From Kiritimatiellia bacterium (GTDB lineage: Bacteria > Verrucomicrobiota > Kiritimatiellia > RFP12 > JAAYLN01): a stretch of DNA of 64,000 bases. A model generated the notes under the pieces. That model made no database searches. It was given only the letters and a program-made list of their open reading frames with translations, and was not told where the DNA came from. Both the position numbers and the translations under genes were made by a program. Positions 1 to 64,000 of this stretch are shown in pieces (the first letter of the stretch is position 1; every line of letters starts with the position of its first letter). The stretch covers positions 1 to 64,000 of the forward strand of contig JAGCUY010000140.1 of NCBI GenBank assembly GCA_017962605.1, written 5' to 3'.

Positions 1-257
1 CAAGAAGCGAAGACCCCGAGGCCATCATCGACGAGGCCGTGGTTGGTTTCGACGGCTCCGCGACCCCATGGCGACGCATTGCGGACAGGCGCGAGGCCAT
101 CGCCGCCGCAATCGCGGAGGCCAGAGATGGTGACTCGGTCCTCATCGCCGGCAAGGGCCACGAGAACTATCAGGAAATCAAAGGCGTCCGCCACCACTTC
201 GACGACCGCGAGACGGTCCGTTCCCTTTGCACAGCAATGTCCGCATCCCCAAATTAA
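1..257 (+). CDS. murE: MurE C-terminal fragment (UDP-MurNAc-L-Ala-D-Glu:meso-DAP ligase)
   Basis: Only the last ~85 codons are in the window; the frame enters at base 3 and ends with TAA at 255-257. MurE adds meso-diaminopimelate to the UDP-MurNAc dipeptide in cytoplasmic peptidoglycan synthesis. The visible part is the C-terminal ligase domain. It opens with RSEDPEAII, the end of the DNPRxEDP stretch that reads the diaminopimelate substrate, and continues with [20 protein letters not shown] and FDDRE, all standard for the end of MurE. The Arg of the DNPR motif, typical of DAP-adding rather than Lys-adding enzymes, is the first residue seen. No mur gene follows; after a repeat-filled gap the next gene is rnhC on the same strand. 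Confidence 0.9.
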
Positions 258-261
258 AACT

Positions 262-300
262 TTTATCTCCCCGTTCCCTGTTCCCCGTTCCCCGTTCCCT
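262..300. repeat. GTTCCCC/GTTCCCT heptamer tandem repeat
   Basis: Between the murE stop and the rnhC start there are about five copies of a 7-base unit, GTTCCCC or GTTCCCT, with little else. The same unit recurs at 23998-24052 and, on the opposite strand, around 28732-28758. It occupies the spot where a ribosome binding site for rnhC would be expected, and none is seen. No stem-loop is visible, so it is not a terminator. Confidence 0.8.
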
Positions 301-303
301 CCT

Positions 304-1248
304 ATGCCACAAAAAGTAAAGCTCTACACGCTCAAGCTCGACGCCGCCCAGGCCGCCAAGCTGGCCGCCATTCTTGAAAAGGGCAACTACGTCCGCACCA
401 ACGTCCCCTACACCACCATCGCCGTCAAGGGGGAGAACGTGAACATCAACCTCTACACCAGCGGCAAAGTCGTCGTGCAGGGCGAAGGCACGGAGGAGTT
501 CGTCCAGTTCGTCCTTGAGCCGCAGGTGACGGGCGAGGCGCGCCTCGGCTACGAGGACGTCCTCGACCCCAAGGCCTCCGCGCCGCACATCGGCGTGGAC
601 GAAAGCGGCAAGGGCGACTACTTCGGCCCCCTAGTGATCGCCGCCGCATACACCGACGAGAACCTCACCGTGCGCATGCGGGAAATCGGCGCCAAGGACT
701 GCAAGGTCCTTTCCGACAAGCAGGTCTTCGCCATTGGTGCAAGCCTGCGCTCCCTCCTCGGCCCCAACCGCTACACCATCGTATCCATCGGCCCGGAGAA
801 ATACAACCAGATCTACGAGAAGAACCGCAACGGCAACCGCATTCTGGCGTGGGGCCACGCCCGCACCATCGAGAACCTCCTTGAGCGCATCCCCAGCTGC
901 CCGCGCGCAGTTGCCGACCAGTTCGGCAACGAACGCCTGATCCAGGGGGCCCTCATGGAGAAGGGTCGCCAGATTGTCCTTGAGCAGCACCACAAGGCGG
1001 AGTCCGACATCGCAGTTGCGGCGGCGTCAATAATCGCGCGCGAGCATTTCCTGCGCGCACTTGAGGCCCTTGGAAAGGAGTTCGGCGTCACCCTGCCCAA
1101 AGGCGCAGCGCACTCCACAACCATCCCCGCCGCCAAGGCAATCGTCGCCGCCCATGGCGCCGACGCCCTCCGCCGCGTCGCGAAGATCAACTTCCGGACA
1201 ACCGACATCGTCCTCGGCCGCACCCCTCCGCAGCCAAATCTGGTATAA
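304..1248 (+). CDS. rnhC: Ribonuclease HIII
   Basis: 314 aa, normal length for RNase HIII, which cuts the RNA strand of RNA-DNA hybrids in the cytoplasm. Residues 1-85 form the N-terminal TBP-like substrate-binding domain (starts MPQKVKLYTLKLD). The catalytic RNase H fold follows, with HIGVDESGKGDYFGP at ~96-109; D99 and E100 are the first metal ligands, in the DE order typical of type 2 enzymes. Further acidic motifs lie in AVADQFGN and KAESDIAVAAASIIARE. The ATG at 304 was chosen because the longer upstream reading only translates the murE end and the heptamer repeat. There is no clear Shine-Dalgarno. The stop codon overlaps a strong -10 box for the next gene. Confidence 0.93.
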   Translation: MPQKVKLYTLKLDAAQAAKLAAILEKGNYVRTNVPYTTIAVKGENVNINLYTSGKVVVQGEGTEEFVQFVLEPQVTGEARLGYEDVLDPKASAPHIGVDESGKGDYFGPLVIAAAYTDENLTVRMREIGAKDCKVLSDKQVFAIGASLRSLLGPNRYTIVSIGPEKYNQIYEKNRNGNRILAWGHARTIENLLERIPSCPRAVADQFGNERLIQGALMEKGRQIVLEQHHKAESDIAVAAASIIAREHFLRALEALGKEFGVTLPKGAAHSTTIPAAKAIVAAHGADALRRVAKINFRTTDIVLGRTPPQPNLV

Positions 1249-1249
1249 T
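1241..1249 (+). promoter_or_regulatory. Extended -10 promoter (TGGTATAAT)
   Basis: TGGTATAAT is an ideal extended -10 box overlapping the rnhC stop codon. It leaves a leader of about 45 bases before the ATG at 1300. No good -35 is seen. The same nonamer recurs before several other genes in the window. Confidence 0.6.
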
Positions 1250-1299
1250 TGATTTCAATTCCAATTCACCATCTTACATCCCCCCATTAGCACCAACAC

Positions 1300-2661
1300 A
1301 TGCTCAGCAAATTCGCACTCGCCACCGTAGCCACGCTCCTCGCCACCGCCACTGTATTTGCCGGATGGGAGGATGTCGGCGCACCGCCCAAACGCCGCAC
1401 CGGCAACAACGCCCCTGTCACAATTGAGACCACCGGCTCGCGCCAAGCCGCCCCTGTAGCCGCCCCTGTGGCAGCCTCAGCGGCCACGCGCCCTGCGACC
1501 GTAACCACCACCGCGCCTCGCTCCGTCGCCGCGCCTACGGCAAGCCCTGCGACATCCGATGTGCCGCGAACCGTCCGCGAGGCGGCGCAGCGCCGCGCTG
1601 CCGCCCGCGCAACGACGCAGCCCGCGCAACCCGTCCGCCAGGCGCCAGTACAACCCGCGCCAGCATCCTACCGCACTACCCCTACTTATCGCGCCCCCGC
1701 GCCCGCGCAACCAGCGCCTTCCCTCGCTCCCGCCAGCCGCTACCAGCAGCCCGCGCCTTCCCGCGCTCCGGCCAACCAGCCCCCGCCACAAGAGTGGAGG
1801 CGCGCGGATACCAGCCGCGAGCAGCCGGATGACTATGACTTCGCCGACGAGGGCAACGCCTACTTCGTTCCTTTCTTCGACGCCATAAAGGAATCCGACT
1901 GCTGGCTCCACGCCATCTACATCACCCCCGCCACTGCGGCCAATGGCAACGACCTTACCATGGCCGAAGGCCAATACCACCTGCGAATGGTGGACGTTCA
2001 GGACTTCATCGGCGGCGACCTCACCCTCGACGCCAACATCAAGGGCGTAGGATTCATCGACGACGCCGAATACGAGACCCTCCCCTACGTGCTCATCGAG
2101 GCCGCAGTTGACCTAGAGTTCACCTGGCGCTTCATCTCCGGCTTCTCCCTCCAGCTCGGCGCTCGTCCCGGCGTTTACGGCGACCCGGAGAACTTCGACG
2201 CATCGCTCTTCTCCTTCCCATTCCACGGTTGCCTCTATTACTCCTTCGCGCCTGAGTTCGCAATCCGCGCCGGCGCAGAGGTCCGCCCCGGCTGGGACAT
2301 GGCCGTCATGCCTCTCGCCGGCTTGGCCTGGGCGCCTAGCGAATACTTCCTCCTCGAGGCCGGCGTCCCGCGCTCTACCGCCATCCTCCGCCTTGGCCCA
2401 TTTGACTTCTACGGCCTCGCGCAGTGGGACAACGCCACCTACGCCATGGAGGACAAGGACCAAAAGCCCGAAAGCCTCACGCTTGATTCATGGCGCCTTG
2501 GCGGCGGCCTCACCATCAACTTCTTCGACGCCTTCCGCATCGGCGGCGAGGCCGGCTACATCATGGGCCGCAAGTTCAAGGCCGAAGGCTCCGCCGGCGA
2601 AGGCGAAATCGAACTTGAAAACTCCCCCTACTTCGGCGCCACACTTGGAGCGAGATTCTAA
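1300..2661 (+). CDS. Outer-membrane beta-barrel-like protein with Pro/Ala-rich linker
   Basis: 453 aa, not assigned to a named family. An N-terminal signal peptide (MLSKFALATVATLLATATVFA) is followed by a long low-complexity stretch at ~30-165 rich in Ala, Pro, Arg and Thr. From ~175 the sequence becomes an alternating polar/hydrophobic pattern with many aromatic residues and ends FGATLGARF. A terminal Phe is the usual C-terminal signal of an outer-membrane barrel. The Pro/Ala segment could span the periplasm or contact peptidoglycan. It has its own extended -10 promoter at 1241 and folD follows after 6 bases, so the two may be co-transcribed. Its role is unknown; barrel topology is inferred from sequence pattern only. 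Confidence 0.7.
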   Translation: MLSKFALATVATLLATATVFAGWEDVGAPPKRRTGNNAPVTIETTGSRQAAPVAAPVAASAATRPATVTTTAPRSVAAPTASPATSDVPRTVREAAQRRAAARATTQPAQPVRQAPVQPAPASYRTTPTYRAPAPAQPAPSLAPASRYQQPAPSRAPANQPPPQEWRRADTSREQPDDYDFADEGNAYFVPFFDAIKESDCWLHAIYITPATAANGNDLTMAEGQYHLRMVDVQDFIGGDLTLDANIKGVGFIDDAEYETLPYVLIEAAVDLEFTWRFISGFSLQLGARPGVYGDPENFDASLFSFPFHGCLYYSFAPEFAIRAGAEVRPGWDMAVMPLAGLAWAPSEYFLLEAGVPRSTAILRLGPFDFYGLAQWDNATYAMEDKDQKPESLTLDSWRLGGGLTINFFDAFRIGGEAGYIMGRKFKAEGSAGEGEIELENSPYFGATLGARF

Positions 2662-2667
2662 CACACC

Positions 2668-3549
2668 ATGCCCGCAACAATCATCGACGGCAAGGCCGTC
2701 GCCGCCAAATGGCACACTGAGACCGCGCAACGCGCCGCCGCCCTCGCAGCCAAAGGCACAACCCCATGCCTTGCCGTCATCCTCGTCGGCGACAACCCCG
2801 CTTCAATTTCATACGTGACAGCGAAGGAACGCGCCTGCGCGGCCGACGGCATCGCATCCAGGCCCATCCGCCTCCCAGCCACCGCCTCGCAGGATGACCT
2901 CCTCCGTGAAATCCACGCGCTCGCCGCCGACCCCGCCGTCCACGGCATTCTCGTCCAGCTTCCACTCCCGCGCCACATCGACGAAACGGCTGTCATCAAC
3001 GCGATCCCGCCCGAAAAGGACGTGGACGGCTTCACAGATGTGAACACCGGGCGCATGCTGATCGGCGAACCCTGTTTCCTCCCCTGCACGCCACATGGGA
3101 TTGTCCAGCTGCTCGTCGAATGCGGCGTGGAGACCAATGGCGCACACGCGGTCGTCGTCGGCCGCAGCAACATCGTAGGACGCCCCCTCGCCAATCTCCT
3201 TTCCCGCAAAGGGCCTGGCGGCAACGCCACCGTCACCCTCTGCCACACAGGCACCCGCGACCTCGCCTCGTTCACCAGGCAGGCAGACATCCTCATCGTC
3301 GCATCCGGCCGCCCCGGCACCGTCACCGGCGACATGATCAAACCCGGCGCAACCGTCATCGACGTGGGCGTCAACCGCGTCCCCGACCCAACCGCCAAGC
3401 GCGGCTACCGCCTTGTCGGGGATGTCGACTTCCCATCCGCATCGCAGGTGGCCGGACGCATCACGCCCGTTCCGGGTGGAGTTGGACCACTCACCATCGC
3501 GATGCTCATGGTCAACTCCGTGGCCGCAGCCGAAGAGCTTGCAAAATGA
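2668..3549 (+). CDS. folD: Bifunctional methylene-THF dehydrogenase/methenyl-THF cyclohydrolase FolD
   Basis: 293 aa, the usual FolD length. It interconverts 5,10-methylene- and 10-formyl-tetrahydrofolate using NADP in the cytoplasm, feeding one-carbon units to purine, fMet and thymidylate synthesis. The catalytic segment SYVTAKERACAADGI carries the conserved Tyr and Lys. VQLPLPRHIDE is the folate-site signature, DVDGFTDVN follows, and VVVGRSNIVGRPLANLL is the nucleotide-binding loop. The C-terminus has ITPVPGGVGPLTIAML, the second PROSITE-type signature. The ATG comes 6 bases after the preceding stop. The last codons overlap the RNA methyltransferase start as ATGA, so translation is probably coupled. 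Confidence 0.95.
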   Translation: MPATIIDGKAVAAKWHTETAQRAAALAAKGTTPCLAVILVGDNPASISYVTAKERACAADGIASRPIRLPATASQDDLLREIHALAADPAVHGILVQLPLPRHIDETAVINAIPPEKDVDGFTDVNTGRMLIGEPCFLPCTPHGIVQLLVECGVETNGAHAVVVGRSNIVGRPLANLLSRKGPGGNATVTLCHTGTRDLASFTRQADILIVASGRPGTVTGDMIKPGATVIDVGVNRVPDPTAKRGYRLVGDVDFPSASQVAGRITPVPGGVGPLTIAMLMVNSVAAAEELAK

Positions 3550-4415
3550 CCCAGCCCCAGCAGCCCGAAATCACCAGCCTCGCCAATCCGAGAATAAAGG
3601 CCGCCGTCAAGCTGCGCCAGCGCTCGCACCGCGACGAGTCCGGGCTAATGCTCGCCGAGGGCTACCGCGAAATCAAGCGGGCACTCGACTCAGGCTATGC
3701 GCCCTCGCAGCTCTTCCATTGCCCCGAACTCTACCTCAAGGGGACCAACGAACCGTCGCTAGTCGAACGCGCACGCGCCGCCGGCGCCGAAGTTTTCTCC
3801 TGCTCCGCCCCGGTGTTCCTCAAGCTCGCCTACCGCGAACGCCCCGAAGGGCTTCTCGCCATCGGCCCGCAGCCTAGGCACACCCTTGAGGAAATCGCGC
3901 CGAACCTCGGCCCGCATTCACTCGTGGTGGTTGCCGAAACCATTGAGAAGCCAGGCAACCTCGGCACGATCCTGCGCTCGGCCGACGCCGCCGGAGCCGA
4001 CGCCGTCATCGTCTGCGACCGCTGCACCGACATCTTCAACCCCAATGTCGTCCGCGCCTCCACGGGGATGATCTTCTCGCTCCCCGTGGTCGAATGCTCC
4101 AGCGCCGACTGCCTCTCATTCCTCCGCAAGCTGGGCTTCAAGACCCTCGCCGCCACACCGCACACCGACGCCCTGCTCTTCGACGTTGACCTCACCGGCC
4201 GCGTCGCCCTTGTAGTCGGCAACGAGCAGTTCGGGCTCTCCCCAATCTGGATGGACGACGCCGACCTGCGCGTCCGCATACCGATGCTTGGACGCGCCGA
4301 CTCGCTAAATGTATCCGCCGCGACGACGATTCTACTCTTCGAGGCCGTCCGCCAGCGCGTAGCCGCCGGAATCGCCTCGCCGCCGCCACCGCTTCCCGAG
4401 CACCACGGGGCCTAG
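3546..4415 (+). CDS. SpoU/TrmH-family RNA 2'-O-methyltransferase
   Basis: 289 aa. The start at 3546 overlaps the folD stop in ATGA; a longer upstream reading is only an out-of-frame shadow of folD. The N-terminal part (ITSLANPRIKAAVKLRQ, LMLAEGYREIKRAL) is the substrate-binding domain found in TrmH-like enzymes. The C-terminal SPOUT knot carries AETIEKPGNLGTILRSADAAG, VVGNEQFGLSP and IPMLGRADSLNVSAATTILL, the three motifs that form the trefoil knot and bind S-adenosylmethionine. Such enzymes methylate 2'-OH groups in rRNA or tRNA; the target nucleotide cannot be told from sequence. The next gene, folP, converges from the opposite strand with a 2-base gap, and no terminator hairpin fits between them. 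Confidence 0.88.
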   Translation: MTQPQQPEITSLANPRIKAAVKLRQRSHRDESGLMLAEGYREIKRALDSGYAPSQLFHCPELYLKGTNEPSLVERARAAGAEVFSCSAPVFLKLAYRERPEGLLAIGPQPRHTLEEIAPNLGPHSLVVVAETIEKPGNLGTILRSADAAGADAVIVCDRCTDIFNPNVVRASTGMIFSLPVVECSSADCLSFLRKLGFKTLAATPHTDALLFDVDLTGRVALVVGNEQFGLSPIWMDDADLRVRIPMLGRADSLNVSAATTILLFEAVRQRVAAGIASPPPPLPEHHGA

Positions 4416-4417
4416 GC

Positions 4418-5227
4418 TCAGAACTTCAACCCGCACACTTCGTGCACGCGCACGACATCGGCGCCGCGCGCAATGGCCATCTCAGCCGCTATGCGAGAAG
4501 CCTCGTCGCGGCTCTTCGCCCCACGCGCCTCCGCCAAATCAGCCAGGAAGCGCTTCCTTGAGGCACCTACCACTATCGGCAAGCCGAGGCGCTTCAGCTC
4601 CGCCACCCCGCGCAGGATTTCAGCCGACTCCGCATTGGTCTTGCCAAAGCCAAGGCCGGGGTCAACCGACATTTTCCCGCGCTCAATGCCGGCGGCCTCC
4701 GCGAAAGAAATCCGCTCTTCAAGGTAGCGCACGACATCCTCGATTCCGATGTGGCCGTCGGCCACAATGCGCCCGGCCGCGTCGCGGACAATCCCGCGCC
4801 CTGCGACATGCTCGCCATAGCCGTGCATGAGAACCAGCCAGGCGCCGCTCTCCGCGACCACACGCGCCATGTCGGGGTCGCCTAGCGACGAGACGTCGTT
4901 TATGATATCCGCGCCAAGTTCCAGGGAGCGCGCGGCCACTGAGGCCCGCCGCGTGTCTATTGAAATCGGAACATCGACAACGCCCCTGATGGCCCTTAGC
5001 GCCGGAAGTAGGCGCCTTGCCTCCTCCTCTTCCGACACCTCAGCGGCACCGGGTTTTGTCGATTCCCCGCCGAGGTCGATAATCGCGGCACCCTCGGCCA
5101 CAAGCCTCATGGCCTTCTCCGCAGCCTTTTCCGGCGCCAACGTCTCGCCTCCGTCCGAGAACGAGTCCGGCGTCGCGTTCACGATCCCCATGATCCCCCT
5201 GAAGGGCGACGCCCCTCTGTCAGACAT
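4418..5227 (-). CDS. folP: Dihydropteroate synthase
   Basis: 269 aa from the ATG at 5227; an in-frame GTG three codons upstream (5236) is an alternative. FolP joins p-aminobenzoate to 6-hydroxymethyl-dihydropterin pyrophosphate in folate synthesis. Both family signatures are clear: GIMGIVNATPDSFSDGG near the N-terminus and IIDLGGESTKPGA. SIDTRRASVA, NDVSS, VDPGLGFGKT and VGASRKRF give the pterin and sulfonamide-site residues. It lies 14-23 bases downstream of the amino-acid ABC transporter ATPase, so it may be transcribed from that operon even though the functions are unrelated. folD is nearby on the other strand, so folate genes cluster loosely here. Confidence 0.94.
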   Translation of the reverse strand: MSDRGASPFRGIMGIVNATPDSFSDGGETLAPEKAAEKAMRLVAEGAAIIDLGGESTKPGAAEVSEEEEARRLLPALRAIRGVVDVPISIDTRRASVAARSLELGADIINDVSSLGDPDMARVVAESGAWLVLMHGYGEHVAGRGIVRDAAGRIVADGHIGIEDVVRYLEERISFAEAAGIERGKMSVDPGLGFGKTNAESAEILRGVAELKRLGLPIVVGASRKRFLADLAEARGAKSRDEASRIAAEMAIARGADVVRVHEVCGLKF

Positions 5228-5250
5228 GCTTTTCACAGCAGTGAATGGGG

Positions 5251-6096
5251 TTAGAGGACCTTGGAGATGAAGTCGCGGAGGCGCTGGTTCTCGATTTCGC
5301 CGAAGAACTCCTTCGTGGGCTTGTCAACGGCGATCTTGCCGCCGTCGATGAAGAGCATGCGCGATGCGATTTCACGCGCGAAGGAAAGTTCGTGGGTGAC
5401 GGTGATCATCGTCATGTGTTCTTCGGCAAGGTCGCGCATCACCTGAAGCACCTCCCCCACCATCTCGGGGTCGAGGGCGGATGTCGGCTCGTCAAAGAGC
5501 ATCACGCGCGGCTGCATGGCCAGCGAACGCACGATGGCGATGCGCTGTTTCTGCCCGCCTGAGAGCTGCCCCGGATAGGCATTTGCCTTGTCGGCCAAGC
5601 CAACGCGCTTCAGAAGTTCCACGGCCTTGTCCTCGGCTTCCGCCGGACTGACCCCGCGGATCAGCTTCGGCGCGAGGGTGATGTTTTCCATCACCGTGAG
5701 GTGCGCGAAGAGGTTGAAGTGCTGGAAGACCATCCCCATGTCGGAGCGGTAGCGGTTGCGGTTGCGCTCGCTCTGGCGGTGGGAGAGGCTGAAATGCGTC
5801 GTCCCGCCCTTCTCGTCGCGGACGGATGCGCCGCCGGAGACGATTTCCTCGCCGCCAAACCAGATTTGACCGGAAGTCGGCTCCTCAAGGAGGTTGAGGC
5901 AGCGGAGGAAGGTCGATTTGCCGCCGCCGCTGGGGCCGATGACCACGACGACCTCGCCCTTGCGGATGGTCGTGGTGATGCCCTTCAGCACCTGCAGCGA
6001 GCCGAAGCTCTTGTGGAGGTCCTCGACTTCAATAAGGGGGTGGCCGGGCGGAACGACCGGGCGCGTCGAGGCGAAAGAGTGAGAATACTGCGCCAT
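5251..6096 (-). CDS. Polar amino-acid ABC transporter ATPase (GlnQ/HisP type)
   Basis: 281 aa. It energises uptake of a polar amino acid at the cytoplasmic face of the inner membrane. Walker A is GPSGGGKST, the signature is LSGGQKQR, Walker B is VMLFDEPTSALDPE, and the switch His is in TVTHEL. These and the SFGSLQVLKGI start are typical of GlnQ/HisP/ArtP. Between the A-loop and the signature there is an insertion (residues ~70-110, including GGEEIVSGGASVRDEKGG and SHRQSERNRNRYR) somewhat longer than in most GlnQ proteins. It is the third gene of a three-gene transport operon: the permease stop lies 2 bases upstream. The substrate is not identifiable. Confidence 0.93.
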   Translation of the reverse strand: MAQYSHSFASTRPVVPPGHPLIEVEDLHKSFGSLQVLKGITTTIRKGEVVVVIGPSGGGKSTFLRCLNLLEEPTSGQIWFGGEEIVSGGASVRDEKGGTTHFSLSHRQSERNRNRYRSDMGMVFQHFNLFAHLTVMENITLAPKLIRGVSPAEAEDKAVELLKRVGLADKANAYPGQLSGGQKQRIAIVRSLAMQPRVMLFDEPTSALDPEMVGEVLQVMRDLAEEHMTMITVTHELSFAREIASRMLFIDGGKIAVDKPTKEFFGEIENQRLRDFISKVL

Positions 6097-6098
6097 TT

Positions 6099-7553
6099 CT
6101 ATGCCTCCTCCGTTCCGGTGTTGTGGAGCTGCTTTTCAAGCCGCGTGAGCAGCTTCGAGAAAATCATGACGAGGATCAGGTAAATCGCCGCGACAGCCAG
6201 GAAGGGGATGTATGCCTGGTAGGTCTGCGAGCGGATGATCGAGCCGCCGCGCGCAAGGTCGTCGAGGCCGATAAAGGAGGCGATCGAAGTGTCCTTGAGC
6301 ATCACGATGAACTCGTTGCCGAGGGCGGGCAGGACGTTGCGGATGGCCTGCGGCAGGACGATGCGGCACATTCCCTGCGTGTAGGAGAGGCCGAGCGAGC
6401 GGGCGGCCTCCATCTGGCCTTCGTCGATTGAGACGATGCCGGCGCGGATGATCTCCGCCACGTATGCGCCGGAGTTGAAGCCGAAGGCGAGAATCGCGAC
6501 GAGGACCTTGTTGTTGAGATTCGAGAAGATGATGAAGTAGGCGATCAGCAGCTGGACTGTCATCGGGGTGCCGCGGATGACGGTGATGTAGAGCTTGGCG
6601 AAGGCATTCAGGAGCGTGAGGCGGCCGTGCTTGTCATGTGTCGAGCGGATGACGGCGAGGAAGAAGCCAATCACCGCGCCAAGCAGGACGGCGCAGAGGG
6701 CGACGGAAAGTGTGTTTTTCAGGCCGTTCGTGATGTAATGCCAGCGGCCTTTGTAGATGGTCTCAGTGCGGACGGTTTCGGCACCGTCGGGGCCGACGGT
6801 GCGCACTTCGCGCGTCCCAAAGGGAATCTTCTTGATGAAGCAGACGTAGAAGTTGTTCTCGAAGGCGGCGAGGGCGCTGCGGACAATCGGGAAAGAGAGC
6901 CGGAGGCGGTCGCCGGCGTCGTCTGCTCGGGTGATGCGCAACTCAAGTGTCTCCAGGCGCGAAGGGTTGGCCGTAACGTTGAAGTAGGCCTTGGTCTGTC
7001 CCTCGGCGAAGTCCAGGGTGTCATCGGAGAAGGAGAAATTCCCATCCTCGCCGTTGGTGGCCTCAAGATGGTAGGAAGCGGCCTGTGATGCGTCGGCGCG
7101 GACGAGCGTCACTTCAGTGGGAGTCCCGCTTCTGAGACCGAGACGGAGGCGGGGGGTGTCGCCAGGCGTGCCGTCTGGCGCGGCGGGCAGGGCGAGCGAC
7201 GAGATGCGGCGGCCCTCGCGCTCCTGGACGGAGAGGGTCAGCGTCGCGCCGGACTGTCCGGCCTCAAGGGGAACGCGTGCCGTAAGGGGGATTTTGCGGC
7301 CGGGAACGTCGATGGTGACATCGTAGATGATGCGCTCGTCCGTCTCGGCGCGGGAGAGGTCGAGCGCCCGCGTGGCGGGCGCATCGACTGGAACGACGAA
7401 ACGCGCGGCGGAGTCGTCCGCCGCGCCGTCGATTTCGCCGGCGGCCCCCGCCGGCTCCTGGGCCGACGCCATCCAGACGCCGCCGGCAAGAAGCGCGGCG
7501 GCTGCGAGGAAGGCGCGGTGCGATAGGCAATGGCGGGGGCGGCGCGAGTTCAT
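6099..7553 (-). CDS. Amino-acid ABC permease with an extra N-terminal exported domain
   Basis: 484 aa, about twice the length of an ordinary HisM/GlnP permease. Residues 1-31 look like a signal peptide (FLAAAALLAGGVWMASAQ). Residues ~45-225 are a soluble beta-rich region with a stretch (FSFSDDTLDFAEGQTKAYF) resembling Calx-beta or similar extracellular sandwiches; this resemblance is tentative. The permease begins at ~270 (GLKNTLSVALCAVLLGAVIG) and has about five membrane segments. Its EAA loop EAARSLGLSYTQGMCRIVLP binds the ATPase. Only one permease gene is present, so it presumably acts as a homodimer. Gene order is binding protein, permease, ATPase with 2-3 base gaps. The fusion would place the extra domain outside the inner membrane near the binding protein dock. 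Confidence 0.88.
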   Translation of the reverse strand: MNSRRPRHCLSHRAFLAAAALLAGGVWMASAQEPAGAAGEIDGAADDSAARFVVPVDAPATRALDLSRAETDERIIYDVTIDVPGRKIPLTARVPLEAGQSGATLTLSVQEREGRRISSLALPAAPDGTPGDTPRLRLGLRSGTPTEVTLVRADASQAASYHLEATNGEDGNFSFSDDTLDFAEGQTKAYFNVTANPSRLETLELRITRADDAGDRLRLSFPIVRSALAAFENNFYVCFIKKIPFGTREVRTVGPDGAETVRTETIYKGRWHYITNGLKNTLSVALCAVLLGAVIGFFLAVIRSTHDKHGRLTLLNAFAKLYITVIRGTPMTVQLLIAYFIIFSNLNNKVLVAILAFGFNSGAYVAEIIRAGIVSIDEGQMEAARSLGLSYTQGMCRIVLPQAIRNVLPALGNEFIVMLKDTSIASFIGLDDLARGGSIIRSQTYQAYIPFLAVAAIYLILVMIFSKLLTRLEKQLHNTGTEEA

Positions 7554-7556
7554 TGG

Positions 7557-8411
7557 TTACTTCGCGCAGCCGCAGGCGGCCTTGTTGCAGTCGGCGGAGG
7601 TGCAGGGCACGCAACCGCATGGGGCGGCGGCGGCCTTGACCTCTTCGGCGCTGGCGGCCGCTTCGGCCTTGGCGGTCCACTCGTCCTTGATCTCGTCAAG
7701 GCGGCCGCTGCCGTCGAGCTCGTCAATGACCTTGTTCACGACGGCGAGGAGCTCGGGCTGGCCCTTCTTGATGGCGACGGCGTATTCCTCAACCGTCAGG
7801 AGCTCGGAGATGTCATAGTCGGGCTCGCCCTTGATGACGGCCTTGGCGGGGTCGATGTCGGCGATGACGACATCCACCTTGCCGGCCTTCATGGCGGCGA
7901 AGGCGCTGGCCGGGGAGTCGAACATCTCAGGCTCCTGGCCGAGCTGCTCGCGGACGAAGTCGGCGCTGGTGGTGCCGTTCTGGACGCCCACGCGCTTGCC
8001 CTTCGCCTCTTCGCCCTTCTCAAAGGGGTTGGCCTTGGCGTAGATGAAGACGATGCCGGTGCGGACGTAGGGGTGCGAGAAATCGACCTTCATCTTGCGG
8101 TCTTCGGTGACCGTGATGCCGGCGGCGGCCAGTTCGGCCTTGCCCGCGATGAGCGAGGGGATGACGGAGTCAAACTCGACGTCCTCAATCTTGAGCTCCT
8201 TGCCGAGTTCCTTGGCGATGGCCTTGCAGATTTCGACGTCGATGCCGACGACTTCGGTGCCCTGGCGGAATTCATAGGGCGGGAAGGTCGCCTCGGTGAT
8301 CATGCGGATCGTGCCGGGGACGGCGGCGGGGGCCTTTGCCTCGCCTTCCGCAAAGGCCACGGTGGCCGCAGTGACGGAGGCAAGAGCGATACGGATGAGT
8401 TTTGCGTTCAT
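7557..8411 (-). CDS. Periplasmic amino-acid-binding protein with Cys-rich tail
   Basis: 284 aa, SBP_bac_3 family. It delivers an amino acid to the permease encoded just downstream. The signal peptide is MNAKLIRIALASVTAATVAFA. The body shows the standard marks: TFPPYEFRQGTEVVGIDVEI, LIAGKAELAAAGITVTEDR, VDFSHPYV and a ligand-site Arg in YVRTG. The last ~21 residues are unusual: six cysteines in PCGCVPCTSADCNKAACGC, absent from ordinary family members, which could bind metal or form disulfides. This is the first gene of the transporter operon. An extended -10 box lies 39 bases upstream; no Shine-Dalgarno is visible in the leader. Confidence 0.92.
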   Translation of the reverse strand: MNAKLIRIALASVTAATVAFAEGEAKAPAAVPGTIRMITEATFPPYEFRQGTEVVGIDVEICKAIAKELGKELKIEDVEFDSVIPSLIAGKAELAAAGITVTEDRKMKVDFSHPYVRTGIVFIYAKANPFEKGEEAKGKRVGVQNGTTSADFVREQLGQEPEMFDSPASAFAAMKAGKVDVVIADIDPAKAVIKGEPDYDISELLTVEEYAVAIKKGQPELLAVVNKVIDELDGSGRLDEIKDEWTAKAEAAASAEEVKAAAAPCGCVPCTSADCNKAACGCAK

Positions 8412-8450
8412 GTTTAGTACTTTTTGTTAGAGTTAGAGGTTAGGTATAAA

Positions 8451-8459
8451 ATTATACCA
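8451..8459 (-). promoter_or_regulatory. Extended -10 promoter of the amino-acid transporter operon
   Basis: Read on the minus strand this is TTGGTATAAT, 39 bases before the ATG of the binding-protein gene. No -35 fits at 17 bases. The leader has several near-repeats of CTAAC. Confidence 0.55.
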
Positions 8460-8494
8460 AAATTGACAATGGGTTGGGCAAGAATTTTTTAATC

Positions 8495-9928
8495 TCAGGC
8501 GCCGACGGTGGCGGAGGACTCGCGCGGAGTGCCGTCGCTGTCTCGCCAGGCAAGGCGGTATGCGCCCTTGAAGCCGCGGAAGGAGACGGTGCCGTCGGCG
8601 CCGGCCTTCACGGTGGTGCGCGTCCGCCATTCGCGGTTGATAAGTTCGTCCAGCGCGAAGAACGACTTCTTCGGCGTCATGTCGCGGTGGAAGAGGCCTG
8701 AGACTGAAGGTTCGCGCGGCGCGCCGCAGTCATCGACGATGTTCCACCAGGTGATGGCGACCATGTCGGGCAGCGAGAACCAGAGGCGGTAGAGATTGCG
8801 GGCGATCTCCGCCTGGATTTCCTCGCCGCGTTCGTCGCCGCCGGGGGCGGAAACGGTAATCTCCGAGAGATGGATCGGCATCCCCTGCCCCGCGTGCGCG
8901 GCGGCGATTTGCGACCGCACCTGCGTGGGGGAGCGTAGCTCGGAACCCTGCGCGATTTCCTCGCACTGCTTCGGGTTGAATAGGTGCATCTGCATCCCCT
9001 GGAGGTCGATCTTGTCGCCGCGCGCCAGCTGGTCGCGGGTCTGCTCGGCGTAGCTGGCGTCGAGCTTGTAGTCGTTGATTGAGAGAACCGACTTCGCGGG
9101 GAAGGCGCGCATGCACTCGCGGAAGGCCCAGTGGCAGTAGTCGCCGGGCATGAAGGTCTTGCGAGGGTCGCGGCAGAGCGTTGAGCCGGGAACAAGGCGG
9201 TCGGGGTAGCAGCAGGCGCTCTCGTTGCAGACGTCCCAGCTGCACATCCGCTCGCCATAGCGGGCGGCTAGGGCGTCGATGCGGCGCCGCAGGGCGCTCT
9301 CCATTTGCGCCGGGAAATCCGCCGGAATGCGCTTCAGCACCTCCTCCATCGGTTGCTTGAGGATGGACACGCCGGAGCGGTCGTCGGTGAGCATCTCGGC
9401 GAGGATTTCGTGCGGCAGCTTGGCCATGAGCCAGATGGGGTATTGCCACTCGGGGCTGGCCCAGACACTCGGGTGGCCGTGGCGCCAGATGCCCTTCTCC
9501 TCGCAGAACTTCACCACAGGCTCGCTTGGCGGGCGGCGCCAAAAGCGCTGCGCCTTGGGGTCACGGCAGGCGTTCCACCACGCCTCGGTGTCGGTCTGCT
9601 CCTCATCGAAGCGCATCTTGCCCTCGACTGGCTCGAACGTGCGCCAGTAGAAGGCAATGGTGCCGGAGTTGAAGAGGGCGCCGTCGGCGAAGGTGCTGCT
9701 CCATACGGCCTTGTGGCGCTCGTTGGCCTCGTGGGAGCCGAGCTGGTTGAAGTTGAATAGGTGCGCGCCGAAGCGGAAGGCGTGCGAGACTTGCTCAACC
9801 GTCACCTCCGCGCCGGCCGGGGCGCCAATGGCAACGGTGGCGTCGGCCTTGCGGTATTTTTCGATGTCGGCATCAATGCGGGCCTGTTCGTCGGCGTTCC
9901 AGTGGGCGTAGTAGGAGGGTGAGAGCAT
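8495..9928 (-). CDS. GH10-family endo-xylanase-like glycoside hydrolase
   Basis: 477 aa from the ATG at 9928. An upstream in-frame start would add 30 residues that only translate the GTGTGAAA repeat, so it was rejected. GH10 enzymes cut beta-1,4-xylan by a retaining mechanism in a TIM barrel. The acid/base Glu is E236 in WDVCNES and the nucleophile is E356 in IHLSEITV, with ITWWNIVDD on the last strands. The N-terminal ~90 residues include a VGAPAGAEV/FRFGAHLFNF segment typical of GH10 subfamilies. No signal peptide is visible, so action on short imported xylo-oligosaccharides in the cytoplasm is likely. A C-terminal ~55-residue segment (TTVKAGADGTVSFRGFKGAY) resembles a small beta domain. 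The gene stands alone. Confidence 0.88.
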   Translation of the reverse strand: MLSPSYYAHWNADEQARIDADIEKYRKADATVAIGAPAGAEVTVEQVSHAFRFGAHLFNFNQLGSHEANERHKAVWSSTFADGALFNSGTIAFYWRTFEPVEGKMRFDEEQTDTEAWWNACRDPKAQRFWRRPPSEPVVKFCEEKGIWRHGHPSVWASPEWQYPIWLMAKLPHEILAEMLTDDRSGVSILKQPMEEVLKRIPADFPAQMESALRRRIDALAARYGERMCSWDVCNESACCYPDRLVPGSTLCRDPRKTFMPGDYCHWAFRECMRAFPAKSVLSINDYKLDASYAEQTRDQLARGDKIDLQGMQMHLFNPKQCEEIAQGSELRSPTQVRSQIAAAHAGQGMPIHLSEITVSAPGGDERGEEIQAEIARNLYRLWFSLPDMVAITWWNIVDDCGAPREPSVSGLFHRDMTPKKSFFALDELINREWRTRTTVKAGADGTVSFRGFKGAYRLAWRDSDGTPRESSATVGA

Positions 9929-9941
9929 GGTAGGTAATGTG

Positions 9942-9996
9942 TAAGTGTGAAAATGTGAAAGTGTGAAAGTGTGAAAGTGTGAAAGTGTGAAAGTGT
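9942..9996. repeat. GTGTGAAA octamer tandem repeat
   Basis: About six copies of GTGTGAAA (one variant AATGTGAAA) lie directly upstream of the GH10 start. They replace any normal leader, and no ribosome binding site is seen. Reading through them in the GH10 frame gives a Thr-Leu-Ser-His-Phe-His repeat, which explains the over-long reading frame. Confidence 0.85.
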
Positions 9997-10134
9997 TGCC
10001 AATTTCCAATGTTGCCAATGGCCAATCCCGAATCCTGCGATGCGGCTACGGCTGTCTAATGTCGGCTGTCTTCCCGCATGTCGCATGTCGCATGTCGAAA
10101 GTCAAACGATTTAACGATTCAGCGATTCGCGGTG
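9997..10134. repeat. Mosaic of three short-repeat families
   Basis: Three blocks follow one another between the GH10 and glucuronokinase genes: CCAAT-containing repeats with GTTGCCAAT (9997-10035), three CATGTCG heptamers (about 10076-10096), and AACGATTT/AACGATTC/AGCGATTC units (10104-10128). No gene, terminator or promoter is evident. Confidence 0.7.
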
Positions 10135-10137
10135 GGG

Positions 10138-11133
10138 CTAGACGAGGGTGGGGCGGAGGGTGATGACTCCGAGTTTGGAGAGCGATGCCTGGAGGCGCTC
10201 GAATGTGGCGTCGTCGGGGCAGACTCCTACGATGGCGCCGCCGCTGCCGGAGAACTTGGCGCTGGCGCCAGCGGCGCGCGCCGCCTTCACCATGCGCAGG
10301 TTGCCATCGGAGAGGCGGTAGAGCTTGGCGCGAAGGTCGAAGTTCTCGTCCATGAGGGCGGAGAGCACCGCCCAGTCGTGCGCCTTCATGGCGTCAAGGG
10401 CCTTGTCGGTGAGGGCGCCCCACTGGCGCATGGCGCCCACGACTGCCTCGTCGCCTGCGTTGAAGCGGTCGCGGATGTTGTTGTGGAAGACCTCGGACCC
10501 TTCGGAAAGGTCGGTGCGGTAGGCGATGTAGAGTGGCGGCATCATGTCGGCCGTGAGCGGACGGTAGTCTCCGTAGCCGCGGCTGTCGAGGAGCGCCTTG
10601 TTGAAGTCCATGTAAACTAGGCCCTGGTAGGCCTGCGCCACGCGGTCCTGGAGGCCGGCGGCGATGCCAAGCTCCTCGTTCTCGACGGCGCGGACGATGT
10701 TGGCCAGCTGGGCGTTGGGGATGGTTACGCCGTAGAAGGACATCATGGCGCGCATGCATGAGGTGATGATGGCGCTGGAGCCGGCGAGGCCCACGAGGTT
10801 GGGGATGTCGGAGGAATAGCGGATTGTGAAGTTGCGGCCATGGAGGGAGACTCCGTTTGCGCGGCAGTATTCGCCGAAGCGCTTGATGGCCGCCTTGATG
10901 AGGCGGATGCCGCCGTAGTAGCCGTATTTGCGGACGTCGGCGTCAAGGTCGTCAACGGAGGCGAAGGTTGAGCCGTCGCGCGGCCCGGGCTCAATGACAA
11001 GCTCCGGCGACTCGTAGAGAGTGGCCGTCGCGGAGAAGTTGGAGAAAGTGAACGCTATTGTCTTTCCGAAGTAGCCGTCGGACGGATTGCCTATCAGGGC
11101 GGCCCTGGGATATGCCTTGGTGGTGATAATCAT
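10138..11133 (-). CDS. Glucuronokinase-like GHMP kinase
   Basis: 331 aa. It matches the plant-type glucuronokinase branch of the GHMP kinases, which phosphorylates D-glucuronate at C1 as the first step of the salvage route to UDP-glucuronate. The start [20 protein letters not shown] closely follows that branch. The phosphate loop GLAGSSA (115-121) replaces the usual Gx[23 protein letters not shown] and [11 protein letters not shown] near the C-terminus complete the family pattern. Assignment rests on remembered similarity to Arabidopsis glucuronokinase; another sugar-1-kinase specificity is possible. It is divergent from rmlB, a nucleotide-sugar gene, which fits. Its TATAAT box is 9 bases before the ATG. 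Confidence 0.78.
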
Positions 11134-11142
11134 GGTGAAGAC

Positions 11143-11185
11143 ATTATACCAAACGGCGGCGCGCGGCGCGCGGATGTGGTATAAT
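11143..11185. promoter_or_regulatory. Divergent pair of extended -10 promoters, apparently leaderless
   Basis: TGGTATAAT occurs on both strands in the 61-base gap between the glucuronokinase gene and rmlB: TATAAT at 11143-11148 (minus) and 11180-11185 (plus). Each lies exactly 9 bases from its ATG. Transcription starts ~6-8 bases after a -10 box, so both mRNAs should begin at or within a base or two of the start codon. No Shine-Dalgarno could fit. Confidence 0.65.
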
Positions 11186-11194
11186 CAAGAAGCA

Positions 11195-12268
11195 ATGAAA
11201 AAGATCTCCTTTGGCAACCTAATGGTGACCGGCGGCGCCGGCTTCATCGGATCCAACTTCATCCGCCACGTCTTCGAAAAGACCGGCTACGCGGGACGCA
11301 TCGTGAACTTCGACGCCCTAACCTACGCCGGCAACCCGCGCAGCCTCGACGACGTCGCAGCCAAGTTCGGCGAGCGCTACGTCTTCGTCCGGGGCGACAT
11401 CCGCGACCCGGAGGCCATCCGCCGCGCCTTCGACGAATACTCCATCGACGCCGTCTGCCACTTCGCGGCGGAGTCGCACGTGGACCGCTCAATCGTCTCG
11501 CCCGGCGCATTCATCGAGACCAACGTCAACGGCACGTTCAACCTCCTTCAGGCGGCGCGCGAGCGCGGCGACGCCTTCGTGCGCTTCCACCACGTCTCGA
11601 CCGACGAGGTCTTCGGCTCGCTCGGCGCGGAGGGGTTCTTTTCCGAGACGACGCCCTACCAGCCGCACTCGCCCTACTCGGCGTCGAAGGCATCATCCGA
11701 CCACATCGCCCGCGCCTACCACGACACCTACGGCCTCAACGTGACGATCACCAACTGCTCCAACAACTACGGGCCATACCAGTTCCCGGAGAAGCTGATT
11801 CCGCTGATGATCCTCAACGCAGTCGAGGGCAAGCCGCTGCCCGTCTATGGCGAGGGGCTGAACATCCGCGACTGGCTGCACGTGGAAGACCACTGCGCCG
11901 CCATCTGGACGGTGATGACGCAGGCGGAGTCTGGCACCACCTACTGCGTCGGCGGCCGCTCCGAGCTTCGCAACATCGACGTGGTGAAGCGCATCTGCGC
12001 GCTCGTCGAGCGCTTCCGCGGGCCGCTGCCAAACGGCGCGCCGCGCGAGTCGCTGATCACGCACGTCGCCGACCGCCTCGGCCATGACAAGCGCTACGCC
12101 ATCGACTGCTCGAAGATCGAGCGCGACTTCGGCTGGCGCCAGACGCACACCGCCGACAGCGGCTTCGAGGAGACCGTGCGCTGGTATTTGGACAATCCGG
12201 CCTGGGTGGAGTCGGTCCGCTCCGGCGAATACCTGCGCTGGATCGAGACCTACTACGCCGGCCGCTAG
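11195..12268 (+). CDS. rmlB: dTDP-glucose 4,6-dehydratase
   Basis: 357 aa from the ATG at 11195; the open frame runs further upstream but through the promoter. RmlB converts dTDP-glucose to dTDP-4-keto-6-deoxyglucose, the second step to dTDP-L-rhamnose, in the cytoplasm. The NAD-binding motif is TGGAGFIGS at 12-20. [21 protein letters not shown] and the catalytic YSASK within [12 protein letters not shown] are standard. [20 protein letters not shown] and [17 protein letters not shown] distinguish RmlB from other epimerase/dehydratases. The other rml genes are not in the window. The mRNA is probably leaderless: TATAAT ends 9 bases before the ATG. Confidence 0.93.
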
Positions 12269-12285
12269 TGGCAGGCTGAAAAAAC

Positions 12286-13410
12286 CTACACCGTCTCCCC
12301 TCTCACGTAGGAGGGGCCGAAGGTGACATCGGCCGGGAAGGCGCCGGTGGAGAGATAGTCAACGATGTGTTTCGCCACCTGTGCGCCTATGGCGGCGTTG
12401 TCACGCTCCATGCGAGTGAGCGGAACCACGCTGGCCGGGACATCCTCCTTGTTCGCCCATGTTACGATGCGAACGTCCTGCGGGATGCGGACGCCGGCGG
12501 AGGCCAGCACCAGCATGGCGCCGGAGGCCAGGTGGTCGTCGCGGAAGAAGACGAGGTCTGGAAGCGGGCGGCGGCCATCGGCGCGCGGGGCCCACTCCTC
12601 GGCCAGCCGCTTGGCAAAGGCCAGGGCGGTCAGCGTCGAGAGCGACTGCGTGTTGAACGGGGGTTCCGTCGGGGCAATCCGCCAGTCTTCGGCGTGGATG
12701 CCGGCCGCGTTCAGCGCCGGAACGGCATCCGGGCCACCGCGAAAGCCCGTAATCTGGAGGACGTTGCGGACGCCAGCCTCACGGCAGTGCGCGACAAAAT
12801 CGGATAGGCATAGGTCGTCGCGCAGGGCAACCGTTCCGACAAGGGCGCGGAATGGAGCGGGCTGCTTACGCGTCACACGGATAAAAGGCACGCCAACGGA
12901 GGCGAGGCGGTCGGAGATTTCATCGAGATCGTGCACCTGGACAACGAGGTCAAAGCGATGCTTCGTCATCGTGTCGAGAAGGGAGAAGTCAAGCGAACCG
13001 TCTGCGGCGAACGGGACTGTCGCGTGGATGACCAGATAGCCCGCTGAAGTGAGGGTGTCGCGCAGGGCGGCCTTGGCCTCATTCTCGGCCTGATTGCCGC
13101 ACCCGGGCGGAACGACGACGAGAATCTGCCCCTTCCAGCACGGGCGGTCGGGATTGCAGACAACGCAGCCGACATGCGGGCGGGGGGAGATGATGCGCTC
13201 CATCTTCAGTATGCGGATGGCGCGGGTGGTAATGACTTGGCTGACGCCCGTCAACGCGGCGAGTTCGCGGATTGGCGGAAGTAGCTCGCCTGGACGGTAG
13301 TACCCCGTCTGGATTGCGCGGCGCAAGGCGTCGGCCAGCTGGATTGCAAGGCCGCCGTGCCGTGAGCGGTCGATTGTGAACGGCGGTTTCTTAAATGCGA
13401 TTTGAGTCAT
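12286..13410 (-). CDS. GntR-headed transcriptional regulator with LacI-type sensor domain
   Basis: 374 aa. Residues ~8-80 are a winged helix of the GntR type (GLAIQLADALRRAIQTGYYRPGELLPPIRELAALTG, where the fixed YYRPGELLPP turn is diagnostic). Residues ~100-374 resemble the periplasmic-binding-protein-like sensor of LacI regulators. The C-terminus PADVTFGPSYVRGETV is nearly the same as in the second regulator at 27564. Regulators of this layout usually respond to a sugar and control adjacent glycan genes; the likely targets here are the GH39/GH78 operon or rmlB. It converges on rmlB with a 17-base gap. A complete sigma70 promoter lies upstream with only 6 bases between -10 and ATG. Confidence 0.88.
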   Translation of the reverse strand: MTQIAFKKPPFTIDRSRHGGLAIQLADALRRAIQTGYYRPGELLPPIRELAALTGVSQVITTRAIRILKMERIISPRPHVGCVVCNPDRPCWKGQILVVVPPGCGNQAENEAKAALRDTLTSAGYLVIHATVPFAADGSLDFSLLDTMTKHRFDLVVQVHDLDEISDRLASVGVPFIRVTRKQPAPFRALVGTVALRDDLCLSDFVAHCREAGVRNVLQITGFRGGPDAVPALNAAGIHAEDWRIAPTEPPFNTQSLSTLTALAFAKRLAEEWAPRADGRRPLPDLVFFRDDHLASGAMLVLASAGVRIPQDVRIVTWANKEDVPASVVPLTRMERDNAAIGAQVAKHIVDYLSTGAFPADVTFGPSYVRGETV

Positions 13411-13416
13411 GGGGAT

Positions 13417-13445
13417 AGTTTAGTGGAAAGAGCGGTGTTTGTCAA
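13417..13445 (-). promoter_or_regulatory. Sigma70 promoter of the regulator gene, leaderless geometry
   Basis: On the minus strand TTGACA (13440-13445) and TAAACT (13417-13422) are separated by exactly 17 bases. The -10 ends 6 bases before the ATG, so the transcript would start at the ATG itself. Confidence 0.65.
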
Positions 13446-13470
13446 GACGTTTTCGCGCCCTGCTCCCCCT

Positions 13471-14088
13471 TCAACCATTCGCCAATTTCAGGAACCCGGC
13501 GACGCCAGATAGAATGAGCTGCGAGGCGAGGGAGGCGAGAACCAGCCCGGTGATGCGACTGAGAATCGCGAAGATGCGCCGGCCGAAGCGGCGCTCAAGC
13601 GAAGTGGCGAGGTAGAGCATGACCCAGATTGTCGCGCAGGCCGCAGCCATGGAAAGCACGCAGGCCGCCTTCGCCAGCGGCGTCGCGAGTTCGGTGCCCA
13701 GCACCAGGATCGTGCCGATGGTGGCCGGCCCGACCACGACCGGAATCGCCATGGGGACAATGGCTATGTCGTCGTCACTTCCAGGCGGCGCCTCTACCGG
13801 CTTCCCTTTGGCCAATCCGATTGCGGAGAGCAGGAGAATCGTCCCGACGCCGACGCGGAAGGCATCAAGCGTGATGCCGAAAAGCGAGAAAATCGCCTGC
13901 CCGAGAAAGAGGAGGATGAGGCTGACGAAAAACGCGGCGGACATGACTCTCCCCGAGAGCCTGCGCCTCTCGCGTTCTTCCATTTCCTCCGTGATGCAAA
14001 GGAACATGGAGAGCGCGAAGAACGGCGTGTAAAGGAAGAAGAACTTCAGCGCGTTCGTCGAAAAAACAGTCCAGAATTCGCTAAACAT
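13471..14088 (-). CDS. MarC-family integral membrane protein
   Basis: 205 aa from the ATG at 14088, which has GAAGG eight bases upstream; an in-frame start 12 codons further up lacks support. Six hydrophobic segments are visible, beginning FFFLYTPFFALSMFL and VMSAAFFVSLILLFLGQAIF. MAIPVVVGPATIGTILVLG is the family hallmark (the conserved proline-glycine segment of MarC/UPF0056). These inner-membrane proteins have no settled function; early links to multiple antibiotic resistance were not confirmed. It sits between two carbohydrate units with its own -10 box upstream and is probably not functionally tied to them. Confidence 0.85.
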   Translation of the reverse strand: MFSEFWTVFSTNALKFFFLYTPFFALSMFLCITEEMEERERRRLSGRVMSAAFFVSLILLFLGQAIFSLFGITLDAFRVGVGTILLLSAIGLAKGKPVEAPPGSDDDIAIVPMAIPVVVGPATIGTILVLGTELATPLAKAACVLSMAAACATIWVMLYLATSLERRFGRRIFAILSRITGLVLASLASQLILSGVAGFLKLANG

Positions 14089-14200
14089 TTTCAAGCCTTC
14101 GTTATGACATCCCGAAACCGACAAAAATCAAGTCCGCATGGCGCCTAGCCTTCGGACACTTACATTATACTAGGAAATGCCAATATTGTAAAATGCGTCC

Positions 14201-14280
14201 TACACTTTTATGAACGAATATGCCAGCCTCTTTCACACTTTTCGAACGAAAACAGCAAATGTTTCCACACTTTTATGAAT
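14201..14280. repeat. Three direct repeats of ACACTTTTATGAA type
   Basis: Copies start at 14202, 14235 and 14267, i.e. spaced 33 and 32 bases. The core is ACACTTTT followed by ATGAACGAA, CGAACGAA and ATGAAT. They lie upstream of the marC -10 box. The spacing is about three helical turns, so they could be operator sites; they could also be one more short-repeat family. Confidence 0.5.
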
Positions 14281-14346
14281 ATTCATCCATGCACCCGTCC
14301 ATTGCCTTGCCCTTGGGCCCTGCTCCCCTAAGGGCACAATAATCGT

Positions 14347-14375
14347 GCAAATCCGAATTGAGATTTCGGATTTGC
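14347..14375. terminator. Perfect 11-bp inverted repeat downstream of the rhamnosidase gene
   Basis: GCAAATCCGAA and its exact complement TTCGGATTTGC enclose a 7-base loop, 59 bases after the rhamnosidase stop on the minus strand. No T-run follows in either direction, so it may be an mRNA 3'-end stabiliser or attenuator rather than an intrinsic terminator. Confidence 0.45.
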
Positions 14376-14433
14376 ATGGGAAATTGGCATTTGGGCTCCC
14401 GTGACCAAATCGGCAGTTCCGGGGTGTCTCCCC

Positions 14434-17400
14434 TCAAGCAGTCACGACAAACCGATGGATGCCGGAGCCGAGACGCCATGCGGGACGGCCGAGTCGCGTC
14501 GTCGCCTCGGCGCCGTCGCATGGATTGGCGTTGTCGAATCCTTTTGGCATGACAGCCGTGGCGGTGGTGTTTGGAGGCACTTCCACCGTCCAGTCGAAGG
14601 TTCCGCCGTCGATGCGCCATTCGCTGCGAATCTTGCCGTATGGGCATTCGTGGGACGCCTTAACCCAAGATAGCCCGGCCGTCTCCGGAGCGAGGAGGAT
14701 CTTTCGGAAGCCGGCCGCATCGTCGCCCACGTCTAACCGGATGCCGCCGGGATATTGGAAGAGCCACGCCGAGACGTCGCCAAACATGACATGGTTCTGC
14801 GAGGTCGGCGTGCGCCAGCTCTCCCAAGCGGTCGTGGCGCCGTTAGCGAGCCAGTCGCCGAAACTGGGGTATGCGGTCTGCTTGAGAATGTCGATGGCGA
14901 GGTCGCCGCGCCCGGTTTCGCTAAGCGCCCGGAAGAGCCATTTGACGCCGAGGATGCCGCATGTGAGAAGGCGTCCGGCGTCCTCGACGGCCTGGGCGAG
15001 TTTCCGCCCCGCCGCGTCGCGCGCTTCCGGCGCGGCAAGCCCCGCCGAGAGCGCTGCGGCCTGCGAACACTGCGTGCCGCCGGCCCATGTGCCGTCGTCT
15101 TTCGCAAAGGCCGCACGCGCCGCTTCCCGCGCCTTCCGGGCAAGTTCCGCGAAGTGCCTTGCGTCGTCGTCGCGGCCTAGGAGCCGCGCCTCGTCCGCCG
15201 CGATGCGGACGGCCTCGTGCCACCAGGCGGTCGAGGTGAGCGCGCGTGGCGTGTAGGTGCCCCACTCGGACTGCGGCATCGGCGCGCACCAGTCGCCGAG
15301 GCCGTAGTCGGCGAGTCCTCTTGCGTCAAGCTTTCCTTCGCCCCAGAGAATGTAGCGGCGGAGGGCAGAATAGGTCTCCTCGAGGATGCGGCGGTCGCCC
15401 CGGTAGCGGTAGAGCGTCCAGGGCACGACTGCGACGGCGCAATCCCAGGCAGGCCCCGCGCCCTCGGGCCCCCAGCCTCCGAAGGGAACTAGGCGCGGGA
15501 TGCCGCCATCGGGCAGCTGCGCGTCCATGATGTCGCGGCACCACTTTTCATAGCCCGCCGTGTTCTCAAAGCAATACTGCCCCATTTCGGCGGCGAGCTG
15601 CGCGTCGCCAGTCCAGCCGTTCTTCTCGCGCTGCGGGCAGTCCGTCGGGACGCCGTCCGTGAAATTGCAGAGATAGGCCCGCACGAAGAGCCGGTGGATG
15701 CGGTTCACAAGGTCGCTGGAGCATTCAAACGACCCCGCCGGATCGAACGCCGTGTTGACCTGGTAGGCCTCGATGTCGCCGGGGCTAAGCGCTTCGCGCA
15801 ATCCGCCGATCTCCACGTAGCGGAAACCCTTGTAGGAGAACTTCGGTTCGTGGAATTCCTCCTCCGCCCCGGTCGCGACATGGCGGTCGCGCTGGAACCA
15901 GCCGCCGGGCATCCGCAGGACGGAGTGCGGGTACTGGAAGAACATGTCGTTGCCGTCCAGTTTCACCGCGCCGTCCTCATGGCGCTTTTCGCCGTACTGA
16001 ATCGTGACGACGTCGCCCTTCGCCAGGCCGCGCAGACGAAGCCGCGCCCAACCGGAAAGGTTCTGCCCGAAATCGACGGACCAGTGGCCGTTCGCGAGGC
16101 GCTCCACCGAGGTCGGCCGCCAGGTCTCGCGCTTCTCCGCGCTTGGGAGAGGCATCGCCTCAAGACGACCGGAAGGGCCGTTCGTCACGGTTGCGGGGAG
16201 GTCGATGGACGGAACATTCCCCGGCGCGTGGATTTCGCCCTCGCGCAGGTCGTCCCAGAGAATCGGGCTTCCGACCTGCCGCCATGAGCCGTCGGTGACG
16301 ACGCGCTCCCGCGTTCCGTCGGCGTATGTAAGTTCAAGCTGGGCGATCAGGCAGGGCGTCGCGCGCCATGGGGATTCGTCGAGGTTCCACACCTCGGGCA
16401 CATGGATGTCGTATGGGCCGCGCCCCAGCAGGACGTCCAGCGAATGCTCGCCGGGCGCCGCGAGAAGGTCGGCGATTTCGTAGGTGGAATAGAGGACGCG
16501 GTCGTCGTAGTCCGTGGGCGCGGGGTCAAGGGCCTTACGGCCGATGCGCCGGCCGTCAAGGGAGGCCTCGTAGAAGCCCAGGCCGCAGATGTGCAGGACG
16601 GCGTCGCGGACAGGCTTCACCGTGCGGAAGGTTTTTCGGAAAGCCGGCGAGACGGTCTCGACGGTTCGCATGAGGCGACCGCCGAAGGGCGCCGCGACGG
16701 TCTCGCCAGGCCAGTTCTTCCCCGTGGCGAAGGTGCGTCCGCCGGGAAGCGAGAGAAGCGCGAGGAAGGCCCCGTCCTCTTTCATGCGCACCGTCACCGA
16801 ATTCGTTCCGGCGCATAGATGGCCAGCCACGTCCACATAGCGGAGAATCGGCCCGCCGCCAAGTTTCATCACAGTCCGGCCGTTCACCTCGATGGAAAAG
16901 GCACCGGAGGCGGCGCAGGCCAGGACGGCGGGAGCGGTTTCACGGACGGCGAATGACGGACGCCATGAGCAGCGCGTTGCCGTCAGTTCCGCCGCGCGCG
17001 GGTCGATGTCGCCAGGTTCCGCCTCAAATGAAAGCGGCACCAGGGCGGCAGACTCCCCCTCCCCGCCGGCGGCGACCCATTCCGCGCCCTTGAGGTCGTA
17101 CTCCACTAGCGTCTCCGGATTGACCGTGATCCATTTCGCCACCCAGTTTTCGAAACGGAGAAGCCCGGTGCGCCAGCGGGCCGGATCGGAAACCGTGCGC
17201 CGGCCTTGGTTGTCGAGCGTCTCGACCGTCCAGTAATATGTACGCAACGGTTCGAGCTGACGCCCCGCGTATTCGACGTTCACGGACTGCGCGCCCGCCA
17301 CTTCGCCTGAGTCCCAGACGTCGGGTGCGGCGAGGCGGTCGAGACTCGTCGCCACACGGACGCGCCAGGCAATCTGGACGACATTGCGCGCGCCGCCGTC

Positions 17401-17484
17401 GGGCAGTTTCCACGAAAGGCGCGGGCGCGCGACATCCATTCCTACGGGATCGGTACGGTACTCGATGGTGGGCTTGTGCATCAT
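14434..17484 (-). CDS. GH78-type alpha-L-rhamnosidase
   Basis: 1016 aa, normal for GH78, which releases terminal alpha-L-rhamnose from plant pectins, glycosides or bacterial polysaccharides by inversion. The N-terminal beta domain starts EYRTDPVGMDVARPRLSWKL, the typical GH78 opening. Beta-sandwich modules follow (carbohydrate-binding-like, ~165-400). The (alpha/alpha)6 barrel carries TDCPQREKNGWTGDAQ, the conserved motif around the general acid Glu, then DAQLPDGGIPRLVPFGGWG and SFGDWLANGATTAWESW. There is no signal peptide, so it should act inside the cell on imported oligosaccharides. The GH39 gene ends 3 bases upstream of its start, giving a GH39-GH78 operon. Tandem ATGs (17484, 17481) make the exact start uncertain. 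Confidence 0.92.
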   Translation of the reverse strand: MMHKPTIEYRTDPVGMDVARPRLSWKLPDGGARNVVQIAWRVRVATSLDRLAAPDVWDSGEVAGAQSVNVEYAGRQLEPLRTYYWTVETLDNQGRRTVSDPARWRTGLLRFENWVAKWITVNPETLVEYDLKGAEWVAAGGEGESAALVPLSFEAEPGDIDPRAAELTATRCSWRPSFAVRETAPAVLACAASGAFSIEVNGRTVMKLGGGPILRYVDVAGHLCAGTNSVTVRMKEDGAFLALLSLPGGRTFATGKNWPGETVAAPFGGRLMRTVETVSPAFRKTFRTVKPVRDAVLHICGLGFYEASLDGRRIGRKALDPAPTDYDDRVLYSTYEIADLLAAPGEHSLDVLLGRGPYDIHVPEVWNLDESPWRATPCLIAQLELTYADGTRERVVTDGSWRQVGSPILWDDLREGEIHAPGNVPSIDLPATVTNGPSGRLEAMPLPSAEKRETWRPTSVERLANGHWSVDFGQNLSGWARLRLRGLAKGDVVTIQYGEKRHEDGAVKLDGNDMFFQYPHSVLRMPGGWFQRDRHVATGAEEEFHEPKFSYKGFRYVEIGGLREALSPGDIEAYQVNTAFDPAGSFECSSDLVNRIHRLFVRAYLCNFTDGVPTDCPQREKNGWTGDAQLAAEMGQYCFENTAGYEKWCRDIMDAQLPDGGIPRLVPFGGWGPEGAGPAWDCAVAVVPWTLYRYRGDRRILEETYSALRRYILWGEGKLDARGLADYGLGDWCAPMPQSEWGTYTPRALTSTAWWHEAVRIAADEARLLGRDDDARHFAELARKAREAARAAFAKDDGTWAGGTQCSQAAALSAGLAAPEARDAAGRKLAQAVEDAGRLLTCGILGVKWLFRALSETGRGDLAIDILKQTAYPSFGDWLANGATTAWESWRTPTSQNHVMFGDVSAWLFQYPGGIRLDVGDDAAGFRKILLAPETAGLSWVKASHECPYGKIRSEWRIDGGTFDWTVEVPPNTTATAVMPKGFDNANPCDGAEATTRLGRPAWRLGSGIHRFVVTA

Positions 17485-17487
17485 GGC

Positions 17488-18876
17488 CTAAGCGAATTCT
17501 ACGAGCATGAACGAGTTCGGCAGCAGGGTGGACGGGAAGGAGATTTCGGCGTCAGTGCGTTTGGCATCGACGATGCGGCAGGACTTCGGCTTGCGGCCGC
17601 CGAAGTCGAAAGCCACCGGCTGGGCCACAGGCGAGTCGTTGACGATGAAGGCGGCAGCGGCCTTCCCGCCGCGTTTCGCGTCCTTCGCCGCGACGGTCCA
17701 GAGGCCGCCAGCGCCTTGGCCGCCCTCGACCTCGCACTTGACGGCGCGTCCGAGGCGGTAGAGAGCGTTGAAGTATTTCAGCGCGTAGAAGGCCTTGCCG
17801 GGCTTATTCAAGATGGGGTCGAAGAGCGGCGCGTAGGCGCCAACCGCGCACCTAGCATCGTAGATGTTCGCGATAAGGAGGTTCTTCGCGAGCTGGCAGG
17901 AGGCGATGAAGGCGGCGATGACGCTCGAGAGCGACGCGCGCCGCCAGAAGTAGCCGCTGCGGTCGCCGCAAAGCCACTCGTTGATGTGCAGTTCCACATC
18001 GCCGTAGCCGGCCTCGCGCAGCATCCGGCGGTGGTAGTCCGTGTGCGGCTTCACGAGGTCAGGCGTGATATAGCCGTGGAAGGAGAAGAAGTCGAGCGGC
18101 GGCCTTTTGTCCTTGAGGAAGGCGCAGAACTCCTCGAAGCAGCGCTCCCGGTAGGCCTCCTCTGGCGGCACCGGCTCGCCTCGCATTTCGTAGGTTACGT
18201 GGTGGGCGGCGCAGCGTCCATAGCCGCCGATCTTGAGGTGCGGGAACTTGTTTTTCAGGTGACTGGCGGCGACGTCGTAGAGTTCGCAGAACTGCTTCCA
18301 AGTGCCCAGCCACATCGGGTTGCGGTCGTCGGGCCTGTCGTCGGCCTCGTTCCAAATTTCCCAGTAGGTAATCTTCCATTTGTAGCCGTCGGCCCAGCCC
18401 TCGGTGTAATGGCGGATGACGTGCTCGCAGATGCGCGCCCACTTTTTGAAGTCCTTCGGCGGGAAGATGCGGTACGGCTTGCCGATCGACCGCGCGTAGT
18501 TCTCAATCGTCACGCCGAGACGGAAGTACGGCTCGACGCCGTTTTCGACGAGGGCCTTCAGGTAGAGGTCGGTGAAGGTGAAGTCGTAGCTCGCCGGGCT
18601 GTTCTCGTCCGCGTCGAAGTCGCGGAAGATGTTCGGGATATCAACGAAGAGGCCGCCGCCGAACATCCCGCCCACGTCATGGAGGCGGGCGTAGGGGACG
18701 CCCGCCTCCTTGAGGTAGCGGAACATGGAAAAGTCCGGAGCCTGTCCCCGCAGTAGCGGCCCCTGCCCTGTGGAATGGACGGGCTTAACGGGGCCGTCGG
18801 ACTTGGCGAAGTCGATGGAAACGCCGCGCGGCGCTGGGGCCGGTGTGGCAATCGCCGTTGAAGGGGTCTTTTTCAT
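17488..18876 (-). CDS. GH39-like beta-xylosidase family glycoside hydrolase
   Basis: 462 aa. The TIM-barrel catalytic part shows WEIWNEADD with acid/base E177 and ELHINEW with nucleophile E300, the clan GH-A pattern of GH39. FDFAKSDGPVK-like and LHDVGGMFGGGLFVDIPNIF segments match GH39 beta-xylosidase/iduronidase relatives. A short C-terminal beta domain (~370-462) follows. No signal peptide is seen; the first 18 residues are Ala/Pro/Thr-rich but lack a hydrophobic core. With the GH78 gene 3 bases downstream it probably trims rhamnose- and xylose-type side chains in the cytoplasm. Specificity is inferred. A TGGTAAAAT box sits 9 bases before the ATG; GGAAGG lies in that gap. Confidence 0.85.
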   Translation of the reverse strand: MKKTPSTAIATPAPAPRGVSIDFAKSDGPVKPVHSTGQGPLLRGQAPDFSMFRYLKEAGVPYARLHDVGGMFGGGLFVDIPNIFRDFDADENSPASYDFTFTDLYLKALVENGVEPYFRLGVTIENYARSIGKPYRIFPPKDFKKWARICEHVIRHYTEGWADGYKWKITYWEIWNEADDRPDDRNPMWLGTWKQFCELYDVAASHLKNKFPHLKIGGYGRCAAHHVTYEMRGEPVPPEEAYRERCFEEFCAFLKDKRPPLDFFSFHGYITPDLVKPHTDYHRRMLREAGYGDVELHINEWLCGDRSGYFWRRASLSSVIAAFIASCQLAKNLLIANIYDARCAVGAYAPLFDPILNKPGKAFYALKYFNALYRLGRAVKCEVEGGQGAGGLWTVAAKDAKRGGKAAAAFIVNDSPVAQPVAFDFGGRKPKSCRIVDAKRTDAEISFPSTLLPNSFMLVEFA

Positions 18877-18885
18877 GGTCCTTCC

Positions 18886-18894
18886 ATTTTACCA
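18886..18894 (-). promoter_or_regulatory. Extended -10 promoter of the GH39-GH78 operon
   Basis: On the minus strand this reads TGGTAAAAT, with the box ending 9 bases before the GH39 ATG, the same geometry as the rmlB and glucuronokinase promoters. The intervening GGAAGGACC could act as a Shine-Dalgarno only if transcription began earlier. Confidence 0.5.
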
Positions 18895-19009
18895 TTTATC
18901 GCGGCCGCTCGCGGAAACATCGGCGAGAACGCCTTTTCCGATTTTGACCTTGTCGTCTACAAATAGAAGGGTGTCTCCCTTTTATTGCTGCTTACGCCGC
19001 TCCACGTCT

Positions 19010-19183
19010 TCAGTAAAGGAACCCGAAGACCCAGAGTGGAACCTTGTTGCCGAAACCGACCTCGATGTCATCTGCGGCGACAAAACTGTCGGGGATGTCT
19101 TTGATTTGTGAAAAGCGTTTCTTCGCCCCACCAACCTCGAAAAGCCATTTGCCGTCAATGGTGAAGTCGCCACCATTTTCAAC
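19010..19183 (-). pseudogene. 3' remnant of an AAA_14/DUF4143-type ATPase gene
   Basis: Translating the minus strand from 19183 gives 57 codons ending in TGA at 19010-19012. The product closely follows the C-terminus of the intact ATPase encoded at 39141-40352: GGDFTIDGKWLFEVGG versus QGDFVIDGKWLFEIGG, FSQIKDIPDSFV versus FSQIKDMPNSYV, KVPLWVFGFLY versus KIPLWLFGLLY. Nothing homologous to the N-terminal ATPase domain remains upstream. It is a truncated leftover, not a functional gene. The upstream inverted repeat at 19203 sits where an operator would lie if an internal deletion had fused promoter to gene end. Confidence 0.85.
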
Positions 19184-19202
19184 CCCGTTTCGTTTTTTTT
19201 AG

Positions 19203-19227
19203 AACGAAAAGTAGCATTGTTTTCGTT
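19203..19227. repeat. Inverted repeat next to the ATPase remnant
   Basis: AACGAAAA and TTTTCGTT are perfect complements around a 9-base spacer, flanked by T- and A-runs. The intact homologue at 39141 also has an inverted repeat directly upstream (40365-40419), of different sequence. Confidence 0.55.
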
Positions 19228-19326
19228 TTTAAAAACACGAATATTCTATCATGGGATTAAAAATCTGTCAACAAGGGCGGGATTCTGGGAATTTCGTAGC
19301 AAAGTGCCAGGGCGAAGTCAAGGTGA

Positions 19327-19372
19327 TGTGGCAGTTGTGGCGTTTTCATTGTGGCAGTTGTGGTTTCCATCA
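19327..19372. repeat. 23-bp tandem repeat, two copies
   Basis: TGTGGCAGTTGTGG occurs at 19327-19340 and 19350-19363, a 23-base period; a degenerate, partly inverted third copy follows. The period matches the tandem repeats at 37824 and 58263. Confidence 0.65.
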
Positions 19373-19589
19373 TGCCACATGGCAGCATGGGGCGCAAATG
19401 GAGGGGAAAAAGGCCGTCATGCAAAGGGGTCGAGTAGAAGCGTCATGCGCCTCTCAGAACAGCAAGGTCGTTGAGAGGCCCGCGATGCGGATGTTTGTCC
19501 ATTCGCCGGGGTTTGTCTCGTGGATTGCCATTGGAGAAAAGCGCTCCTCACCAAAGGAATGGGGGTGCCCGCAGAGAACCAGAAGGCTA

Positions 19590-21908
19590 TTATTCAACGG
19601 CCGCCATCTCCACCCGGTCAACGAACACCCTGCAGGTCGGGTGGATGCGGTCGGGCAGCTCGCCGGGCCGGATGTCGAAGTCGTCGCCGGCATGGGGCGT
19701 GAATTCCCCGCCGAAGTCGTACCATGCGTAACTTTCGCCCGCTTCGCCGAGTTTCACCGAATGGGAGACGACTGGCTCCTTGCAATGGTCACGGGTAATC
19801 ATTAGCCAGAAGGCTTCGCGTTCGTCGTCGTCCGCCTCCGGGACGCGCTCTATGCGGACATGCGCGCGGACACGGTACTTCCCATCCAAGTCCAGCCCGA
19901 CGCTGTCAAGCGGGGTGAAGTTCCAGCCGCGATAGGAGTATTCGACGGCGCGGCCGTGGACCGCCTGGGGATCTTCCACGCGGCGACTGTCCACGGGATA
20001 CGCCGTCGGGATGATCCTCCCGTGTTCCATGACGATGACGTTGGAGACGACCGACGGGCCGCCACCCATGGCGAGGTCGCGCATTTCCTTTTTGGTGTGC
20101 CTGTTCAGCGCGGGCAGTTCGGCGAGTGAGACCGGCGGCTCCCCCTCGTCAAGCATCGGGACGATGAACGAGCGGGCGATCTCGCGCAGCTCCTCTCGCC
20201 GCGCGGCATCAACCCGTTCGGGATGGAGCGTGCAGATGTAGTCGGCGCAGCGCGGGCCGCGGAAGCCGCGCGTGACCCGCGTGACCTCTAGGCCAAAGAG
20301 GCCCCAACGGGCAGCGTCATGGTGGATTGGACTGTCCTTCGTGGCCTCGCATGCCATTCTCCAGAGTTCTGCGCCATGGTCGTAAACCTCGTCTGGGACG
20401 ACAGGGTCGCAGATGCGCTCGAATATCCAAGGGGGATCTTTCACGCCGTCCCGCATCGCGCCCAGCGCGTGGATTTCGTCGAACCAGGCGCGCGCATACG
20501 AGGCGCCGGCGCCGTAGTAGGCGGCGAAGAACTTGTCCAGAAGCGGCTCAAGCGGCTGGTCGCTCTTCCAAAGGAACTTGGCCATCAAATAGGCCTTCAA
20601 TTCGGCGAAGTCCGAATGCGCGGCGTTGTTCCCGGAATGCTGCTCATAAACGTGTGCGACGCCGTTCGCCTTGAAAAACCGGAGGTCGGGCCCCAGCGCC
20701 AGCGTGTTTGGGAAGGGGTGCGTGTAGTGGCGGAAGTTGATGACGTAGTTCCAGACGTAGAGGTTGGAGGTCACCTTCCCCCACCCTCTCAAGTATTCGG
20801 CGAACCGGCGCCTCTCCTCGTTGCGGCTTTCGGGGATGGGGCGGTAGATGTCGGTGCCGGGGACGCAGATGCAGGGCATGACGTTAGGGAGCAGTTTCGT
20901 CTTGGCCGGCGGCTTGATGGAGTAGTTGTAGGCCAGCGTCTCGACAACGGCGTCCGGCCGCACCTTCGCGACCTCTGCCGCGACATGGTTGACAAACCGG
21001 ATAATGGACACCGACGGGCTACCTTCCTCCTCGTCCACGGCCCTGCACTTTTCGCAACGGCAGTAGTTGCTATTATCGTTCTGGCTCACGCCGAAATATT
21101 TGCATTCGGGGTGGCGTTTCACAATCTCCAGCACCTTGTCCGTCATGATTTTTACGACATCGGGATTCGAGAGGCACGGCTGGCTCTCCCTTGCGCCGAA
21201 CTCACGCCGGATGCCGTCAACCTCGGCGAAATATTCGGGATGGTCGTGGAAGTAAGTCTCGGGCGGCAGCAGATACATGAAGGTGTGGCAGTTCGGCAGT
21301 TCCGCGCAGTATCGGAAGTCGCTCGGCCCACCAAGTTCCGGGGTGGCCGCGCGGCACGACAGGTTCCCGTTGTACCTGAGCCTGGCTGCGAACTCAGAAT
21401 GGTACATCACGTCTGTGGCGCAGGTGTCGCGCTGGACGAAATCGGGAATCTGCCTGTCGCGGAGGCCGCAGGGGACGGAAAAGGACGCTGCCTCGGGCAC
21501 AACTTCCGTGCCGCTGGCGAACCAGCCGCATCCACCGTAGGTCTCCAGTAGTTCGTAGACGCCGTAGAGGACGCCGGCCCGCGAGCCGCCCCGAATGCGC
21601 AGGGTGTCGCCCTCCACCGCCAGCTCAAACCCGTCGTCGGCGAACTCGCCGGAGGACAATTGGACAACCGGCCCCGACGGGCGTTCGCCTTCCGTGGACA
21701 CGGGGAGTTCGACGCCCGTGATGCGGCGCACGTAGTCGCGCAGTTCGCCGGCCGCGTGGCGCTCCACTTCCGATTCGGCATTGGAGCACCAGATTGTGGT
21801 CCGTAGTGGCGCCCCTCTCTCCGCCACGACAAAGTCGCCAGCGGCATCGGCCTCTGCCGTCGCAACGACAGCGACAAGCGAAACAAAGCAACAGCATATC
21901 GCTTTCAT
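19590..21908 (-). CDS. Secreted DUF4838-family protein (first of two)
   Basis: 772 aa. A signal peptide (MKAICCCFVSLVAVVATAEA) precedes an alpha-glucuronidase-like N-terminal domain (~25-140; HAAGELRDYVRRITGVELPV, LYGVYELLETYGGCGWF). The DUF4838 core (~190-480) has HPEYFAEVDG, CLSNPDVVKIM, YFGVSQNDNSNYCRCEKC and VETLAYNYSIKPP. A C-terminal ~150-residue beta domain may bind carbohydrate. DUF4838 proteins are abundant in PVC and Bacteroidetes glycan loci and are suspected glycoside hydrolases; activity here is unproven. The start overlaps the stop of the upstream DUF4838 gene as ATGA, and it is the last gene of the unit that begins with the regulator at 28670. Confidence 0.9.
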   Translation of the reverse strand: MKAICCCFVSLVAVVATAEADAAGDFVVAERGAPLRTTIWCSNAESEVERHAAGELRDYVRRITGVELPVSTEGERPSGPVVQLSSGEFADDGFELAVEGDTLRIRGGSRAGVLYGVYELLETYGGCGWFASGTEVVPEAASFSVPCGLRDRQIPDFVQRDTCATDVMYHSEFAARLRYNGNLSCRAATPELGGPSDFRYCAELPNCHTFMYLLPPETYFHDHPEYFAEVDGIRREFGARESQPCLSNPDVVKIMTDKVLEIVKRHPECKYFGVSQNDNSNYCRCEKCRAVDEEEGSPSVSIIRFVNHVAAEVAKVRPDAVVETLAYNYSIKPPAKTKLLPNVMPCICVPGTDIYRPIPESRNEERRRFAEYLRGWGKVTSNLYVWNYVINFRHYTHPFPNTLALGPDLRFFKANGVAHVYEQHSGNNAAHSDFAELKAYLMAKFLWKSDQPLEPLLDKFFAAYYGAGASYARAWFDEIHALGAMRDGVKDPPWIFERICDPVVPDEVYDHGAELWRMACEATKDSPIHHDAARWGLFGLEVTRVTRGFRGPRCADYICTLHPERVDAARREELREIARSFIVPMLDEGEPPVSLAELPALNRHTKKEMRDLAMGGGPSVVSNVIVMEHGRIIPTAYPVDSRRVEDPQAVHGRAVEYSYRGWNFTPLDSVGLDLDGKYRVRAHVRIERVPEADDDEREAFWLMITRDHCKEPVVSHSVKLGEAGESYAWYDFGGEFTPHAGDDFDIRPGELPDRIHPTCRVFVDRVEMAAVE

Positions 21909-24256
21909 TGACGCAAGAACTCCACTTTGTCTATATAGACGCCATTAATGGACGACTTGCCGTCGTCGCCGAACGTGCCGGGCGCAATCCACAGGATCTC
22001 ACCGGCGCGCGGCGTCCACGTGAGAATGTCGTACCAGGCGTACTCGTTCGGTGTCTGGCCGGTCGTGAAATTCGCGCTGCCGGCGGTTTTCCTGTCGTCG
22101 GTGCAGTAAACGCCCGCGCTGAACGCCATGCCGTCGCGGCGGCCATCGACGCGCATCCTGAGGCGCAGCCGGTATTTCACGCCCGGCTCGAACGCGACGT
22201 TTGAAAGCGGGAACTGCACGCACCACTCGTAGTGCGTGTTGAAGAGCTTAAGCGCCTTCCCGTCGTCCGCCTTCGGGTCATCCACGAGTTCACCCCACGT
22301 GCCGGGGTTGATGACGCCGAGGAAGCGCTCCTCCAGCTCGCCGCTGTCGTCTTCATACGGCTTCACCCCCTCCTGCGCGACGATGCGCCAGCGCATCTTG
22401 ACATCCTGCCGCGGCGTCTCCGCAAGCCGTATGTCCTTTGCCTCATCCAGCCGCGCCACGAGCGAGCGCGCCAGCGCCCGCGCCTCGTCCGGCGGCAGGA
22501 CGCCTTTCGCGTTGCGCGAGAGGTTGAGCAGCTTGCAGCCGCGCTCCATCCGCGCGTAATCGACCGAGAAAGCGCCCATCCGCACGTTGTAGGAGATTGC
22601 CGGGTCGTCCGCCACAACGGCTTCGGCCTCCCGCCACACGGCGGCGGCCCCGGTTAGGAACTCGTCTGGGAGCGCGGGGTTCGCCACGCTGTCGAATACC
22701 TTGAGCGGATGGCCGGGCGACGCCGACCAGTCGCGCTGAAGCCTGTGCAGTTCCTCGAAGTATCCGCGTACGAGCGGCGCGGCCTTGCCGTAGTAGCCCG
22801 CGAAGAAGTCGTCCAGCAGGGACTCCATCGGAAGGTCGGGGTTCCACATCCATTTGGCGAGGAGCCACGCCTTCAGTTCGGCGAAATCGGCGTGGCGTCC
22901 CTGCCACGCCCCCTGCTCGAAGATGGCCTTCACGTTGTTGCGGTGGAAGAAGCGGAGGTTGCCCTGGAGCGAATAGACGTTCGCCCACGGCATCGGATAG
23001 TTGAAGAAGTCGGTCGTATAGTCCCAGACGAAAAGGAGGTCAGTCTGCCGCCCCCACTCCTCGATGTCCCTGCGGAACTCAACGTTCGACTTGTAGGGAC
23101 TTTCGTCAATCGGCCGCGCGAAGTCGCAGTTGATCGAGCAGAGGCACGGCACCACGTTGTGCCGGAGCCGCGTCTTCCCCGGCGCCTTCTGCGTGTGGCT
23201 ATAGGCGAGCGTCTCTATGAGCACGTCGGGGCACTCCTTCTCCACCTCCTCGGCGACGGCGTTCACGAAGCGCACGTTCGCGCCCGATGGCGACCCCTCC
23301 GCGTCGTCCACCGCCTTGCACTGCGGGCAGCGGCAGTAGGCGACGTTGTCGTTCTGGCTCACGCCGAAGAATTTCGCGCCGGGGTCCCTGCGGATGCGCT
23401 CCAGGACGTTCGAGGTGACGATCCGAAGCACGTCTGGATTCGTGAGGCAGAGCTGCGTTTTGCCCCTGACGCGCTTCCCGTCGATCATGCTGAAGTATTC
23501 GGGGTGCGCGTCGAAATAGTCCTTCTGCGGCAGCAACTGCTCAAAGGTGTGGGCCATGGAGAGCCCGCCGCCGAAGCGCCATGGGTCGCCGCCGTATTTC
23601 GCGCCTGACTTCCCGCCGAACTGGTGGCTGTTCACGCGAAGCCTCGCCGCGAACTCCGGGTGCATCCGGACGTCGAACCAAAAAGGCTCCCGCATCGAGA
23701 ACGCCGGGACGTGCGTTTCGTCGAGGTCGGCCGGGACCTCGAAGCGTTCGCGTTCCGGGACGACCGAATGCCACGACGCATACCACCGGCACCCCGCGAA
23801 CCTCTCCAGCAGCTCGTACACGCCGTAGAGGACGCCGCGATCACCGCCGCCGGTGATGCGGAGCCTTTCGCCTTCCACTTTAAGGCGGAAGGCATCCGCG
23901 CCGCTGCGCGGCGTTAAGATGCCCCGAGCTTCTAGACTTCCTATCCCTTCTAGACTTTCTAGAATAATCGCCTTCTCCGGGAGGGTTGCAGCCACCAGTT
24001 CCCCGTTTCCCGCACTCCGTTCCCCGTTCCCCGTTCCCTGTTCCCCCGTTCCAATCGGCAGTCGGACGCCCGTCACCTTCTCGGTGAAGTCGCGCAGCTC
24101 CTCGGCGGCGTAACGCACGACTTCTGACGCCTCCGCCGGAACCACGATGGAATACGCCGCCACCCTGCCGCGCTCGGCCAGGACCAGGTTGCCGGCAAGC
24201 GCATTGGCCGAGACGACCGTCAGCGCCGCAAGAGTGGATGCGCCCTTCATGGCCAT
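21905..24256 (-). CDS. Secreted DUF4838-family protein (second) with repeat-derived insertion
   Basis: 783 aa, paralogue of the downstream gene. Signal peptide is roughly MKGASTLAALTVVSANALA; M1 (24256) and M3 (24250) are both possible starts. The glucuronidase-like N-domain (YAAEELRDFTEKVTGVRLPI, LYGVYELLERFAGCRWY), the DUF4838 core (HPEYFSMIDG, FFGVSQNDNVAYCRCPQC, IETLAYSHTQKAP) and the C-terminal beta domain are all present. Residues 69-87 (GTGEQGTGNGERSAGNGEL) and ~97-111 are translations of short tandem DNA repeats absent from the paralogue, which has about 30 fewer residues at this place. The frame is kept, so the gene is probably still functional. The LamG-like gene ends 21 bases upstream. 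Confidence 0.9.
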   Translation of the reverse strand: MAMKGASTLAALTVVSANALAGNLVLAERGRVAAYSIVVPAEASEVVRYAAEELRDFTEKVTGVRLPIGTGEQGTGNGERSAGNGELVAATLPEKAIILESLEGIGSLEARGILTPRSGADAFRLKVEGERLRITGGGDRGVLYGVYELLERFAGCRWYASWHSVVPERERFEVPADLDETHVPAFSMREPFWFDVRMHPEFAARLRVNSHQFGGKSGAKYGGDPWRFGGGLSMAHTFEQLLPQKDYFDAHPEYFSMIDGKRVRGKTQLCLTNPDVLRIVTSNVLERIRRDPGAKFFGVSQNDNVAYCRCPQCKAVDDAEGSPSGANVRFVNAVAEEVEKECPDVLIETLAYSHTQKAPGKTRLRHNVVPCLCSINCDFARPIDESPYKSNVEFRRDIEEWGRQTDLLFVWDYTTDFFNYPMPWANVYSLQGNLRFFHRNNVKAIFEQGAWQGRHADFAELKAWLLAKWMWNPDLPMESLLDDFFAGYYGKAAPLVRGYFEELHRLQRDWSASPGHPLKVFDSVANPALPDEFLTGAAAVWREAEAVVADDPAISYNVRMGAFSVDYARMERGCKLLNLSRNAKGVLPPDEARALARSLVARLDEAKDIRLAETPRQDVKMRWRIVAQEGVKPYEDDSGELEERFLGVINPGTWGELVDDPKADDGKALKLFNTHYEWCVQFPLSNVAFEPGVKYRLRLRMRVDGRRDGMAFSAGVYCTDDRKTAGSANFTTGQTPNEYAWYDILTWTPRAGEILWIAPGTFGDDGKSSINGVYIDKVEFLRQ
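23929..23966. repeat. CTTCTAGACTTC-type repeat inside the DUF4838 gene
   Basis: CTTCTAGACTT occurs twice (23929 and 23948) followed by TCTAGAAT, within the coding sequence. It adds residues ~97-111 of the protein (ILESLEGIGSLEARG) without shifting the frame. Confidence 0.7.
23998..24052. repeat. GTTCCCC heptamer repeat inside the DUF4838 gene
   Basis: About seven GTTCCCC/GTTCCCT-like heptamers (some imperfect), the same family as at 262-300 and ~28732-28758, lie in frame in the gene. They encode residues 69-87, a Gly/Asn/Glu stretch. Confidence 0.85.
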
Positions 24257-24277
24257 GGAAAAGACGGTCCCGCGGCT

Positions 24278-27200
24278 TTACCGAACTATGACCGTCATGC
24301 CGGCCGGCTGGCCAAGCCATGTGAGGCGAACCGTCGCGGGGCTAGTCCCCTCCGTGTAGGTGTAGGAGTTCCCGTCGTGGCACTTCCTACCCGACCAAAC
24401 GCCGTCGGAAAGCGTCTGGATCGCGTAGCGCACCACGGGAACGGTCGCACCGGACTCGTTGACGGTGGTTGTCGCTGTGAAGGTCCATTCGCCCTCGACC
24501 TTGTAAGCACCCGATTCAGTCTGGACCGCGCCTTCGCCACCCGCGACGACAAACACGTTCGTCACGCCCAGTTCGCCGAAGTAGCGCGCGGAATCGACGT
24601 TGCGGTTGCGCACCAGCTCCTCTTCCGTCAGCACGCGGTCGTAGTAGCGGAAGTTCTTCAACGTCCCGACGAGCCTGTAGTCCGGGTAAGCGGAAAAGCC
24701 ACCAAGGCAATAGCCGCTTTCGTTCAATCCAGACACGGCCGCATACCGCTTGAAGCCCGTTCCCGAAGAGGGCGGCGTCGTGCCGCCGAAGAATTGCGCC
24801 GTGTTGTCCGTGCCATTCAGGATCGCCGTCACGTAGTCGCATGCGAGGGCGCTCATGTAAGGGTAGTTTGCTGCCAGGTCATTCTGGTTCACCTGCGTTT
24901 TCCAGTAGATGTTCCCCGAATCCTTGCCAATCTGAAAAGACATCCAGGCGTTGTTGAGGCCGAACGGATAGGCGCTTGCCGTAATCTGATCCGCCGACTT
25001 TACGTCTATAAGCTGCTGGAGCGTGTAGCTCTTCCCCGCCACAATGCCGCCATTACAGCGGAACCGTCCTGCGCCAGTGGTCTGGAATCCATTTCCCGTC
25101 CACTCGCCGGGGTCGCGTTCGCCAACCGGGTCGAGATTCGCCGCCGTCTCCCATCCCGTTCCCGCCGCGTTCAGCCGCTGGACGAAGAGGTCGTTGGCCG
25201 CGCCGGACGAGCCGAGGTTCTTCCATGTCGTCGCCGTCGTGGAGTGCGGCTTGTCCCTGCCGGCGTTGAGGATGCCGTCGTAGTTCCAGACGAGACCCGC
25301 CGGCGAATAGTCGTCGAACGAGTAGTCCGCCGCCGTGCGTATGCCGCGCACCGGCTTCCATTTCCACGTAAGGCGGACCAGGCCATCCGCCGCCGTGTAG
25401 GCGTAGGACGTGCCGGAATGGGCGACGCACGCCCCCCACGCGCCGTCCGAGTCGCTCCAGGTCTCAACCGTGTAGCCGTCGCACGCGTAGGAGATGCCGT
25501 TTGCCGCCGTCGCGGAAGCGGGGGCGGTGAAGGTGTGCGAGCCATCGATCTCGTAGGGGCCCTCCGGCTCGTCGCCATGCAGATACGCATACGTGGAGGC
25601 GACCACGACGTTCGTTGCGGCGCAGATGCCGAAGTAGCGCCAGCCGTCAACCCTGCGGTTCCGCTCCAGCTCCGCCTGGCTGAGCGCGCGGTCGTAATAG
25701 CGGAAAAACTTCAGGGAGCCGACGAACAGGCTGTCCACGGAGCTTCCGCCTTGGCCGCCGAAGCAATAGCCGTTCTCCGTGTGTCCCGACACGGAGCTGT
25801 ATTGCTTGAAGCCCGTGCCCGAAGAGGGCGGCGTCGTGCCGCCGAAGAATTGCGCCGTGTTGGCCGCGCCGTTCAGGATGGCCGTCACGTAGCCGCACGA
25901 CCCGGCGTCCAGATGCGGATAGACCGAAAGCGTGGACGAATTGTCCTGCGTCTTCCAGTAGATGTTCCCGGAGGCCCTGTCGATCTGGAAGGCCATAAAA
26001 AGGTTGTTGAGGCCGAACGGATAGGCGCTTGCCGTAATCTGGTCCGCGGCCCTTGCGTCCATGAGCTGCTGGAACGTGTAGCTCTTCCCAGTCGCGATGC
26101 CGCCGGGGGAGTTGCAGCGGAAGCGGCCTTCGCCATTTAATCTGAATCCGCATTCCGTCCACTCCCCAGGGTCGCGCCCTCCGACGCGGTCGAGATTCGC
26201 CGCCGTATCCCAGCCCGTCCCCGCCGCGTTCAACCGCTGGACGAATACGTCGTTGGCCGCGCCGGACGAGCCAAGGTTCTTCCATGTAGTCGCCGTCGTG
26301 GAGTGCGGCTGGTTGGTCGCGACATTGCAGATGCCGTCGTAGAACCAGACGAGGCCGTCCCACACGTAGTCGCCGATGTCGTAGGTCACGATTCCGTCCG
26401 CCTCCTTCCATTGCCACGTGATGCGGACGAGCGCGTCGTCCGAAACGGCGCAGGCGCGGGACTTGTGAATGACGGGCGCGCCCCATGCGTCGCCGTTCCA
26501 GGCCTCAAGCGCGTAGCCCGTGCAAAGGTACTTGCGGCCGTCCGCCGTTGCGGTCGTCGGCGCGGTGAACGTGTAGCCACTTTCGTTGACGGCGTAGCAG
26601 CCGTTCGGCTGGTCGCCCGCGAGGCCGGCATGCGCCGACGCCACCACCGCGTTCGTGACGGGCAGCGGCGAGGCGCGGTTGAAGTAGCGCGCCTCATCGA
26701 CGACGCGGTTCCAGGCGACCTCCTCGTTTGAAAGCGCCCTCTTGTAGTAGCGGAAGAACTTGACGGTTCCGACGAAACTCTGGCTTGAGCTCCCCGTGCA
26801 GCCAATGGCGTACCCGCTTTCCGTATGCCCCTTCACGCTGTCGTATTGCCGGAAGCCGTCGCCGGAGACGGGCGCCTCGATGCCGCTGAAGAACGCCGTC
26901 GTCCCGGCGGAACCGTCGAGGATTCCCGTTGCGTAGCCAAAGTGTTCTCCCTCAATGAAGGAGAACGACTTCGAGCTGCGGGCCGCCTCTTCGTCGGTCA
27001 GCCAATACAGCCTTCCGTCGCCTTTGGAAATCCTGAGGGCGAAACTTCCGGCGGCCACGTTGAATAAGTAGCCGTCCGAATTGGTCTGGTCGGAGGCGGT
27101 TGCGTCGATGAGCGTCTGGAGCGTGTAGTTCGTCCCCGTTTCGATGCCGCCCGGAGCGTCGCGGCGCATGCGGCTGTTGCCCTTGAAGGTGAAGCCGTCC

Positions 27201-27529
27201 GCCGTCCATTCGCCATACGTTCCGGATGCCAGCTCGTTGGAGGTGGCGGCGGTGATCGTGCCGACCATCTTCTGGAGATACAGGTCGTTGGCGGAGCCGG
27301 TCGAACCGAGGTTTTTCCACGTCAGGGCATCGGGGTCGTGGGCTGCGGTTGCGCCGACGTTGCGGATGCCGTCGTAGTTCCAGATTAGGTCGCCCTGGAC
27401 GTAGTCGCCCACGTCGTAGGCCTTGTAGGCGGGATTGTCCCAGAACTTGATGCCGGCGAGGGCCGGAAGTGTCACGCCGGCCGCTACTGTTGCGGCGATG
27501 ACGGCTGCTCTGATGGACGAGAATTTCAT
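24278..27529 (-). CDS. Secreted three-module LamG-like protein
   Basis: 1083 aa. Signal peptide MKFSSIRAAVIAATVAAGVTLPALA. Three tandem modules start at ~38, ~383 and ~735, each ~345 residues: a concanavalin/LamG-like unit (YDGI..TTWKNLGSSGAAND, GEWT..GF, FFGG.TPPSSGTGF, KFFRYYDRALS.EE..RNR.VD..RYF) followed by a small beta domain (TFTAP, VRLTWKWK). Modules 2 and 3 are very alike even in DNA. The protein probably binds a glycan outside the cell or on the surface; no enzyme motif is seen and there is no recognisable C-terminal sorting signal. AAGGAG precedes the ATG by ~9 bases. It is second in the unit regulator, LamG, DUF4838, DUF4838. Confidence 0.83.
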   Translation of the reverse strand: MKFSSIRAAVIAATVAAGVTLPALAGIKFWDNPAYKAYDVGDYVQGDLIWNYDGIRNVGATAAHDPDALTWKNLGSTGSANDLYLQKMVGTITAATSNELASGTYGEWTADGFTFKGNSRMRRDAPGGIETGTNYTLQTLIDATASDQTNSDGYLFNVAAGSFALRISKGDGRLYWLTDEEAARSSKSFSFIEGEHFGYATGILDGSAGTTAFFSGIEAPVSGDGFRQYDSVKGHTESGYAIGCTGSSSQSFVGTVKFFRYYKRALSNEEVAWNRVVDEARYFNRASPLPVTNAVVASAHAGLAGDQPNGCYAVNESGYTFTAPTTATADGRKYLCTGYALEAWNGDAWGAPVIHKSRACAVSDDALVRITWQWKEADGIVTYDIGDYVWDGLVWFYDGICNVATNQPHSTTATTWKNLGSSGAANDVFVQRLNAAGTGWDTAANLDRVGGRDPGEWTECGFRLNGEGRFRCNSPGGIATGKSYTFQQLMDARAADQITASAYPFGLNNLFMAFQIDRASGNIYWKTQDNSSTLSVYPHLDAGSCGYVTAILNGAANTAQFFGGTTPPSSGTGFKQYSSVSGHTENGYCFGGQGGSSVDSLFVGSLKFFRYYDRALSQAELERNRRVDGWRYFGICAATNVVVASTYAYLHGDEPEGPYEIDGSHTFTAPASATAANGISYACDGYTVETWSDSDGAWGACVAHSGTSYAYTAADGLVRLTWKWKPVRGIRTAADYSFDDYSPAGLVWNYDGILNAGRDKPHSTTATTWKNLGSSGAANDLFVQRLNAAGTGWETAANLDPVGERDPGEWTGNGFQTTGAGRFRCNGGIVAGKSYTLQQLIDVKSADQITASAYPFGLNNAWMSFQIGKDSGNIYWKTQVNQNDLAANYPYMSALACDYVTAILNGTDNTAQFFGGTTPPSSGTGFKRYAAVSGLNESGYCLGGFSAYPDYRLVGTLKNFRYYDRVLTEEELVRNRNVDSARYFGELGVTNVFVVAGGEGAVQTESGAYKVEGEWTFTATTTVNESGATVPVVRYAIQTLSDGVWSGRKCHDGNSYTYTEGTSPATVRLTWLGQPAGMTVIVR
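24299..27418 (-). repeat. Three internal gene modules of about 1.0-1.06 kb
   Basis: Module 1 spans 27418-26420, module 2 spans 26383-25364, module 3 spans 25327-24299. Modules 2 and 3 share long near-identical DNA stretches, for example around 26217-26310 and 25157-25253, offset by ~1060 bases. Module 1 is more diverged. This points to a recent duplication of one module. Confidence 0.8.
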
Positions 27530-27563
27530 TGTATTGTCTCCTTGGGGTTAGTGATTGAAAAAG

Positions 27564-28670
27564 CTAAAACGTCTCGCCGCGCACGTATTTCGGCCCGACG
27601 ACGATGCCCTGCGGGAATTCGCCCGTCTGCAAATAGGACAGGATGCTGCCAGTCATCGCCTTGCCAATCTCCGAAGTGTCAAACTCCATGCGCGTCAGCG
27701 GGAGCGGGAATACGGGGCCGTAGCCAATGTTCGCCAGGGTGGCGAGCCGGACATCCCCGGGAATGCGCACCCCGGCCTCGTAGAAGGCGGCGAGCATCCC
27801 GGTCGTCAGGTGGTCGTCGCTTGAGAAGATGAGTTCGGGAAGCCCCTTCGCCCCTCTTGAGGCGAGGCGCGCCCTGAAAAACGACATCGCCCATTGCGAC
27901 AGCTCGTAGCCCGTCCCGTAGTCCAGCGCCCTGGGGACGCGCCAGGTCCTGACCTCAATTCCGGCGGCGGAGAGCGCCGCCGCGACATTCGCGCGGTTGA
28001 AAACCGAAATCTGCGCGACGCTCTTCACTCCGGCCTCGCGGCAGTGGGCCGCGAAGTCCGCGACGGCGGCATCGTCGTTGCGGCGCACGAGACCCACGCA
28101 GTTCGGCGGCTTGAAGTCTGTAAGCCCGAAGCGTACGAACGGCACTCCGCGCCTCGAAAGCCAGCGGGCGACGCACTCCTGGCCCTGTATCTGCACGACC
28201 AGGTCCGTCTGCTGCTTTAAGATCGTGTCGAGCAGCGAGAAGTCATTGAACTTCCCCGGCGCCGTCTCGCCAACGGACGCCGACAGGGGCAAGTATCCGG
28301 CGGCAATAAGCCCGTCGCGGACGGCGACGTGGACCATGTTGTCGAACGGGTTGCCGCGCCCCGGAGGCACGACGATGACGACATGCCCCTTCCACAGCGG
28401 GCGGTCCTTGGAGCAGACGACGCTGCCAACGCGGGGGCGCGGGCTGATAAGGCTCTCCTCGCGGATCATGGTGACGGCCTGGACGGCGATGCCCATGCTG
28501 ACGCCCAGGATTTCACCGAGGTCGCGCACCGGCGGCAGGACGTCCCCTGGCCTGTAGTAGCCAGTCTCTATGGCCGTGCGGAGGCCGTCCGCTATCTGCC
28601 GCGCCAGGTCTCCGTGGCGCGTGCGGTCGAGCTCGAAAGGCGGTTTCTTGTATGCGGTCTTGTTCCTCAT
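27564..28670 (-). CDS. GntR-headed transcriptional regulator with LacI-type sensor (second)
   Basis: 368 aa from the ATG at 28670; 30 further upstream codons run through the promoter and were rejected. Residues ~9-80 are the GntR winged helix (DLARQIADGLRTAIETGYYRPGDVLPPVRDLGEILG). The rest is a LacI-like effector domain (SSDDHLTTGMLAAFYEAGVRIPGDVRLATLANIG). It is paralogous to the regulator at 12286 and shares the YVRGET C-terminus. The LamG-like gene begins 34 bases downstream and the two DUF4838 genes follow, so it most likely autoregulates this unit in response to a sugar. A perfect-spacing sigma70 promoter lies upstream, 10 bases from the ATG. Confidence 0.88.
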   Translation of the reverse strand: MRNKTAYKKPPFELDRTRHGDLARQIADGLRTAIETGYYRPGDVLPPVRDLGEILGVSMGIAVQAVTMIREESLISPRPRVGSVVCSKDRPLWKGHVVIVVPPGRGNPFDNMVHVAVRDGLIAAGYLPLSASVGETAPGKFNDFSLLDTILKQQTDLVVQIQGQECVARWLSRRGVPFVRFGLTDFKPPNCVGLVRRNDDAAVADFAAHCREAGVKSVAQISVFNRANVAAALSAAGIEVRTWRVPRALDYGTGYELSQWAMSFFRARLASRGAKGLPELIFSSDDHLTTGMLAAFYEAGVRIPGDVRLATLANIGYGPVFPLPLTRMEFDTSEIGKAMTGSILSYLQTGEFPQGIVVGPKYVRGETF

Positions 28671-28680
28671 TTCGCCATTA

Positions 28681-28709
28681 ATAATAGAACAATTGGAACA
28701 GAATGTCAA
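28681..28709 (-). promoter_or_regulatory. Sigma70 promoter of the second regulator, near-leaderless
   Basis: On the minus strand TTGACA (28704-28709), a 17-base spacer and TATTAT (28681-28686), ending 10 bases before the ATG. The layout is the same as at 13417-13445. A CAATTG palindrome lies in the spacer and may be part of an operator. Confidence 0.7.
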
Positions 28710-28726
28710 GCACTTTTTTGTGGCTT

Positions 28727-29061
28727 CGCGCAGGGAACGGGGAACAGGGAACGGGGACATGAATGTGGAAATGTGGAAACAGCCAATGTGGAAATAGGGA
28801 CTAGGGGCTAGGGACTAGGGGCTAGGGAGGGCCCGGCTTCGTCCGGGCCACTGCGGACGCGACAAAGCGCGTCCCTCCCGACTTTCGACTTTCGACCTTC
28901 GACTTTCCTGGTTTTCCCATGCCGCAGAGCGGCCTTCCCAATCTGCCGGGGAGCGGCCACGGCCGCGCAGCAGGGCTGGCGGCGCATGAAGCTTGCTTCG
29001 GTGCGGCGGCAGACACGCCGCAGAATGCGCATGCGCATTTCCGGCAGTTTTCAAAGTTCGG
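28727..29061. repeat. Mosaic of short tandem repeats and small hairpins in a 554-base gap
   Basis: No gene is present between the regulator (28670) and the ATPase (29225). In order: GGGAACG/GGGAACA heptamers (28732-28758), AATGTGGAA units (28761-28795), CTAGGGA/CTAGGGG units (28796-28828), hairpin GCCCGG/CCGGGC (28831-28848), hairpin GGACGCG/CGCGTCC (28855-28874), four CGACTTT heptamers (28879-28906), then GC-rich sequence with small inverted repeats to ~29040. Confidence 0.75.
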
Positions 29062-29092
29062 CGCGGTAGCGCCATGACCAGCATGACAATCT
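29062..29092. repeat. 31-bp direct repeat, left copy
   Basis: Begins CGCGGTAGCGCCATGACC and ends GACAATCT. It is identical over 31 bases to 30620-30650; the pair encloses the ATPase gene at 29225-30553. Confidence 0.8.
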
Positions 29093-29224
29093 TTTGCCAC
29101 CCTCTGGAACAATGTGGAGATTGCATTACGCGGCAGGAAATGGTATTCTTGATTGTGACGACAAACACAGGTTTGTTAAACGGCTGTTTGTGAACCGACC
29201 ATTTTTGAAAGCAAGGAAGCAGGC

Positions 29225-30553
29225 ATGGATTTCTTCGGCAGAAGAAAGGAAATTGAGGAGTTGCGCAGGATTCGGGGATTGTCCGCCAGGTCTGCGCGCA
29301 TGACGGTTGTGACTGGCCGCCGCCGCGTCGGCAAGACGGAACTTCTCCGCCGTGCCCTTGGTGACGGCAAATCGCCTTTCATTTATTTTCTCATTACACG
29401 CGCGCCGCAAGCCGCAGTGTGCGAAAACCTCCAGCATGAAATCGCCCGCGTCTTCGGCCGCCCGATGCCAGGGCGCATCGAGCGTTTCTCGGACATCTTC
29501 CGCTTCGTCATGGAGAAGGCGCGGGACACGCCAGTATCGCTTGTGGTGGACGAATTCCAAGAGTTTGACCGCACGGCTCCGGAAGTTTACAGCGAGGTCG
29601 CGGGAGTCTGGGACGAACTGCATTCCGCCTCCCGCATCAACCTCGTATTCTGCGGCAGCGTGAACCGCCTCATGCACAAGGTCTTCTTCAGCCATGCCGA
29701 ACCGCTCTATGGGCGCAACACCGGGCGTCTTGACCTCAAGCCCTTCCCGGTTTCCACTTTAAAGGAAATCTACGCTGCGCATGCGCCCAAGAAAAGATGC
29801 GCCGGAGATCTCCTCGACCTCTGGACGCTGACGGGAGGCGTAGCTCGCTACGTTTCCCTCTTCATGGACACCGGCGCCGTCACGCGGCGGGACATGCTAG
29901 AAACCGTATTCGGGCTTTCCACGCCTTTCGTGGACGAGGGGAAGACTGTTCTTGTCGAGGAGTTCGGGCGCGACTACGGCACCTACTTCTCCATCCTAGC
30001 CGGAATCGCCAGCGGGAGGACAACCTTCGCGGAACTCAAAAACCTTCTCGGCACTGACGTGGGCGGCTACCTCACGAAACTAGAGCGGGACTACTCCATC
30101 ATATCCCAAAAGCAGCCGCTCTTCGAGACAACCCGGAACAAGAACTGCCACTACCAAATTGACGACTGCTTCTTCCGCTTCTGGTTCCGCTTCATCTACC
30201 GCAACCAGGACATGGTCGAACTCGGGCGCTTCAAGGAACTCCAAGCACTAGCCGACAGAGACCTCGATGTCTTCTCCGGATATGCTCTTGAGAGGTACTT
30301 CGCCTGGAAGTTCGCAAATGAATCCTCCTACACCCGCATTGGCGGATGGTGGGACAGGAAGGGGGAGAACGAAATAGACCTCGTCTGCGAGGACGAAACC
30401 GCAGGGCGCCTCGACTTCTACGAAGTCAAGCGCGATCCGGCGCGGCTGGACCTCAGGCTCCTCCAGGCGAAAACCGAGGCATTTTTCACCAAGAACCCCG
30501 AACTCCGCCCCCGCGAAGGCAAATGCCGGGGCCTTTCCCTCGCGGACATGTAG
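29225..30553 (+). CDS. MNS-type ATPase with C-terminal DUF234 nuclease-like domain
   Basis: 442 aa. Residues ~1-215 are a STAND/MNS-type ATPase (ATPase_2 family): Walker A GRRRVGKTE at 31-39, Walker B SLVVDEFQEF, sensor VFCGSVNRLM. A winged-helix region follows (TFAELKNLLGTDVGGYLTKLERD). The C-terminal DUF234 part has RFWFRFIYRN and GENEIDLVCEDETAGRLDFYEVKR, whose E-ID...-E-K pattern fits a PD-(D/E)XK nuclease fold. Such ATPases are common, scattered accessory genes of unknown function in anaerobes and archaea. The gene is alone, sits on the strand opposite its neighbours and is flanked by exact 31-bp direct repeats, which suggests that it moved in as a unit. Confidence 0.85.
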   Translation: MDFFGRRKEIEELRRIRGLSARSARMTVVTGRRRVGKTELLRRALGDGKSPFIYFLITRAPQAAVCENLQHEIARVFGRPMPGRIERFSDIFRFVMEKARDTPVSLVVDEFQEFDRTAPEVYSEVAGVWDELHSASRINLVFCGSVNRLMHKVFFSHAEPLYGRNTGRLDLKPFPVSTLKEIYAAHAPKKRCAGDLLDLWTLTGGVARYVSLFMDTGAVTRRDMLETVFGLSTPFVDEGKTVLVEEFGRDYGTYFSILAGIASGRTTFAELKNLLGTDVGGYLTKLERDYSIISQKQPLFETTRNKNCHYQIDDCFFRFWFRFIYRNQDMVELGRFKELQALADRDLDVFSGYALERYFAWKFANESSYTRIGGWWDRKGENEIDLVCEDETAGRLDFYEVKRDPARLDLRLLQAKTEAFFTKNPELRPREGKCRGLSLADM

Positions 30554-30619
30554 CGGCAAGATTCGCCTTACCAGCACCATTCGTCGCGCCGCAAGGCACT
30601 ACCGCGCGGAAAAGGGACA

Positions 30620-30650
30620 CGCGGTAGCGCCATGACCAGCATGACAATCT
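30620..30650. repeat. 31-bp direct repeat, right copy
   Basis: Exact copy of 29062-29092, lying between the ATPase stop and the fusA stop, 10 bases from the latter. Confidence 0.8.
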
Positions 30651-30660
30651 GCGGTTCGGG

Positions 30661-32763
30661 CTAGGCGTTGGCCGAGAAGCCGCGGACCTTGCCTTCCTTG
30701 CGGCGCTTCTCGATGATGCCCTGGGCCATCTCGAAAGGAACGGCCTCGTAGCGCTCGAACTGCATCGAGAAGGTGCCGCGGCCCTGCGTCAGGGTGCGGA
30801 TGGTGTTGGAGTAGCCGAACATCTCCGAGAGCGGCACGAAGCCGTGCACGATCTTGGAGCCGCCGCGGTCGTCCATGCCCTCGACGCGGCCGCGCCGCTG
30901 GCAGAGGGAGCCGGTGGCGGCGCCCATGTAGTCCTCGGGAACGGTGACATCGACCTTCATCACCGGCTCCAGCAGGCGCGGCGATCCGGCGAGGAAGCAC
31001 TGGCGGAAGCACTGGCGGCCGGCTTCGGCGAACGCGAACTCGCTCGAATCGACCTCGTGGTAGGAGCCGTCGAATACCGTGACCTTGACGTCCACGACCG
31101 GATAGCCGCCAAGCGGGCCGCTCTCCAGCGCGTTGATGACGCCCTTCTCCACTGCGGGGATGTATTCGCCGGGGATGTTGCCGCCCTTGACTTCGTTTAC
31201 GAAGGTGAAGCCGCGCCCAGGTTCCTGCGGCTCGACGCGCAGCCAGACGTGGCCATACTGGCCGCGGCCGCCTGTCTGCTTGGCGTGCTTGTACTGGCCC
31301 TCGTTCGGAACGGTCATGGCCTCGCGGTAGGCGACCTCGGGGCGACCGACCTCGCAGTTGACGCGGTATTCGCGGCGGACGCGCTCGACGAGCACCTCAA
31401 GGTGGAGTTCGCCCATGCCGGAGATGATCGTCTCCTCAGTCTCCTGGTCGTATTCGACGGTGAAGGTGGGGTCTTCGGCGGCGAGGGCGTGGAGCGCCTT
31501 GCCGAGCTTCTCGTTGTCGTTGCGGGACGAGGGCTTGATGGATACGGAGATGACGGGCGGCGGGAACTCGATCGTCTCGAGGGTGATCGGGTGGTCGATG
31601 TCGCAGAGGGTGTCGCCTGTGCGGGTGTTGCTGAGCCCGGCCACGACGACGATGTCGCCGGCGTAGGCCTCTTCAAGGGCCTCCTGCTTGTCGGCATGCA
31701 TCCTGAACAGGCGGCCGACGCGGCCGGTCTTGTTCAACGAGGCGTTGAGGACCTCCTGGCCGACCTTGAGCGTGCCGGAGTAGATGCGGACATACATGAT
31801 GCGGCCCATGTGCATGTCCGAGACGATCTTGAATGCGAGGCCGGCGAAGGGCTCGGCCGCATCGGGACGGCGGACTTCCGCCTCGTTCTCGAAGGCATGG
31901 ATTTCGCCGACATCGAGGGGCGAGGGCAGGTAGCGCACGACGCCGTCCATCATCAGCTGGACACCCTTGTTGCGGAAGGCGGTGCCGCAGAAGACGGGGA
32001 CGAGGCTGCGGGACAGGCAGCCCTTGCGGATGCCGGCGATGATGTCCTCCTTGCAGAGGGTGCCGTCGGCGAGGAACTTGTCGAGAAGGGCCTCGTCCTG
32101 CTCGGCGGCGGACTCGATCATCTGCTGGCGGGCCTCCTCGCAGGCGACCTTGAGGTTTTCGGGGATGTCGCCGAAGATGAGTTTGACGCCCTTGCTCTCC
32201 TCGTCGAAGCGCACGGACTTCATCTCGATGAGATCGACTACGCCCTCGAAGGTGTCGCTGGCGCCGATGGGATAGACCATCGGGACGGGGTTGGCCTTGA
32301 GGATGTTGCGGATTTCATCGACGGTGCCGAGGAAGTCTGCGCCGATGCGGTCCATCTTGTTGACGAAGCATATCTTCGGCACATGGTAGTTCTCGGACTG
32401 GCGCCAGACCTGCTCGGACTGCGGCTGGACGCCGCCGACCGCGCAGAAGACGGCGACGGCGCCGTCGAGGACGCGCAGGGAGCGCTCGACCTCGGCGGTG
32501 AAATCGACATGCCCGGGGGTGTCGATGAGGGTGATGCGGTGCTCCTTCCAGGGCACGACGGTGGCGGCGGATGCGATAGTGATGCCGCGCTCGCGCTCTT
32601 GGTCCATGGAGTCCATCGTGGCGGCGCCGTCGTGGACTTCGCCCAGCTTGTGGTTGGCGCCGCTATAATAAAGGATGCGTTCGGAGCAAGTCGTCTTACC
32701 GGCGTCGATATGCGCCATGATGCCGATGTTGCGGACTTTATCCAATGGGAACACTTCAGACAT
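30661..32763 (-). CDS. fusA: Translation elongation factor G
   Basis: 700 aa from the ATG at 32763, preceded by GGAAGAAGAAG. EF-G drives GTP-dependent translocation of tRNA and mRNA on the ribosome. G1 is AHIDAGKTT (17-25), the switch region is [13 protein letters not shown]3 is DTPGHVDF, G4 is NKMD. Domains II-V follow with [15 protein letters not shown] and [10 protein letters not shown]. The 66 extra in-frame codons upstream translate repeats and were rejected. It is not in a str operon with rpsL, rpsG or tuf, so it may be one of two EF-G paralogues, as is common in PVC bacteria. The C-terminus [14 protein letters not shown] is typical of EF-G. Confidence 0.95.
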
Positions 32764-32854
32764 TTTCTTCTTCTTCCATAAAAAAAGTGATTGATTATTA
32801 AAGCAAAATGCGGGCATAAAATCAAATGCCCGCGATTTTCCTGCGGGGCAAAAG

Positions 32855-32960
32855 AAATGTGCCAATGTGCAAATGTGCAAATGTTGCCAATGCCAAACCC
32901 AATATCCAATTAGAGCAGCAACATTGGTATTGGCTGTTTCCACATTTTCACATTTACACA
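32855..32960. repeat. CCAAT/GCAAATGT-type repeats upstream of fusA
   Basis: GTGCAAAT units, GTTGCCAAT, CCCAATATCCAATT, then GCAACATTGGTATTGGC and CACATTTTCACATTTACAC. The motif words are shared with 9997-10035, 43755-43815, 45243-45340 and 63279-63370. Confidence 0.65.
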
Positions 32961-32996
32961 ATTATCTCTGAAAAGTCAGACATTTGTTCTGATTCA

Positions 32997-33429
32997 GGCT
33001 TATCCCCCATTTTCACTTGAATAAGAGATGCCCTTGTCGGTTCTGGCCAGAGTTGATGCGGGAGAGGCGGCATTTGCATGGTTGTCTGTCTCACAGAGAC
33101 TTTTTACTGCGGCTTGCGCCGCGACGATTGGGGGCGATCTTATGCGCGAAGGCGGCGGAAGCGGTCTTCGCCAGTCGGGCCGGATCGTCGCTTCGCGACG
33201 CCCGCCTGTCGCAAGCCCTCTTCCTTCCGCCGCCTTCGCGCCCACACGCAGAGTGTGTCACGAGACGAAGGCGCGTCGGAGCGGGGGAGTCGCGTCCGTG
33301 CATTTCGCCGGCGCCGCGAAGCGGCAATCCGGCCGGCGAAATGACGGACGCCCCCACGCCGACGCGCAGGAAATCGTCCATCATCGTCGGTCGCAACGCG
33401 ACCAGTAATGAAAAACATGGGGATAAGCC
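32997..33429. mobile_element. Candidate MITE/foldback element with nested hairpins
   Basis: The ends are near-perfect inverted repeats: GGCTTATCCCCCAT at 32997-33010 and ATGGGGATAAGCC at 33417-33429 (one-base indel). Inside are a GTCTC/GAGAC hairpin followed by five Ts (33088-33105), GCGGC/GCCGC (33109-33122), an exact 18-bp inverted repeat (33144-33161 with 33224-33241) enclosing GTCGC/GCGAC, and a long imperfect stem (33271-33311 with 33333-33367) capped by GCCGC-GAA-GCGGC. No convincing gene is present. It could be a non-autonomous transposon relic or a structured RNA. No clear target-site duplication is visible. Confidence 0.55.
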
Positions 33430-33472
33430 TATGATTAAACAATCTTGTAAATCCTGTCACCTTGCGCTATCA

Positions 33473-34063
33473 TCATGAAATTCCCGATTCCCTTTTGAGC
33501 AGCATCGCGGCAAATTCAATTGCATCATCGTCCCAAAAGGTACAGATTGTCTCAGAACGGTAGCCGTTCTTGATGCGAATCTTGCGGATGCAAGGATTGT
33601 TGACAATGGAGATGGGAATCGGGATCTGGGGCATTTTCTCAAAGCCGCCAACAATGATTTCCGTATCAGCGCGGAGATCAAATCTCCGTGTGCGCCCAAT
33701 ACCCCAGAGTTTCGCCGAATAGCTGCCACGACCATGCTCCAGCAAGAGCCGGCGAGTTCCAAACAGCGAGAGGAAAATCCCATACCAGACGAAGATTGAC
33801 ACGGCCAGGAACGGAATGCCGAAAAGGAACGGCAAATAGTTGAGCGGATGCGGGTCGTGCTCCAGAAGCGGCCTGACATAGCAACCGTATAGGCTTCCTC
33901 CGCTCCACACGGCCATGAACGGAATCAGAAAGAGGAGGAATGGTTCGAATTTCCAGTAACGAAGTTCAATGCCGTTGCCGTCCATGTCGCGGAACATCTT
34001 TACATGCTTTGGCAAAGTCTTGCCGTCCAAAGTCTGTTCAACGCGTATGAATCTCCTTGTCAT
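33473..34063 (-). CDS. Unrecognised two-TM membrane protein
   Basis: 196 aa. The sequence has two close hydrophobic segments (FEPFLLFLIPFMAVWSGGSLYG at ~40-61, one residue group shorter in practice, and YLPFLFGIPFLAVSIFVWYG at ~76-95) and a soluble C-terminal half rich in beta-like stretches. The region LLLEHGRGSYSAKLWGIGR and TEIIVGGFEK recalls a bacterial PH-like domain, but this is only a resemblance. It starts 12 bases after the stop of the upstream membrane protein and is probably co-transcribed with it. A protein of similar plan is encoded at 61602-62114. Function is unknown. Confidence 0.72.
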   Translation of the reverse strand: MTRRFIRVEQTLDGKTLPKHVKMFRDMDGNGIELRYWKFEPFLLFLIPFMAVWSGGSLYGCYVRPLLEHDPHPLNYLPFLFGIPFLAVSIFVWYGIFLSLFGTRRLLLEHGRGSYSAKLWGIGRTRRFDLRADTEIIVGGFEKMPQIPIPISIVNNPCIRKIRIKNGYRSETICTFWDDDAIEFAAMLLKRESGIS

Positions 34064-34075
34064 GGCCCAGTCCCT

Positions 34076-35431
34076 TCAACGTTGCCAGCCCTCTATCTTG
34101 CAGGTGCGTTCTGCCAGTTTGCGTTCAGGCTTGCCGGAATCTGGCCTGAACCACACTTCGATTCGCACCGCATAAGGCTTGCCCCAATCGCCTTCGTAGA
34201 TTGTGAACTCGTTTTCATAGAGGAATTTCTCTTCCGGGTCTTGCGACCATCCCATACGTTCGTTGGAACTGCCGTAAAGTCTACTTTCAGACAAACGCGT
34301 CCCTTTTGTCACCTCGTATGCCTTCAAGTAGGTCACGCCAGACTCGCCAGGATTGAGACGCAACGTCAAATTGTAGATGCCGGGCTGCATGCCATTGCGC
34401 AACGTAAACTCCTCAGGCCCGCGCATGGCCGCATCCGCCGGAAGCTTGAGCTCTGTAAACTCAGCCTTCAGGAACGACATCGCCGCATTGGTGATGCGTC
34501 TTTCTCGTGTCGCGGATTCTTCAAACACCTCTACGCAGAACTCCTGATCGCCAAAGCGCATGCAACTCGCGAATGTTCCCTGGTTCCCGCTTTCAAAAAC
34601 GGCATTTGCCGTGCAGACTGCCGGATGCTCCGCACCCCCGTCTCGTCCAAAAGGCGAATGCGGAAAGCCAATTGTCGTTCGTGTCTGATAATGAGTTTTT
34701 CTGTCATAGGATTCATAGTTTTCGTTTTCATGCCGCATGCGCGAATTGCCTGAATAGTATCCGTGAAGGGGATGGTTCCAGACACCTCGCAAACGCAAGC
34801 GGCGCGTCGCGCAAAGGCGCCCGTGGTCTTCGTGCAGCCACCAACCTGGATGGCAGGCGAGATATTCCATCAGTTCGTCACGGCGATTGTGGACGAGATC
34901 CGCAAGCCCGGAAAGATCGCACGTCACCGTGGTGTCTTCTCCACCTTCGTTCGCAAGACTCCTGAAAACGCTTGTGGCAAAGTCATCGTCATAGACATCT
35001 GCCGTGCTGAAGAGGCTGATTTCGCATCCGCTTTCCGGTTCAACGATGTTCGCCGCGACTTCCGGCGGAATCGTCAGCTCGTCGGCAAAGTGGTCCTCAA
35101 TAGGGAAGAACATCGTAAAGAAAATAAGCATTGAAATCGCGCAACAGAAGGCAACCACCCATACCACGCCAAGAACCGCCTGTAGCACAGCCCGTTTCCA
35201 CTGGCGCCTGAGAATCGAGACAATCCATGCGGCAAAGAATATGATCACCGAGACCAACTGCACCAACAGACATGTAAGCCAGATGCCAGCGGCAAGCGGT
35301 CGCACGCCGACGGTAACCGGCCGCGGCATCGCAAGAACGAACTCAAACAAAAAACAGACAACAAGCAGAACCGATGTCCCGCACAGCACGACGAACGCGC
35401 CATACCAGGTATCAAACAAGAACTTCTCCAT
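34076..35431 (-). CDS. Unrecognised membrane protein with large extracytoplasmic part
   Basis: 451 aa from the ATG at 35431, chosen for AGAAGG 8 bases upstream; the frame is open for 21 more codons. Three hydrophobic segments occupy the N-terminal ~125 residues (GAFVVLCGTSVLLVVCFLF, LTCLLVQLVSVIIFFAAWIV, VVWVVAFCCAISMLIFFTMF). The remaining ~320 residues are hydrophilic, ending in beta-rich sequence (LTLRLNPGESGVTYLKAYEV, FTIYEGDWGKPYAVRIEVWF). No enzymatic motif is seen. The next gene (33473) is 12 bases downstream. The promoter region faces that of the plus-strand gene at 35571. Function unknown. Confidence 0.72.
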   Translation of the reverse strand: MEKFLFDTWYGAFVVLCGTSVLLVVCFLFEFVLAMPRPVTVGVRPLAAGIWLTCLLVQLVSVIIFFAAWIVSILRRQWKRAVLQAVLGVVWVVAFCCAISMLIFFTMFFPIEDHFADELTIPPEVAANIVEPESGCEISLFSTADVYDDDFATSVFRSLANEGGEDTTVTCDLSGLADLVHNRRDELMEYLACHPGWWLHEDHGRLCATRRLRLRGVWNHPLHGYYSGNSRMRHENENYESYDRKTHYQTRTTIGFPHSPFGRDGGAEHPAVCTANAVFESGNQGTFASCMRFGDQEFCVEVFEESATRERRITNAAMSFLKAEFTELKLPADAAMRGPEEFTLRNGMQPGIYNLTLRLNPGESGVTYLKAYEVTKGTRLSESRLYGSSNERMGWSQDPEEKFLYENEFTIYEGDWGKPYAVRIEVWFRPDSGKPERKLAERTCKIEGWQR

Positions 35432-35489
35432 CGAATGCCTTCTTCTCATTCTGAAACACGCATCAAATGTAACATATTCCATGAACTTC

Positions 35490-35520
35490 CGCAAATCTCA
35501 CGAAACGGTTTTGCGAGTTG
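35490..35520. repeat. Single copy of the CGCAAATCTCACG repeat motif
   Basis: CGCAAATCTCACG followed by AAACGGTTTTGCGAGTTG lies between two divergent genes. It closely resembles the start of the 23-bp tandem repeat at 37815-37869 (CGCAAATCTCACGGGACGG). Confidence 0.55.
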
Positions 35521-35570
35521 GATTGGCACGATTTTTGACGGTCATCTTCCATCTATGCTATCCTTATGTC

Positions 35571-36920
35571 ATGAATCCTCGCACTACAGCCTCAAAGTTT
35601 GCCCTATTGGCTGGGGGCGTTGTCGCCGTTCTGCTTGTCGCCTTTGCCGTATTTGTCGCCATCGGCATGATCGACGCGCCACCTCCAGACGAGAGCGTCC
35701 TACACCTCGCCGATTTAAAGGCGCCGCCTCCCAAAGACAACGCTTTCCCCGACCTCGTAGCCGCCCTTCAAGCACTCCGCGACGAAGTCGGAGGACGGAG
35801 GATTGACTTCAAGGACAACCTGGCCCCCGCAACCGCCGACGAGCTTCTTGCGGCAAACGCAGAGGCGCTGAACCATGTCAGGGCCGCCGCCGCGAAATGC
35901 GGATTCTTCAATCCTGATTGGCGGGAGTCGGCCCTTGAAAACGGCGGCCGCGAGTTGGGCATTGACTTCCGCGCAGCCAGGAACATCCTGTTTCTTCTGC
36001 GCTTAAAGGCCAGAAGATGCAGGGAAGAGGGCGACATTGACGGCACCATTGCAGTCGTGGACGACATGGCCGCCATCGCTGGCTGTCTCCGAGACAACAC
36101 GAGGACAAAGATGGAATGGCTTTTGGGAATCAGCTTTCAGGAGTCCTCCGACAGAACTTGCTGCGCCCTCGTTTCCTCAAAACTACTGACGCGCAAACAA
36201 CTCACATCTCTCCGTCGCGCCGCCTTTGAGCGCCTAGGGAAATGGCAGGAATCTGTGGACAGAACCCTTATCGCCGAAACGGCAACTGTGCTTGGCGGTC
36301 TCGACAACTCTGCTGCTGACTTCCGCAAAGGCGAGGCCCATATGCCATTACTTCCATGGCGCTTCCAATTCCATCCCAACCGCAGCAAGGAACTCTTCAT
36401 CTCCATTTTGGAAGAGGCGCGGAAGCTGTGTGCCCAAAACTACAATCGCGACGAATGGGCGAAGTTTGAGCAAAGCCTTCCAGAGCGACTTTCCTTCACC
36501 GCCGCAGGGCGGTTTCCCGATTTCCGCAATCTTGCCGGCAGATGCGAACTGCTGACGCTTGCAACTTCGTATTCCGCCACCCCTCAGCTGGCGGCCCAAA
36601 CTGAATTCTCCTTCGCGGCCCTTGCTGTCCAACTGGCAGCGGAGGAGTTTCGCCTAGACAGGGGTGGATACCCGGCAACACTTGAAGACCTAGTGCCAGC
36701 CTATCTTCCCGAGATTCCGAAAGATCCCTTTGACGACGGCAGGCCCATAAAATATGATTCGGAAAAACATGTCCTCTACACGGTAGGTCCAGACCGTGCC
36801 TTCACAGGCAAATTGCCGACCAAGGACGAACTTGAAATGATGAGCCGCCATGAATTGTGTGACATCGACCATTGCCTTCGTAGTTTAGACGGCTCCCCAC
36901 TCCCCATTTTTGAGAATTGA
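35571..36920 (+). CDS. Unrecognised single-pass membrane or exported protein
   Basis: 449 aa from the ATG at 35571; the much longer upstream frame is an antisense shadow. One N-terminal hydrophobic segment (FALLAGGVVAVLLVAFAVFV, residues ~9-29) anchors or exports it. The body is helical and hydrophilic. The C-terminal ~90 residues include LAAEEFRLDRGGYPATLEDL and PEIPKDPFDDGRPIKY. This GYPATL...DPFDG.P..Y pattern is common at the ends of exported proteins in Planctomycetes, Verrucomicrobia and Lentisphaerae and resembles the type II secretion pseudopilin C-terminal loop. Function is unknown. TATGCT at 35554-35559 could be its -10, 11 bases before the ATG. Confidence 0.72.
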   Translation: MNPRTTASKFALLAGGVVAVLLVAFAVFVAIGMIDAPPPDESVLHLADLKAPPPKDNAFPDLVAALQALRDEVGGRRIDFKDNLAPATADELLAANAEALNHVRAAAAKCGFFNPDWRESALENGGRELGIDFRAARNILFLLRLKARRCREEGDIDGTIAVVDDMAAIAGCLRDNTRTKMEWLLGISFQESSDRTCCALVSSKLLTRKQLTSLRRAAFERLGKWQESVDRTLIAETATVLGGLDNSAADFRKGEAHMPLLPWRFQFHPNRSKELFISILEEARKLCAQNYNRDEWAKFEQSLPERLSFTAAGRFPDFRNLAGRCELLTLATSYSATPQLAAQTEFSFAALAVQLAAEEFRLDRGGYPATLEDLVPAYLPEIPKDPFDDGRPIKYDSEKHVLYTVGPDRAFTGKLPTKDELEMMSRHELCDIDHCLRSLDGSPLPIFEN

Positions 36921-37005
36921 GACTGCTCCTTTGGAATAGGCGCCGCAGACTGCCGACTATGCGAGCTGATGTTATATTTGCAGATGGCACTCCACCGCGA
37001 ATTTT

Positions 37006-37725
37006 TTATTCAGAAATGCCAATTGCGGTTCGTCGCCGACTGCGGTATTGTTCGTATAGCTCCAGAGCAGGATGCAACCTCATATATTTTCCGAAGAAAA
37101 TTTGTTCCTGAGGCGATGGTGCCTGATAACTGTCCGGTAAAACCATTCCCACCCTACTTTTTCCGATGATGGAAGATACGCGGTAAAGACACAAGTTCCC
37201 ACCAAACTGCTGGTGGTGGCTTATGACGATGCCAGCTCCAGAGGTGGTAAAGAACGTCGTTCTGTAAATTATCCCGCTTGACCACAACTCATAGGAAAGC
37301 CGCGTTTCGCATTGCCCATATTCTCTAAAGACGCGTTCCAGCAGATTTGTGAATTGCGCCGAAGGCGGATTGTCCCATTGCCAAGGAAGAATTACAGAAT
37401 CGAAATGGGCATCAACTGCAACCACTTGGCGGCTGGCGCCGTCAATGAAGATTCTGTGGCGGCTGAATTGCGGGTCCTGAAACTTCTGTTCGGGTGTAAA
37501 TCCATAACATTCCCATTGATCAGGTATGTATATGTCTTGTGAATGGCGATACGTGCCGTTTGTGCAGAGCGTGTAGCGGGAAAAAAGTTCCGCATCGTCA
37601 ACGGAGATGGTCTGCCCCAACTGAATGCCAAATAACGATGGGTTTGCGTCATCCTCCCCAAACATGTCTGCGGCGACTGCGCCTAGACATATAAAGCAAA
37701 AAAGATTAACAAGCAGTATTTTCAT
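37006..37725 (-). CDS. Unrecognised secreted protein
   Basis: 239 aa. A signal peptide (MKILLVNLFCFICLGAVAAD) is clear. The mature part has FGIQLGQTISVDDAELFSRY near its start, a pattern seen in small exported proteins that compute a flow-like 'FGI.LG' opening, and two cysteines that could pair (C53-type region and YGQCETRL). No family can be named. It lies in an AT-richer patch than the surrounding genes and is followed on the plus-strand side by an 85-base gap. Neighbours are other unrecognised exported proteins, so the 33.5-37.7 kb segment looks like an accessory block. Confidence 0.65.
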   Translation of the reverse strand: MKILLVNLFCFICLGAVAADMFGEDDANPSLFGIQLGQTISVDDAELFSRYTLCTNGTYRHSQDIYIPDQWECYGFTPEQKFQDPQFSRHRIFIDGASRQVVAVDAHFDSVILPWQWDNPPSAQFTNLLERVFREYGQCETRLSYELWSSGIIYRTTFFTTSGAGIVISHHQQFGGNLCLYRVSSIIGKSRVGMVLPDSYQAPSPQEQIFFGKYMRLHPALELYEQYRSRRRTAIGISE

Positions 37726-37814
37726 GGTTTGTGACCTCTCGTTTTAACTAAAATGCGGATTGTGTTGTCATAGACCCACTCAAAATGCTGAATTATGTTC
37801 ATAAGTCCTTACTT

Positions 37815-37869
37815 ACGCAAATCTCACGGGACGGTTTGACGGAGTTTCACGGGACGGTTTGACGGAGTT
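37815..37869. repeat. 23-bp tandem repeat, two perfect copies
   Basis: Unit TCACGGGACGGTTTGACGGA plus GTT at 37824-37846 and 37847-37869, preceded by CGCAAATC and followed by a decayed third unit (TCTTGGTCGGTT). The complement shares the CCG...TCYCGYGA pattern with the six-unit array at 58263-58402. Confidence 0.8.
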
Positions 37870-37951
37870 TCTTGGTCGGTTAGGGGCGGAAACGGGCGAC
37901 CGAAACGAAGAGCCAGCCAAGCGCAACAAGCCTAGTAGGTTCATGCTGTTT

Positions 37952-39082
37952 TCAGAAGGATGCGGCGGCGCTGACGACGTTGCGGACGCGATTGGCTAGC
38001 TGCGAGTTCGCATCGACGGCCTGCACGAGGAAGACGCAGCCGATGCCGTTAGCGGGGTCTGTCCAGGTCAGCGTTCCCATCCAGCCGCCCCACCCGAATG
38101 CGCCGCGTGCGGAAAGAAGCCCTTGCGGGCCGTTCTCGACCTGTATGTGGTTGAAGTAGCCGTATTGCTGGCCTTCGCAGTTGTCCCATGTGAAGGTCAG
38201 CGCCTGGCGAGCGGTGAGAAGCCCCGACGTCATCACGCGGAAGGTCGCCGGCGACAGCAGCCTCCGCCCGTCCGGCGCAACGCCACCCGCGAGCAGCATC
38301 CGCGTCCATGCCTGCATGTCGCGCGCGGTGGAGAAGAGCCCCGCGCCGCCGGACTCGAAGGGCGGCGGCGCATCCCAGTCCGCCACGCCCAGATGGCCGA
38401 TGCGCTCTACATGTTCGACGAAGGCGTGCGTTCCGGGGTCGCGGCGATACGGCTTGCAGAGGCGCGCGCGCTTTTCCGGCGGAACGAAGAACGCGGTGTC
38501 GCGCATCCCGAGCGGCTCGAAAATCTCCTTGCGCAGGAAGTCGCCGAAGCGGCAACCCGTGGCGACCTCGATCACCGCGCCCATGATGTCGGCGGAATAC
38601 CCGTATTCCCAATGGTCGCCGGGTTCGAACGCGAGTCCCCTGCGGCCGAGTTCGTTCGCAAATTCAACGGTGGGAAGGCCGGGATGGTCATCCCACGGGA
38701 ATTCGTATGTCAGGCCGGAAGTCATCGAAAGCAGGTCGCGGAGCATCGGCTGTCTCGCCGGCGTCTTGCGCTCCGGGCCGACGCGGATGTCGGCGAATCC
38801 AGGCAGGAAGCGCCCGACAGGTTCCTCCAGCGAGAACACGCCGCGCTCGACGCACATCGCCGCCGCCATGCCGGTGATGGGCTTCGTGGACGAGAACATC
38901 CGGAAAATAGTGTCGCGGTCCGGTGCGCCGGACCTTTCCAGATCGACGCGGCCGAAGAAGCCGTCGTAGTATTCGCGGTCGCCGTCGAAGACCAGCGCCA
39001 GCGCGCAGGGCAACTCGCCCGCGTCAATTGCGCGGCGCATGGCCGCATCTAGATTTGTCCTGAGGAATGAAACGTCCATCAT
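37952..39082 (-). CDS. Beta-lactamase-fold serine hydrolase (class C/EstB type)
   Basis: 376 aa, no signal peptide. The catalytic SxxK is S64-S-T-K67 in FRMFSSTKPITG. The Tyr motif is GYSADIMG, with Ala where class C enzymes have Asn. The third motif is in the FGWGGWMGT segment. RDLLSMTSGLTYEF and FEPLGMRDTAFFVP are typical of the beta-lactamase/esterase family (Pfam Beta-lactamase). Without an export signal and with the altered YxN it is more likely a cytoplasmic esterase or peptidase than an antibiotic-hydrolysing enzyme. It stands between the 23-bp repeats and the AAA_14 ATPase gene, 58 bases from the latter's stop. Confidence 0.87.
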   Translation of the reverse strand: MMDVSFLRTNLDAAMRRAIDAGELPCALALVFDGDREYYDGFFGRVDLERSGAPDRDTIFRMFSSTKPITGMAAAMCVERGVFSLEEPVGRFLPGFADIRVGPERKTPARQPMLRDLLSMTSGLTYEFPWDDHPGLPTVEFANELGRRGLAFEPGDHWEYGYSADIMGAVIEVATGCRFGDFLRKEIFEPLGMRDTAFFVPPEKRARLCKPYRRDPGTHAFVEHVERIGHLGVADWDAPPPFESGGAGLFSTARDMQAWTRMLLAGGVAPDGRRLLSPATFRVMTSGLLTARQALTFTWDNCEGQQYGYFNHIQVENGPQGLLSARGAFGWGGWMGTLTWTDPANGIGCVFLVQAVDANSQLANRVRNVVSAAASF

Positions 39083-39140
39083 TTTAGGCTTCCTGTTTTT
39101 AGAGTTTGTTTAAATGCTGCGTCCATGCGCAAGGACATTG

Positions 39141-40352
39141 TCAATACAGGAGGCCGAAGAGCCACAGCGGAATCTTCTTGCCAATGCCAAGTTCCACGCC
39201 ATCATTGACGACGTAGCTGTTAGGCATGTCCTTGATTTGCGAGAACCCCTTGCCTCGCCCGCCGATTTCAAACAGCCACTTCCCGTCAATGACGAAGTCT
39301 CCTTGCTCTGGCGACTCCGCCACATGCCCTGAAGCCCGCATCTGGTTTGCGAAGAACGTCTCGCGGATAGCGCCAATGTCTGGCGACGGCACAAGCGCGA
39401 ACATGAGGTTCGTGTCGCCTAGGAAGACCTTCCCAGGACGAGATAGTTGCTTCAACTTGGGAGAACCGGACTCGACTGTGGCAAAAAGCTCCGCACGTTC
39501 CAGGGCGTCGAGTAGCTTTATCCCTAAATTGCGGTTGGTTTCCAGCTCCCGGTAGAGCGCGGACATATTTGGCTGCTGCGGACAGTCGCGGGCGAGCACC
39601 ATAAGCATCTTCTTCGCCTTGCGAACCGTGGCCGTCGTCACATCTTCAACGGAGGGGAGGTCTATATCGAGAACATTGTTTACGACCGCGACAAGACGGT
39701 CCTCGAATTGGCTGCTGACATCCCGGTAAAGCGGATAGTAACCTACCTTCAGATACTTTTCAAAAAACGGCAGCACCTTCACCCTGTCGCAGATCCCACC
39801 CGCGATTTCGCGGTGTGCGCCAAGCAGATCGCAAAGCGGAAGAGGCGCAATGTCAAGAGACGTCTCAAGCGACAAGAACTCGCGAAAAGAAAGCCCCTTC
39901 AAGCAATAGACAGCCTGCCTTCTTGAAAGATCGGCATCGCCCTTGCTGATTTTCAAGATGGAGGATCCGCTATAGACCACATTCATTTTGGGGTAGCAGT
40001 CCGTGATGGTCTTTATGACGCGCGACCATTCTGGCAAATGATGGACTTCGTCGATGAAGACATGCGTAAAGCCATGAGTATGGAAGTATTCAATGGCGTC
40101 GAGGATGTCGTGCGACGAGAACCAGATGTGGTCTGCGGGAATATAGACAGCCCTGCCGCTACGTGGGCCGAAGCACTCACGAATATGCTGAAGGATCAGC
40201 GTCGTCTTACCAACCCCCTTAGGTCCTTTAATGCATATAAGCCGATCTTTCCAGTCAACCTGCGAATACAGGTAACGCCGATAGTCCATGGGAATTTCGG
40301 CCACGAGCCTATCCGATATGTCAAGCAGCGAATTGATATCTGAATATTCCAT
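39141..40352 (-). CDS. AAA_14/DUF4143-family ATPase
   Basis: 403 aa. The N-terminal AAA_14 domain has Walker A GPKGVGKTT (43-51), Walker B THVFIDEVHHLPEW and sensor VVYSGSSILKI, then SFREFLSLE. The C-terminal DUF4143 region contains a winged-helix segment and ends with GDFVIDGKWLFEIGGRGKGF, which in relatives carries the D...E.G/K pattern of a nuclease-like fold. Such genes are widespread, often present in many copies and of unknown function; links to toxin-antitoxin-like or mobile behaviour have been suggested. A 19-bp inverted repeat sits directly before the start. A 3' fragment of a second copy survives at 19010-19183. Confidence 0.87.
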   Translation of the reverse strand: MEYSDINSLLDISDRLVAEIPMDYRRYLYSQVDWKDRLICIKGPKGVGKTTLILQHIRECFGPRSGRAVYIPADHIWFSSHDILDAIEYFHTHGFTHVFIDEVHHLPEWSRVIKTITDCYPKMNVVYSGSSILKISKGDADLSRRQAVYCLKGLSFREFLSLETSLDIAPLPLCDLLGAHREIAGGICDRVKVLPFFEKYLKVGYYPLYRDVSSQFEDRLVAVVNNVLDIDLPSVEDVTTATVRKAKKMLMVLARDCPQQPNMSALYRELETNRNLGIKLLDALERAELFATVESGSPKLKQLSRPGKVFLGDTNLMFALVPSPDIGAIRETFFANQMRASGHVAESPEQGDFVIDGKWLFEIGGRGKGFSQIKDMPNSYVVNDGVELGIGKKIPLWLFGLLY

Positions 40353-40364
40353 TTTTCACCTCAA

Positions 40365-40419
40365 AATAGTCCTTTGAAATACTATTTTTAGCGCAATATT
40401 AGTATTTCAAAAGACTATT
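40365..40419. promoter_or_regulatory. 19-bp inverted repeat before the AAA_14 ATPase gene (likely operator)
   Basis: AATAGTCCTTTGAAATACT (40365-40383) and AGTATTTCAAAAGACTATT (40401-40419) are inverted copies with one mismatch, 17 bases apart, starting 13 bases before the ATG. The region is AT-rich and would contain the -10. An autoregulatory operator is the simplest reading; a transposon-like end is possible. Confidence 0.6.
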
Positions 40420-40462
40420 ATATCAAATCCCCCCTCTTCACGCAACGGCACAGAAGATCACT

Positions 40463-41650
40463 TCAGGGGTTCGTTGCCGAAGGATTTTGCGGCTTTAAGT
40501 TCACGACAACGAGTTCGGGATGGTTGAAAAACCTCGGCAATGGCGCCGACTCCCGTGCGAGGCCGCGTGAAACGACCAGGGTCGAGTTGTTCCCAAGCGC
40601 ATACGCGCCACCGGCGCGCCTTGGGAAAATGTGCCGTTCCCCGGAACGCGGTCCGCCAGCCGACGGACTGTATATGCCAAGGCCAAGCCCAGGTATGCGC
40701 CACTGTCCTCCGTGGAGATGACCGGAGAAGACGAGGTCGAAGTCGTATTTCGCGTATTCGCCCGCATATTCGGCCCTATGTGAAAGAAGTATCTTCAGGT
40801 GGGGCGAGCCCGCCGTCACTGCGGCCACGGCAGCGAGCTGACCGAGCCATTCTTCGCCTGGCATGTATGTGGGGTCGTCGATGCCGCACAGGTCTATTTC
40901 GACGCCCTTTGCCCGAATGGTCTTCGCGTTTCCCTTCAACACCGTCACGCCGGCGGCCTTGAGGGCGTCCGACATTTCGTGGATGCGGCCGCTCCAGTGC
41001 TCATGGTTGCCGAAAACAAAGAAACAGGGATATTCTCTGGCGATTGCGGAAACGAACGCCATGGTGTTGTCGTCTGGCAGGCGGTCGTCGAAAATGTCGC
41101 CGACCAATAGGACAATGTCGGGGTCTTGCGCCTGAACGGCCCCAATAAGGGCCTTTTGCCCGGCGCCATAGCGGCAGGAGTGCAGATCCGAAACCACTGC
41201 GAGCCTGATGCCGTCCGGAGGGATTTTCCCGCCGCCGACTGCCAGTTCGTATTGCGTGACGGTTGGAAATTCATACCAGACGCCCGCCGCCGAAAGCAAC
41301 GCCATCAAAACTACGGCGATTTTGCGTGCGCGTTCGCCAAAGCGTCCAAGACGGCGCCACAGAGAGGTGTGCCTTGAGAGGATGGAAATGAATACAACAT
41401 GCGCCACGTAGAAAGGGAGAATGGCCGCAAGCCCGCCGAGTGCGCCAAGGCCGGGGAGGAATCCGGTCGTGCAGCCTACGGGGAGCAGGTAGGGGCCGAA
41501 GAAAAGCACCAGGAAGGCACCGGCCGCCCAGGGCGCCATAATGTTGGCATGCGCGGCCTCCGGCCGAGTCAAGGCAAATGCCGCCAGCAGTGAGACGAGA
41601 TAGGCAATGCCGACTATGGCAAAACGGGAATTACGCAAATTCGCTTTCAT
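40463..41650 (-). CDS. Membrane-anchored metallophosphoesterase (YkuE-like)
   Basis: 395 aa from the ATG at 41650; a further 94 open codons upstream are an antisense shadow of the phosphatase gene. The N-terminal ~135 residues hold four to five membrane segments (FAIVGIAYLVSLLAAFAL, AAGAFLVLFFGPYLL, LAAILPFYVAHVVFISIL, IAVVLMALLSAAGVWY). The calcineurin-like domain follows with SDLHSCRYGAG, VGDIFDDR, FGNHEHW, LSHRAEY and SGHLHGGQ, the full set of metal ligands. Proteins of this plan hydrolyse phosphodiesters such as UDP-2,3-diacylglucosamine or lipid-linked substrates at the membrane; the substrate is not known here. The gap to the upstream phosphatase gene is 61 bases. Confidence 0.88.
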   Translation of the reverse strand: MKANLRNSRFAIVGIAYLVSLLAAFALTRPEAAHANIMAPWAAGAFLVLFFGPYLLPVGCTTGFLPGLGALGGLAAILPFYVAHVVFISILSRHTSLWRRLGRFGERARKIAVVLMALLSAAGVWYEFPTVTQYELAVGGGKIPPDGIRLAVVSDLHSCRYGAGQKALIGAVQAQDPDIVLLVGDIFDDRLPDDNTMAFVSAIAREYPCFFVFGNHEHWSGRIHEMSDALKAAGVTVLKGNAKTIRAKGVEIDLCGIDDPTYMPGEEWLGQLAAVAAVTAGSPHLKILLSHRAEYAGEYAKYDFDLVFSGHLHGGQWRIPGLGLGIYSPSAGGPRSGERHIFPRRAGGAYALGNNSTLVVSRGLARESAPLPRFFNHPELVVVNLKPQNPSATNP

Positions 41651-41711
41651 TGCCGATGATAATGAAAGGCTGCTTCGCCTTGATGCGGAGGAAGAAGGAG
41701 GCTCCGGCCGC

Positions 41712-42167
41712 TTAAGTCGGGGGCATTGACGCAAGCATCGCCGTGCAGCCGTCGAGGACGTCGCGCCAGGTTGCGGCGAAGTCGCGCGTGTACCATGGAT
41801 CGGCCACCGGGCGGGGATGGTCGGTCCAGTCGAGAAGGAGCGAAATCTTGCCGTCGGGGTCGTCTGGGAAAAGCCGACGGAGGTCACGGCGGTTTGCGTC
41901 GTCCATGCCGACGATGTAGTCCCAGCGGGCATAGTCGGCGCGTTCGACTAGCCGCGCCGTCTTGCCGTCGCAGGCTATGCCGTGCGCCGCGAGCTCACGG
42001 CGCGCCGGCGGGTAAACGGGATTGCCGATCTCATCCGTGTGCAGCGCCGCCGAGGCGATCTCGAACTCCGCCGCGCGGCCAGCGCGGCGGACGATGTCCT
42101 TCATGCAGAACTCGGCCATGGGGCTACGGCAGATGTTGCCGTGGCAAACAAATAGGATGCGGATCAT
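41712..42167 (-). CDS. Low-molecular-weight protein tyrosine phosphatase
   Basis: 151 aa, the normal size. The P-loop CHGNICRS (C8 nucleophile, R14) is near the N-terminus, and the general acid Asp is in VADPWYTRDF near the C-terminus. It removes phosphate from Tyr residues in the cytoplasm; in bacteria it often serves exopolysaccharide export or stress control. IVGMDDANRRDL is another family block. The peroxiredoxin gene ends 12 bases upstream, so the two may share a transcript with the dehydrogenase gene further up. Confidence 0.93.
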   Translation of the reverse strand: MIRILFVCHGNICRSPMAEFCMKDIVRRAGRAAEFEIASAALHTDEIGNPVYPPARRELAAHGIACDGKTARLVERADYARWDYIVGMDDANRRDLRRLFPDDPDGKISLLLDWTDHPRPVADPWYTRDFAATWRDVLDGCTAMLASMPPT

Positions 42168-42179
42168 TTTTCTATGGCC

Positions 42180-42632
42180 TCATCCCAGCGCCTGCAGCAT
42201 CTGCGCAGGATTGTCGGCGGCCTTTACCTTGCCAAAGGCCTTGACGATGGTTCCGTTCTCGATCAGGTAGGTCGTGCGGACAACGCCCATCGTCGGCTTC
42301 CCGTAGTTCATCTTCTTCTGCCAGACGTCGTAGTCCCGGATCACATTCAGCTCCGGGTCGGAGAGCAGGATGAAGGGCAGCCCGCATTTCCCCTCGAACT
42401 TCTTGTGGCTGGCAACGCTGTCCTTGCTTACGCCAATCACCACGGCGTCCTTTTCCAGGAACTGCGGATAGAGTTCCGCGAAGCCGCAGGCCTGCCTGGT
42501 GCATCCGCCGGTCATGTCCTTCGAGTAGAAATACAGGATGACGCGCTTGCCGCCGAAGTCCGACAGCTTGCGTGTTTCCCCGTTCTGGTCAGGCAGCGCG
42601 AAATCCGGCGCCTTGGTTCCGATATTGAGCAT
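42180..42632 (-). CDS. bcp: Thioredoxin-dependent peroxiredoxin (Bcp/PrxQ type)
   Basis: 150 aa from the ATG at 42632, which has AAGGAG nine bases upstream. It reduces hydrogen peroxide and organic hydroperoxides with electrons from thioredoxin. APDFALPDQNGE, YFYSKDMTGGCTRQACGF with peroxidatic C44 and a second C49 (the 2-Cys PrxQ spacing), GVSKDSVASHKKF and VVRTTYLIENG are family marks. The usual PKDNTPGCT is here SKDMTGGCT, a minor change. It lies between an LMW phosphatase and a D-2-hydroxyacid dehydrogenase on the same strand. Confidence 0.93.
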   Translation of the reverse strand: MLNIGTKAPDFALPDQNGETRKLSDFGGKRVILYFYSKDMTGGCTRQACGFAELYPQFLEKDAVVIGVSKDSVASHKKFEGKCGLPFILLSDPELNVIRDYDVWQKKMNYGKPTMGVVRTTYLIENGTIVKAFGKVKAADNPAQMLQALG

Positions 42633-42673
42633 GGTCTTTTTCTCCTTGGTTGGTGGTAAAAATCGCAGGGCCG

Positions 42674-43726
42674 TCACTTCATGCAACGGCCATTGGTGCG
42701 GCGGTGGCAATCGGATTTCGCCGCGCCGCCGGTGCCGAGGCAACGGTAGCAGATTTCGTTTTCAAGCGGGGCTCCTGAGAAGAAGGCATCCAAGTTGGCG
42801 AGCGTTGTCTCCGCGATGTTCGCCAGCGCCTCATGCGTCAGGAAGGCCTGGTGCGATGTGACAATCACGTTTGGCATTGAGACGAGGAGCGCAAGCGTCT
42901 CGTTCCGGCGAATCTCTTCAGAGCGGTCTTCGTAGAACCATTCGCTTTCCTCCTCGTAAACGTCAAGGCCGGCGGCGCCGATGGTGCCGTCGCGGAGCGC
43001 CGAAAGCAGCGCTTCGCTATCGACCAGTCCGCCGCGGGACGTGTTTATCAGCGTAAAGCCGCGCTTCGCCTTCGCCAGCGCCTCGGCGTTTACCATGTGT
43101 CGCGTCTCTGGCATGAGCGGGCAGTGCAGCGACACTACATCCGACTCGGCGAGCAGACGGTCAAGTGCGACATAATCCAGCCCCGAGTCCGGATTCGGGA
43201 AGGCATCGTAGGCGAGCACCTTCATGCCAAATCCCTTGCAGATGTCGGCGAAGATGCGCCCAATTCGACCTGTGCCGACGACGCCTGCCGTCTTGCCGTG
43301 CAGGTCGAAGCCGGTAAGACCGGCAAGCGAGAAGTTGAAGTCGCGCGTCCGAGCAGCGGCGCGGTGGATGTGGCGGTTCAACGCGAGGAGCAACGCGGCG
43401 GCGTGTTCGGCGATGGCGTAGGGCGAGTAGGCGGGAACGCGCACGACTGTGAGCCCCTTTTCATAGGCCGCCTTGAAATCGACGTTGTTGTAGCCCGCGC
43501 ACCGCATGGCAAGCACCCGGATACCGCGCTCGACAAGCCCCTCCACAACGGCGCGGTCAATCTCGGCGTTTACGAACGCGCATGCGGCATCGCATCCGTC
43601 GGCGAGGGGGAGCGCGGCGGCGGTGAGCCGCGTCTCGAAGTAGCGGATGTCGTAGCGACCGGCGTTAAGGCGGTCGAAGGACTCGCGGTCGTATGGCTTC
43701 GTGTCGAAAAAGGCCAGTTTCTTCAT
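42674..43726 (-). CDS. ldhA: D-2-hydroxyacid dehydrogenase (D-lactate dehydrogenase type)
   Basis: 350 aa. It reduces a 2-oxoacid, most likely pyruvate to D-lactate, with NADH. Substrate-domain start KKLAFFDTKPYDRESF and RCAGYNNVDFKAAYEKGL are typical of LdhA. The Rossmann motif is GVVGTGRIGR. The catalytic Arg is in LINTSRGGLVD, the Glu in YEEESEWFYED, and the His in TSHQAFLTHEAL. The C-terminal extension ENEICYRCLGTGGAAKSDC is unusual in adding cysteines. AAGGAG precedes the ATG by 10 bases. A small upstream ORF beginning next to the -10 box ends in ATGA overlapping this start. Fermentative lactate production would fit a gut anaerobe. Confidence 0.9.
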   Translation of the reverse strand: MKKLAFFDTKPYDRESFDRLNAGRYDIRYFETRLTAAALPLADGCDAACAFVNAEIDRAVVEGLVERGIRVLAMRCAGYNNVDFKAAYEKGLTVVRVPAYSPYAIAEHAAALLLALNRHIHRAAARTRDFNFSLAGLTGFDLHGKTAGVVGTGRIGRIFADICKGFGMKVLAYDAFPNPDSGLDYVALDRLLAESDVVSLHCPLMPETRHMVNAEALAKAKRGFTLINTSRGGLVDSEALLSALRDGTIGAAGLDVYEEESEWFYEDRSEEIRRNETLALLVSMPNVIVTSHQAFLTHEALANIAETTLANLDAFFSGAPLENEICYRCLGTGGAAKSDCHRRTNGRCMK

Positions 43727-43836
43727 TTCAGGTTGTCTCCTTCTAGGTTGACAGCATCCAATTGGCTACTGGTATTGGGTTTTGGCAACATTTTCACATT
43801 GGCAACATTCACAAGTTCCGCTGTGTGGTGCCCCAT
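43723..43836 (-). CDS. Putative leaderless leader ORF coupled to the dehydrogenase gene
   Basis: 37 codons beginning MGHHTAELVNVANV. The ATG is 7 bases after a TATACT box, so the transcript should start almost at this codon. The TGA stop overlaps the ldhA ATG as ATGA, and the ldhA Shine-Dalgarno lies inside it. The middle part translates the GTTGCCAAT repeat. It may be a real translated leader that couples translation, or a chance ORF; azoR has the same arrangement. Confidence 0.35.
   Translation of the reverse strand: MGHHTAELVNVANVKMLPKPNTSSQLDAVNLEGDNLK
43755..43815. repeat. CCAATTGGC/GCAACATT repeat in the ldhA leader
   Basis: CCAATTGGCTACTGGTATTGG, one base over a clean palindromic core, then TTTTGGCAACATT and ACATTGGCAACATT. 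The same words occur at 32855-32960, 45243-45340 and 63279-63370. Confidence 0.6.
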
Positions 43837-43843
43837 GCCTAAC

Positions 43844-43849
43844 AGTATA
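43844..43849 (-). promoter_or_regulatory. -10 box (TATACT) of the ldhA transcript
   Basis: Minus-strand TATACTGTTAGGCATGG; this 17-base sequence is repeated exactly at the azoR promoter (48502-48518). Confidence 0.55.
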
Positions 43850-43898
43850 TCACATGGAGGCGGGTGTTCAGCAGCTCTTTCCTGCTTCGGCAGCTCCT

Positions 43899-44741
43899 TT
43901 AGCATATGGCATGCCCGTTTATTCGGGATGTTGGCAGAGTGTGCAGGCAGGTGCGGTATTGTCCATTCGGCCCGACAACGCCAAATGACTTGCCGGCCGG
44001 ACAGGGCTTGCGGTTCTTATCGCCCCATTCGTAAAGCAGCTGACTTGGCATGTCGGGGCGGCACGCGCAGATGAACTCCTCGCAGAACGTGTAGGGAACA
44101 TGCGCATCCGGCAACGCCCGTATGCGCGCCTTTACGGACTCCCATTCGTCGCGCGAAAGCATCAGTTCGGGATGGGCCATGGCATGTCCGCCGAGCATCA
44201 TCGGGCCGACCTGTATGGTCTTCGCGCCCGAAAGCGCGGCAGCGAGGAACATGTCCGCCGCCTCGTGCGCGTTCGCCTTTGTTATCGTCGCCGAGACGGA
44301 CATCGGCCACTTGAGCTCCGCCGCCCGCGCGATGACTGTGAGCAACCGCCGGTAGCTGCGGCGGGTCCCCGTCATTTCGCCGTAGGTGGCAAGCCCCTGA
44401 AGCGAGGTGGAGAGCTTGACGCGCCGTCGCTTGAACCGCCTAATCAGCGCCTCGTCGAGACGGCTCGCGTTTGTGAAGAGCGAAAGGGCCGCATTGGGCA
44501 TAAGGCACCGCGCATGGTCGAGAATCTCAAAAAGGTCGGGGCGCAGCAAAGCCTCGCCGCCCGTGAAGAGGATGTCTTCCACGCCGTCCGCCGCGCACTT
44601 TTCGAGAACAGTCAGCCAGCCTGCCACGTCGAGTTCCGGCTTTGCAAGCGCGGGGTATTCATGCCACACGCAGTAGCAATAGGGACAATGAAAATTGCAC
44701 TTCGCCGTCAACTCCAGCATTATGTGGCGAGGATAGCGCAT
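43899..44741 (-). CDS. Radical SAM protein with SPASM-like C-terminus
   Basis: 280 aa from the ATG at 44741 (GAAGAG just upstream). The cluster motif CX3CX2C is C15-NFH-C19-PY-C22 in LTAKCNFHCPYCYCVW. FTGGEALLRPDLFEI is the SAM-binding GGE motif. LSTSLQG and VSATITKAN follow. The C-terminal third has further cysteines (FCEEFICACRPDM, RKPCPAGKSFGVVGPNGQYRTC, final HAIC), consistent with auxiliary Fe-S clusters of SPASM/twitch enzymes that modify peptides. The 113-aa product of the gene ending 4 bases upstream is a plausible substrate. It could alternatively modify another protein. The C-terminus is rather short after the last clear motif. Confidence 0.85.
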   Translation of the reverse strand: MRYPRHIMLELTAKCNFHCPYCYCVWHEYPALAKPELDVAGWLTVLEKCAADGVEDILFTGGEALLRPDLFEILDHARCLMPNAALSLFTNASRLDEALIRRFKRRRVKLSTSLQGLATYGEMTGTRRSYRRLLTVIARAAELKWPMSVSATITKANAHEAADMFLAAALSGAKTIQVGPMMLGGHAMAHPELMLSRDEWESVKARIRALPDAHVPYTFCEEFICACRPDMPSQLLYEWGDKNRKPCPAGKSFGVVGPNGQYRTCLHTLPTSRINGHAIC

Positions 44742-44745
44742 CTCT

Positions 44746-45087
44746 TCATTTCGCTGGCGGCAAGGGGGGACGATTTTTGGGAGGAGGAAGGGGTGCGCCC
44801 GGCGTAGCAGAAAAACGGCCCTTCGTCTCATTCAAGGCGTTGGGCGCCATCGGCCTTACTATCTCTTTAGGTGACAGCATATCGCCGTCAAGCGCAAACA
44901 CGCCACCACCCTCATTTTGGAAGTTCCCCGGCCTATCCGCCGTGTTGGAGGTCGTTGTTCGCCCATTGCATCCCGCAGTGGCCATCGCGGCGGCAAGGCC
45001 GACGATCAACCCTTCGAGTCTCTTGCCCGAGGCAAGCGTCTTTTTAATCGCCTTAAGGCGTTTGGCATTTTTACTGGTTAGCTTCAT
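44746..45087 (-). CDS. Small Lys-rich/Pro-rich peptide, candidate substrate of the radical SAM enzyme
   Basis: 113 aa with AAGGA 9 bases before the ATG. Residues 1-26 are strongly basic (KLTSKNAKRLKAIKKTLASG). Residues 27-39 are hydrophobic and end at C40 (GLAAAMATAGC), which resembles a lipobox. The middle is polar (RTTTSNTADRPGNFQNEGGG) and the end is proline-rich (PGAPLPPPKNRPPLPPAK). The stop lies 4 bases before the radical SAM start. Two readings are possible: a RiPP-type precursor with a basic leader, or a small lipoprotein that is modified or simply co-transcribed. The basic N-region is longer than in ordinary lipoproteins. No family was recognised with certainty. Confidence 0.65.
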   Translation of the reverse strand: MKLTSKNAKRLKAIKKTLASGKRLEGLIVGLAAAMATAGCNGRTTTSNTADRPGNFQNEGGGVFALDGDMLSPKEIVRPMAPNALNETKGRFSATPGAPLPPPKNRPPLPPAK

Positions 45088-45142
45088 TTCTGGTTCCTTG
45101 TTTGGGTGTTGTGGATGGAAAATACTATGTCAGCTACTCGGG

Positions 45143-45229
45143 CTACTCATAATAATACGAATAGTCGATGCCTTTCATGAATGTTTCCCAGTCATTGAAG
45201 AAGCGGCGGCTATCTTCCACTTCCCCCAT
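45143..45229 (-). CDS. Possible 28-aa peptide ending in Tyr-rich tail
   Basis: An ORF MGEVEDSRRFFNDWETFMKG that continues IDYSYYYE and stops at 45143. It lies 55 bases upstream of the 113-aa peptide gene on the same strand. It has no Shine-Dalgarno, and the frame is open further upstream through the dispersed repeat. The acidic/aromatic composition with a YSYYY tail would suit a modified peptide, but it may be the remains of a longer gene or chance. Confidence 0.3.
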   Translation of the reverse strand: MGEVEDSRRFFNDWETFMKGIDYSYYYE

Positions 45230-45242
45230 TGAGAACTGGATT

Positions 45243-45340
45243 TTGCTACTGGCAACATTCGCACATTGGCAACAAGTGTCTTTGCGTGGTGTTTTCACGG
45301 CATTTATTCTACCCGATTCGCCCGCCAAGCGCAAACCGCG
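45243..45340. repeat. ~90-bp dispersed repeat, copy 1
   Basis: GGCAACATTCGCACATTGGC starts a ~90-base segment that aligns almost base for base with 63286-63372, including TTTTCACGGCATTTATTCTA versus CTTTCACGCCTTTTATTCTA and GATTCGCCCG versus GATTCACCCG. Confidence 0.75.
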
Positions 45341-45361
45341 CATGTTGCGCCACGCCGCGGA

Positions 45362-45985
45362 CTATCGTATGAAGTGCATGGGCTGCCAGGGTTCGTCGGC
45401 GGTGCGCGGTACGGCGTCGCCGCGCTTGAGGTTCTTGAGCAGCCACGCCATGTTGCGGCCAAGCGTGCGCATCGTCTGCATTCCCTCCGTGTCTTTCTCG
45501 CACTCGCCCTCGTCGCGTCCGAACACGACGTTCCAGTATTGCGACGTGACGACCGGGCAGTTCAGCATCTCGAACGGCATGTTCATGCACTGGTAGGCCG
45601 CCGTCGATCCTCCGCGACGGCACACCGCAACGGAGGCGGCTGGCTTCGTCCTGACGTGCGCCCCGCCCGCGAAGCAGACGCGCTGCCACACGGCGAGGAA
45701 CGCGCCGTTGGGCTGGCCGTAGTAGGTGGGCGCGCCGACCACAAACGCGTCGGCCGTAAGAAGCTTCTCGATGATGCGGTTGGCGATGTCGTCGTCAAAC
45801 ACGCAGCGCCCTAGCGACTTCTGGATGCACTGGTAGCAGGCGACACATCCGCGAACCGGCTTCTTGCCGATCCAGATGGTCTCTGTCTCGATCCCCTCGG
45901 CGGCGAGAGTGTCGGCGACTTCCTTCAATGCCCGCGCCGTGTTGCCGTTTGCGCGGGGGCTTCCGTTGATGAGCAGTACTTTCAT
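45362..45985 (-). CDS. NADPH-dependent FMN reductase/flavodoxin-family protein
   Basis: 207 aa. The N-terminus LLINGSPRANGNTARAL is the FMN phosphate loop of the NADPH-dependent FMN reductase fold. VRGCVACYQCIQKSLGRCVFDDD carries the cysteine cluster seen in iron-sulfur flavoproteins of the IsfA type. VVGAPTYYGQPNGAFLAVWQRV is the second flavin loop. It probably reduces quinones, flavins or electron carriers in the cytoplasm; whether it really binds an Fe-S cluster is unclear. AAGGAAC precedes the ATG. The DUF362 gene ends 16 bases upstream, forming a likely redox operon with the SDR gene. Confidence 0.88.
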   Translation of the reverse strand: MKVLLINGSPRANGNTARALKEVADTLAAEGIETETIWIGKKPVRGCVACYQCIQKSLGRCVFDDDIANRIIEKLLTADAFVVGAPTYYGQPNGAFLAVWQRVCFAGGAHVRTKPAASVAVCRRGGSTAAYQCMNMPFEMLNCPVVTSQYWNVVFGRDEGECEKDTEGMQTMRTLGRNMAWLLKNLKRGDAVPRTADEPWQPMHFIR

Positions 45986-46001
45986 GTTTGTTCCTTTCTA
46001 A

Positions 46002-47021
46002 TTAGTCCACGCGCTTGGTGGAGGGTGGTTCGTTGCCGTCGAGGGAGACGAGCTTGTAGGAGGTGGTGCCGTAGCCGAGCGATTCGGCGTGTTCGAGGAT
46101 GTGCGGGCCGAGGCGCGTCTCCATCCGCTCGCGGAGCGACGCGCTCGTCTTCGGGTCGGAGGCGTAGACGAGATCGACGCACGCCTTGTCGAGCGCCACG
46201 GGGTCGAGCGAGGCGAGGATGCCGACATCCGCCATTTCCGGCTTTGCCGGGTGCCCGTTGCAGTCGCAGTCGATGGAGAGGTTGTTCATCACGCTGATGT
46301 ACACGGCGCGGTCGCCCATGTAGTTCACGACGGCGCCGGCGGCCTCGGCCATCGACTCGATGAAGTCCTTCTGCGGCGGGAGCATCCGCCAGCAGTCCGG
46401 GGTCTTGTCCGTCTTTCCGGCGGAATGGATGCGCGCCTTGCCGGAGGTCGAGGCGACGCCGATGGCGAGGTTCTTCAGCGCCCCGCCGAAACCGCCCATC
46501 TGGTGACCCTTGAAGTGGTTCAGGATCACGAAGCCCGTGTAGTTCGTGAAGGCCGCGCCGATGAGGTCCATCTTGAAATGGGGCGACCCCGCCGGCGTCG
46601 GGATTTCCAGCTGGTCGAACTCGTCCATGATGACGACCTTGGCGATGGCGTTGAAGCCATGCTCCTCAATGGTCTTGCGGTGCTTCGGGGTTTCCTGCCG
46701 CGAGCCGCCGTATGCGGTGTTGCACTCGACGATGTCGCCATTGAGCGACTGCACCAGCGGCCCGATGAGTGCGGGCTTGAGGTAGTGGTCGTTCCCGGCC
46801 TCGCCGGTGGATATCTTCACGGCGACCTTTCGGCCTTCGAGCGGACGGCCAAGGGCCTTGTAGGCCTTTTGCAACCCTTCGGGCGAAATGTCGTGCGTGA
46901 AGAAGACCGTGGCGGGCGCCGATTTGGCAGGCGCGGCCTTCGGTGTCGCTGAGGTTGTCGCGTCTTGGGCGAAAGCGGCGGCGCAGACGAGCGCGGCGGC
47001 GATGATGGTTGAGGTTTTCAT
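46002..47021 (-). CDS. Exported DUF362-family protein
   Basis: 339 aa from the ATG at 47021, where MKTSTIIAAALVCAAAFAQ forms a clean signal peptide; 23 open codons upstream lack one. An Ala/Pro linker follows, then the DUF362 domain with VAVKISTGEAGNDHYLKP, VECNTAYGG, ILNHFKGHQMGGFGGALKNLAIG and DVGILASLDPVALDKACVD. DUF362 proteins are often fused to ferredoxin domains; this one lacks such a fusion, but CDCNGHP is cysteine-bearing. Export is uncommon for this family. Function is unknown, with a redox or cofactor role suspected. The flavodoxin-family gene lies 16 bases downstream. Confidence 0.85.
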   Translation of the reverse strand: MKTSTIIAAALVCAAAFAQDATTSATPKAAPAKSAPATVFFTHDISPEGLQKAYKALGRPLEGRKVAVKISTGEAGNDHYLKPALIGPLVQSLNGDIVECNTAYGGSRQETPKHRKTIEEHGFNAIAKVVIMDEFDQLEIPTPAGSPHFKMDLIGAAFTNYTGFVILNHFKGHQMGGFGGALKNLAIGVASTSGKARIHSAGKTDKTPDCWRMLPPQKDFIESMAEAAGAVVNYMGDRAVYISVMNNLSIDCDCNGHPAKPEMADVGILASLDPVALDKACVDLVYASDPKTSASLRERMETRLGPHILEHAESLGYGTTSYKLVSLDGNEPPSTKRVD

Positions 47022-47086
47022 GGTTAGGGAGTTTGTTGATTTCACATTTAAAAGGGGGGCGGCGTCCGGCACAAGCCGTTCGACTT

Positions 47087-47794
47087 TCACTTCTCGAGCC
47101 TCCAGCCGAAGTCGTTGTGGTAAATCATGTTGCGGGTCATGCCGCCATCGATGCAGATGTTTTCGCCCGTGATGAAGCCCGCCTTGTCAGAGGCGAGGTA
47201 GAGAACCATGTTCGCTATGTCCATCGGGTTGCCGACGCGCCCTGCGAAGTGCTGTGCGGCATCGGGGCCGTCGTATTTCCTGAATGACGTGTCGATCCAG
47301 CCAGGCGAGATGGAATTGACGCGGACGCGCCCCGCGAGGCTGGCGGCGAGCGCGTGGGTAAGCGCGGCGATCCCGCCCTTGGCCGCTGTGTAGCTCTCCG
47401 ATTGCGGCTGGCTCATCCTGTCGCGCGAGGACGAGATGTTGATGATGGACGCGCCTTCCGCGAAATGGTCCTTGAAAAGCTTGGCGAGGTAGAACGGCGC
47501 GACCACGCCCACCGCCTGCGCGTAGGCGAACTCCTCGTATGTGCATTCGTCGATGCCCTTGAAAAGCGGCAGCGCGTTGTTGACAAGCACATCGACGTGG
47601 CCGCTCTTGGCCATCACATCCGCCGCGAATCGCTCCAACGTGGCCTTGTCGGAAAGGTCGCCCACAAACCATGGCCCGTCCTTGATATCAATCACATGAA
47701 CCGTTGCCCCCTCGCGCTCAAAGCACTCCGCACAGCACCGGCCAATGCCCTGCGCCCCGCCCGTAATGACTACGACCTTATCCTTGAATGTCAT
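47087..47794 (-). CDS. Short-chain dehydrogenase/reductase
   Basis: 235 aa, classical SDR length. Cofactor motif TGGAQGIG at 11-18, VNNAL for the NNAG motif, catalytic Ser in IINISSSRDRMSQ, Tyr and Lys in YTAAKGG, and ISPGWIDT after the active site. It ends IDGGMTRNMIYHNDFGWRLEK; that tail is typical of SDRs acting on small carbonyls or sugars. GAGG lies ahead of the ATG and a TTACCGGTAA palindrome (47811-47820) 17 bases upstream may be an operator. It is followed after 65 bases by the DUF362 gene on the same strand. Confidence 0.92.
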   Translation of the reverse strand: MTFKDKVVVITGGAQGIGRCCAECFEREGATVHVIDIKDGPWFVGDLSDKATLERFAADVMAKSGHVDVLVNNALPLFKGIDECTYEEFAYAQAVGVVAPFYLAKLFKDHFAEGASIINISSSRDRMSQPQSESYTAAKGGIAALTHALAASLAGRVRVNSISPGWIDTSFRKYDGPDAAQHFAGRVGNPMDIANMVLYLASDKAGFITGENICIDGGMTRNMIYHNDFGWRLEK

Positions 47795-47882
47795 CTGCCA
47801 TTTCCTCGCGTTACCGGTAAATGTTGCCAGTTTTCATTTCAGACACCGATTGCATTCTCCGCCATCGTGCGGTCCACAATAA

Positions 47883-48446
47883 TCAGGGAGTCCACATGGC
47901 TTTGGCGCGGGCGAGAAGGGCGTCGACATCCGCCCCGGGAAGGTCGAGGCCATCGGCCTGGAGAAGGCGAACGTCCTGGATGCCGAAGAAAGCTGAGCAA
48001 AGCTCCCTGACGTATTCAAAGCCGAGGTTGCGGGGAACTGGGCCTCCGGCGGTGCAGACATAGACCAGCGAGCGGGCGCGGCATAGGGATACCGGCGCGC
48101 CAGTCGTGGGGTCGTAGGCAAACGTGATGCCGACGACGCACACGCGCTCGAAGTAGGCGCGCAGGGAGGCGGGGAAGAGCAGGTCCCAGTAGGGCGCCGA
48201 CACCACGATGCGCTCTGCGGCGGCGAACTGGCGGGCAAGCGCGAACTCCGGGGCGTCAAGGCGCCCCTCCGCGAGCAATGCCTCCCGGCGGCGCAGCGCG
48301 GAACCGTCCAGCGGCGCGGCCGCGCCTTCAGCGAGGCGCACCGTTTCGACGGAACCGCCAATCCGCCCGAGTAGCCAGCGTGCCAGTGCGGCCGTGCGGG
48401 ATTCGGGGCGGACGGTGGAATCAACATGCAGGATGGGAGCGGTCAT
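47883..48446 (-). CDS. azoR: FMN-dependent NADH-azoreductase-like flavoprotein
   Basis: 187 aa from the ATG at 48446. The flavodoxin-like fold of AzoR/NQO1 is shown by ILHVDSTVRPESRTAALA (phosphate loop), RIVVSAPYWDLLFPASLRAYFERV, GITFAYDPTTGAPVSLCRAR and VCTAGG. These enzymes reduce quinones and azo compounds with two electrons from NADH in the cytoplasm. The upstream frame (26 codons) belongs to the promoter region. A 20-codon leader ORF starting next to the -10 box ends in ATGA at this start, exactly as at ldhA, with which it also shares a 17-base promoter sequence. Confidence 0.86.
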   Translation of the reverse strand: MTAPILHVDSTVRPESRTAALARWLLGRIGGSVETVRLAEGAAAPLDGSALRRREALLAEGRLDAPEFALARQFAAAERIVVSAPYWDLLFPASLRAYFERVCVVGITFAYDPTTGAPVSLCRARSLVYVCTAGGPVPRNLGFEYVRELCSAFFGIQDVRLLQADGLDLPGADVDALLARAKAMWTP

Positions 48447-48505
48447 GGCATTCTCCAGATGCGGGCACAGCGGGCGGCGGCTTGTCCTGTTTTGAAATAC
48501 TCCAT
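48443..48505 (-). CDS. Putative leaderless leader ORF coupled to azoR
   Basis: 20 codons, MEYFKTGQAAARCARIWRMP, starting 7 bases after a TATACT box and ending with a TGA that overlaps the azoR ATG as ATGA. The arrangement is the same as for ldhA, although the peptides are unrelated. It may allow ribosomes that load on a leaderless mRNA to re-initiate on azoR. Confidence 0.35.
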   Translation of the reverse strand: MEYFKTGQAAARCARIWRMP

Positions 48506-48512
48506 GCCTAAC

Positions 48513-48518
48513 AGTATA
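48513..48518 (-). promoter_or_regulatory. -10 box (TATACT) of azoR
   Basis: Minus-strand TATACTGTTAGGCATGG, identical over 17 bases to the ldhA promoter at 43833-43849, with matching flanks TGTG. Confidence 0.55.
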
Positions 48519-48699
48519 GCACAAGAAGATGAAGTAGGCGGAGGATGCCGCCTCACTGTACTCATGACGCGGCAGATGACAGTGGTCGAAATCCTCTCCG
48601 GCTAGATGGGGCGCGACTATGGCTCGGAATCGCCGACACCGCGAGCGACGGCGTCTTTGAAGGTCCTCCGTTCGTCAAAACCATCACTTGATGTCAATT

Positions 48700-49896
48700 T
48701 CATTTCGCACCCAAAAAACCTGTTGCCTGAAACGCGCATTCCTGTTCAATCCAGCCTTGTTCAATTGCGGTGCGGACGGCTTCTGCATACGGGAACCCGC
48801 CATGCGTGGCAAGAAAAGCCTCCCAGCGTTTGCGGAACTGCGGTGGAACTGGCCGACGGCGCAGCGAATCATCATTGACCACCTCCGCTGCAATGACGTG
48901 TCTTACCGTTATCGCCTTTGAAATGCGCTCTGCAATGAGGAAACCATCAAGGTCGCCGTCGCCGGCATGATCCGCCGACATTCCCCGCGCGGCAAAAAGT
49001 TCCAGAAGCCTAATGACCGCCGCATTGGGATAGCCTTCAGTGTAAAGACTCGGAACTCCACCACGGACAAGGGCCTCGAAGGGCGCGGCGTTTTCACTGG
49101 TCACGATATGTCCAGATCCCTCCGCCAGCCGCACTTCCCGCATACGCATGATCGTCTGCCGCGGCAACTGCACGGCAAGACCCGCGCGGAACATTTTCGC
49201 CGGGTACTCGAACACTTCTCCCGTCTCCAGAGCAAACGAAAACGGGGCAAAGACCGTCACGAAACTCGTGAACGGATTCTCCTCGATTCCAAACCGGACA
49301 AAAGCCTCCCGCCCGCTTTTATCGGCGTCCAGACCGGCGACCGAGCAAAGCACTCGCTCAAAGACCATGCGGCGCATTCCCGATCGCAACGCCTTGCTGT
49401 CGCCGAGTATGTCGGCACCCAACTGCGAGAGGGTAGTCGGCGATGCTCCGGCTTCGTTGCCGAAGCAATTGACGGTCCACTCAAGCATCCTGATGAAATC
49501 GCGGGAAGTGCCATTTCCGCGCCGCAGGAATCGCACCACGACATCGTCGTCCTTCAACGCGGCGACGACATCGTCGTTGGAGATTAGCCGCGCGCGACGA
49601 AACACTTCATCGGAAGGGTCGTCGCATGGTTCCTTTTTAGCGAACATTGCGCGAAGGTCGGACCAATGCGACGGATTGCGGCGCTCGGGCGGAATGCGGA
49701 AGACAGCCTTTTTCCCTTTTTGAAAAGCAGCCAGTCCAAGAATTCGTCCGGTCTCAGGAATCGTATCCCATTCCTCCGGCGTTGCTGGAACATCAATTTC
49801 CGGCGGCAGCGATTCAACGCCCCCTGTTCTCCGTGCGAACTTTCGAGCCAAACTTCTGACACAACGGTTAGTGAAATGCCCCTGGTCAAATCTCAT
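48700..49896 (-). CDS. jetD: Wadjet nuclease subunit JetD (Toprim)
   Basis: 398 aa. JetD is the Toprim-fold nuclease that cuts plasmid DNA trapped by the JetABC SMC motor. The N-terminal ~220 residues are the DUF3322-like arm region. The C-terminal Toprim part has the metal-binding Glu in TSENAAPF (E268) and the acidic pair in HAGDGDLDGF (D313, D315, with D317 next), matching the GDxDxxG signature of DUF2220/JetD. YTEGYPNAAVIRLLEL precedes it. The start overlaps the jetC end by 11 bases, and it is the last gene of the operon. All catalytic residues appear intact. The identification rests on family memory and on the three upstream genes. Confidence 0.87.
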   Translation of the reverse strand: MRFDQGHFTNRCVRSLARKFARRTGGVESLPPEIDVPATPEEWDTIPETGRILGLAAFQKGKKAVFRIPPERRNPSHWSDLRAMFAKKEPCDDPSDEVFRRARLISNDDVVAALKDDDVVVRFLRRGNGTSRDFIRMLEWTVNCFGNEAGASPTTLSQLGADILGDSKALRSGMRRMVFERVLCSVAGLDADKSGREAFVRFGIEENPFTSFVTVFAPFSFALETGEVFEYPAKMFRAGLAVQLPRQTIMRMREVRLAEGSGHIVTSENAAPFEALVRGGVPSLYTEGYPNAAVIRLLELFAARGMSADHAGDGDLDGFLIAERISKAITVRHVIAAEVVNDDSLRRRPVPPQFRKRWEAFLATHGGFPYAEAVRTAIEQGWIEQECAFQATGFLGAK

Positions 49897-52800
49897 TGTC
49901 GGATTCCTTTGCTGCGGAAACTACAGCCGTAAACTCCGGCCCATCAGTTGCTTCTGGTTCCGGTGCCGCGAGCAGGTCGCCCTGCTTTGCGGTGATGTCC
50001 TGCGTGTAGTGATAGAGATGGACGTTGAAGTTTTCGTCCTTGACGACGAAGAGCGACGTGGTGCGCGGCAGCTCCTTCTTGACGCCGTCCTGGTCCGGCG
50101 AGGCCACAAAGAGCTGTAGTCCGAGGTCGTTCGCGAACGAGAGGAGCTGGTCACGCCGTGCAGCGTCGATGCCGTAGAAGGCCTCGTCGAAGAGAAGCGG
50201 CTGAAGCCGGAGAGCCTGGTTCCCGGTTCGCCCCTGGTAGAGGAACGCCGCGACGGTGAGGATGAGAAGGTAGTTGGGCACCGCCTGTTCGCCCCCTGAC
50301 CCCACCGCCTTCACGGAGCGGTCGATGATCTTCCCCTCGTTGTCTCGCGTCACCATCTTCAGCTGGAACTCATACCACTGGCGGTAGTCGAACATGGCGG
50401 GGATTTCCCCCGGCGGCGCGTTGAGAATCGCGTCCTTGTGCGCCTCGACGAAATCGGATATCTCCTCGCCATCCTCCCCCGCCCCGTATGCGCTGAATTT
50501 CCTGATGAGCGCAAGCAGCGACTCGTATTCGGCGACGGGCTTCAATCCAAACGAATACCTGTTGGAACCGAAGAACCGGTCCTTCAGCATCCTGTTGACC
50601 CTTACTGAGAGCTGCGTGAGCCGCTGGTCGTCCTCGTAGAGCTTGCGCAAGACTTCTGAAACGAATATGTCGCGGAAGAGCCGCTGCGTCCGTTCTGTGA
50701 TCACTCCCTTTTGCGCCTCGTACTGCGCCGCTTCATTCGCGAGGACATCGTCGATGGCCTCGCCGCGCTGATCGACGAGCGAACACGCCGCCGCGTCGAA
50801 CTGGAAGGCATAGTCGAATCCCACGGGTTCGCGGATGTCGCGCCCAAGCGTGGTCTCGGCTTCCGTCTCCTTGCGTTTCAGCTCCTCGACGAATTCCGCC
50901 AACGCCACCTTCGACGCCCCCGCCTCTCCCAGTCTTTCACCGGCAAGCGCGTCAACGCCCGGCAGCATCTTCGCCGCGGCCGCGCGATTCGCCTCGGCCA
51001 TGCGCTGGCGCTCCCGCGAAGCGGCGATTCCCTCATTGAGATTTACGACGCGCTGCCCCTTGGCGCCGATGTCTTGGTTAGCAGATGAGATCCTCCTTTC
51101 CAAATCGCTAATGCGGTTCTCCACGGACTTAATCCGCTTCTCGAGCGCCGCGCTCACGCCTTCCACGGCCATCCTCAGACGTACGGACTCAAATTGTCCT
51201 TTCGTTCGCTCAAGTCTTCCATGCGCCTCTTCCGATGCGGTCGCCGCGTTTGCCGCGCCATCCTCGCGGTAGACTTGCTCTTGGCGGGCGCGGCGGACGC
51301 CCTCCCGCGCCTCCAGCCACCATGTCCGCACCTCGTCCACGGCGTTTGAAATGTCGCGGACGCGGCCGAGCGCCGATTCCGCCTCGCGCACGCGCCCTGC
51401 CGCCGCATCGCGCGCCTTTTCGGCTTCGGACAACTCCTCGCGTTTCGCGCGAATGCGACGTGACTGTTCCTCGCGACGCTGCTTCGCGCCCAGCAGACGC
51501 GGCTTCATGCGGGCAAGCGGCTGCTCGCGGCCGCGGAAGGCAAGGACTTTTGTCTCCACCTCGTCAAGAATGCGCAATCCCCCCCGCGCCGACAACGCGG
51601 CCTTGAGCGCCAGCACGGCATCGGCGTCGGATTCCGCGACGTCCACGTAGCGCGCAACCCAATCCGTGTCGGACGGGACGGAGAAGTCGTCCCTCCTCAC
51701 GAAAATCGACTGTTCGCGATGGTTGCGGAAGAACTCCAGCCTCACGGCGTCCGCTTCGTCCTCCGCCACAAGCCAGGTGCCTAGAAGCACGTCGCCCACG
51801 ACTTGCTCGAAGGCGGCGATCTCCGCGGCCCGCAGGTCGGCGCGCGGCTCGACGTGGAGATAAAGCGGCGTAGCCTTGAAAAGTCGCTCCTGGACTGCGA
51901 TGCGCGCCTCGGCAAAGCCGGGGACGTCCGGTTCCGGTTCGGGCTGCGCCTCAATTGCCGCCAGATCCTTCCCGATCCGCGACACATCACCGTCGGCCCG
52001 GTCAGCGTCGCGCCTGCACTCCGCCAGCGTCCCCGCTGCTTTGTCGCGGGCTTCGGCAAGTTCGTCGCGGACGGAATCCAGGTCCGGCGCCGCCTCTTCC
52101 GGCGTCTCCGCCTTTGCCGCGGCGTCTAGCGCGGAGACGAGCGGCATGACGGAGACGGGAAGCCCCATGCCGATCCTGTGAAGCTTGACCGCGCGCTCCG
52201 AGGCCGCCTCCGCAAGCGCTCCGCGAGACTCTGCCACGCGCTCCGCCGCCTCCTGCGCCGCTTCGGACGCCTTGCGGCGCTCCGCGTCCTTGGCCCGGCT
52301 TTCACCTTCTAGCGCCGCGACCTCCTGGGCCAACTGCTTTTCGCGCTGCAACAGGCCGGACGAGTCCTTCGCCTTCAAATCCTGAAGTTCCGCATGGGCG
52401 GCGTCGCGTCCGCGTTTGAGCGTGGCGAGCTCGCCGTTCGCGACCTCTATTTCGGCCGACACCTTCTCGCGTTCGGTTTCAAGGGCCCGCTCCTTGGCGA
52501 CGGCATCGGCGAATTCCATGTCCGCCTGTCGCCAGGCCGCGCAGACGAGATTCTCCTTCGTCCGAAAGAGCGCGTCGCGTCCGCGCTTGAGCTTGCGGAG
52601 GAATTCGAGCCGCGTCTCAATGCGGTCGAGAAGTTCGCGGCTTTCGTCGATGGAGCGCAGACCATCAACAAGCCCCGTGAAAGTCTCGCTGTTAGGCTCT
52701 TCGAGAAGCTGTCGGAAAAGCACGTCGAGATTCCCCGCCTTCGATGCGATTTCGCGGTAGGCCTTGCCAGTCGCGAGAATGCGGCATACATTGCGATAGG

Positions 52801-53383
52801 TCTCCGCATCGTCGAAGAAACGCTCCGCAACGGCGGTGGCGTACTGTCCTATCTTCGAAAAGTAGCGTCCGCCCGGAAGCGCCTTCATGTTCTTGGCGAA
52901 CTCGTCGCGGAATGCTGCGCGGGAACGGCCGCAATCCTCGATGGTCAGCGGCAGGTCGGCCACAGGCGCGTCCGCCATGCCACCCCAGCTGTCGTACGCG
53001 ACGTCCATGCCCGTCGCGGAGAGGCCCACGCAGATCGACACCGTCCTGTCTGATGCTGGCAACGACAGTTCTAGGGCGGCGTACGTCATGCCGCCGTCCC
53101 TGTTGAGCGGACCGCCCGCCTCGACATTGTACCGCATCACGACGCCCTGCACCTTGCGTCCGCCGACATTCTTCGCTCCCGCTACGCGAGCAGCCGCATT
53201 GAACTCAATCTCGCCGGCGGAAAGGACATAGTGGATTGCGTCGAGAATCGTCGTCTTGCCCGACCCGTTGTCGCCAAGCAGGAACAGGTGCCCGCCGCCA
53301 GGAATTTCAATCGTGGTCGTCCCGAGGTTGTGGAAGTTCACCACCCTAACGGCTGTAATCTTGTACGTCTCGCGAGGTTTCAT
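49886..53383 (-). CDS. jetC: Wadjet SMC-like ATPase JetC
   Basis: 1165 aa from the ATG at 53383, which overlaps the jetB stop as ATGA; the 24 codons further upstream are shadow. Walker A GDNGSGKTT lies at 37-45 after VRVVNFHNLGTTTIEIPGGG. The middle (~260-990) is long coiled coil broken by a hinge-like region (~540-640, LRILDEVETKVLAF nearby). The C-terminal head has the ABC signature GSGGEQAVPNYLLI and Walker B LQPLLFDEAFYGID. This is the layout of MukB/Rad50-like JetC, which extrudes DNA loops and senses small circular DNA. The ATPase residues look complete. Confidence 0.9.
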   Translation of the reverse strand: MKPRETYKITAVRVVNFHNLGTTTIEIPGGGHLFLLGDNGSGKTTILDAIHYVLSAGEIEFNAAARVAGAKNVGGRKVQGVVMRYNVEAGGPLNRDGGMTYAALELSLPASDRTVSICVGLSATGMDVAYDSWGGMADAPVADLPLTIEDCGRSRAAFRDEFAKNMKALPGGRYFSKIGQYATAVAERFFDDAETYRNVCRILATGKAYREIASKAGNLDVLFRQLLEEPNSETFTGLVDGLRSIDESRELLDRIETRLEFLRKLKRGRDALFRTKENLVCAAWRQADMEFADAVAKERALETEREKVSAEIEVANGELATLKRGRDAAHAELQDLKAKDSSGLLQREKQLAQEVAALEGESRAKDAERRKASEAAQEAAERVAESRGALAEAASERAVKLHRIGMGLPVSVMPLVSALDAAAKAETPEEAAPDLDSVRDELAEARDKAAGTLAECRRDADRADGDVSRIGKDLAAIEAQPEPEPDVPGFAEARIAVQERLFKATPLYLHVEPRADLRAAEIAAFEQVVGDVLLGTWLVAEDEADAVRLEFFRNHREQSIFVRRDDFSVPSDTDWVARYVDVAESDADAVLALKAALSARGGLRILDEVETKVLAFRGREQPLARMKPRLLGAKQRREEQSRRIRAKREELSEAEKARDAAAGRVREAESALGRVRDISNAVDEVRTWWLEAREGVRRARQEQVYREDGAANAATASEEAHGRLERTKGQFESVRLRMAVEGVSAALEKRIKSVENRISDLERRISSANQDIGAKGQRVVNLNEGIAASRERQRMAEANRAAAAKMLPGVDALAGERLGEAGASKVALAEFVEELKRKETEAETTLGRDIREPVGFDYAFQFDAAACSLVDQRGEAIDDVLANEAAQYEAQKGVITERTQRLFRDIFVSEVLRKLYEDDQRLTQLSVRVNRMLKDRFFGSNRYSFGLKPVAEYESLLALIRKFSAYGAGEDGEEISDFVEAHKDAILNAPPGEIPAMFDYRQWYEFQLKMVTRDNEGKIIDRSVKAVGSGGEQAVPNYLLILTVAAFLYQGRTGNQALRLQPLLFDEAFYGIDAARRDQLLSFANDLGLQLFVASPDQDGVKKELPRTTSLFVVKDENFNVHLYHYTQDITAKQGDLLAAPEPEATDGPEFTAVVSAAKESDNEI

Positions 53384-54036
53384 TGCGCCGCCTCCGTCTT
53401 GACGACTGGCTGTGCGAGGCGTTCGCCTTTGTACAGCCAAAGTGCGGGAAGGCATTCGTATATCGTGTCGCCGGATTCGCCATCGTCGTCGCCGCGCGGA
53501 ATCTCGCGAAGGAAACGGTACTTGAGCAGCGACGGCATAATCGTGCGGATGGTTTTACGCACCTGTTCGTCAGTGTAGTAGTCCATTTTCTGTGGAAAGA
53601 CTTCGCAAAACCTGACACAAGCGAACTTGAGAAACGATCCGAAGCGGAAGCGAAGGTTGTCTGGCTCGTCCGTTGAAACAGCCTGCTCCTGCAGCTCCCG
53701 CTCGAAGAACTCAAGCAACAGGAGAAAAGCGACGCATTCGTCACGCTTCGTGAAGTTGAACATGTCGCGGTTCACCTCCGTGACCTTTTCGTTGTACCAG
53801 GCGGGCTTGTACAGGCGGGCGCACTTGGGGTCGACGAGCAGTTCCCAACCGTAGAACTTCTGGAAGAAGGCGGCGAACGCGCGCTTGTACTTCGACAGGA
53901 ACAGGAAGAGCGAAATGTCGTCATCGCGGTAAAAGTACGGCGCCTCAAGAAGGATGTTTAGAATCTTCTGAACCTTCTGCTCGTTCTGCCCGCTTTCGGA
54001 CATGATCTCCTCTAGCCTTGTCTCCTTCACGCTCAT
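53380..54036 (-). CDS. jetB: Wadjet KITE subunit JetB (DUF4194-like)
   Basis: 218 aa. JetB is the small winged-helix (KITE/MukE-like) protein that bridges the JetA kleisin and the JetC heads. The sequence LLEAPYFYRDDDISLFLFLSK, FFQKFYGWELLVDPKCARLY and DECVAFLLLLEFFERELQEQ fits the DUF4194/MukE-like family in length and pattern, with YTDEQVRKTIRTIMPSLLKY forming a second winged helix. Both ends overlap neighbours as ATGA, the mark of equimolar complex subunits. An internal ATG 11 codons in is possible but lacks support. Confidence 0.85.
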   Translation of the reverse strand: MSVKETRLEEIMSESGQNEQKVQKILNILLEAPYFYRDDDISLFLFLSKYKRAFAAFFQKFYGWELLVDPKCARLYKPAWYNEKVTEVNRDMFNFTKRDECVAFLLLLEFFERELQEQAVSTDEPDNLRFRFGSFLKFACVRFCEVFPQKMDYYTDEQVRKTIRTIMPSLLKYRFLREIPRGDDDGESGDTIYECLPALWLYKGERLAQPVVKTEAAQ

Positions 54037-55613
54037 TTCAGGTCTCCTGTCTTCGTAAGTTCCAGCTCCTCGAACGAAAGGCGGCGGCCGTCGTGGCTAA
54101 GTTCAGCCGCCATGTCGGGCCGCACATTCCCGTTGACGCCGATTCGCGCTGCCCTCGCACCGCGTCCAAGAATCGCGCTGCGGGCAAGCTCCATGACTTT
54201 GCGGAAATCGCCGTCTTCCACGATGGTGCATGATGAGAGGCGGATTGTCTCGCCACGGCGCAATGGCTTAAGCCCGTGCGACACCAGCCAGGCGTCCAGA
54301 TCACGGAGACGCGCCTCGTCCATCGATGTCGCGCGCGGCGCACCAGGCGGCTCGATCCGTTCCTCGACCCAGGCCTTGACGCGCTCTGCGACGCCTCCCT
54401 TGGAGAGAACTGGCTGGGGCGGGCGTGACTTCTCGCCCGGGCGTATGTGCATGTCCCCGAACATCGACGCGTTCTGCAAAAGCGAGCGGAACCACGCGCT
54501 TGGAACCACATCTTCCGGAAGGGCGGCGAATTCGGAAAGGCGCGCGTCAATGTCCTCGATTCTGCGGTTGCGGCGCTCCAGCTCGCGAAGGCGCGCGCTG
54601 AGCTTTTTCCAGACGTTTCGCGCGGAATCCGAGACGCGGCGCATAAGCTCCTGCAGCTTGCCGTCCGTGCCGTAAAAGCGAAGAAGCGCCTCGACGACGT
54701 CGCGCGGCGCAGGAATGCGTCCGCTCACGATGTGGCGCATCCTGCCGGTTTCGTCGCGGAACACGGCCTCGCAACGGACCAGGCGTTCGAGCAGTCGCGG
54801 GGCGCGCAGTTTCTCGATTTCCGGCACGATCTCCTGGCGCAGGCGGCCTATGCGGTTCATGAAACGGTCCCGGAAGAGAGTCAGTTCGGCGATGATCTCG
54901 CGGGCCTCGTCGATGTCATAGGCATCGCGGGCAAAATCGTCCAACCGTTTATCTAGCTTCTGGAGACTTGCCGCCACCTCATCCGTCAAGTCGTCAGCAC
55001 GCTGGACGCCGTACATAGCGTCGCGCGCGAGATCCGAATCGGGCACCTCCGACTTTACACGATTGAGGGTCCGCTGTATCTCTCCAAGGGCGGATTTGAG
55101 CGCGCCAAGAAGGTTGTCCGTCGCCGCGACTCGCGGATTGATATCCTCCTCACGGCGGGCGCGCAACCACTCGATGAGCGAAACCGCGTCATCGCAGACG
55201 CGAAATCGGAACTTCTGACGGCGGTTGTCGCGATAGCCTCTCACTCGCATCTTCTCAATGCGCCGTTCCACAAGCTTCCAGTCTTCCAGCTGCTTTAGGT
55301 CCGCATTGAACTCGTCGACCTGGCGCTGAAAGGGCGATTCACCAAGAACGGCGTCACGCAGATCCTCGAAGAGCGGCTCGAATTCATGCCCCGCACGGAA
55401 GTCGGCCAGCGCGGAGAGGATGGCGACGTGGAAAAGGGCGTTGTCACTCGTCAGGACATTGCCGACGGCAAGGGCGCGGCCAGCAATCAACCCCGCCGCG
55501 CACTCCTGCGCTTCCGAACGCACACGAACCGGTTCGGTGGCAGACTCAGCCAGCGAGAAAAGGTCCTTGCGCTCTGCGGCGCAGTGTTTGGGATCCATGC
55601 CCACAAAGGTCAT
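54033..55613 (-). CDS. jetA: Wadjet kleisin subunit JetA
   Basis: 526 aa from the ATG at 55613 (MTFVGMDPKH); the second Met five codons on is also possible, and longer starts run into the preceding gene. JetA is the MukF-like kleisin closing the SMC ring. The N-terminal ~150 residues hold winged-helix-like sequence (VLTSDNALFHVAILSALADF, LKQLEDWKLVERRI). The middle is helical (SLQKLDKRLDDFARDAYDID, ELTLFRDRFMNRIGRLRQE). The C-terminal winged helix ends RRLSFEELELTKTGDLK. Which Wadjet type it belongs to cannot be fixed by eye. It starts 8 bases after the flavin-reductase stop, so the operon may share the promoter at 56250. Confidence 0.82.
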   Translation of the reverse strand: MTFVGMDPKHCAAERKDLFSLAESATEPVRVRSEAQECAAGLIAGRALAVGNVLTSDNALFHVAILSALADFRAGHEFEPLFEDLRDAVLGESPFQRQVDEFNADLKQLEDWKLVERRIEKMRVRGYRDNRRQKFRFRVCDDAVSLIEWLRARREEDINPRVAATDNLLGALKSALGEIQRTLNRVKSEVPDSDLARDAMYGVQRADDLTDEVAASLQKLDKRLDDFARDAYDIDEAREIIAELTLFRDRFMNRIGRLRQEIVPEIEKLRAPRLLERLVRCEAVFRDETGRMRHIVSGRIPAPRDVVEALLRFYGTDGKLQELMRRVSDSARNVWKKLSARLRELERRNRRIEDIDARLSEFAALPEDVVPSAWFRSLLQNASMFGDMHIRPGEKSRPPQPVLSKGGVAERVKAWVEERIEPPGAPRATSMDEARLRDLDAWLVSHGLKPLRRGETIRLSSCTIVEDGDFRKVMELARSAILGRGARAARIGVNGNVRPDMAAELSHDGRRLSFEELELTKTGDLK

Positions 55614-55621
55614 TGATACTT

Positions 55622-56179
55622 TCAGGCCAGTTGTTTCCCAACGGAGAATGCGTCTGCGACAACATCGCCCATGATGCGATAGACATGAGCGCATGTGTCG
55701 AAGCAGATTGGTTTCATCTTCGCGGCGTCAGGCTTGCCATCCGTCAGCGCCGACTCCTCGACCGCACAGTTGACGATCTTCCCGACAACATTGCAGTTCT
55801 CCTCGTTCATTGAGACGAGTTCGCATTCAAGGACAAGCGGCAGTTCGTTGACGACAGGCGCATTGACGAATTCGCTCTTCGTAACGGTAAGCCCGCTCTT
55901 CGCCACCTTGTCAGATGTTTTGTTGCCGCTGACGATACCGAGATAGTCGCAGGCCGCAACCTTGTCCGCTGTGCCGAAGGCGACGGTGAACGCCTTGCGC
56001 GCGGCGATGTTCGCCCAGGTCTTGTGCGAGGTGTCGATGCAGATCGTAATCTCGTCCTCTAGCGTAATTCCACCCCACGCGGCGTTCATCACGTCGGGCG
56101 TTCCATCCTCCCCGTAAGTGCCGATCATCAACACCGGCATCGGGAATATCCAGTTTTTCTTCCCTAGGTTCTTCTTCAT
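55622..56179 (-). CDS. Flavin reductase-like FMN-binding protein
   Basis: 185 aa. The FMN split-barrel is shown by FPMPVLMIGTYGEDGTPDVMNAAWGG at the N-terminus (shortened here: PVLMIGTYGEDGTPDVMNAA), ICIDTSHKTWANI, AFTVAFGTADKVAACDYLG and FVNAPVVNELPLVLECELV. Proteins of this family in anaerobes reduce flavin or are flavoredoxins passing electrons; the partner is unknown. It lies directly ahead of jetA on the same strand with an 8-base gap. No such gene belongs to known Wadjet operons, so co-transcription is probably incidental. An extended -10 box at 56250 leaves a ~65-base leader that contains a short GTG-started frame. Confidence 0.88.
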   Translation of the reverse strand: MKKNLGKKNWIFPMPVLMIGTYGEDGTPDVMNAAWGGITLEDEITICIDTSHKTWANIAARKAFTVAFGTADKVAACDYLGIVSGNKTSDKVAKSGLTVTKSEFVNAPVVNELPLVLECELVSMNEENCNVVGKIVNCAVEESALTDGKPDAAKMKPICFDTCAHVYRIMGDVVADAFSVGKQLA

Positions 56180-56249
56180 TGTTTGTTATCCATTCCTTGC
56201 ATGGTCACACACGGTGTAGGCGCGAGGGACCCTCACATCCACACTTGCA

Positions 56250-56258
56250 ATTATACCA
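56250..56258 (-). promoter_or_regulatory. Extended -10 promoter for the flavin reductase (and perhaps jetABCD)
   Basis: Minus-strand CTGGTATAAT, about 70 bases before the ATG at 56179. A GTG seven bases after the box opens an 18-codon frame ending 9 bases before that ATG. Confidence 0.5.
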
Positions 56259-56335
56259 GATTCCATTGGCGGGAGGGAACATCAAAGTTGGTGTCACGAT
56301 ACGGCTCGTTCGCCAGCGTAAAGTGCCGCAATTTC

Positions 56336-57175
56336 TCATAAAACGGCTTGAAACCGAAGTACCTCTTCGGCCTGTTTGCGGCCGACTTCGTGCACGGCCT
56401 GCATGCGCCCCGGATCGTGGCAGACGCGCGATATGTCGAGCGGTGCGACGGGCGCGATCAGCAGCGCCGAGCCGTCGGCAACGCACGAGTCGATGTAGTT
56501 TAGCGTGTCGTTGTACCATTCATGCCGTGTCTTGAGCGCCTTGTAAACAGCAGGATAGCGGCGGAGAAACGGCTTTGCGAGGCGGTGTTTCCACGACGGG
56601 AACTTCCTGTAACCGCGCGGACGCGTCGTGATGACGACGTTGAAGTCGTAGCCGAGCGACTTGAAGTAGCGAAGAGGAATCCCGTCCGAGAGGCCGCCGT
56701 CGAGATACTCGCCCCCGTCGATTGCGACGGGGCGCGAGACGACCGGCATCGAGGCCGAGGCGCGTATCCACTCGAACGCCTCCGCGTCGGCCTTGTCGAG
56801 CCGCCTGTACACCGGCTTGCCCGTCGCGCAGTCCGTGGCCACGACATGGAACTCCATCGGATTCGCCGCATACGCCGCGGCGTCGAAGACGTCTAGCTCC
56901 ATCGGGAGCTTGCGGTAGCAGAAGTCGGCATTGAAAAGGTCGCCCGTCCTGAACAGCGACGACCACGAGCAGTAGCGGGGATCGCGCGCGAAGCGCTTGT
57001 TGTAGCGGATCACGCGCCCGACCTGTCCGCTCTTGTAGTTGCAGCCGAAGCAGGCGCCGGCCGAGACGCCGACGATTCCGTCGAACTTCACGCCGTGTTC
57101 CATGAAGACGTCCAGCACGCCGGCCGTAAACAACCCGCGCAATCCACCGCCTTCAAGTACCAGTCCGCGTCTCAC
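56336..57175 (-). CDS. Patatin-like phospholipase
   Basis: 279 aa with a GTG start at 57175 (GGAAGAAG upstream); no in-frame ATG lies nearby. The oxyanion motif is GLVLEGGGLRGLF near the N-terminus. The nucleophile elbow is GVSAG with S38, and the catalytic Asp is in EYLDGGLSDG (D159). ATDCATGKPVYRR and ASASMPVVSRPV are typical of the YjjU/RssA group of bacterial patatins. They hydrolyse acyl esters of phospholipids or lipid-like substrates in the cytoplasm; the true substrate is unknown. It is not overlapping its neighbours and probably has its own promoter. Confidence 0.92.
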   Translation of the reverse strand: MRRGLVLEGGGLRGLFTAGVLDVFMEHGVKFDGIVGVSAGACFGCNYKSGQVGRVIRYNKRFARDPRYCSWSSLFRTGDLFNADFCYRKLPMELDVFDAAAYAANPMEFHVVATDCATGKPVYRRLDKADAEAFEWIRASASMPVVSRPVAIDGGEYLDGGLSDGIPLRYFKSLGYDFNVVITTRPRGYRKFPSWKHRLAKPFLRRYPAVYKALKTRHEWYNDTLNYIDSCVADGSALLIAPVAPLDISRVCHDPGRMQAVHEVGRKQAEEVLRFQAVL

Positions 57176-57211
57176 GGCATTGCTTCTTCCTGTCGGTCCT
57201 GTTCCTTCGCA

Positions 57212-57544
57212 CTAGCGGACTGTCGGGATGACGGCGAAAAACGAAAGGTCCTCCGTGCCATCGTTGATGAGCGTGTGCTCGTGGCCCTCGGGGCAGAAGT
57301 GGCACTGGCCGGGGCCAAGGGGCTCGGGCGCGCCGTCGAGGAGGGCGGTGCCCCGTCCGGAGAGGACATAGATAGCCTCGCTCGTTCCCTCGTGGCGGTG
57401 CAGGCCGATGGACGCGCCTGGCGCTAGGCGGGCGCGCATGATGCGCGTGGAGCCATCCCAGAACATCCGGGTGGCGATCTCCTTTTCCCCGCCCTTGAAG
57501 TGGGGGATGACCTCTTCGGGGATGGTGGCGAAATCGAGTTTCAT
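57212..57544 (-). CDS. Small cupin-domain protein
   Basis: 110 aa from the ATG at 57544. A single cupin barrel: ARLAPGASIGLHRHEGTSEA supplies the first metal motif (HxH...E), and PGQCHFCPEGHEHTLINDG supplies the second. Single-domain cupins of this size bind a metal and often act as isomerases, dioxygenases or sugar sensors; the ligand cannot be inferred. The ATG is one base after the flavodoxin stop, so the two form an operon. A longer frame upstream is a shadow of the flavodoxin gene. Confidence 0.85.
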   Translation of the reverse strand: MKLDFATIPEEVIPHFKGGEKEIATRMFWDGSTRIMRARLAPGASIGLHRHEGTSEAIYVLSGRGTALLDGAPEPLGPGQCHFCPEGHEHTLINDGTEDLSFFAVIPTVR

Positions 57545-57545
57545 G

Positions 57546-58127
57546 CTAGAACCCCTTTGCCCATGCGGCGAGGTCGTCGGCGGAGACGGAGGCGCGGAAG
57601 CGGCGGCCCTCCTTGACTGCGGTCTTGGGCGCGAGCGCCTGGAGATTGGCGGAGGAGTCGCCCATGCCGCTGCCGCCGGATGTGGCGAAGGGCACGATGG
57701 TCTTCCCGGCGAGCGCGTCGGCGTTGGCCTCCACGAAGGTGTCGATGATGGATGGTTCTCGATACCACCAGATCGGGAAGCCGATGAAGACCGTCGCGTA
57801 GTCCGCGAGGTTCGGGATGGCGCACGCGATTGCGGGACGGCTTGCGCGGTCGGCCATCTCGACGCTGCTGCGGCTCTGCTTGTTGCGCCAGTCGAGGTCG
57901 GCTTCGGTGTATGGCTGCGCGGGGGCGATCTCGAAGAGGTCTGCGCCGATTGCGGCTGCGAGGCGTTCGGCGACGCCCTTCGTGGTTCCCGTGGCGGAGA
58001 AGTAGGCGACAAGCGCCTTATTAGTCGTGTTCATGGCGGTGGTTTCCTTGGTTGTGGTGGCGTCCTTCGCACAGCCGAGAATCGGCAGCGCGGCAAGGGC
58101 GGCGAGTAGAATAGGTGAAGGTTTCAT
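57546..58127 (-). CDS. Exported lipoprotein flavodoxin
   Basis: 193 aa from the ATG at 58127. The N-terminus MKPSPILLAALAALPILGCAK is a lipoprotein signal with lipobox ILGC, so the mature protein should sit on a membrane outside the cytoplasm. A flavodoxin domain follows after ~20 linker residues: VAYFSATGTTKGVAERLA (FMN phosphate loop), IFEIAP-like, VFIGFPIWWYREPSIIDTF and VPFATSGGSGMGDSSANL. This is the Flavodoxin_4-type domain common in gut anaerobes. A lipid-anchored flavodoxin suggests extracytoplasmic electron transfer. TATAAT lies 10 bases before the ATG. Confidence 0.88.
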   Translation of the reverse strand: MKPSPILLAALAALPILGCAKDATTTKETTAMNTTNKALVAYFSATGTTKGVAERLAAAIGADLFEIAPAQPYTEADLDWRNKQSRSSVEMADRASRPAIACAIPNLADYATVFIGFPIWWYREPSIIDTFVEANADALAGKTIVPFATSGGSGMGDSSANLQALAPKTAVKEGRRFRASVSADDLAAWAKGF

Positions 58128-58137
58128 AATAACAATC

Positions 58138-58143
58138 ATTATA
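58138..58143 (-). promoter_or_regulatory. -10 box (TATAAT) of the flavodoxin-cupin operon
   Basis: Minus-strand GAGTATAAT ending 10 bases before the ATG at 58127, again near-leaderless. No -35 is evident. Confidence 0.55.
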
Positions 58144-58262
58144 CTCTTTATGCAGACAAAAAGACAGAATTAGCTACTATGCCTTGTGTGCCCGCACCCA
58201 GGCGAGGAGGTCTTCGTATCCCACCCATGATGATTCGTCAATGTGCCAAATCACCATAGAAT

Positions 58263-58402
58263 TTCCGCACCGTAGTCTCACGATACTTCCGCACTGTGGT
58301 CTAATAATACTTCCGCACAATAGTCTCATGACTTTCCGCACCATAATCTCGCGACATTCCGCACCGTAGTCTCGCGACATTCCGCACCGTAGTCTCGTGG
58401 GA
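58263..58402. repeat. Six-unit 23-24-bp tandem repeat array
   Basis: Units start at 58263, 58287, 58311, 58334, 58357 and 58380. The consensus begins TTCCGCACCGTAGTCTCGCG and is followed by ACA. Units 4-6 are nearly identical; 1-3 are more diverged. There are no unique spacers, so it is not CRISPR. A 67-codon minus-strand frame through it merely translates the repeat. Confidence 0.85.
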
Positions 58403-58550
58403 AATAGAGCATCAGTAATCGTTGTGATTCTGATTTTTCCGCGTAAGTTTTCCGATTTCGTCGGTCCCGCGCGTCAAACTCGGTTCGCAATCCAGACGCC
58501 AAGGAGGATGTCGCGGCGGGAGGTCGTCTTCATTTGGCAACCAAAATGCC

Positions 58551-58922
58551 TTACCTGCCCGTATCGCCTGTTGCAATCGGAGTCTTTTCGCCGGCCTCGT
58601 TGACGCAGACGAAGGTGATGTCGGTGGAGAAGACAAGCTCCTCGTCGCGCGAGTCGATCTGGCGGCAATGGACATCGACATGGTAGGTGGTGGAAGTCCG
58701 TCCAACCGCGCTTCGCCGCGTCTCAAAGCGCAGCACAGCCTGAGGATGGACGCTCTTCTTGAACTTGACCTCGCTCATGCCCACCGTGACAAAGCGGAGC
58801 GTCGGGTAGTCCTCGCTCACCGCTATCCACGCGACCTCGTCCACCCACATCAGCATCTTCCCGCCGAAGAGGAAGCCGTAGTGGTTCATGTCGCCCGGCA
58901 TCACCAGCTTGTATGTCGTCAT
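58551..58922 (-). CDS. Acyl-CoA thioesterase (YciA-like hotdog fold)
   Basis: 123 aa, the normal size for a single hotdog domain. It hydrolyses acyl-CoA thioesters in the cytoplasm. The catalytic-site block PGDMNHYGFLFGGKMLMWVDEVAWIA (here quoted as NHYGFLFGGKMLMWVDEVA) has the N-x-x-G-x-x-F-GG pattern with the Asp, followed by VTVGMSEVKFKKSVHPQA and VDVHCRQIDSRDEELVFSTD. Its start overlaps the stop of the upstream kinase gene by 4 bases (ATGA), so the two are co-translated. Confidence 0.92.
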   Translation of the reverse strand: MTTYKLVMPGDMNHYGFLFGGKMLMWVDEVAWIAVSEDYPTLRFVTVGMSEVKFKKSVHPQAVLRFETRRSAVGRTSTTYHVDVHCRQIDSRDEELVFSTDITFVCVNEAGEKTPIATGDTGR

Positions 58923-59455
58923 CGTGTTGTCTCCTCTTCCAAAAGGCTGTCAACAGTTAGCAGAAAGTCACTTTCGATTAGCAGGATGTGTTCCCCGCTT
59001 TGCTCAAATCCTTCCCTGAAAGTGCGGTTGTCGGCCTTCAGGCGTTCAATAGTGCAGTCGCTGTCGTCAAGCCGAGATTCAATATCGGAGGCGTGCTTCT
59101 TGATTTCGGCGAAGTGCTTGTCAATGTAGGCGTCCGAAAAGGCAAGACAGACGAACCGTATCGAGGGCAGATATCTGTCATCGAAATCGCGCCGCCAGTC
59201 AAAGGGGATGTAGCAGCCCTCCACAATCAGATTCTGGCGGTTCTCGATGGCGGTCATGACAATTTCCCTGACGATGGGCCAGAGGTAGTCCGTCAGGGCG
59301 GCGTCGTCAAGGGGTGTAAGGGCCGTTTTTCCGCTTCGAATCAAGCCCATCTTCAAGTGGTCGATGGAGAGGTAGGGATACTTGAACTTCTCCAGCATCC
59401 GCTGGGCCAGGAAAGTTTTTCCCGAATGGGATGCGCCTGTTATCAGTATGACCAT
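58919..59455 (-). CDS. P-loop nucleotide kinase-like protein
   Basis: 178 aa. Walker A is GASHSGKT (7-14). LSIDHLKMGL resembles the substrate loop of small-molecule kinases, and NLIVEGCYIPFDWRRDF gives a Walker B-like strand. Family resemblance is to adenylate kinase-like and zeta-toxin-like P-loop enzymes that phosphorylate a small molecule; the substrate is not known. The C-terminal half is charged (SDIESRLDDSDCTIERLKAD). No antitoxin gene is adjacent, so a zeta toxin is unlikely. It overlaps the thioesterase gene by 4 bases. Confidence 0.75.
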   Translation of the reverse strand: MVILITGASHSGKTFLAQRMLEKFKYPYLSIDHLKMGLIRSGKTALTPLDDAALTDYLWPIVREIVMTAIENRQNLIVEGCYIPFDWRRDFDDRYLPSIRFVCLAFSDAYIDKHFAEIKKHASDIESRLDDSDCTIERLKADNRTFREGFEQSGEHILLIESDFLLTVDSLLEEETTR

Positions 59456-59490
59456 GATTTTCCTAGCGATGTGGAACGTTTCAAAGACCT

Positions 59491-59730
59491 CTAGGTCGGC
59501 ATCGACGACAATCTTGGGTGTGCGGTTTCAAACTCGAAAACGGACTCTTCCTCGTTTAGATGATAAATCGATGAGGCGTATGGTTTGGTCACAGCATTGA
59601 CCGCATCGGTTGCATAGCCTTGTCCCTGATATTCTGAAGCGAGCGTAAGCGTTGCCGGCGCGGGGCCCCCTTGGGCAAAAGCTGCCGCCGTTGCAAAGGC
59701 GGCAGCTGCGAATAGACAAGGTGCTTTCAT
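59491..59730 (-). CDS. Small secreted protein, unrecognised
   Basis: 79 aa. The first ~20 residues (MKAPCLFAAAAFATAAAFAQ) form a signal peptide. The mature 59 residues are polar with no motif (TLTLASEYQGQGYATDAVNA). It has no visible partner, lies between the kinase and the glutathione peroxidase genes on the same strand, and shows no clear ribosome binding site. It may be a true small exported protein or the truncated start of a longer gene, since the region after it contains no continuation in frame. Confidence 0.45.
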   Translation of the reverse strand: MKAPCLFAAAAFATAAAFAQGGPAPATLTLASEYQGQGYATDAVNAVTKPYASSIYHLNEEESVFEFETAHPRLSSMPT

Positions 59731-59795
59731 GCAGGCATTTCACCAAAGCGCTCGGAAAAACGAGCCGCTTTCATCGGAAATGGTCATATAGGAGA

Positions 59796-60338
59796 TCAGA
59801 GCAGCGTGGCGAGTACGGTGTCGATTTCCTCTGGCGTCGTCGTCGGGTGGAAGCGTTTGAGGATGTTCCCATCGCGGTCAATCAGGAACTTGGTGAAGTT
59901 CCACTCGATATCGCCAGGGGCCTCAGCGCCTTTGAGTCCGTGCTTGACGAGGAGGTCGCGAAGACCGGCAATGGCGGCTTCGGGCGCGTCATCCTTCGGC
60001 CGGGCGTTTTTGAGGAACGCGAAAATCGGGTCTGCACCGGGGCCGTTAACCTCGATCTTGGCAAGCTGGTCGAAGGACGTGTTGTACTTGAGCGCGCAGA
60101 ACTGGTGGATTTCGTCGTCGCTGCCGGGGGCCTGGTGACCGAATTGGTCGCAGGGGAAGTCGAGAATTTCGAGCCCGCGCTCGTGGTACTTGGCGTACAG
60201 TTTTTCGAGCCCCTCGTATTGGGGCGTGAATCCGCAGCCTGTGGCGGTGTTGACGATGAGCAGGACCTTGCCCTTGAGCGAGGCGAGGTCGAGGCTTGTT
60301 CCGTTGCGGCCCTTGGCCGTGAAGTCATGGATGGTCAT
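59796..60338 (-). CDS. Glutathione peroxidase-family thiol peroxidase
   Basis: 180 aa. NTATGCGFTPQYEGLE contains peroxidatic C35 (Cys, not selenocysteine). FPCDQFGHQAPGSDDEI and IEWNFTKFLIDRDG complete the catalytic tetrad (Gln, Trp, Asn). Bacterial members usually take electrons from thioredoxin and reduce hydroperoxides in the cytoplasm. AAGGAG lies 9 bases before the ATG and TGTGGTAAAAT is a good extended -10 at 60361-60369, so this gene, unlike many here, has a conventional leader. Confidence 0.94.
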   Translation of the reverse strand: MTIHDFTAKGRNGTSLDLASLKGKVLLIVNTATGCGFTPQYEGLEKLYAKYHERGLEILDFPCDQFGHQAPGSDDEIHQFCALKYNTSFDQLAKIEVNGPGADPIFAFLKNARPKDDAPEAAIAGLRDLLVKHGLKGAEAPGDIEWNFTKFLIDRDGNILKRFHPTTTPEEIDTVLATLL

Positions 60339-60360
60339 TGCGTTTTTCTCCTTGGCTATT

Positions 60361-60369
60361 ATTTTACCA
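60361..60369 (-). promoter_or_regulatory. Extended -10 promoter of the glutathione peroxidase gene
   Basis: Minus-strand GTGGTAAAAT, 22 bases before the ATG, with AAGGAG at 60348-60353 in between. Confidence 0.5.
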
Positions 60370-60396
60370 CACTGCGCACTCTTGCGGGTGCATATC

Positions 60397-61128
60397 TCAA
60401 TGTTTCAGCCATTGCTTGCGTTCGGCGGGCGCGAAGCGTTCGATGGCGTAGCGCAGGCTTGTGCGCGGAAGGGCGGACAAATGTTCGGAAAGAAAGGCGC
60501 GCAGGGCGTCGGCATCGCGCTTGCCGCACTCGCGCAGCATCCAGCCGACGGCCTTGTGCATCAGGTCGTGCGGATGTCCGAGGGCTGCTTCGCATTGACG
60601 GAAGGCAACGTCGAGCCGTCCTCTGCGGATGAACGTCAGTGTGGCGACGACAGCCACGCGGTTTTCCCAGAGCGAGGAAGACTTCGCAAGCGTGTCGAGC
60701 AGGGCGAGGCTGTCGGGAAGCGGCGCGGGGGCTGAGTCGAGCAAATACTGCCCGACAAGCGTCGGCGCGGAGCAATCGACCAGATCCCAGTTGTTCACAT
60801 GCCCCTGCCGCAATGCGGTGAGATAGGCGCGGTGGCATCTGGCGCGTTTGTCCTTCGGCAATGCCCGAAACTGCTCTACAAGGAGGAAGAGTCCGCATTC
60901 CCGCGCCTCGTGCCAGGGCGAGGCGAGGAGTGTCCGTATGGCCGAGGCGTCGGCGGACAGGCGATGCGCGCGGGCAATTGCCCGAATCTGCGGAACCATG
61001 ACGCCGAGGAAGCAGTCCCCTTCCCCATATTCTCCTGGGCCGGTTTTGAAGAAGCGCTGCAGCACAGCCGTCTTTTCAGGCGTGGCAACGGCGCGGAGTT
61101 CGCGGAGAATTGCTGAGGCGGAAGTCAT
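60397..61128 (-). CDS. DNA alkylation repair protein (AlkD-like HEAT-repeat glycosylase)
   Basis: 243 aa. AlkD proteins remove bulky or cationic alkylated bases such as N3- and N7-alkyl purines without flipping them. LQRFFKTGPGEYGEGDCFLGVMVP, here shown in part as KTGPGEYGEGDCFLGV, is the family hallmark at the N-terminus. HEAT-like helices follow (LLASPWHEARECGLFLLV, VNNWDLVDCSAPTLVGQYLL, SSLWENRVAVVATLTFI and LMHKAVGWMLRECGK). The conserved Trp and Asp of the binding cleft (NNWDLVD) are present. It lies 41 bases downstream of the XRE repressor gene, so it may be in its regulon. Confidence 0.92.
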   Translation of the reverse strand: MTSASAILRELRAVATPEKTAVLQRFFKTGPGEYGEGDCFLGVMVPQIRAIARAHRLSADASAIRTLLASPWHEARECGLFLLVEQFRALPKDKRARCHRAYLTALRQGHVNNWDLVDCSAPTLVGQYLLDSAPAPLPDSLALLDTLAKSSSLWENRVAVVATLTFIRRGRLDVAFRQCEAALGHPHDLMHKAVGWMLRECGKRDADALRAFLSEHLSALPRTSLRYAIERFAPAERKQWLKH

Positions 61129-61169
61129 CTCTGGATTATTTGTTGAAGTCTTTGACAGGATTTACAGGA

Positions 61170-61421
61170 TTATTTCCCTTCGTCCGCATAGACGCTCCTG
61201 TCAATTGGCACCGGCCCCATGCAGGCGCTGAAGAGGTCAAGCACCTGGTTCACCTTGTCCAGCCTAAGCGAGGACTTGCCCTGCTCCATCTCGCGCACAA
61301 AGCGCAAGCCGACGCCAGCGTAGTCGGCAAGCTGAACTTGCGTCCAACCCTGCTCGCGGCGCTTTGTCTTCACAAATGCTGCCAGACTGCACCCTTTCGG
61401 GTATGATTCAGTGTTCTCCAT
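61170..61421 (-). CDS. XRE-family HTH repressor (HipB-like)
   Basis: 83 aa. The helix-turn-helix is RREQGWTQVQLADYAGVGLRFVREMEQGK (residues ~21-49; the recognition part is YAGVGLRFVREME). The rest is a short dimerisation tail. This is the HipB-like group of XRE repressors. No hipA-type kinase gene is adjacent, so it seems an orphan. Three copies of a C-TTTC/ATATC-GGGTATA operator lie around its start, one inside the coding sequence, which strongly suggests autorepression. The AlkD-like gene follows after 41 bases containing a GACAGGATTTACAGGATT repeat. Confidence 0.85.
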   Translation of the reverse strand: MENTESYPKGCSLAAFVKTKRREQGWTQVQLADYAGVGLRFVREMEQGKSSLRLDKVNQVLDLFSACMGPVPIDRSVYADEGK

Positions 61422-61486
61422 GCGATTTCGCCCCTTTCGGGTATAAATTAAAATACAGCATCAAATACTATACCATATCGGGTATA
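61391..61486. promoter_or_regulatory. Three phased operators of the XRE repressor
   Basis: GGGTAT half-sites begin at 61399, 61439 and 61480, spaced 40 and 41 bases. Sites: ACCCTTTCGGGTAT (61391, in the gene), CCCCTTTCGGGTATA (61431, at the start) and the palindrome TATACCATATCGGGTATA (61469-61486). The layout resembles HipB operators (inverted GGATA/TATCC halves). Confidence 0.65.
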
Positions 61487-61576
61487 TTCAGTCAACCGTA
61501 TGGTGCTGGAACAATTAAGAACTTTGTCTTGGACTAGATTCACAGGATTGTTGAACTGGTCAAAAACAGATTAAGA

Positions 61577-61598
61577 AGCCGAGTGTGATAGCTCGGCT
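61577..61598. terminator. Stem-loop terminator between two minus/plus units
   Basis: AGCCGAG and CTCGGCT pair perfectly around an 8-base loop and are followed on the plus strand by TTTCT. It lies 4 bases after the stop of the minus-strand gene at 61602, so it could serve that gene, although the better T-run is on the plus side. Confidence 0.65.
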
Positions 61599-61601
61599 TT
61601 T

Positions 61602-62114
61602 CTACCTTTCACCTATCCTAACGAGATATGCGAGGTTCATTTCATAAAGGAAATTGATGATGTCCTGCTCTGAAACCTTCTTTTTCGGCATCAGTATGCG
61701 TCGCTCGTAAGGAGTTCCTTTGGAATTCGTCGCGCTTACCACAAAATACCTTTTTCCACTCCGAGTCTCAAAGGAAAACGCAGTGATGTTTGCTATGTTG
61801 ATTCGCGAAGAGGCGTTACCTCTCTGAAACATGACTCCTGAAGCAAATATGTGGATGCTTTGGGGACAGATGGCAATCACCAGTATACACAAAACAATCG
61901 CTTCTGGTGCGAGAATACCTCTGAAGACAATTCCCCATCCAAGTGTCGGCAGAAACGCCTTTGCGACGGACATGACGGCAATCGGCAAAACGATGCAATA
62001 AACCGCCATCCTCCAAAACGGGGGCATTTCTTTTTTGAAAAGGCGCAACTGCTCCTTGACATATTCGACACCCCAAGGCTCAGTCCACGCAATTTGTTTT
62101 GGGAAAAGGCTCAT
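61602..62114 (-). CDS. Unrecognised two-TM membrane protein
   Basis: 170 aa from the ATG at 62114; a TTG four codons upstream is a weaker choice. Two hydrophobic segments (MAVYCIVLPIAVMSVAKAFL and ILAPEAIVLCILVIAICPQS, ~35-90) are followed by a soluble C-terminal domain with beta-like stretches (INIANITAFSFETRSGKRYFVV at ~108-130, quoted in part). The plan is like that of the protein at 33473-34063. Such YcxB/PH-like membrane proteins have no known function. A stem-loop terminator follows the stop. Confidence 0.7.
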   Translation of the reverse strand: MSLFPKQIAWTEPWGVEYVKEQLRLFKKEMPPFWRMAVYCIVLPIAVMSVAKAFLPTLGWGIVFRGILAPEAIVLCILVIAICPQSIHIFASGVMFQRGNASSRINIANITAFSFETRSGKRYFVVSATNSKGTPYERRILMPKKKVSEQDIINFLYEMNLAYLVRIGER

Positions 62115-62317
62115 TGAACTATCCAATGCGAAAACCTAATGATTATGCTCCAAACTAACCAAAGATGCGGGATTGGAGATCATTTATCCTAATCAAATCA
62201 TGTCAATCCTGCCATATAGTTATAAAACAGCGCGTGGCGCAGTTGTGACCTCCTGTCGCAGGATGATGAATCTCTTTATCCGCCATTTTTATAGAATCTC
62301 ATTATTTCCCTTATCCG

Positions 62318-63250
62318 TTATATTCTCTCCAGTATCGACGGGATGAACATGGCGTCCATCTTGGTCACGGCGCAGTAATGGCGACCAAGGTCTTTGAGTG
62401 ACGCTCCGAAGTGGTAGAGTTCCGTGCCGTCGAGGATGAGGAAACGGTCGTGGAATATGCCAACGGCCTTGACTGTGAGCGTTGGATTCTGCTTGTTGAA
62501 CTTCTCAACAGCTGTTGGGGTCAGGAAATCCGATATGCACTTCTGCGTGGTTGCGACTGTCACATCAGCGCCGCCGCGCTTTTGCGAAAGGATGTCAAGG
62601 GTGATGTCGTCACAGTAGTTGTCCACAAGGACAATGCTCTTCGTCGCCTTTCGTACCAACTTCCGTGCAAAGGAGTAGGCGTCATAGTGTTTGCCATTGA
62701 AAAAGACCTTCTGCGGCGGAAAGTCGCCGCCATCCATCGCTTTGAAAATAATGTCGAACCGCTCCTCGTTGCGGGCTTGATCGGTAATCTGGCGGCGCTC
62801 CATAGTCTCTATCCGCAAAAGAAGCGGCGCAACCGACGCCAACGCCTTACGCATTGCGACAAAGGCGCGGGTTATGCGGACGCTGACTATCGCGGCGATG
62901 TCGCTTTTCAAAATGCTGGCGACCATAATGACGCCATGTTCACTGAAAGCCCTCATGGGAACAGTCGAGTGTTTTGCGCTCGCGAACCGGTCACAATTTG
63001 TGACCAGTTCCTCCTGTTCATCCTTTCCGAGCAAAAAGGAGAACTCCTTCGGGAAGCGGGCAAGATTGCGCTTGACAGCCTGATTCAAAACCTTTGTCTG
63101 AACCCCATAGAGCGCCGCCAAGTCGCGGTCTAGCATGACCTGGACACCGCGAATCGTGAAGATTCGCGACTTGATGTATGAATCGGTTGCATCACTTACG
63201 GCAATCGGCGGTTGTTCTGGGGAGATTACCGGTATTTCTTTATCGCCCAT
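62318..63250 (-). CDS. ORF6N-domain DNA-binding protein with PLD-like C-terminus
   Basis: 310 aa from the ATG at 63250 (GGGAG and AAGG upstream); 20 more open codons upstream cover the dispersed repeat. Residues ~25-115 are an ORF6N domain (IRGVQVMLDRDLAALYGVQT, KRNLARFPKEFSFLL), a phage- and plasmid-linked DNA-binding domain. A coiled middle follows. The C-terminal ~130 residues resemble a single phospholipase-D-like unit: FARKLVRKATKSIVLVDNY and FHDRFLILDGTELYHFGASL, where the H..R......D...GAS pattern replaces HKD. Proteins of this kind occur as accessory genes, often several per genome. Whether the PLD part is active is unclear. Confidence 0.85.
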   Translation of the reverse strand: MGDKEIPVISPEQPPIAVSDATDSYIKSRIFTIRGVQVMLDRDLAALYGVQTKVLNQAVKRNLARFPKEFSFLLGKDEQEELVTNCDRFASAKHSTVPMRAFSEHGVIMVASILKSDIAAIVSVRITRAFVAMRKALASVAPLLLRIETMERRQITDQARNEERFDIIFKAMDGGDFPPQKVFFNGKHYDAYSFARKLVRKATKSIVLVDNYCDDITLDILSQKRGGADVTVATTQKCISDFLTPTAVEKFNKQNPTLTVKAVGIFHDRFLILDGTELYHFGASLKDLGRHYCAVTKMDAMFIPSILERI

Positions 63251-63278
63251 GCCTTTTCTCCCATTTGAAATTGGACTT

Positions 63279-63372
63279 GGCCTTTGGCAACATTCGCACA
63301 TTGGCAACATTTCTCTTTTCGCGGTGCTTTCACGCCTTTTATTCTACTCGATTCACCCGACAAAAGCAAACC
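63279..63372. repeat. ~90-bp dispersed repeat, copy 2
   Basis: GGCAACATTCGCACATTGGC begins the copy of the element at 45243-45340; the homology continues for ~85 bases. It lies just upstream of the ORF6N gene, between it and the MATE gene. Confidence 0.75.
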
Positions 63373-63444
63373 CACAAGGCAAATGCGGGAAAGTTGCCAC
63401 ATTTGCCATTGCTTGGCAATGGTGGATGATGGCCTCGGCCTTAA

Positions 63445-64000
63445 TCAGCGGGTGAGGTTGCGGACCCACTTGTAGCGGCGGAAATGCAGATAGACCCACG
63501 GGAGCTTGCCGACCTCGTCGACGCAGGTGCATGCGTAAACCAGGACGGGGTGCCAGTGGAAGACAAAGGCGCCGAGGAAGGCGAGCGGCACGGCCAGGCA
63601 CCACATGCAGACGCCAAGGCTGTAGAAGTCAAAGAGTGTATCGCCGCCCGCCGTGAAGACGCCGTTGATGACGATGGTGTTGACGCACCGCCCGATCATG
63701 TAGAGGGAAAGGACGAGGAACATGTCGCGCAGCAGGGCGTGGGCGCCGTCTGTGAGCCTCATGTAGCGCAGGACGGCTGGCGCCGCCGCAAGCACCAGGA
63801 CCGCCGCGAGGAGGCCGACAAAGAGCGAGAGAACGCCCATGCGGTTGCCGTAGAGGCGGCCGCGCGCGAGGTTCCCGGCGCCTAGTTCGTTGCCGACGAC
63901 GACAACCGTCGCCGCCGCCATGCCGTCCGTGAGGCAGCAGAGGAGGTCGCGGACAACGGCGGCTGCCGCGTTCGCGGCGGCGGTGTCGGGGCCGAGATGG
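63445..64000 (-). CDS. MATE-family efflux transporter, C-terminal part
   Basis: At least 184 codons; the start lies beyond the window end. Membrane segments include LLAAVLVLAAAPAVL and FLVLSLYMIGRCVNTIVING, with CLAVPLAFLGAFVFHWHPVL near the end. MAAATVVVVGNELGAGNLARGRLYG contains the GxxLGAGxxxxAR motif that marks the start of the second MATE half (quoted in part as GNELGAGNLARGR). MATE pumps export cationic drugs or metabolites with Na+ or H+. The final HFRRYKWVRNLTR is typical of the family in gut anaerobes. About 190 bases separate it from the ORF6N gene. Confidence 0.88.
   Translation of the reverse strand, partial: HLGPDTAAANAAAAVVRDLLCCLTDGMAAATVVVVGNELGAGNLARGRLYGNRMGVLSLFVGLLAAVLVLAAAPAVLRYMRLTDGAHALLRDMFLVLSLYMIGRCVNTIVINGVFTAGGDTLFDFYSLGVCMWCLAVPLAFLGAFVFHWHPVLVYACTCVDEVGKLPWVYLHFRRYKWVRNLTR

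Follow-up and report, generated by a model that had tools for sequence, protein, structure and literature searches.

The GGGAACG heptamer array found inside a DUF4838 gene of a Kiritimatiellia bacterium is read here, with a probability of roughly three in four, as one copy of a dispersed (GGGAACG)n repeat that invades coding as well as intergenic DNA within one order of Kiritimatiellae. The DUF4838 case is an instance of a much wider pattern of in-frame repeats in some gut Kiritimatiellae genomes, the hosts of which include DNA gyrase and a tRNA synthetase, and an array in frame should add a floppy, glycine-rich loop to the protein that carries it. Short tandem repeats whose unit length cannot be divided by three would be expected to stay outside genes; GGGAACG is common in core enzymes, where it is nearly always readable and in the sense orientation, so that a 7-bp repeat can act as a gene-invading element. 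All positions given without a contig name refer to the window, the whole stretch of 64,000 nucleotides that was analysed.

Two repeat arrays within a DUF4838 gene

The host gene (P0001, minus strand, 21905-24256) encodes a protein of 783 amino acids, and its match to the PF16126 profile, 338.5 bits against a gathering score of 26.6, places it in the DUF4838 family. The AlphaFold2 model of the protein has a mean pLDDT of 87.5 and fold matches to GH115/GH138/GH84/GH67 glycosidases, and the named relatives of the gene come mostly from Kiritimatiellae and Verrucomicrobia assemblies, many of them obtained from the ruminant gut. TRF finds two arrays in the gene: (GTTCCCC)7.7 at 23998-24052, which is the GGGAACG heptamer on the minus strand and encodes residues 69-87 (peptide GTGEQGTGNGERSAGNGEL), and a period-9 array of the CTAGA type, TTCTAGACT x3.8, at 23930-23963 (minus strand; residues ~98-109, ESLEGIGSLEA), within which both copies of CTTCTAGACTT lie. 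The reading frame stays open across both arrays, as had been claimed in an earlier note on this DNA. Four GGGAAC cores are clustered in the gene, and at least three were seen in 0 of 2000 codon-shuffled versions of it.

The adjacent DUF4838 paralogue (minus strand, 19590-21908; BLASTP, PF16126) is 38% identical to the host protein and has a linker without repeats, with alignment gaps at the repeats totalling ~31 residues, which agrees with the earlier description of a neighbour lacking both segments. A gain of ~30 residues over two segments was claimed at the same time, but only the first segment is a clear insertion. Segment lengths were measured on an alignment with 28 homologues, in which the row of L037 begins downstream and its values for this region are meaningless. 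The stretch from LPI to KAI has 32 residues in the host protein versus 15 in 24 of the 28 homologues, so that the heptamer array adds ~17 residues. The stretch following KAI, in contrast, has 27 residues, which is the homologue median (range 13-30 among the rows covering the region), and it is long only when compared with the nearest clade (L112 and L114-L116, 15-16 residues). The net gain is ~17 residues, to which up to 12 are added when the nearest relatives are the reference, and not a uniform 30. Orthologue linkers at the second segment are equally long but different in sequence, so that this segment half fails the comparison with orthologues proposed in the note, which the first segment passes.

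The 11-mer CTTCTAGACTT has two copies genome-wide, both in the host gene, and its designation as an otherwise intergenic family is therefore wrong for that spelling. Its proposed spread into genes lacks support, the exact motif being confined to one gene with a linker of ordinary length. A looser 9-bp CTAGA array type does occur elsewhere, in intergenic DNA at L058 and L071 and within genes at L061 and in the paralogue on C118 (L105). Taken together, the CTTCTAGACTT array is weaker evidence for insertion than the GGGAACG array.

The only internal segments of the model with a pLDDT below 50 are residues 73-85 and 104-118, the former lying between strands at 68-71 and 96-101, and in this otherwise confident model the GGGAACG insert looks like a disordered loop linking the two strands. 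A search for inverted repeats within 23850-24120 returned just one 12-nt pair, situated outside the arrays, and no terminal inverted repeats of the kind found in Rickettsia palindromic elements (RPE). The palindrome CCAGCACCACGGGCAAGGCCGTGGTGCTGG was considered as a dispersed REP element and rejected, its 16-bp core being found genome-wide only in three DUF4838 paralogues (C118:9338-9353, C160:46143-46158 and C175:7336-7351; perfect 12-bp arms); its nucleotides are nearly unchanged among these paralogues, the proteins of which differ much. The pattern GACGCGACAARCGC, considered as an element inserted in the paralogue on C55, matched that gene alone and was likewise rejected, with related hairpins occurring intergenically.

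Abundance of the GGGAACG family

Searches of the 4.18-Mb genome gave 134 hits for the tandem 14-mer GGGAACGGGGAACG and 0 for a reversed-pattern control, and GGGAACG is the commonest period-7 class. TRF returned 57 rows of period 7, 32 of period 8 and 12 of period 9 from a 443-kb sample of the genome and no rows of period 7-9 from one dinucleotide shuffle of that sample; for 609 kb of loci from relatives, the corresponding numbers were 6, 6 and 15. With a 7-bp unit present at many loci and far above chance, the family has the properties of a dispersed G-rich heptamer, and its repeated G3-G4 tracts, separated by 3-nt spacers, make the arrays G-quadruplex-compatible by sequence.

Further arrays were located in the window by TRF. 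Intergenic GGGAACG arrays lie at 268-299 (core 273-299; minus strand), between two plus-strand genes, and at 28731-28757 (plus strand), and intergenic plus-strand arrays of other heptamers are present at 28795-28828 (TAGGGAC, another short repeat family) and 28879-28907 (CGACTTT). Arrays of the AAAGTCG type also occur in frame within another gene (L057). Two adjacent hairpins, GGCCCGGCTTCGTCCGGGCC and GGACGCGACAAAGCGCGTCC, lie amid the heptamer arrays at 28830-28874, have copies at several intergenic sites and are possibly a REP-like element. An octamer array, TGTGAAAG x7.4, is located between two genes at 9938-9996, and a 23-bp minisatellite of 5.7 copies at 58263-58396. A plasmid search by BLAST gave no match, low-complexity filtering making such a search uninformative for repeats, and no RNA gene with a GGGAACG array was recognised in 20 loci (DNA with two tRNAs only), RNA genes being a further location of RPE. 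The repeat and its peptide were absent from the literature searched, which lay mostly outside subscription journals.

Arrays inside genes

The gene context of 60 GGGAACG loci was determined with a hexamer-model gene finder written for this analysis and not from annotation, so that gene boundaries are approximate. Intergenic positions accounted for 41 loci and genic positions for 19 (in 18 genes), and the genic arrays were in the sense orientation in 17 cases and antisense in 2 (binomial p = 7e-4), the sense arrays encoding (GTGNGER)n. The genes flanking intergenic arrays showed the opposite tendency, 26 having the same orientation and 46 the opposite one (Fisher p = 4.6e-5 versus the genic arrays, the neighbours not being fully independent). 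The sense bias within genes, together with the mostly genic arrays of nine other genomes, departs from the Xanthomonas and Nostoc type of repeat, which lies for the most part between genes and avoids the coding strand. Ten close pairs of genes around intergenic arrays were inspected by eye for signs of a split gene, and the members of each pair look separate.

Nearly all host genes have a Pfam or NCBIfam match, and in several of them the array lies inside a single Pfam domain. AlaRS, GltB, GyrA, CarB and UmuD score above the NCBIfam cut-offs; further hosts are a SpoIIE-type phosphatase, GH127-like, GH2-like, UmuC-like, AAA and alcohol-dehydrogenase-like proteins, and a second DUF4838 paralogue. 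In-frame insertion into conserved protein genes, as seen with RPE, is thus found for GGGAACG as well. The AlaRS model is poor (pLDDT 67.8), and its placement of the insert between two helices is weak evidence. The GltB gene of this genome (L070:14670-19295) has two GGGAACG arrays and two further repeat-built extra sites, the additional residues of which derive from TGGCAACAT-like and GACGAGA/CAGGTCT-like short repeats.

Presence and absence of the inserts among relatives

The proposal that such repeats have entered genes and create peptide segments is strongly supported for GGGAACG, with 18 host genes here, 60 in nine other genomes, and relatives without the insert wherever this was tested. 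GyrA has FAACVRTGNVGGTGNGEQGTDGERGTGNGERGTAADSL in this genome and FAACVKVGGTADSL in the 86% identical orthologue of G004, a difference of 72 nt in favour of the former. The first GltB site is 54 nt longer than in G111 and the second 36 nt longer than in G005, the first site of which is filled by a different heptamer, GAAGGTC. AlaRS exceeds the 93% identical orthologue of G005 by 33 nt and shows a 15-nt difference from G004, whose own segment at this place is unrelated, while UmuD has 14 residues more than PDB 1i4v. Orthologous arrays in methyltransferase and solute-binding-protein genes differ in length by seven residues, equal to three units. A target-site duplication was not evident in the filled and empty pairs of GyrA, GltB and AlaRS, the flanks of which have diverged, and neither a transposase nor an inverted repeat was found for the GGGAACG arrays.

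Distribution across the order, class and phylum

Within the class, 52 of 288 genomes contain the GGGAACGGGGAACG pattern, but high numbers are restricted to two families of the order to which the window belongs. The 21-mer was found in 4 of the 289 genomes searched across the phylum, and these four are again members of that order; a relative from the same genus has no GGGAACG 14-mer. In nine other genomes of the order (f3), the 75 loci divide into 66 within genes (57 sense, 9 antisense) and 9 in intergenic DNA. As the coding density of these genomes is 0.86, their arrays are not depleted from genes. The intergenic share is 9/75 there versus 41/60 here, a gap that one filter fails to explain. 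When the ten genomes are combined, the genic arrays number 74 sense to 11 antisense, and the 78 host genes form 13 shared families and 41 singletons, with matching loops of UmuC, UmuD, GltB and an alpha/beta hydrolase being hit in different genomes. As several insertion sites recur between distant genomes, inheritance or transfer, and not independent insertion, may account for some of the arrays.

UmuC-family genes with GGGAACG arrays, sense or antisense, were seen in six genomes (L084, L229, L252, L265, L276, L281), mostly at two recurrent loops. A viral contig (L289) encodes, at ~2662-2682, RGTGNGERGT and then a PIPHSP stretch; both lie near the start of a 682-aa frame, which was read by eye as a putative phage portal protein.

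Mechanism and alternative explanations

Because a 7-bp unit does not fill whole codons, it takes three units to make seven codons, which read GTGNGER on one strand and SPFPVPR on the opposite one, and three GGGAACG units contain no stop in any of the six frames. An array should consequently be translatable in any phase as long as it adds a number of nucleotides divisible by three, which would leave the family unusually able to sit inside genes. Existing copies would give rise to arrays at new places, through copying or template switching, slippage would subsequently change the number of units, and selection would remove out-of-frame, antisense or protein-core insertions, so that in-frame sense inserts in loops remain. 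The sense bias within genes, compared with the opposite bias of 26:46 near intergenic arrays, suggests that selection acts on the peptide, with GTGNGER probably better tolerated than SPFPVPR, with an insertion bias as the alternative. It may also be, though this is a tentative extension that is doubted more than believed, that GGGAACG, GAAGGTC, AAAGTCG, GACGAGA and 9-bp CTAGA arrays were all moved by a single process of dispersal, as yet undescribed, which places 7-9 bp arrays at new coding or noncoding sites, the same loops being filled repeatedly with different repeats in sister species. If true, such a process would produce new peptide segments quite generally.

The absence of an obvious GGGAACG-like seed at the empty AlaRS and GltB sites speaks against the possibility that each array expanded in place by local slippage from a native seed, with no dispersal. 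In its favour, heptamers are reported to be abundant among long simple repeats, and a 7-nt polymerase contact has been proposed for them (PMC4679880), and the empty GyrA site of G004 has GGCGGGACCG, which is close to the unit and makes local seed expansion possible there. Independent seeds, however, predict many units, whereas the same unit is found again and again, at dozens of loci that are unrelated, and the motif is nearly absent outside the order; slippage alone is thus an unlikely explanation. G-quadruplex formation in vitro has been seen with similar G-rich heptamers (PMC4692102), and the arrays might be kept for a function of this kind, as a protein-binding DNA or RNA signal, or as a useful flexible linker, with which the lack of depletion from genes in the nine genomes and the repeated use of the same loops would be consistent. 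Such a function is nonetheless improbable, since the hosts are unrelated in function, the modelled DUF4838 insert looks disordered, and the same-genus relative without the GGGAACG 14-mer has GAAGGTC in the same GltB loop, where the loop and not the sequence seems to matter.

Other bacteria use heptamers for phase variation, and a unit length that is not a multiple of three would allow the gain or loss of one 7-bp unit to shift the frame and switch a gene off. This is very improbable here, as gyrA, alaS, gltB and carB are poor candidates for on/off control and the orthologous arrays compared differ by three units, with the frame kept. The genome is a 231-contig draft assembly with some arrays at contig ends, which could suggest an assembly or binning artefact, but the DUF4838 host gene is internal to a 76.8-kb contig, ten separate assemblies all have sense arrays in frame, several of the arrays at orthologous sites, and random misjoins would not preserve both frame and strand, so that an artefact is scarcely credible. 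With dispersal of (GGGAACG)n as the preferred reading, the question of how heptamers disperse becomes testable by comparing relatives with and without an array at a given site, and the arrays offer a natural experiment on the amount of disordered insert that a conserved protein can accommodate.

Comparison with known repeat systems

The systems closest in unit and dispersal are the Xanthomonas and Nostoc heptamers, while RPE are closest in behaviour. The G-rich heptamers GGGAATC of Xanthomonas and GGGGA(C/T)T of Nostoc PCC 7120 resemble GGGAACG in having a 7-bp G-rich unit, short arrays on both strands throughout the chromosome and a G-quadruplex-compatible sequence, but they are intergenic at 89-93% and 68%, respectively, and under-represented on the coding strand (PMC4692102). 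The genic GGGAACG arrays, in contrast, lie mostly on the coding strand (74:11 over ten genomes), 88% of the loci are genic in nine genomes, and the unit and the phylum differ as well. RPE insert in frame, with 19 reading frames reported (Ogata et al. 2000, reviewed in PMC2229807), and share with GGGAACG the presence of one repeat family in frame in many conserved protein genes, to which peptide segments are added; they are, however, palindromes of 105-146 bp with terminal inverted repeats, whereas GGGAACG is a 7-bp tandem repeat without an inverted repeat. The TAACTGA heptamers of Beggiatoaceae and some cyanobacteria, described as mostly intergenic (PMC4679880), likewise form tandem arrays at many loci, are patchy across genomes and have no known mechanism of spread. 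They are set apart by this intergenic location and by a unit unrelated to GGGAACG. The STRR heptanucleotides of heterocystous cyanobacteria comprise several heptanucleotide families per genome, as is the case here, with different units and in a different phylum. GGGAACG is a variant among the known heptamer repeats, with a genic behaviour that resembles that of Rickettsia palindromic elements.
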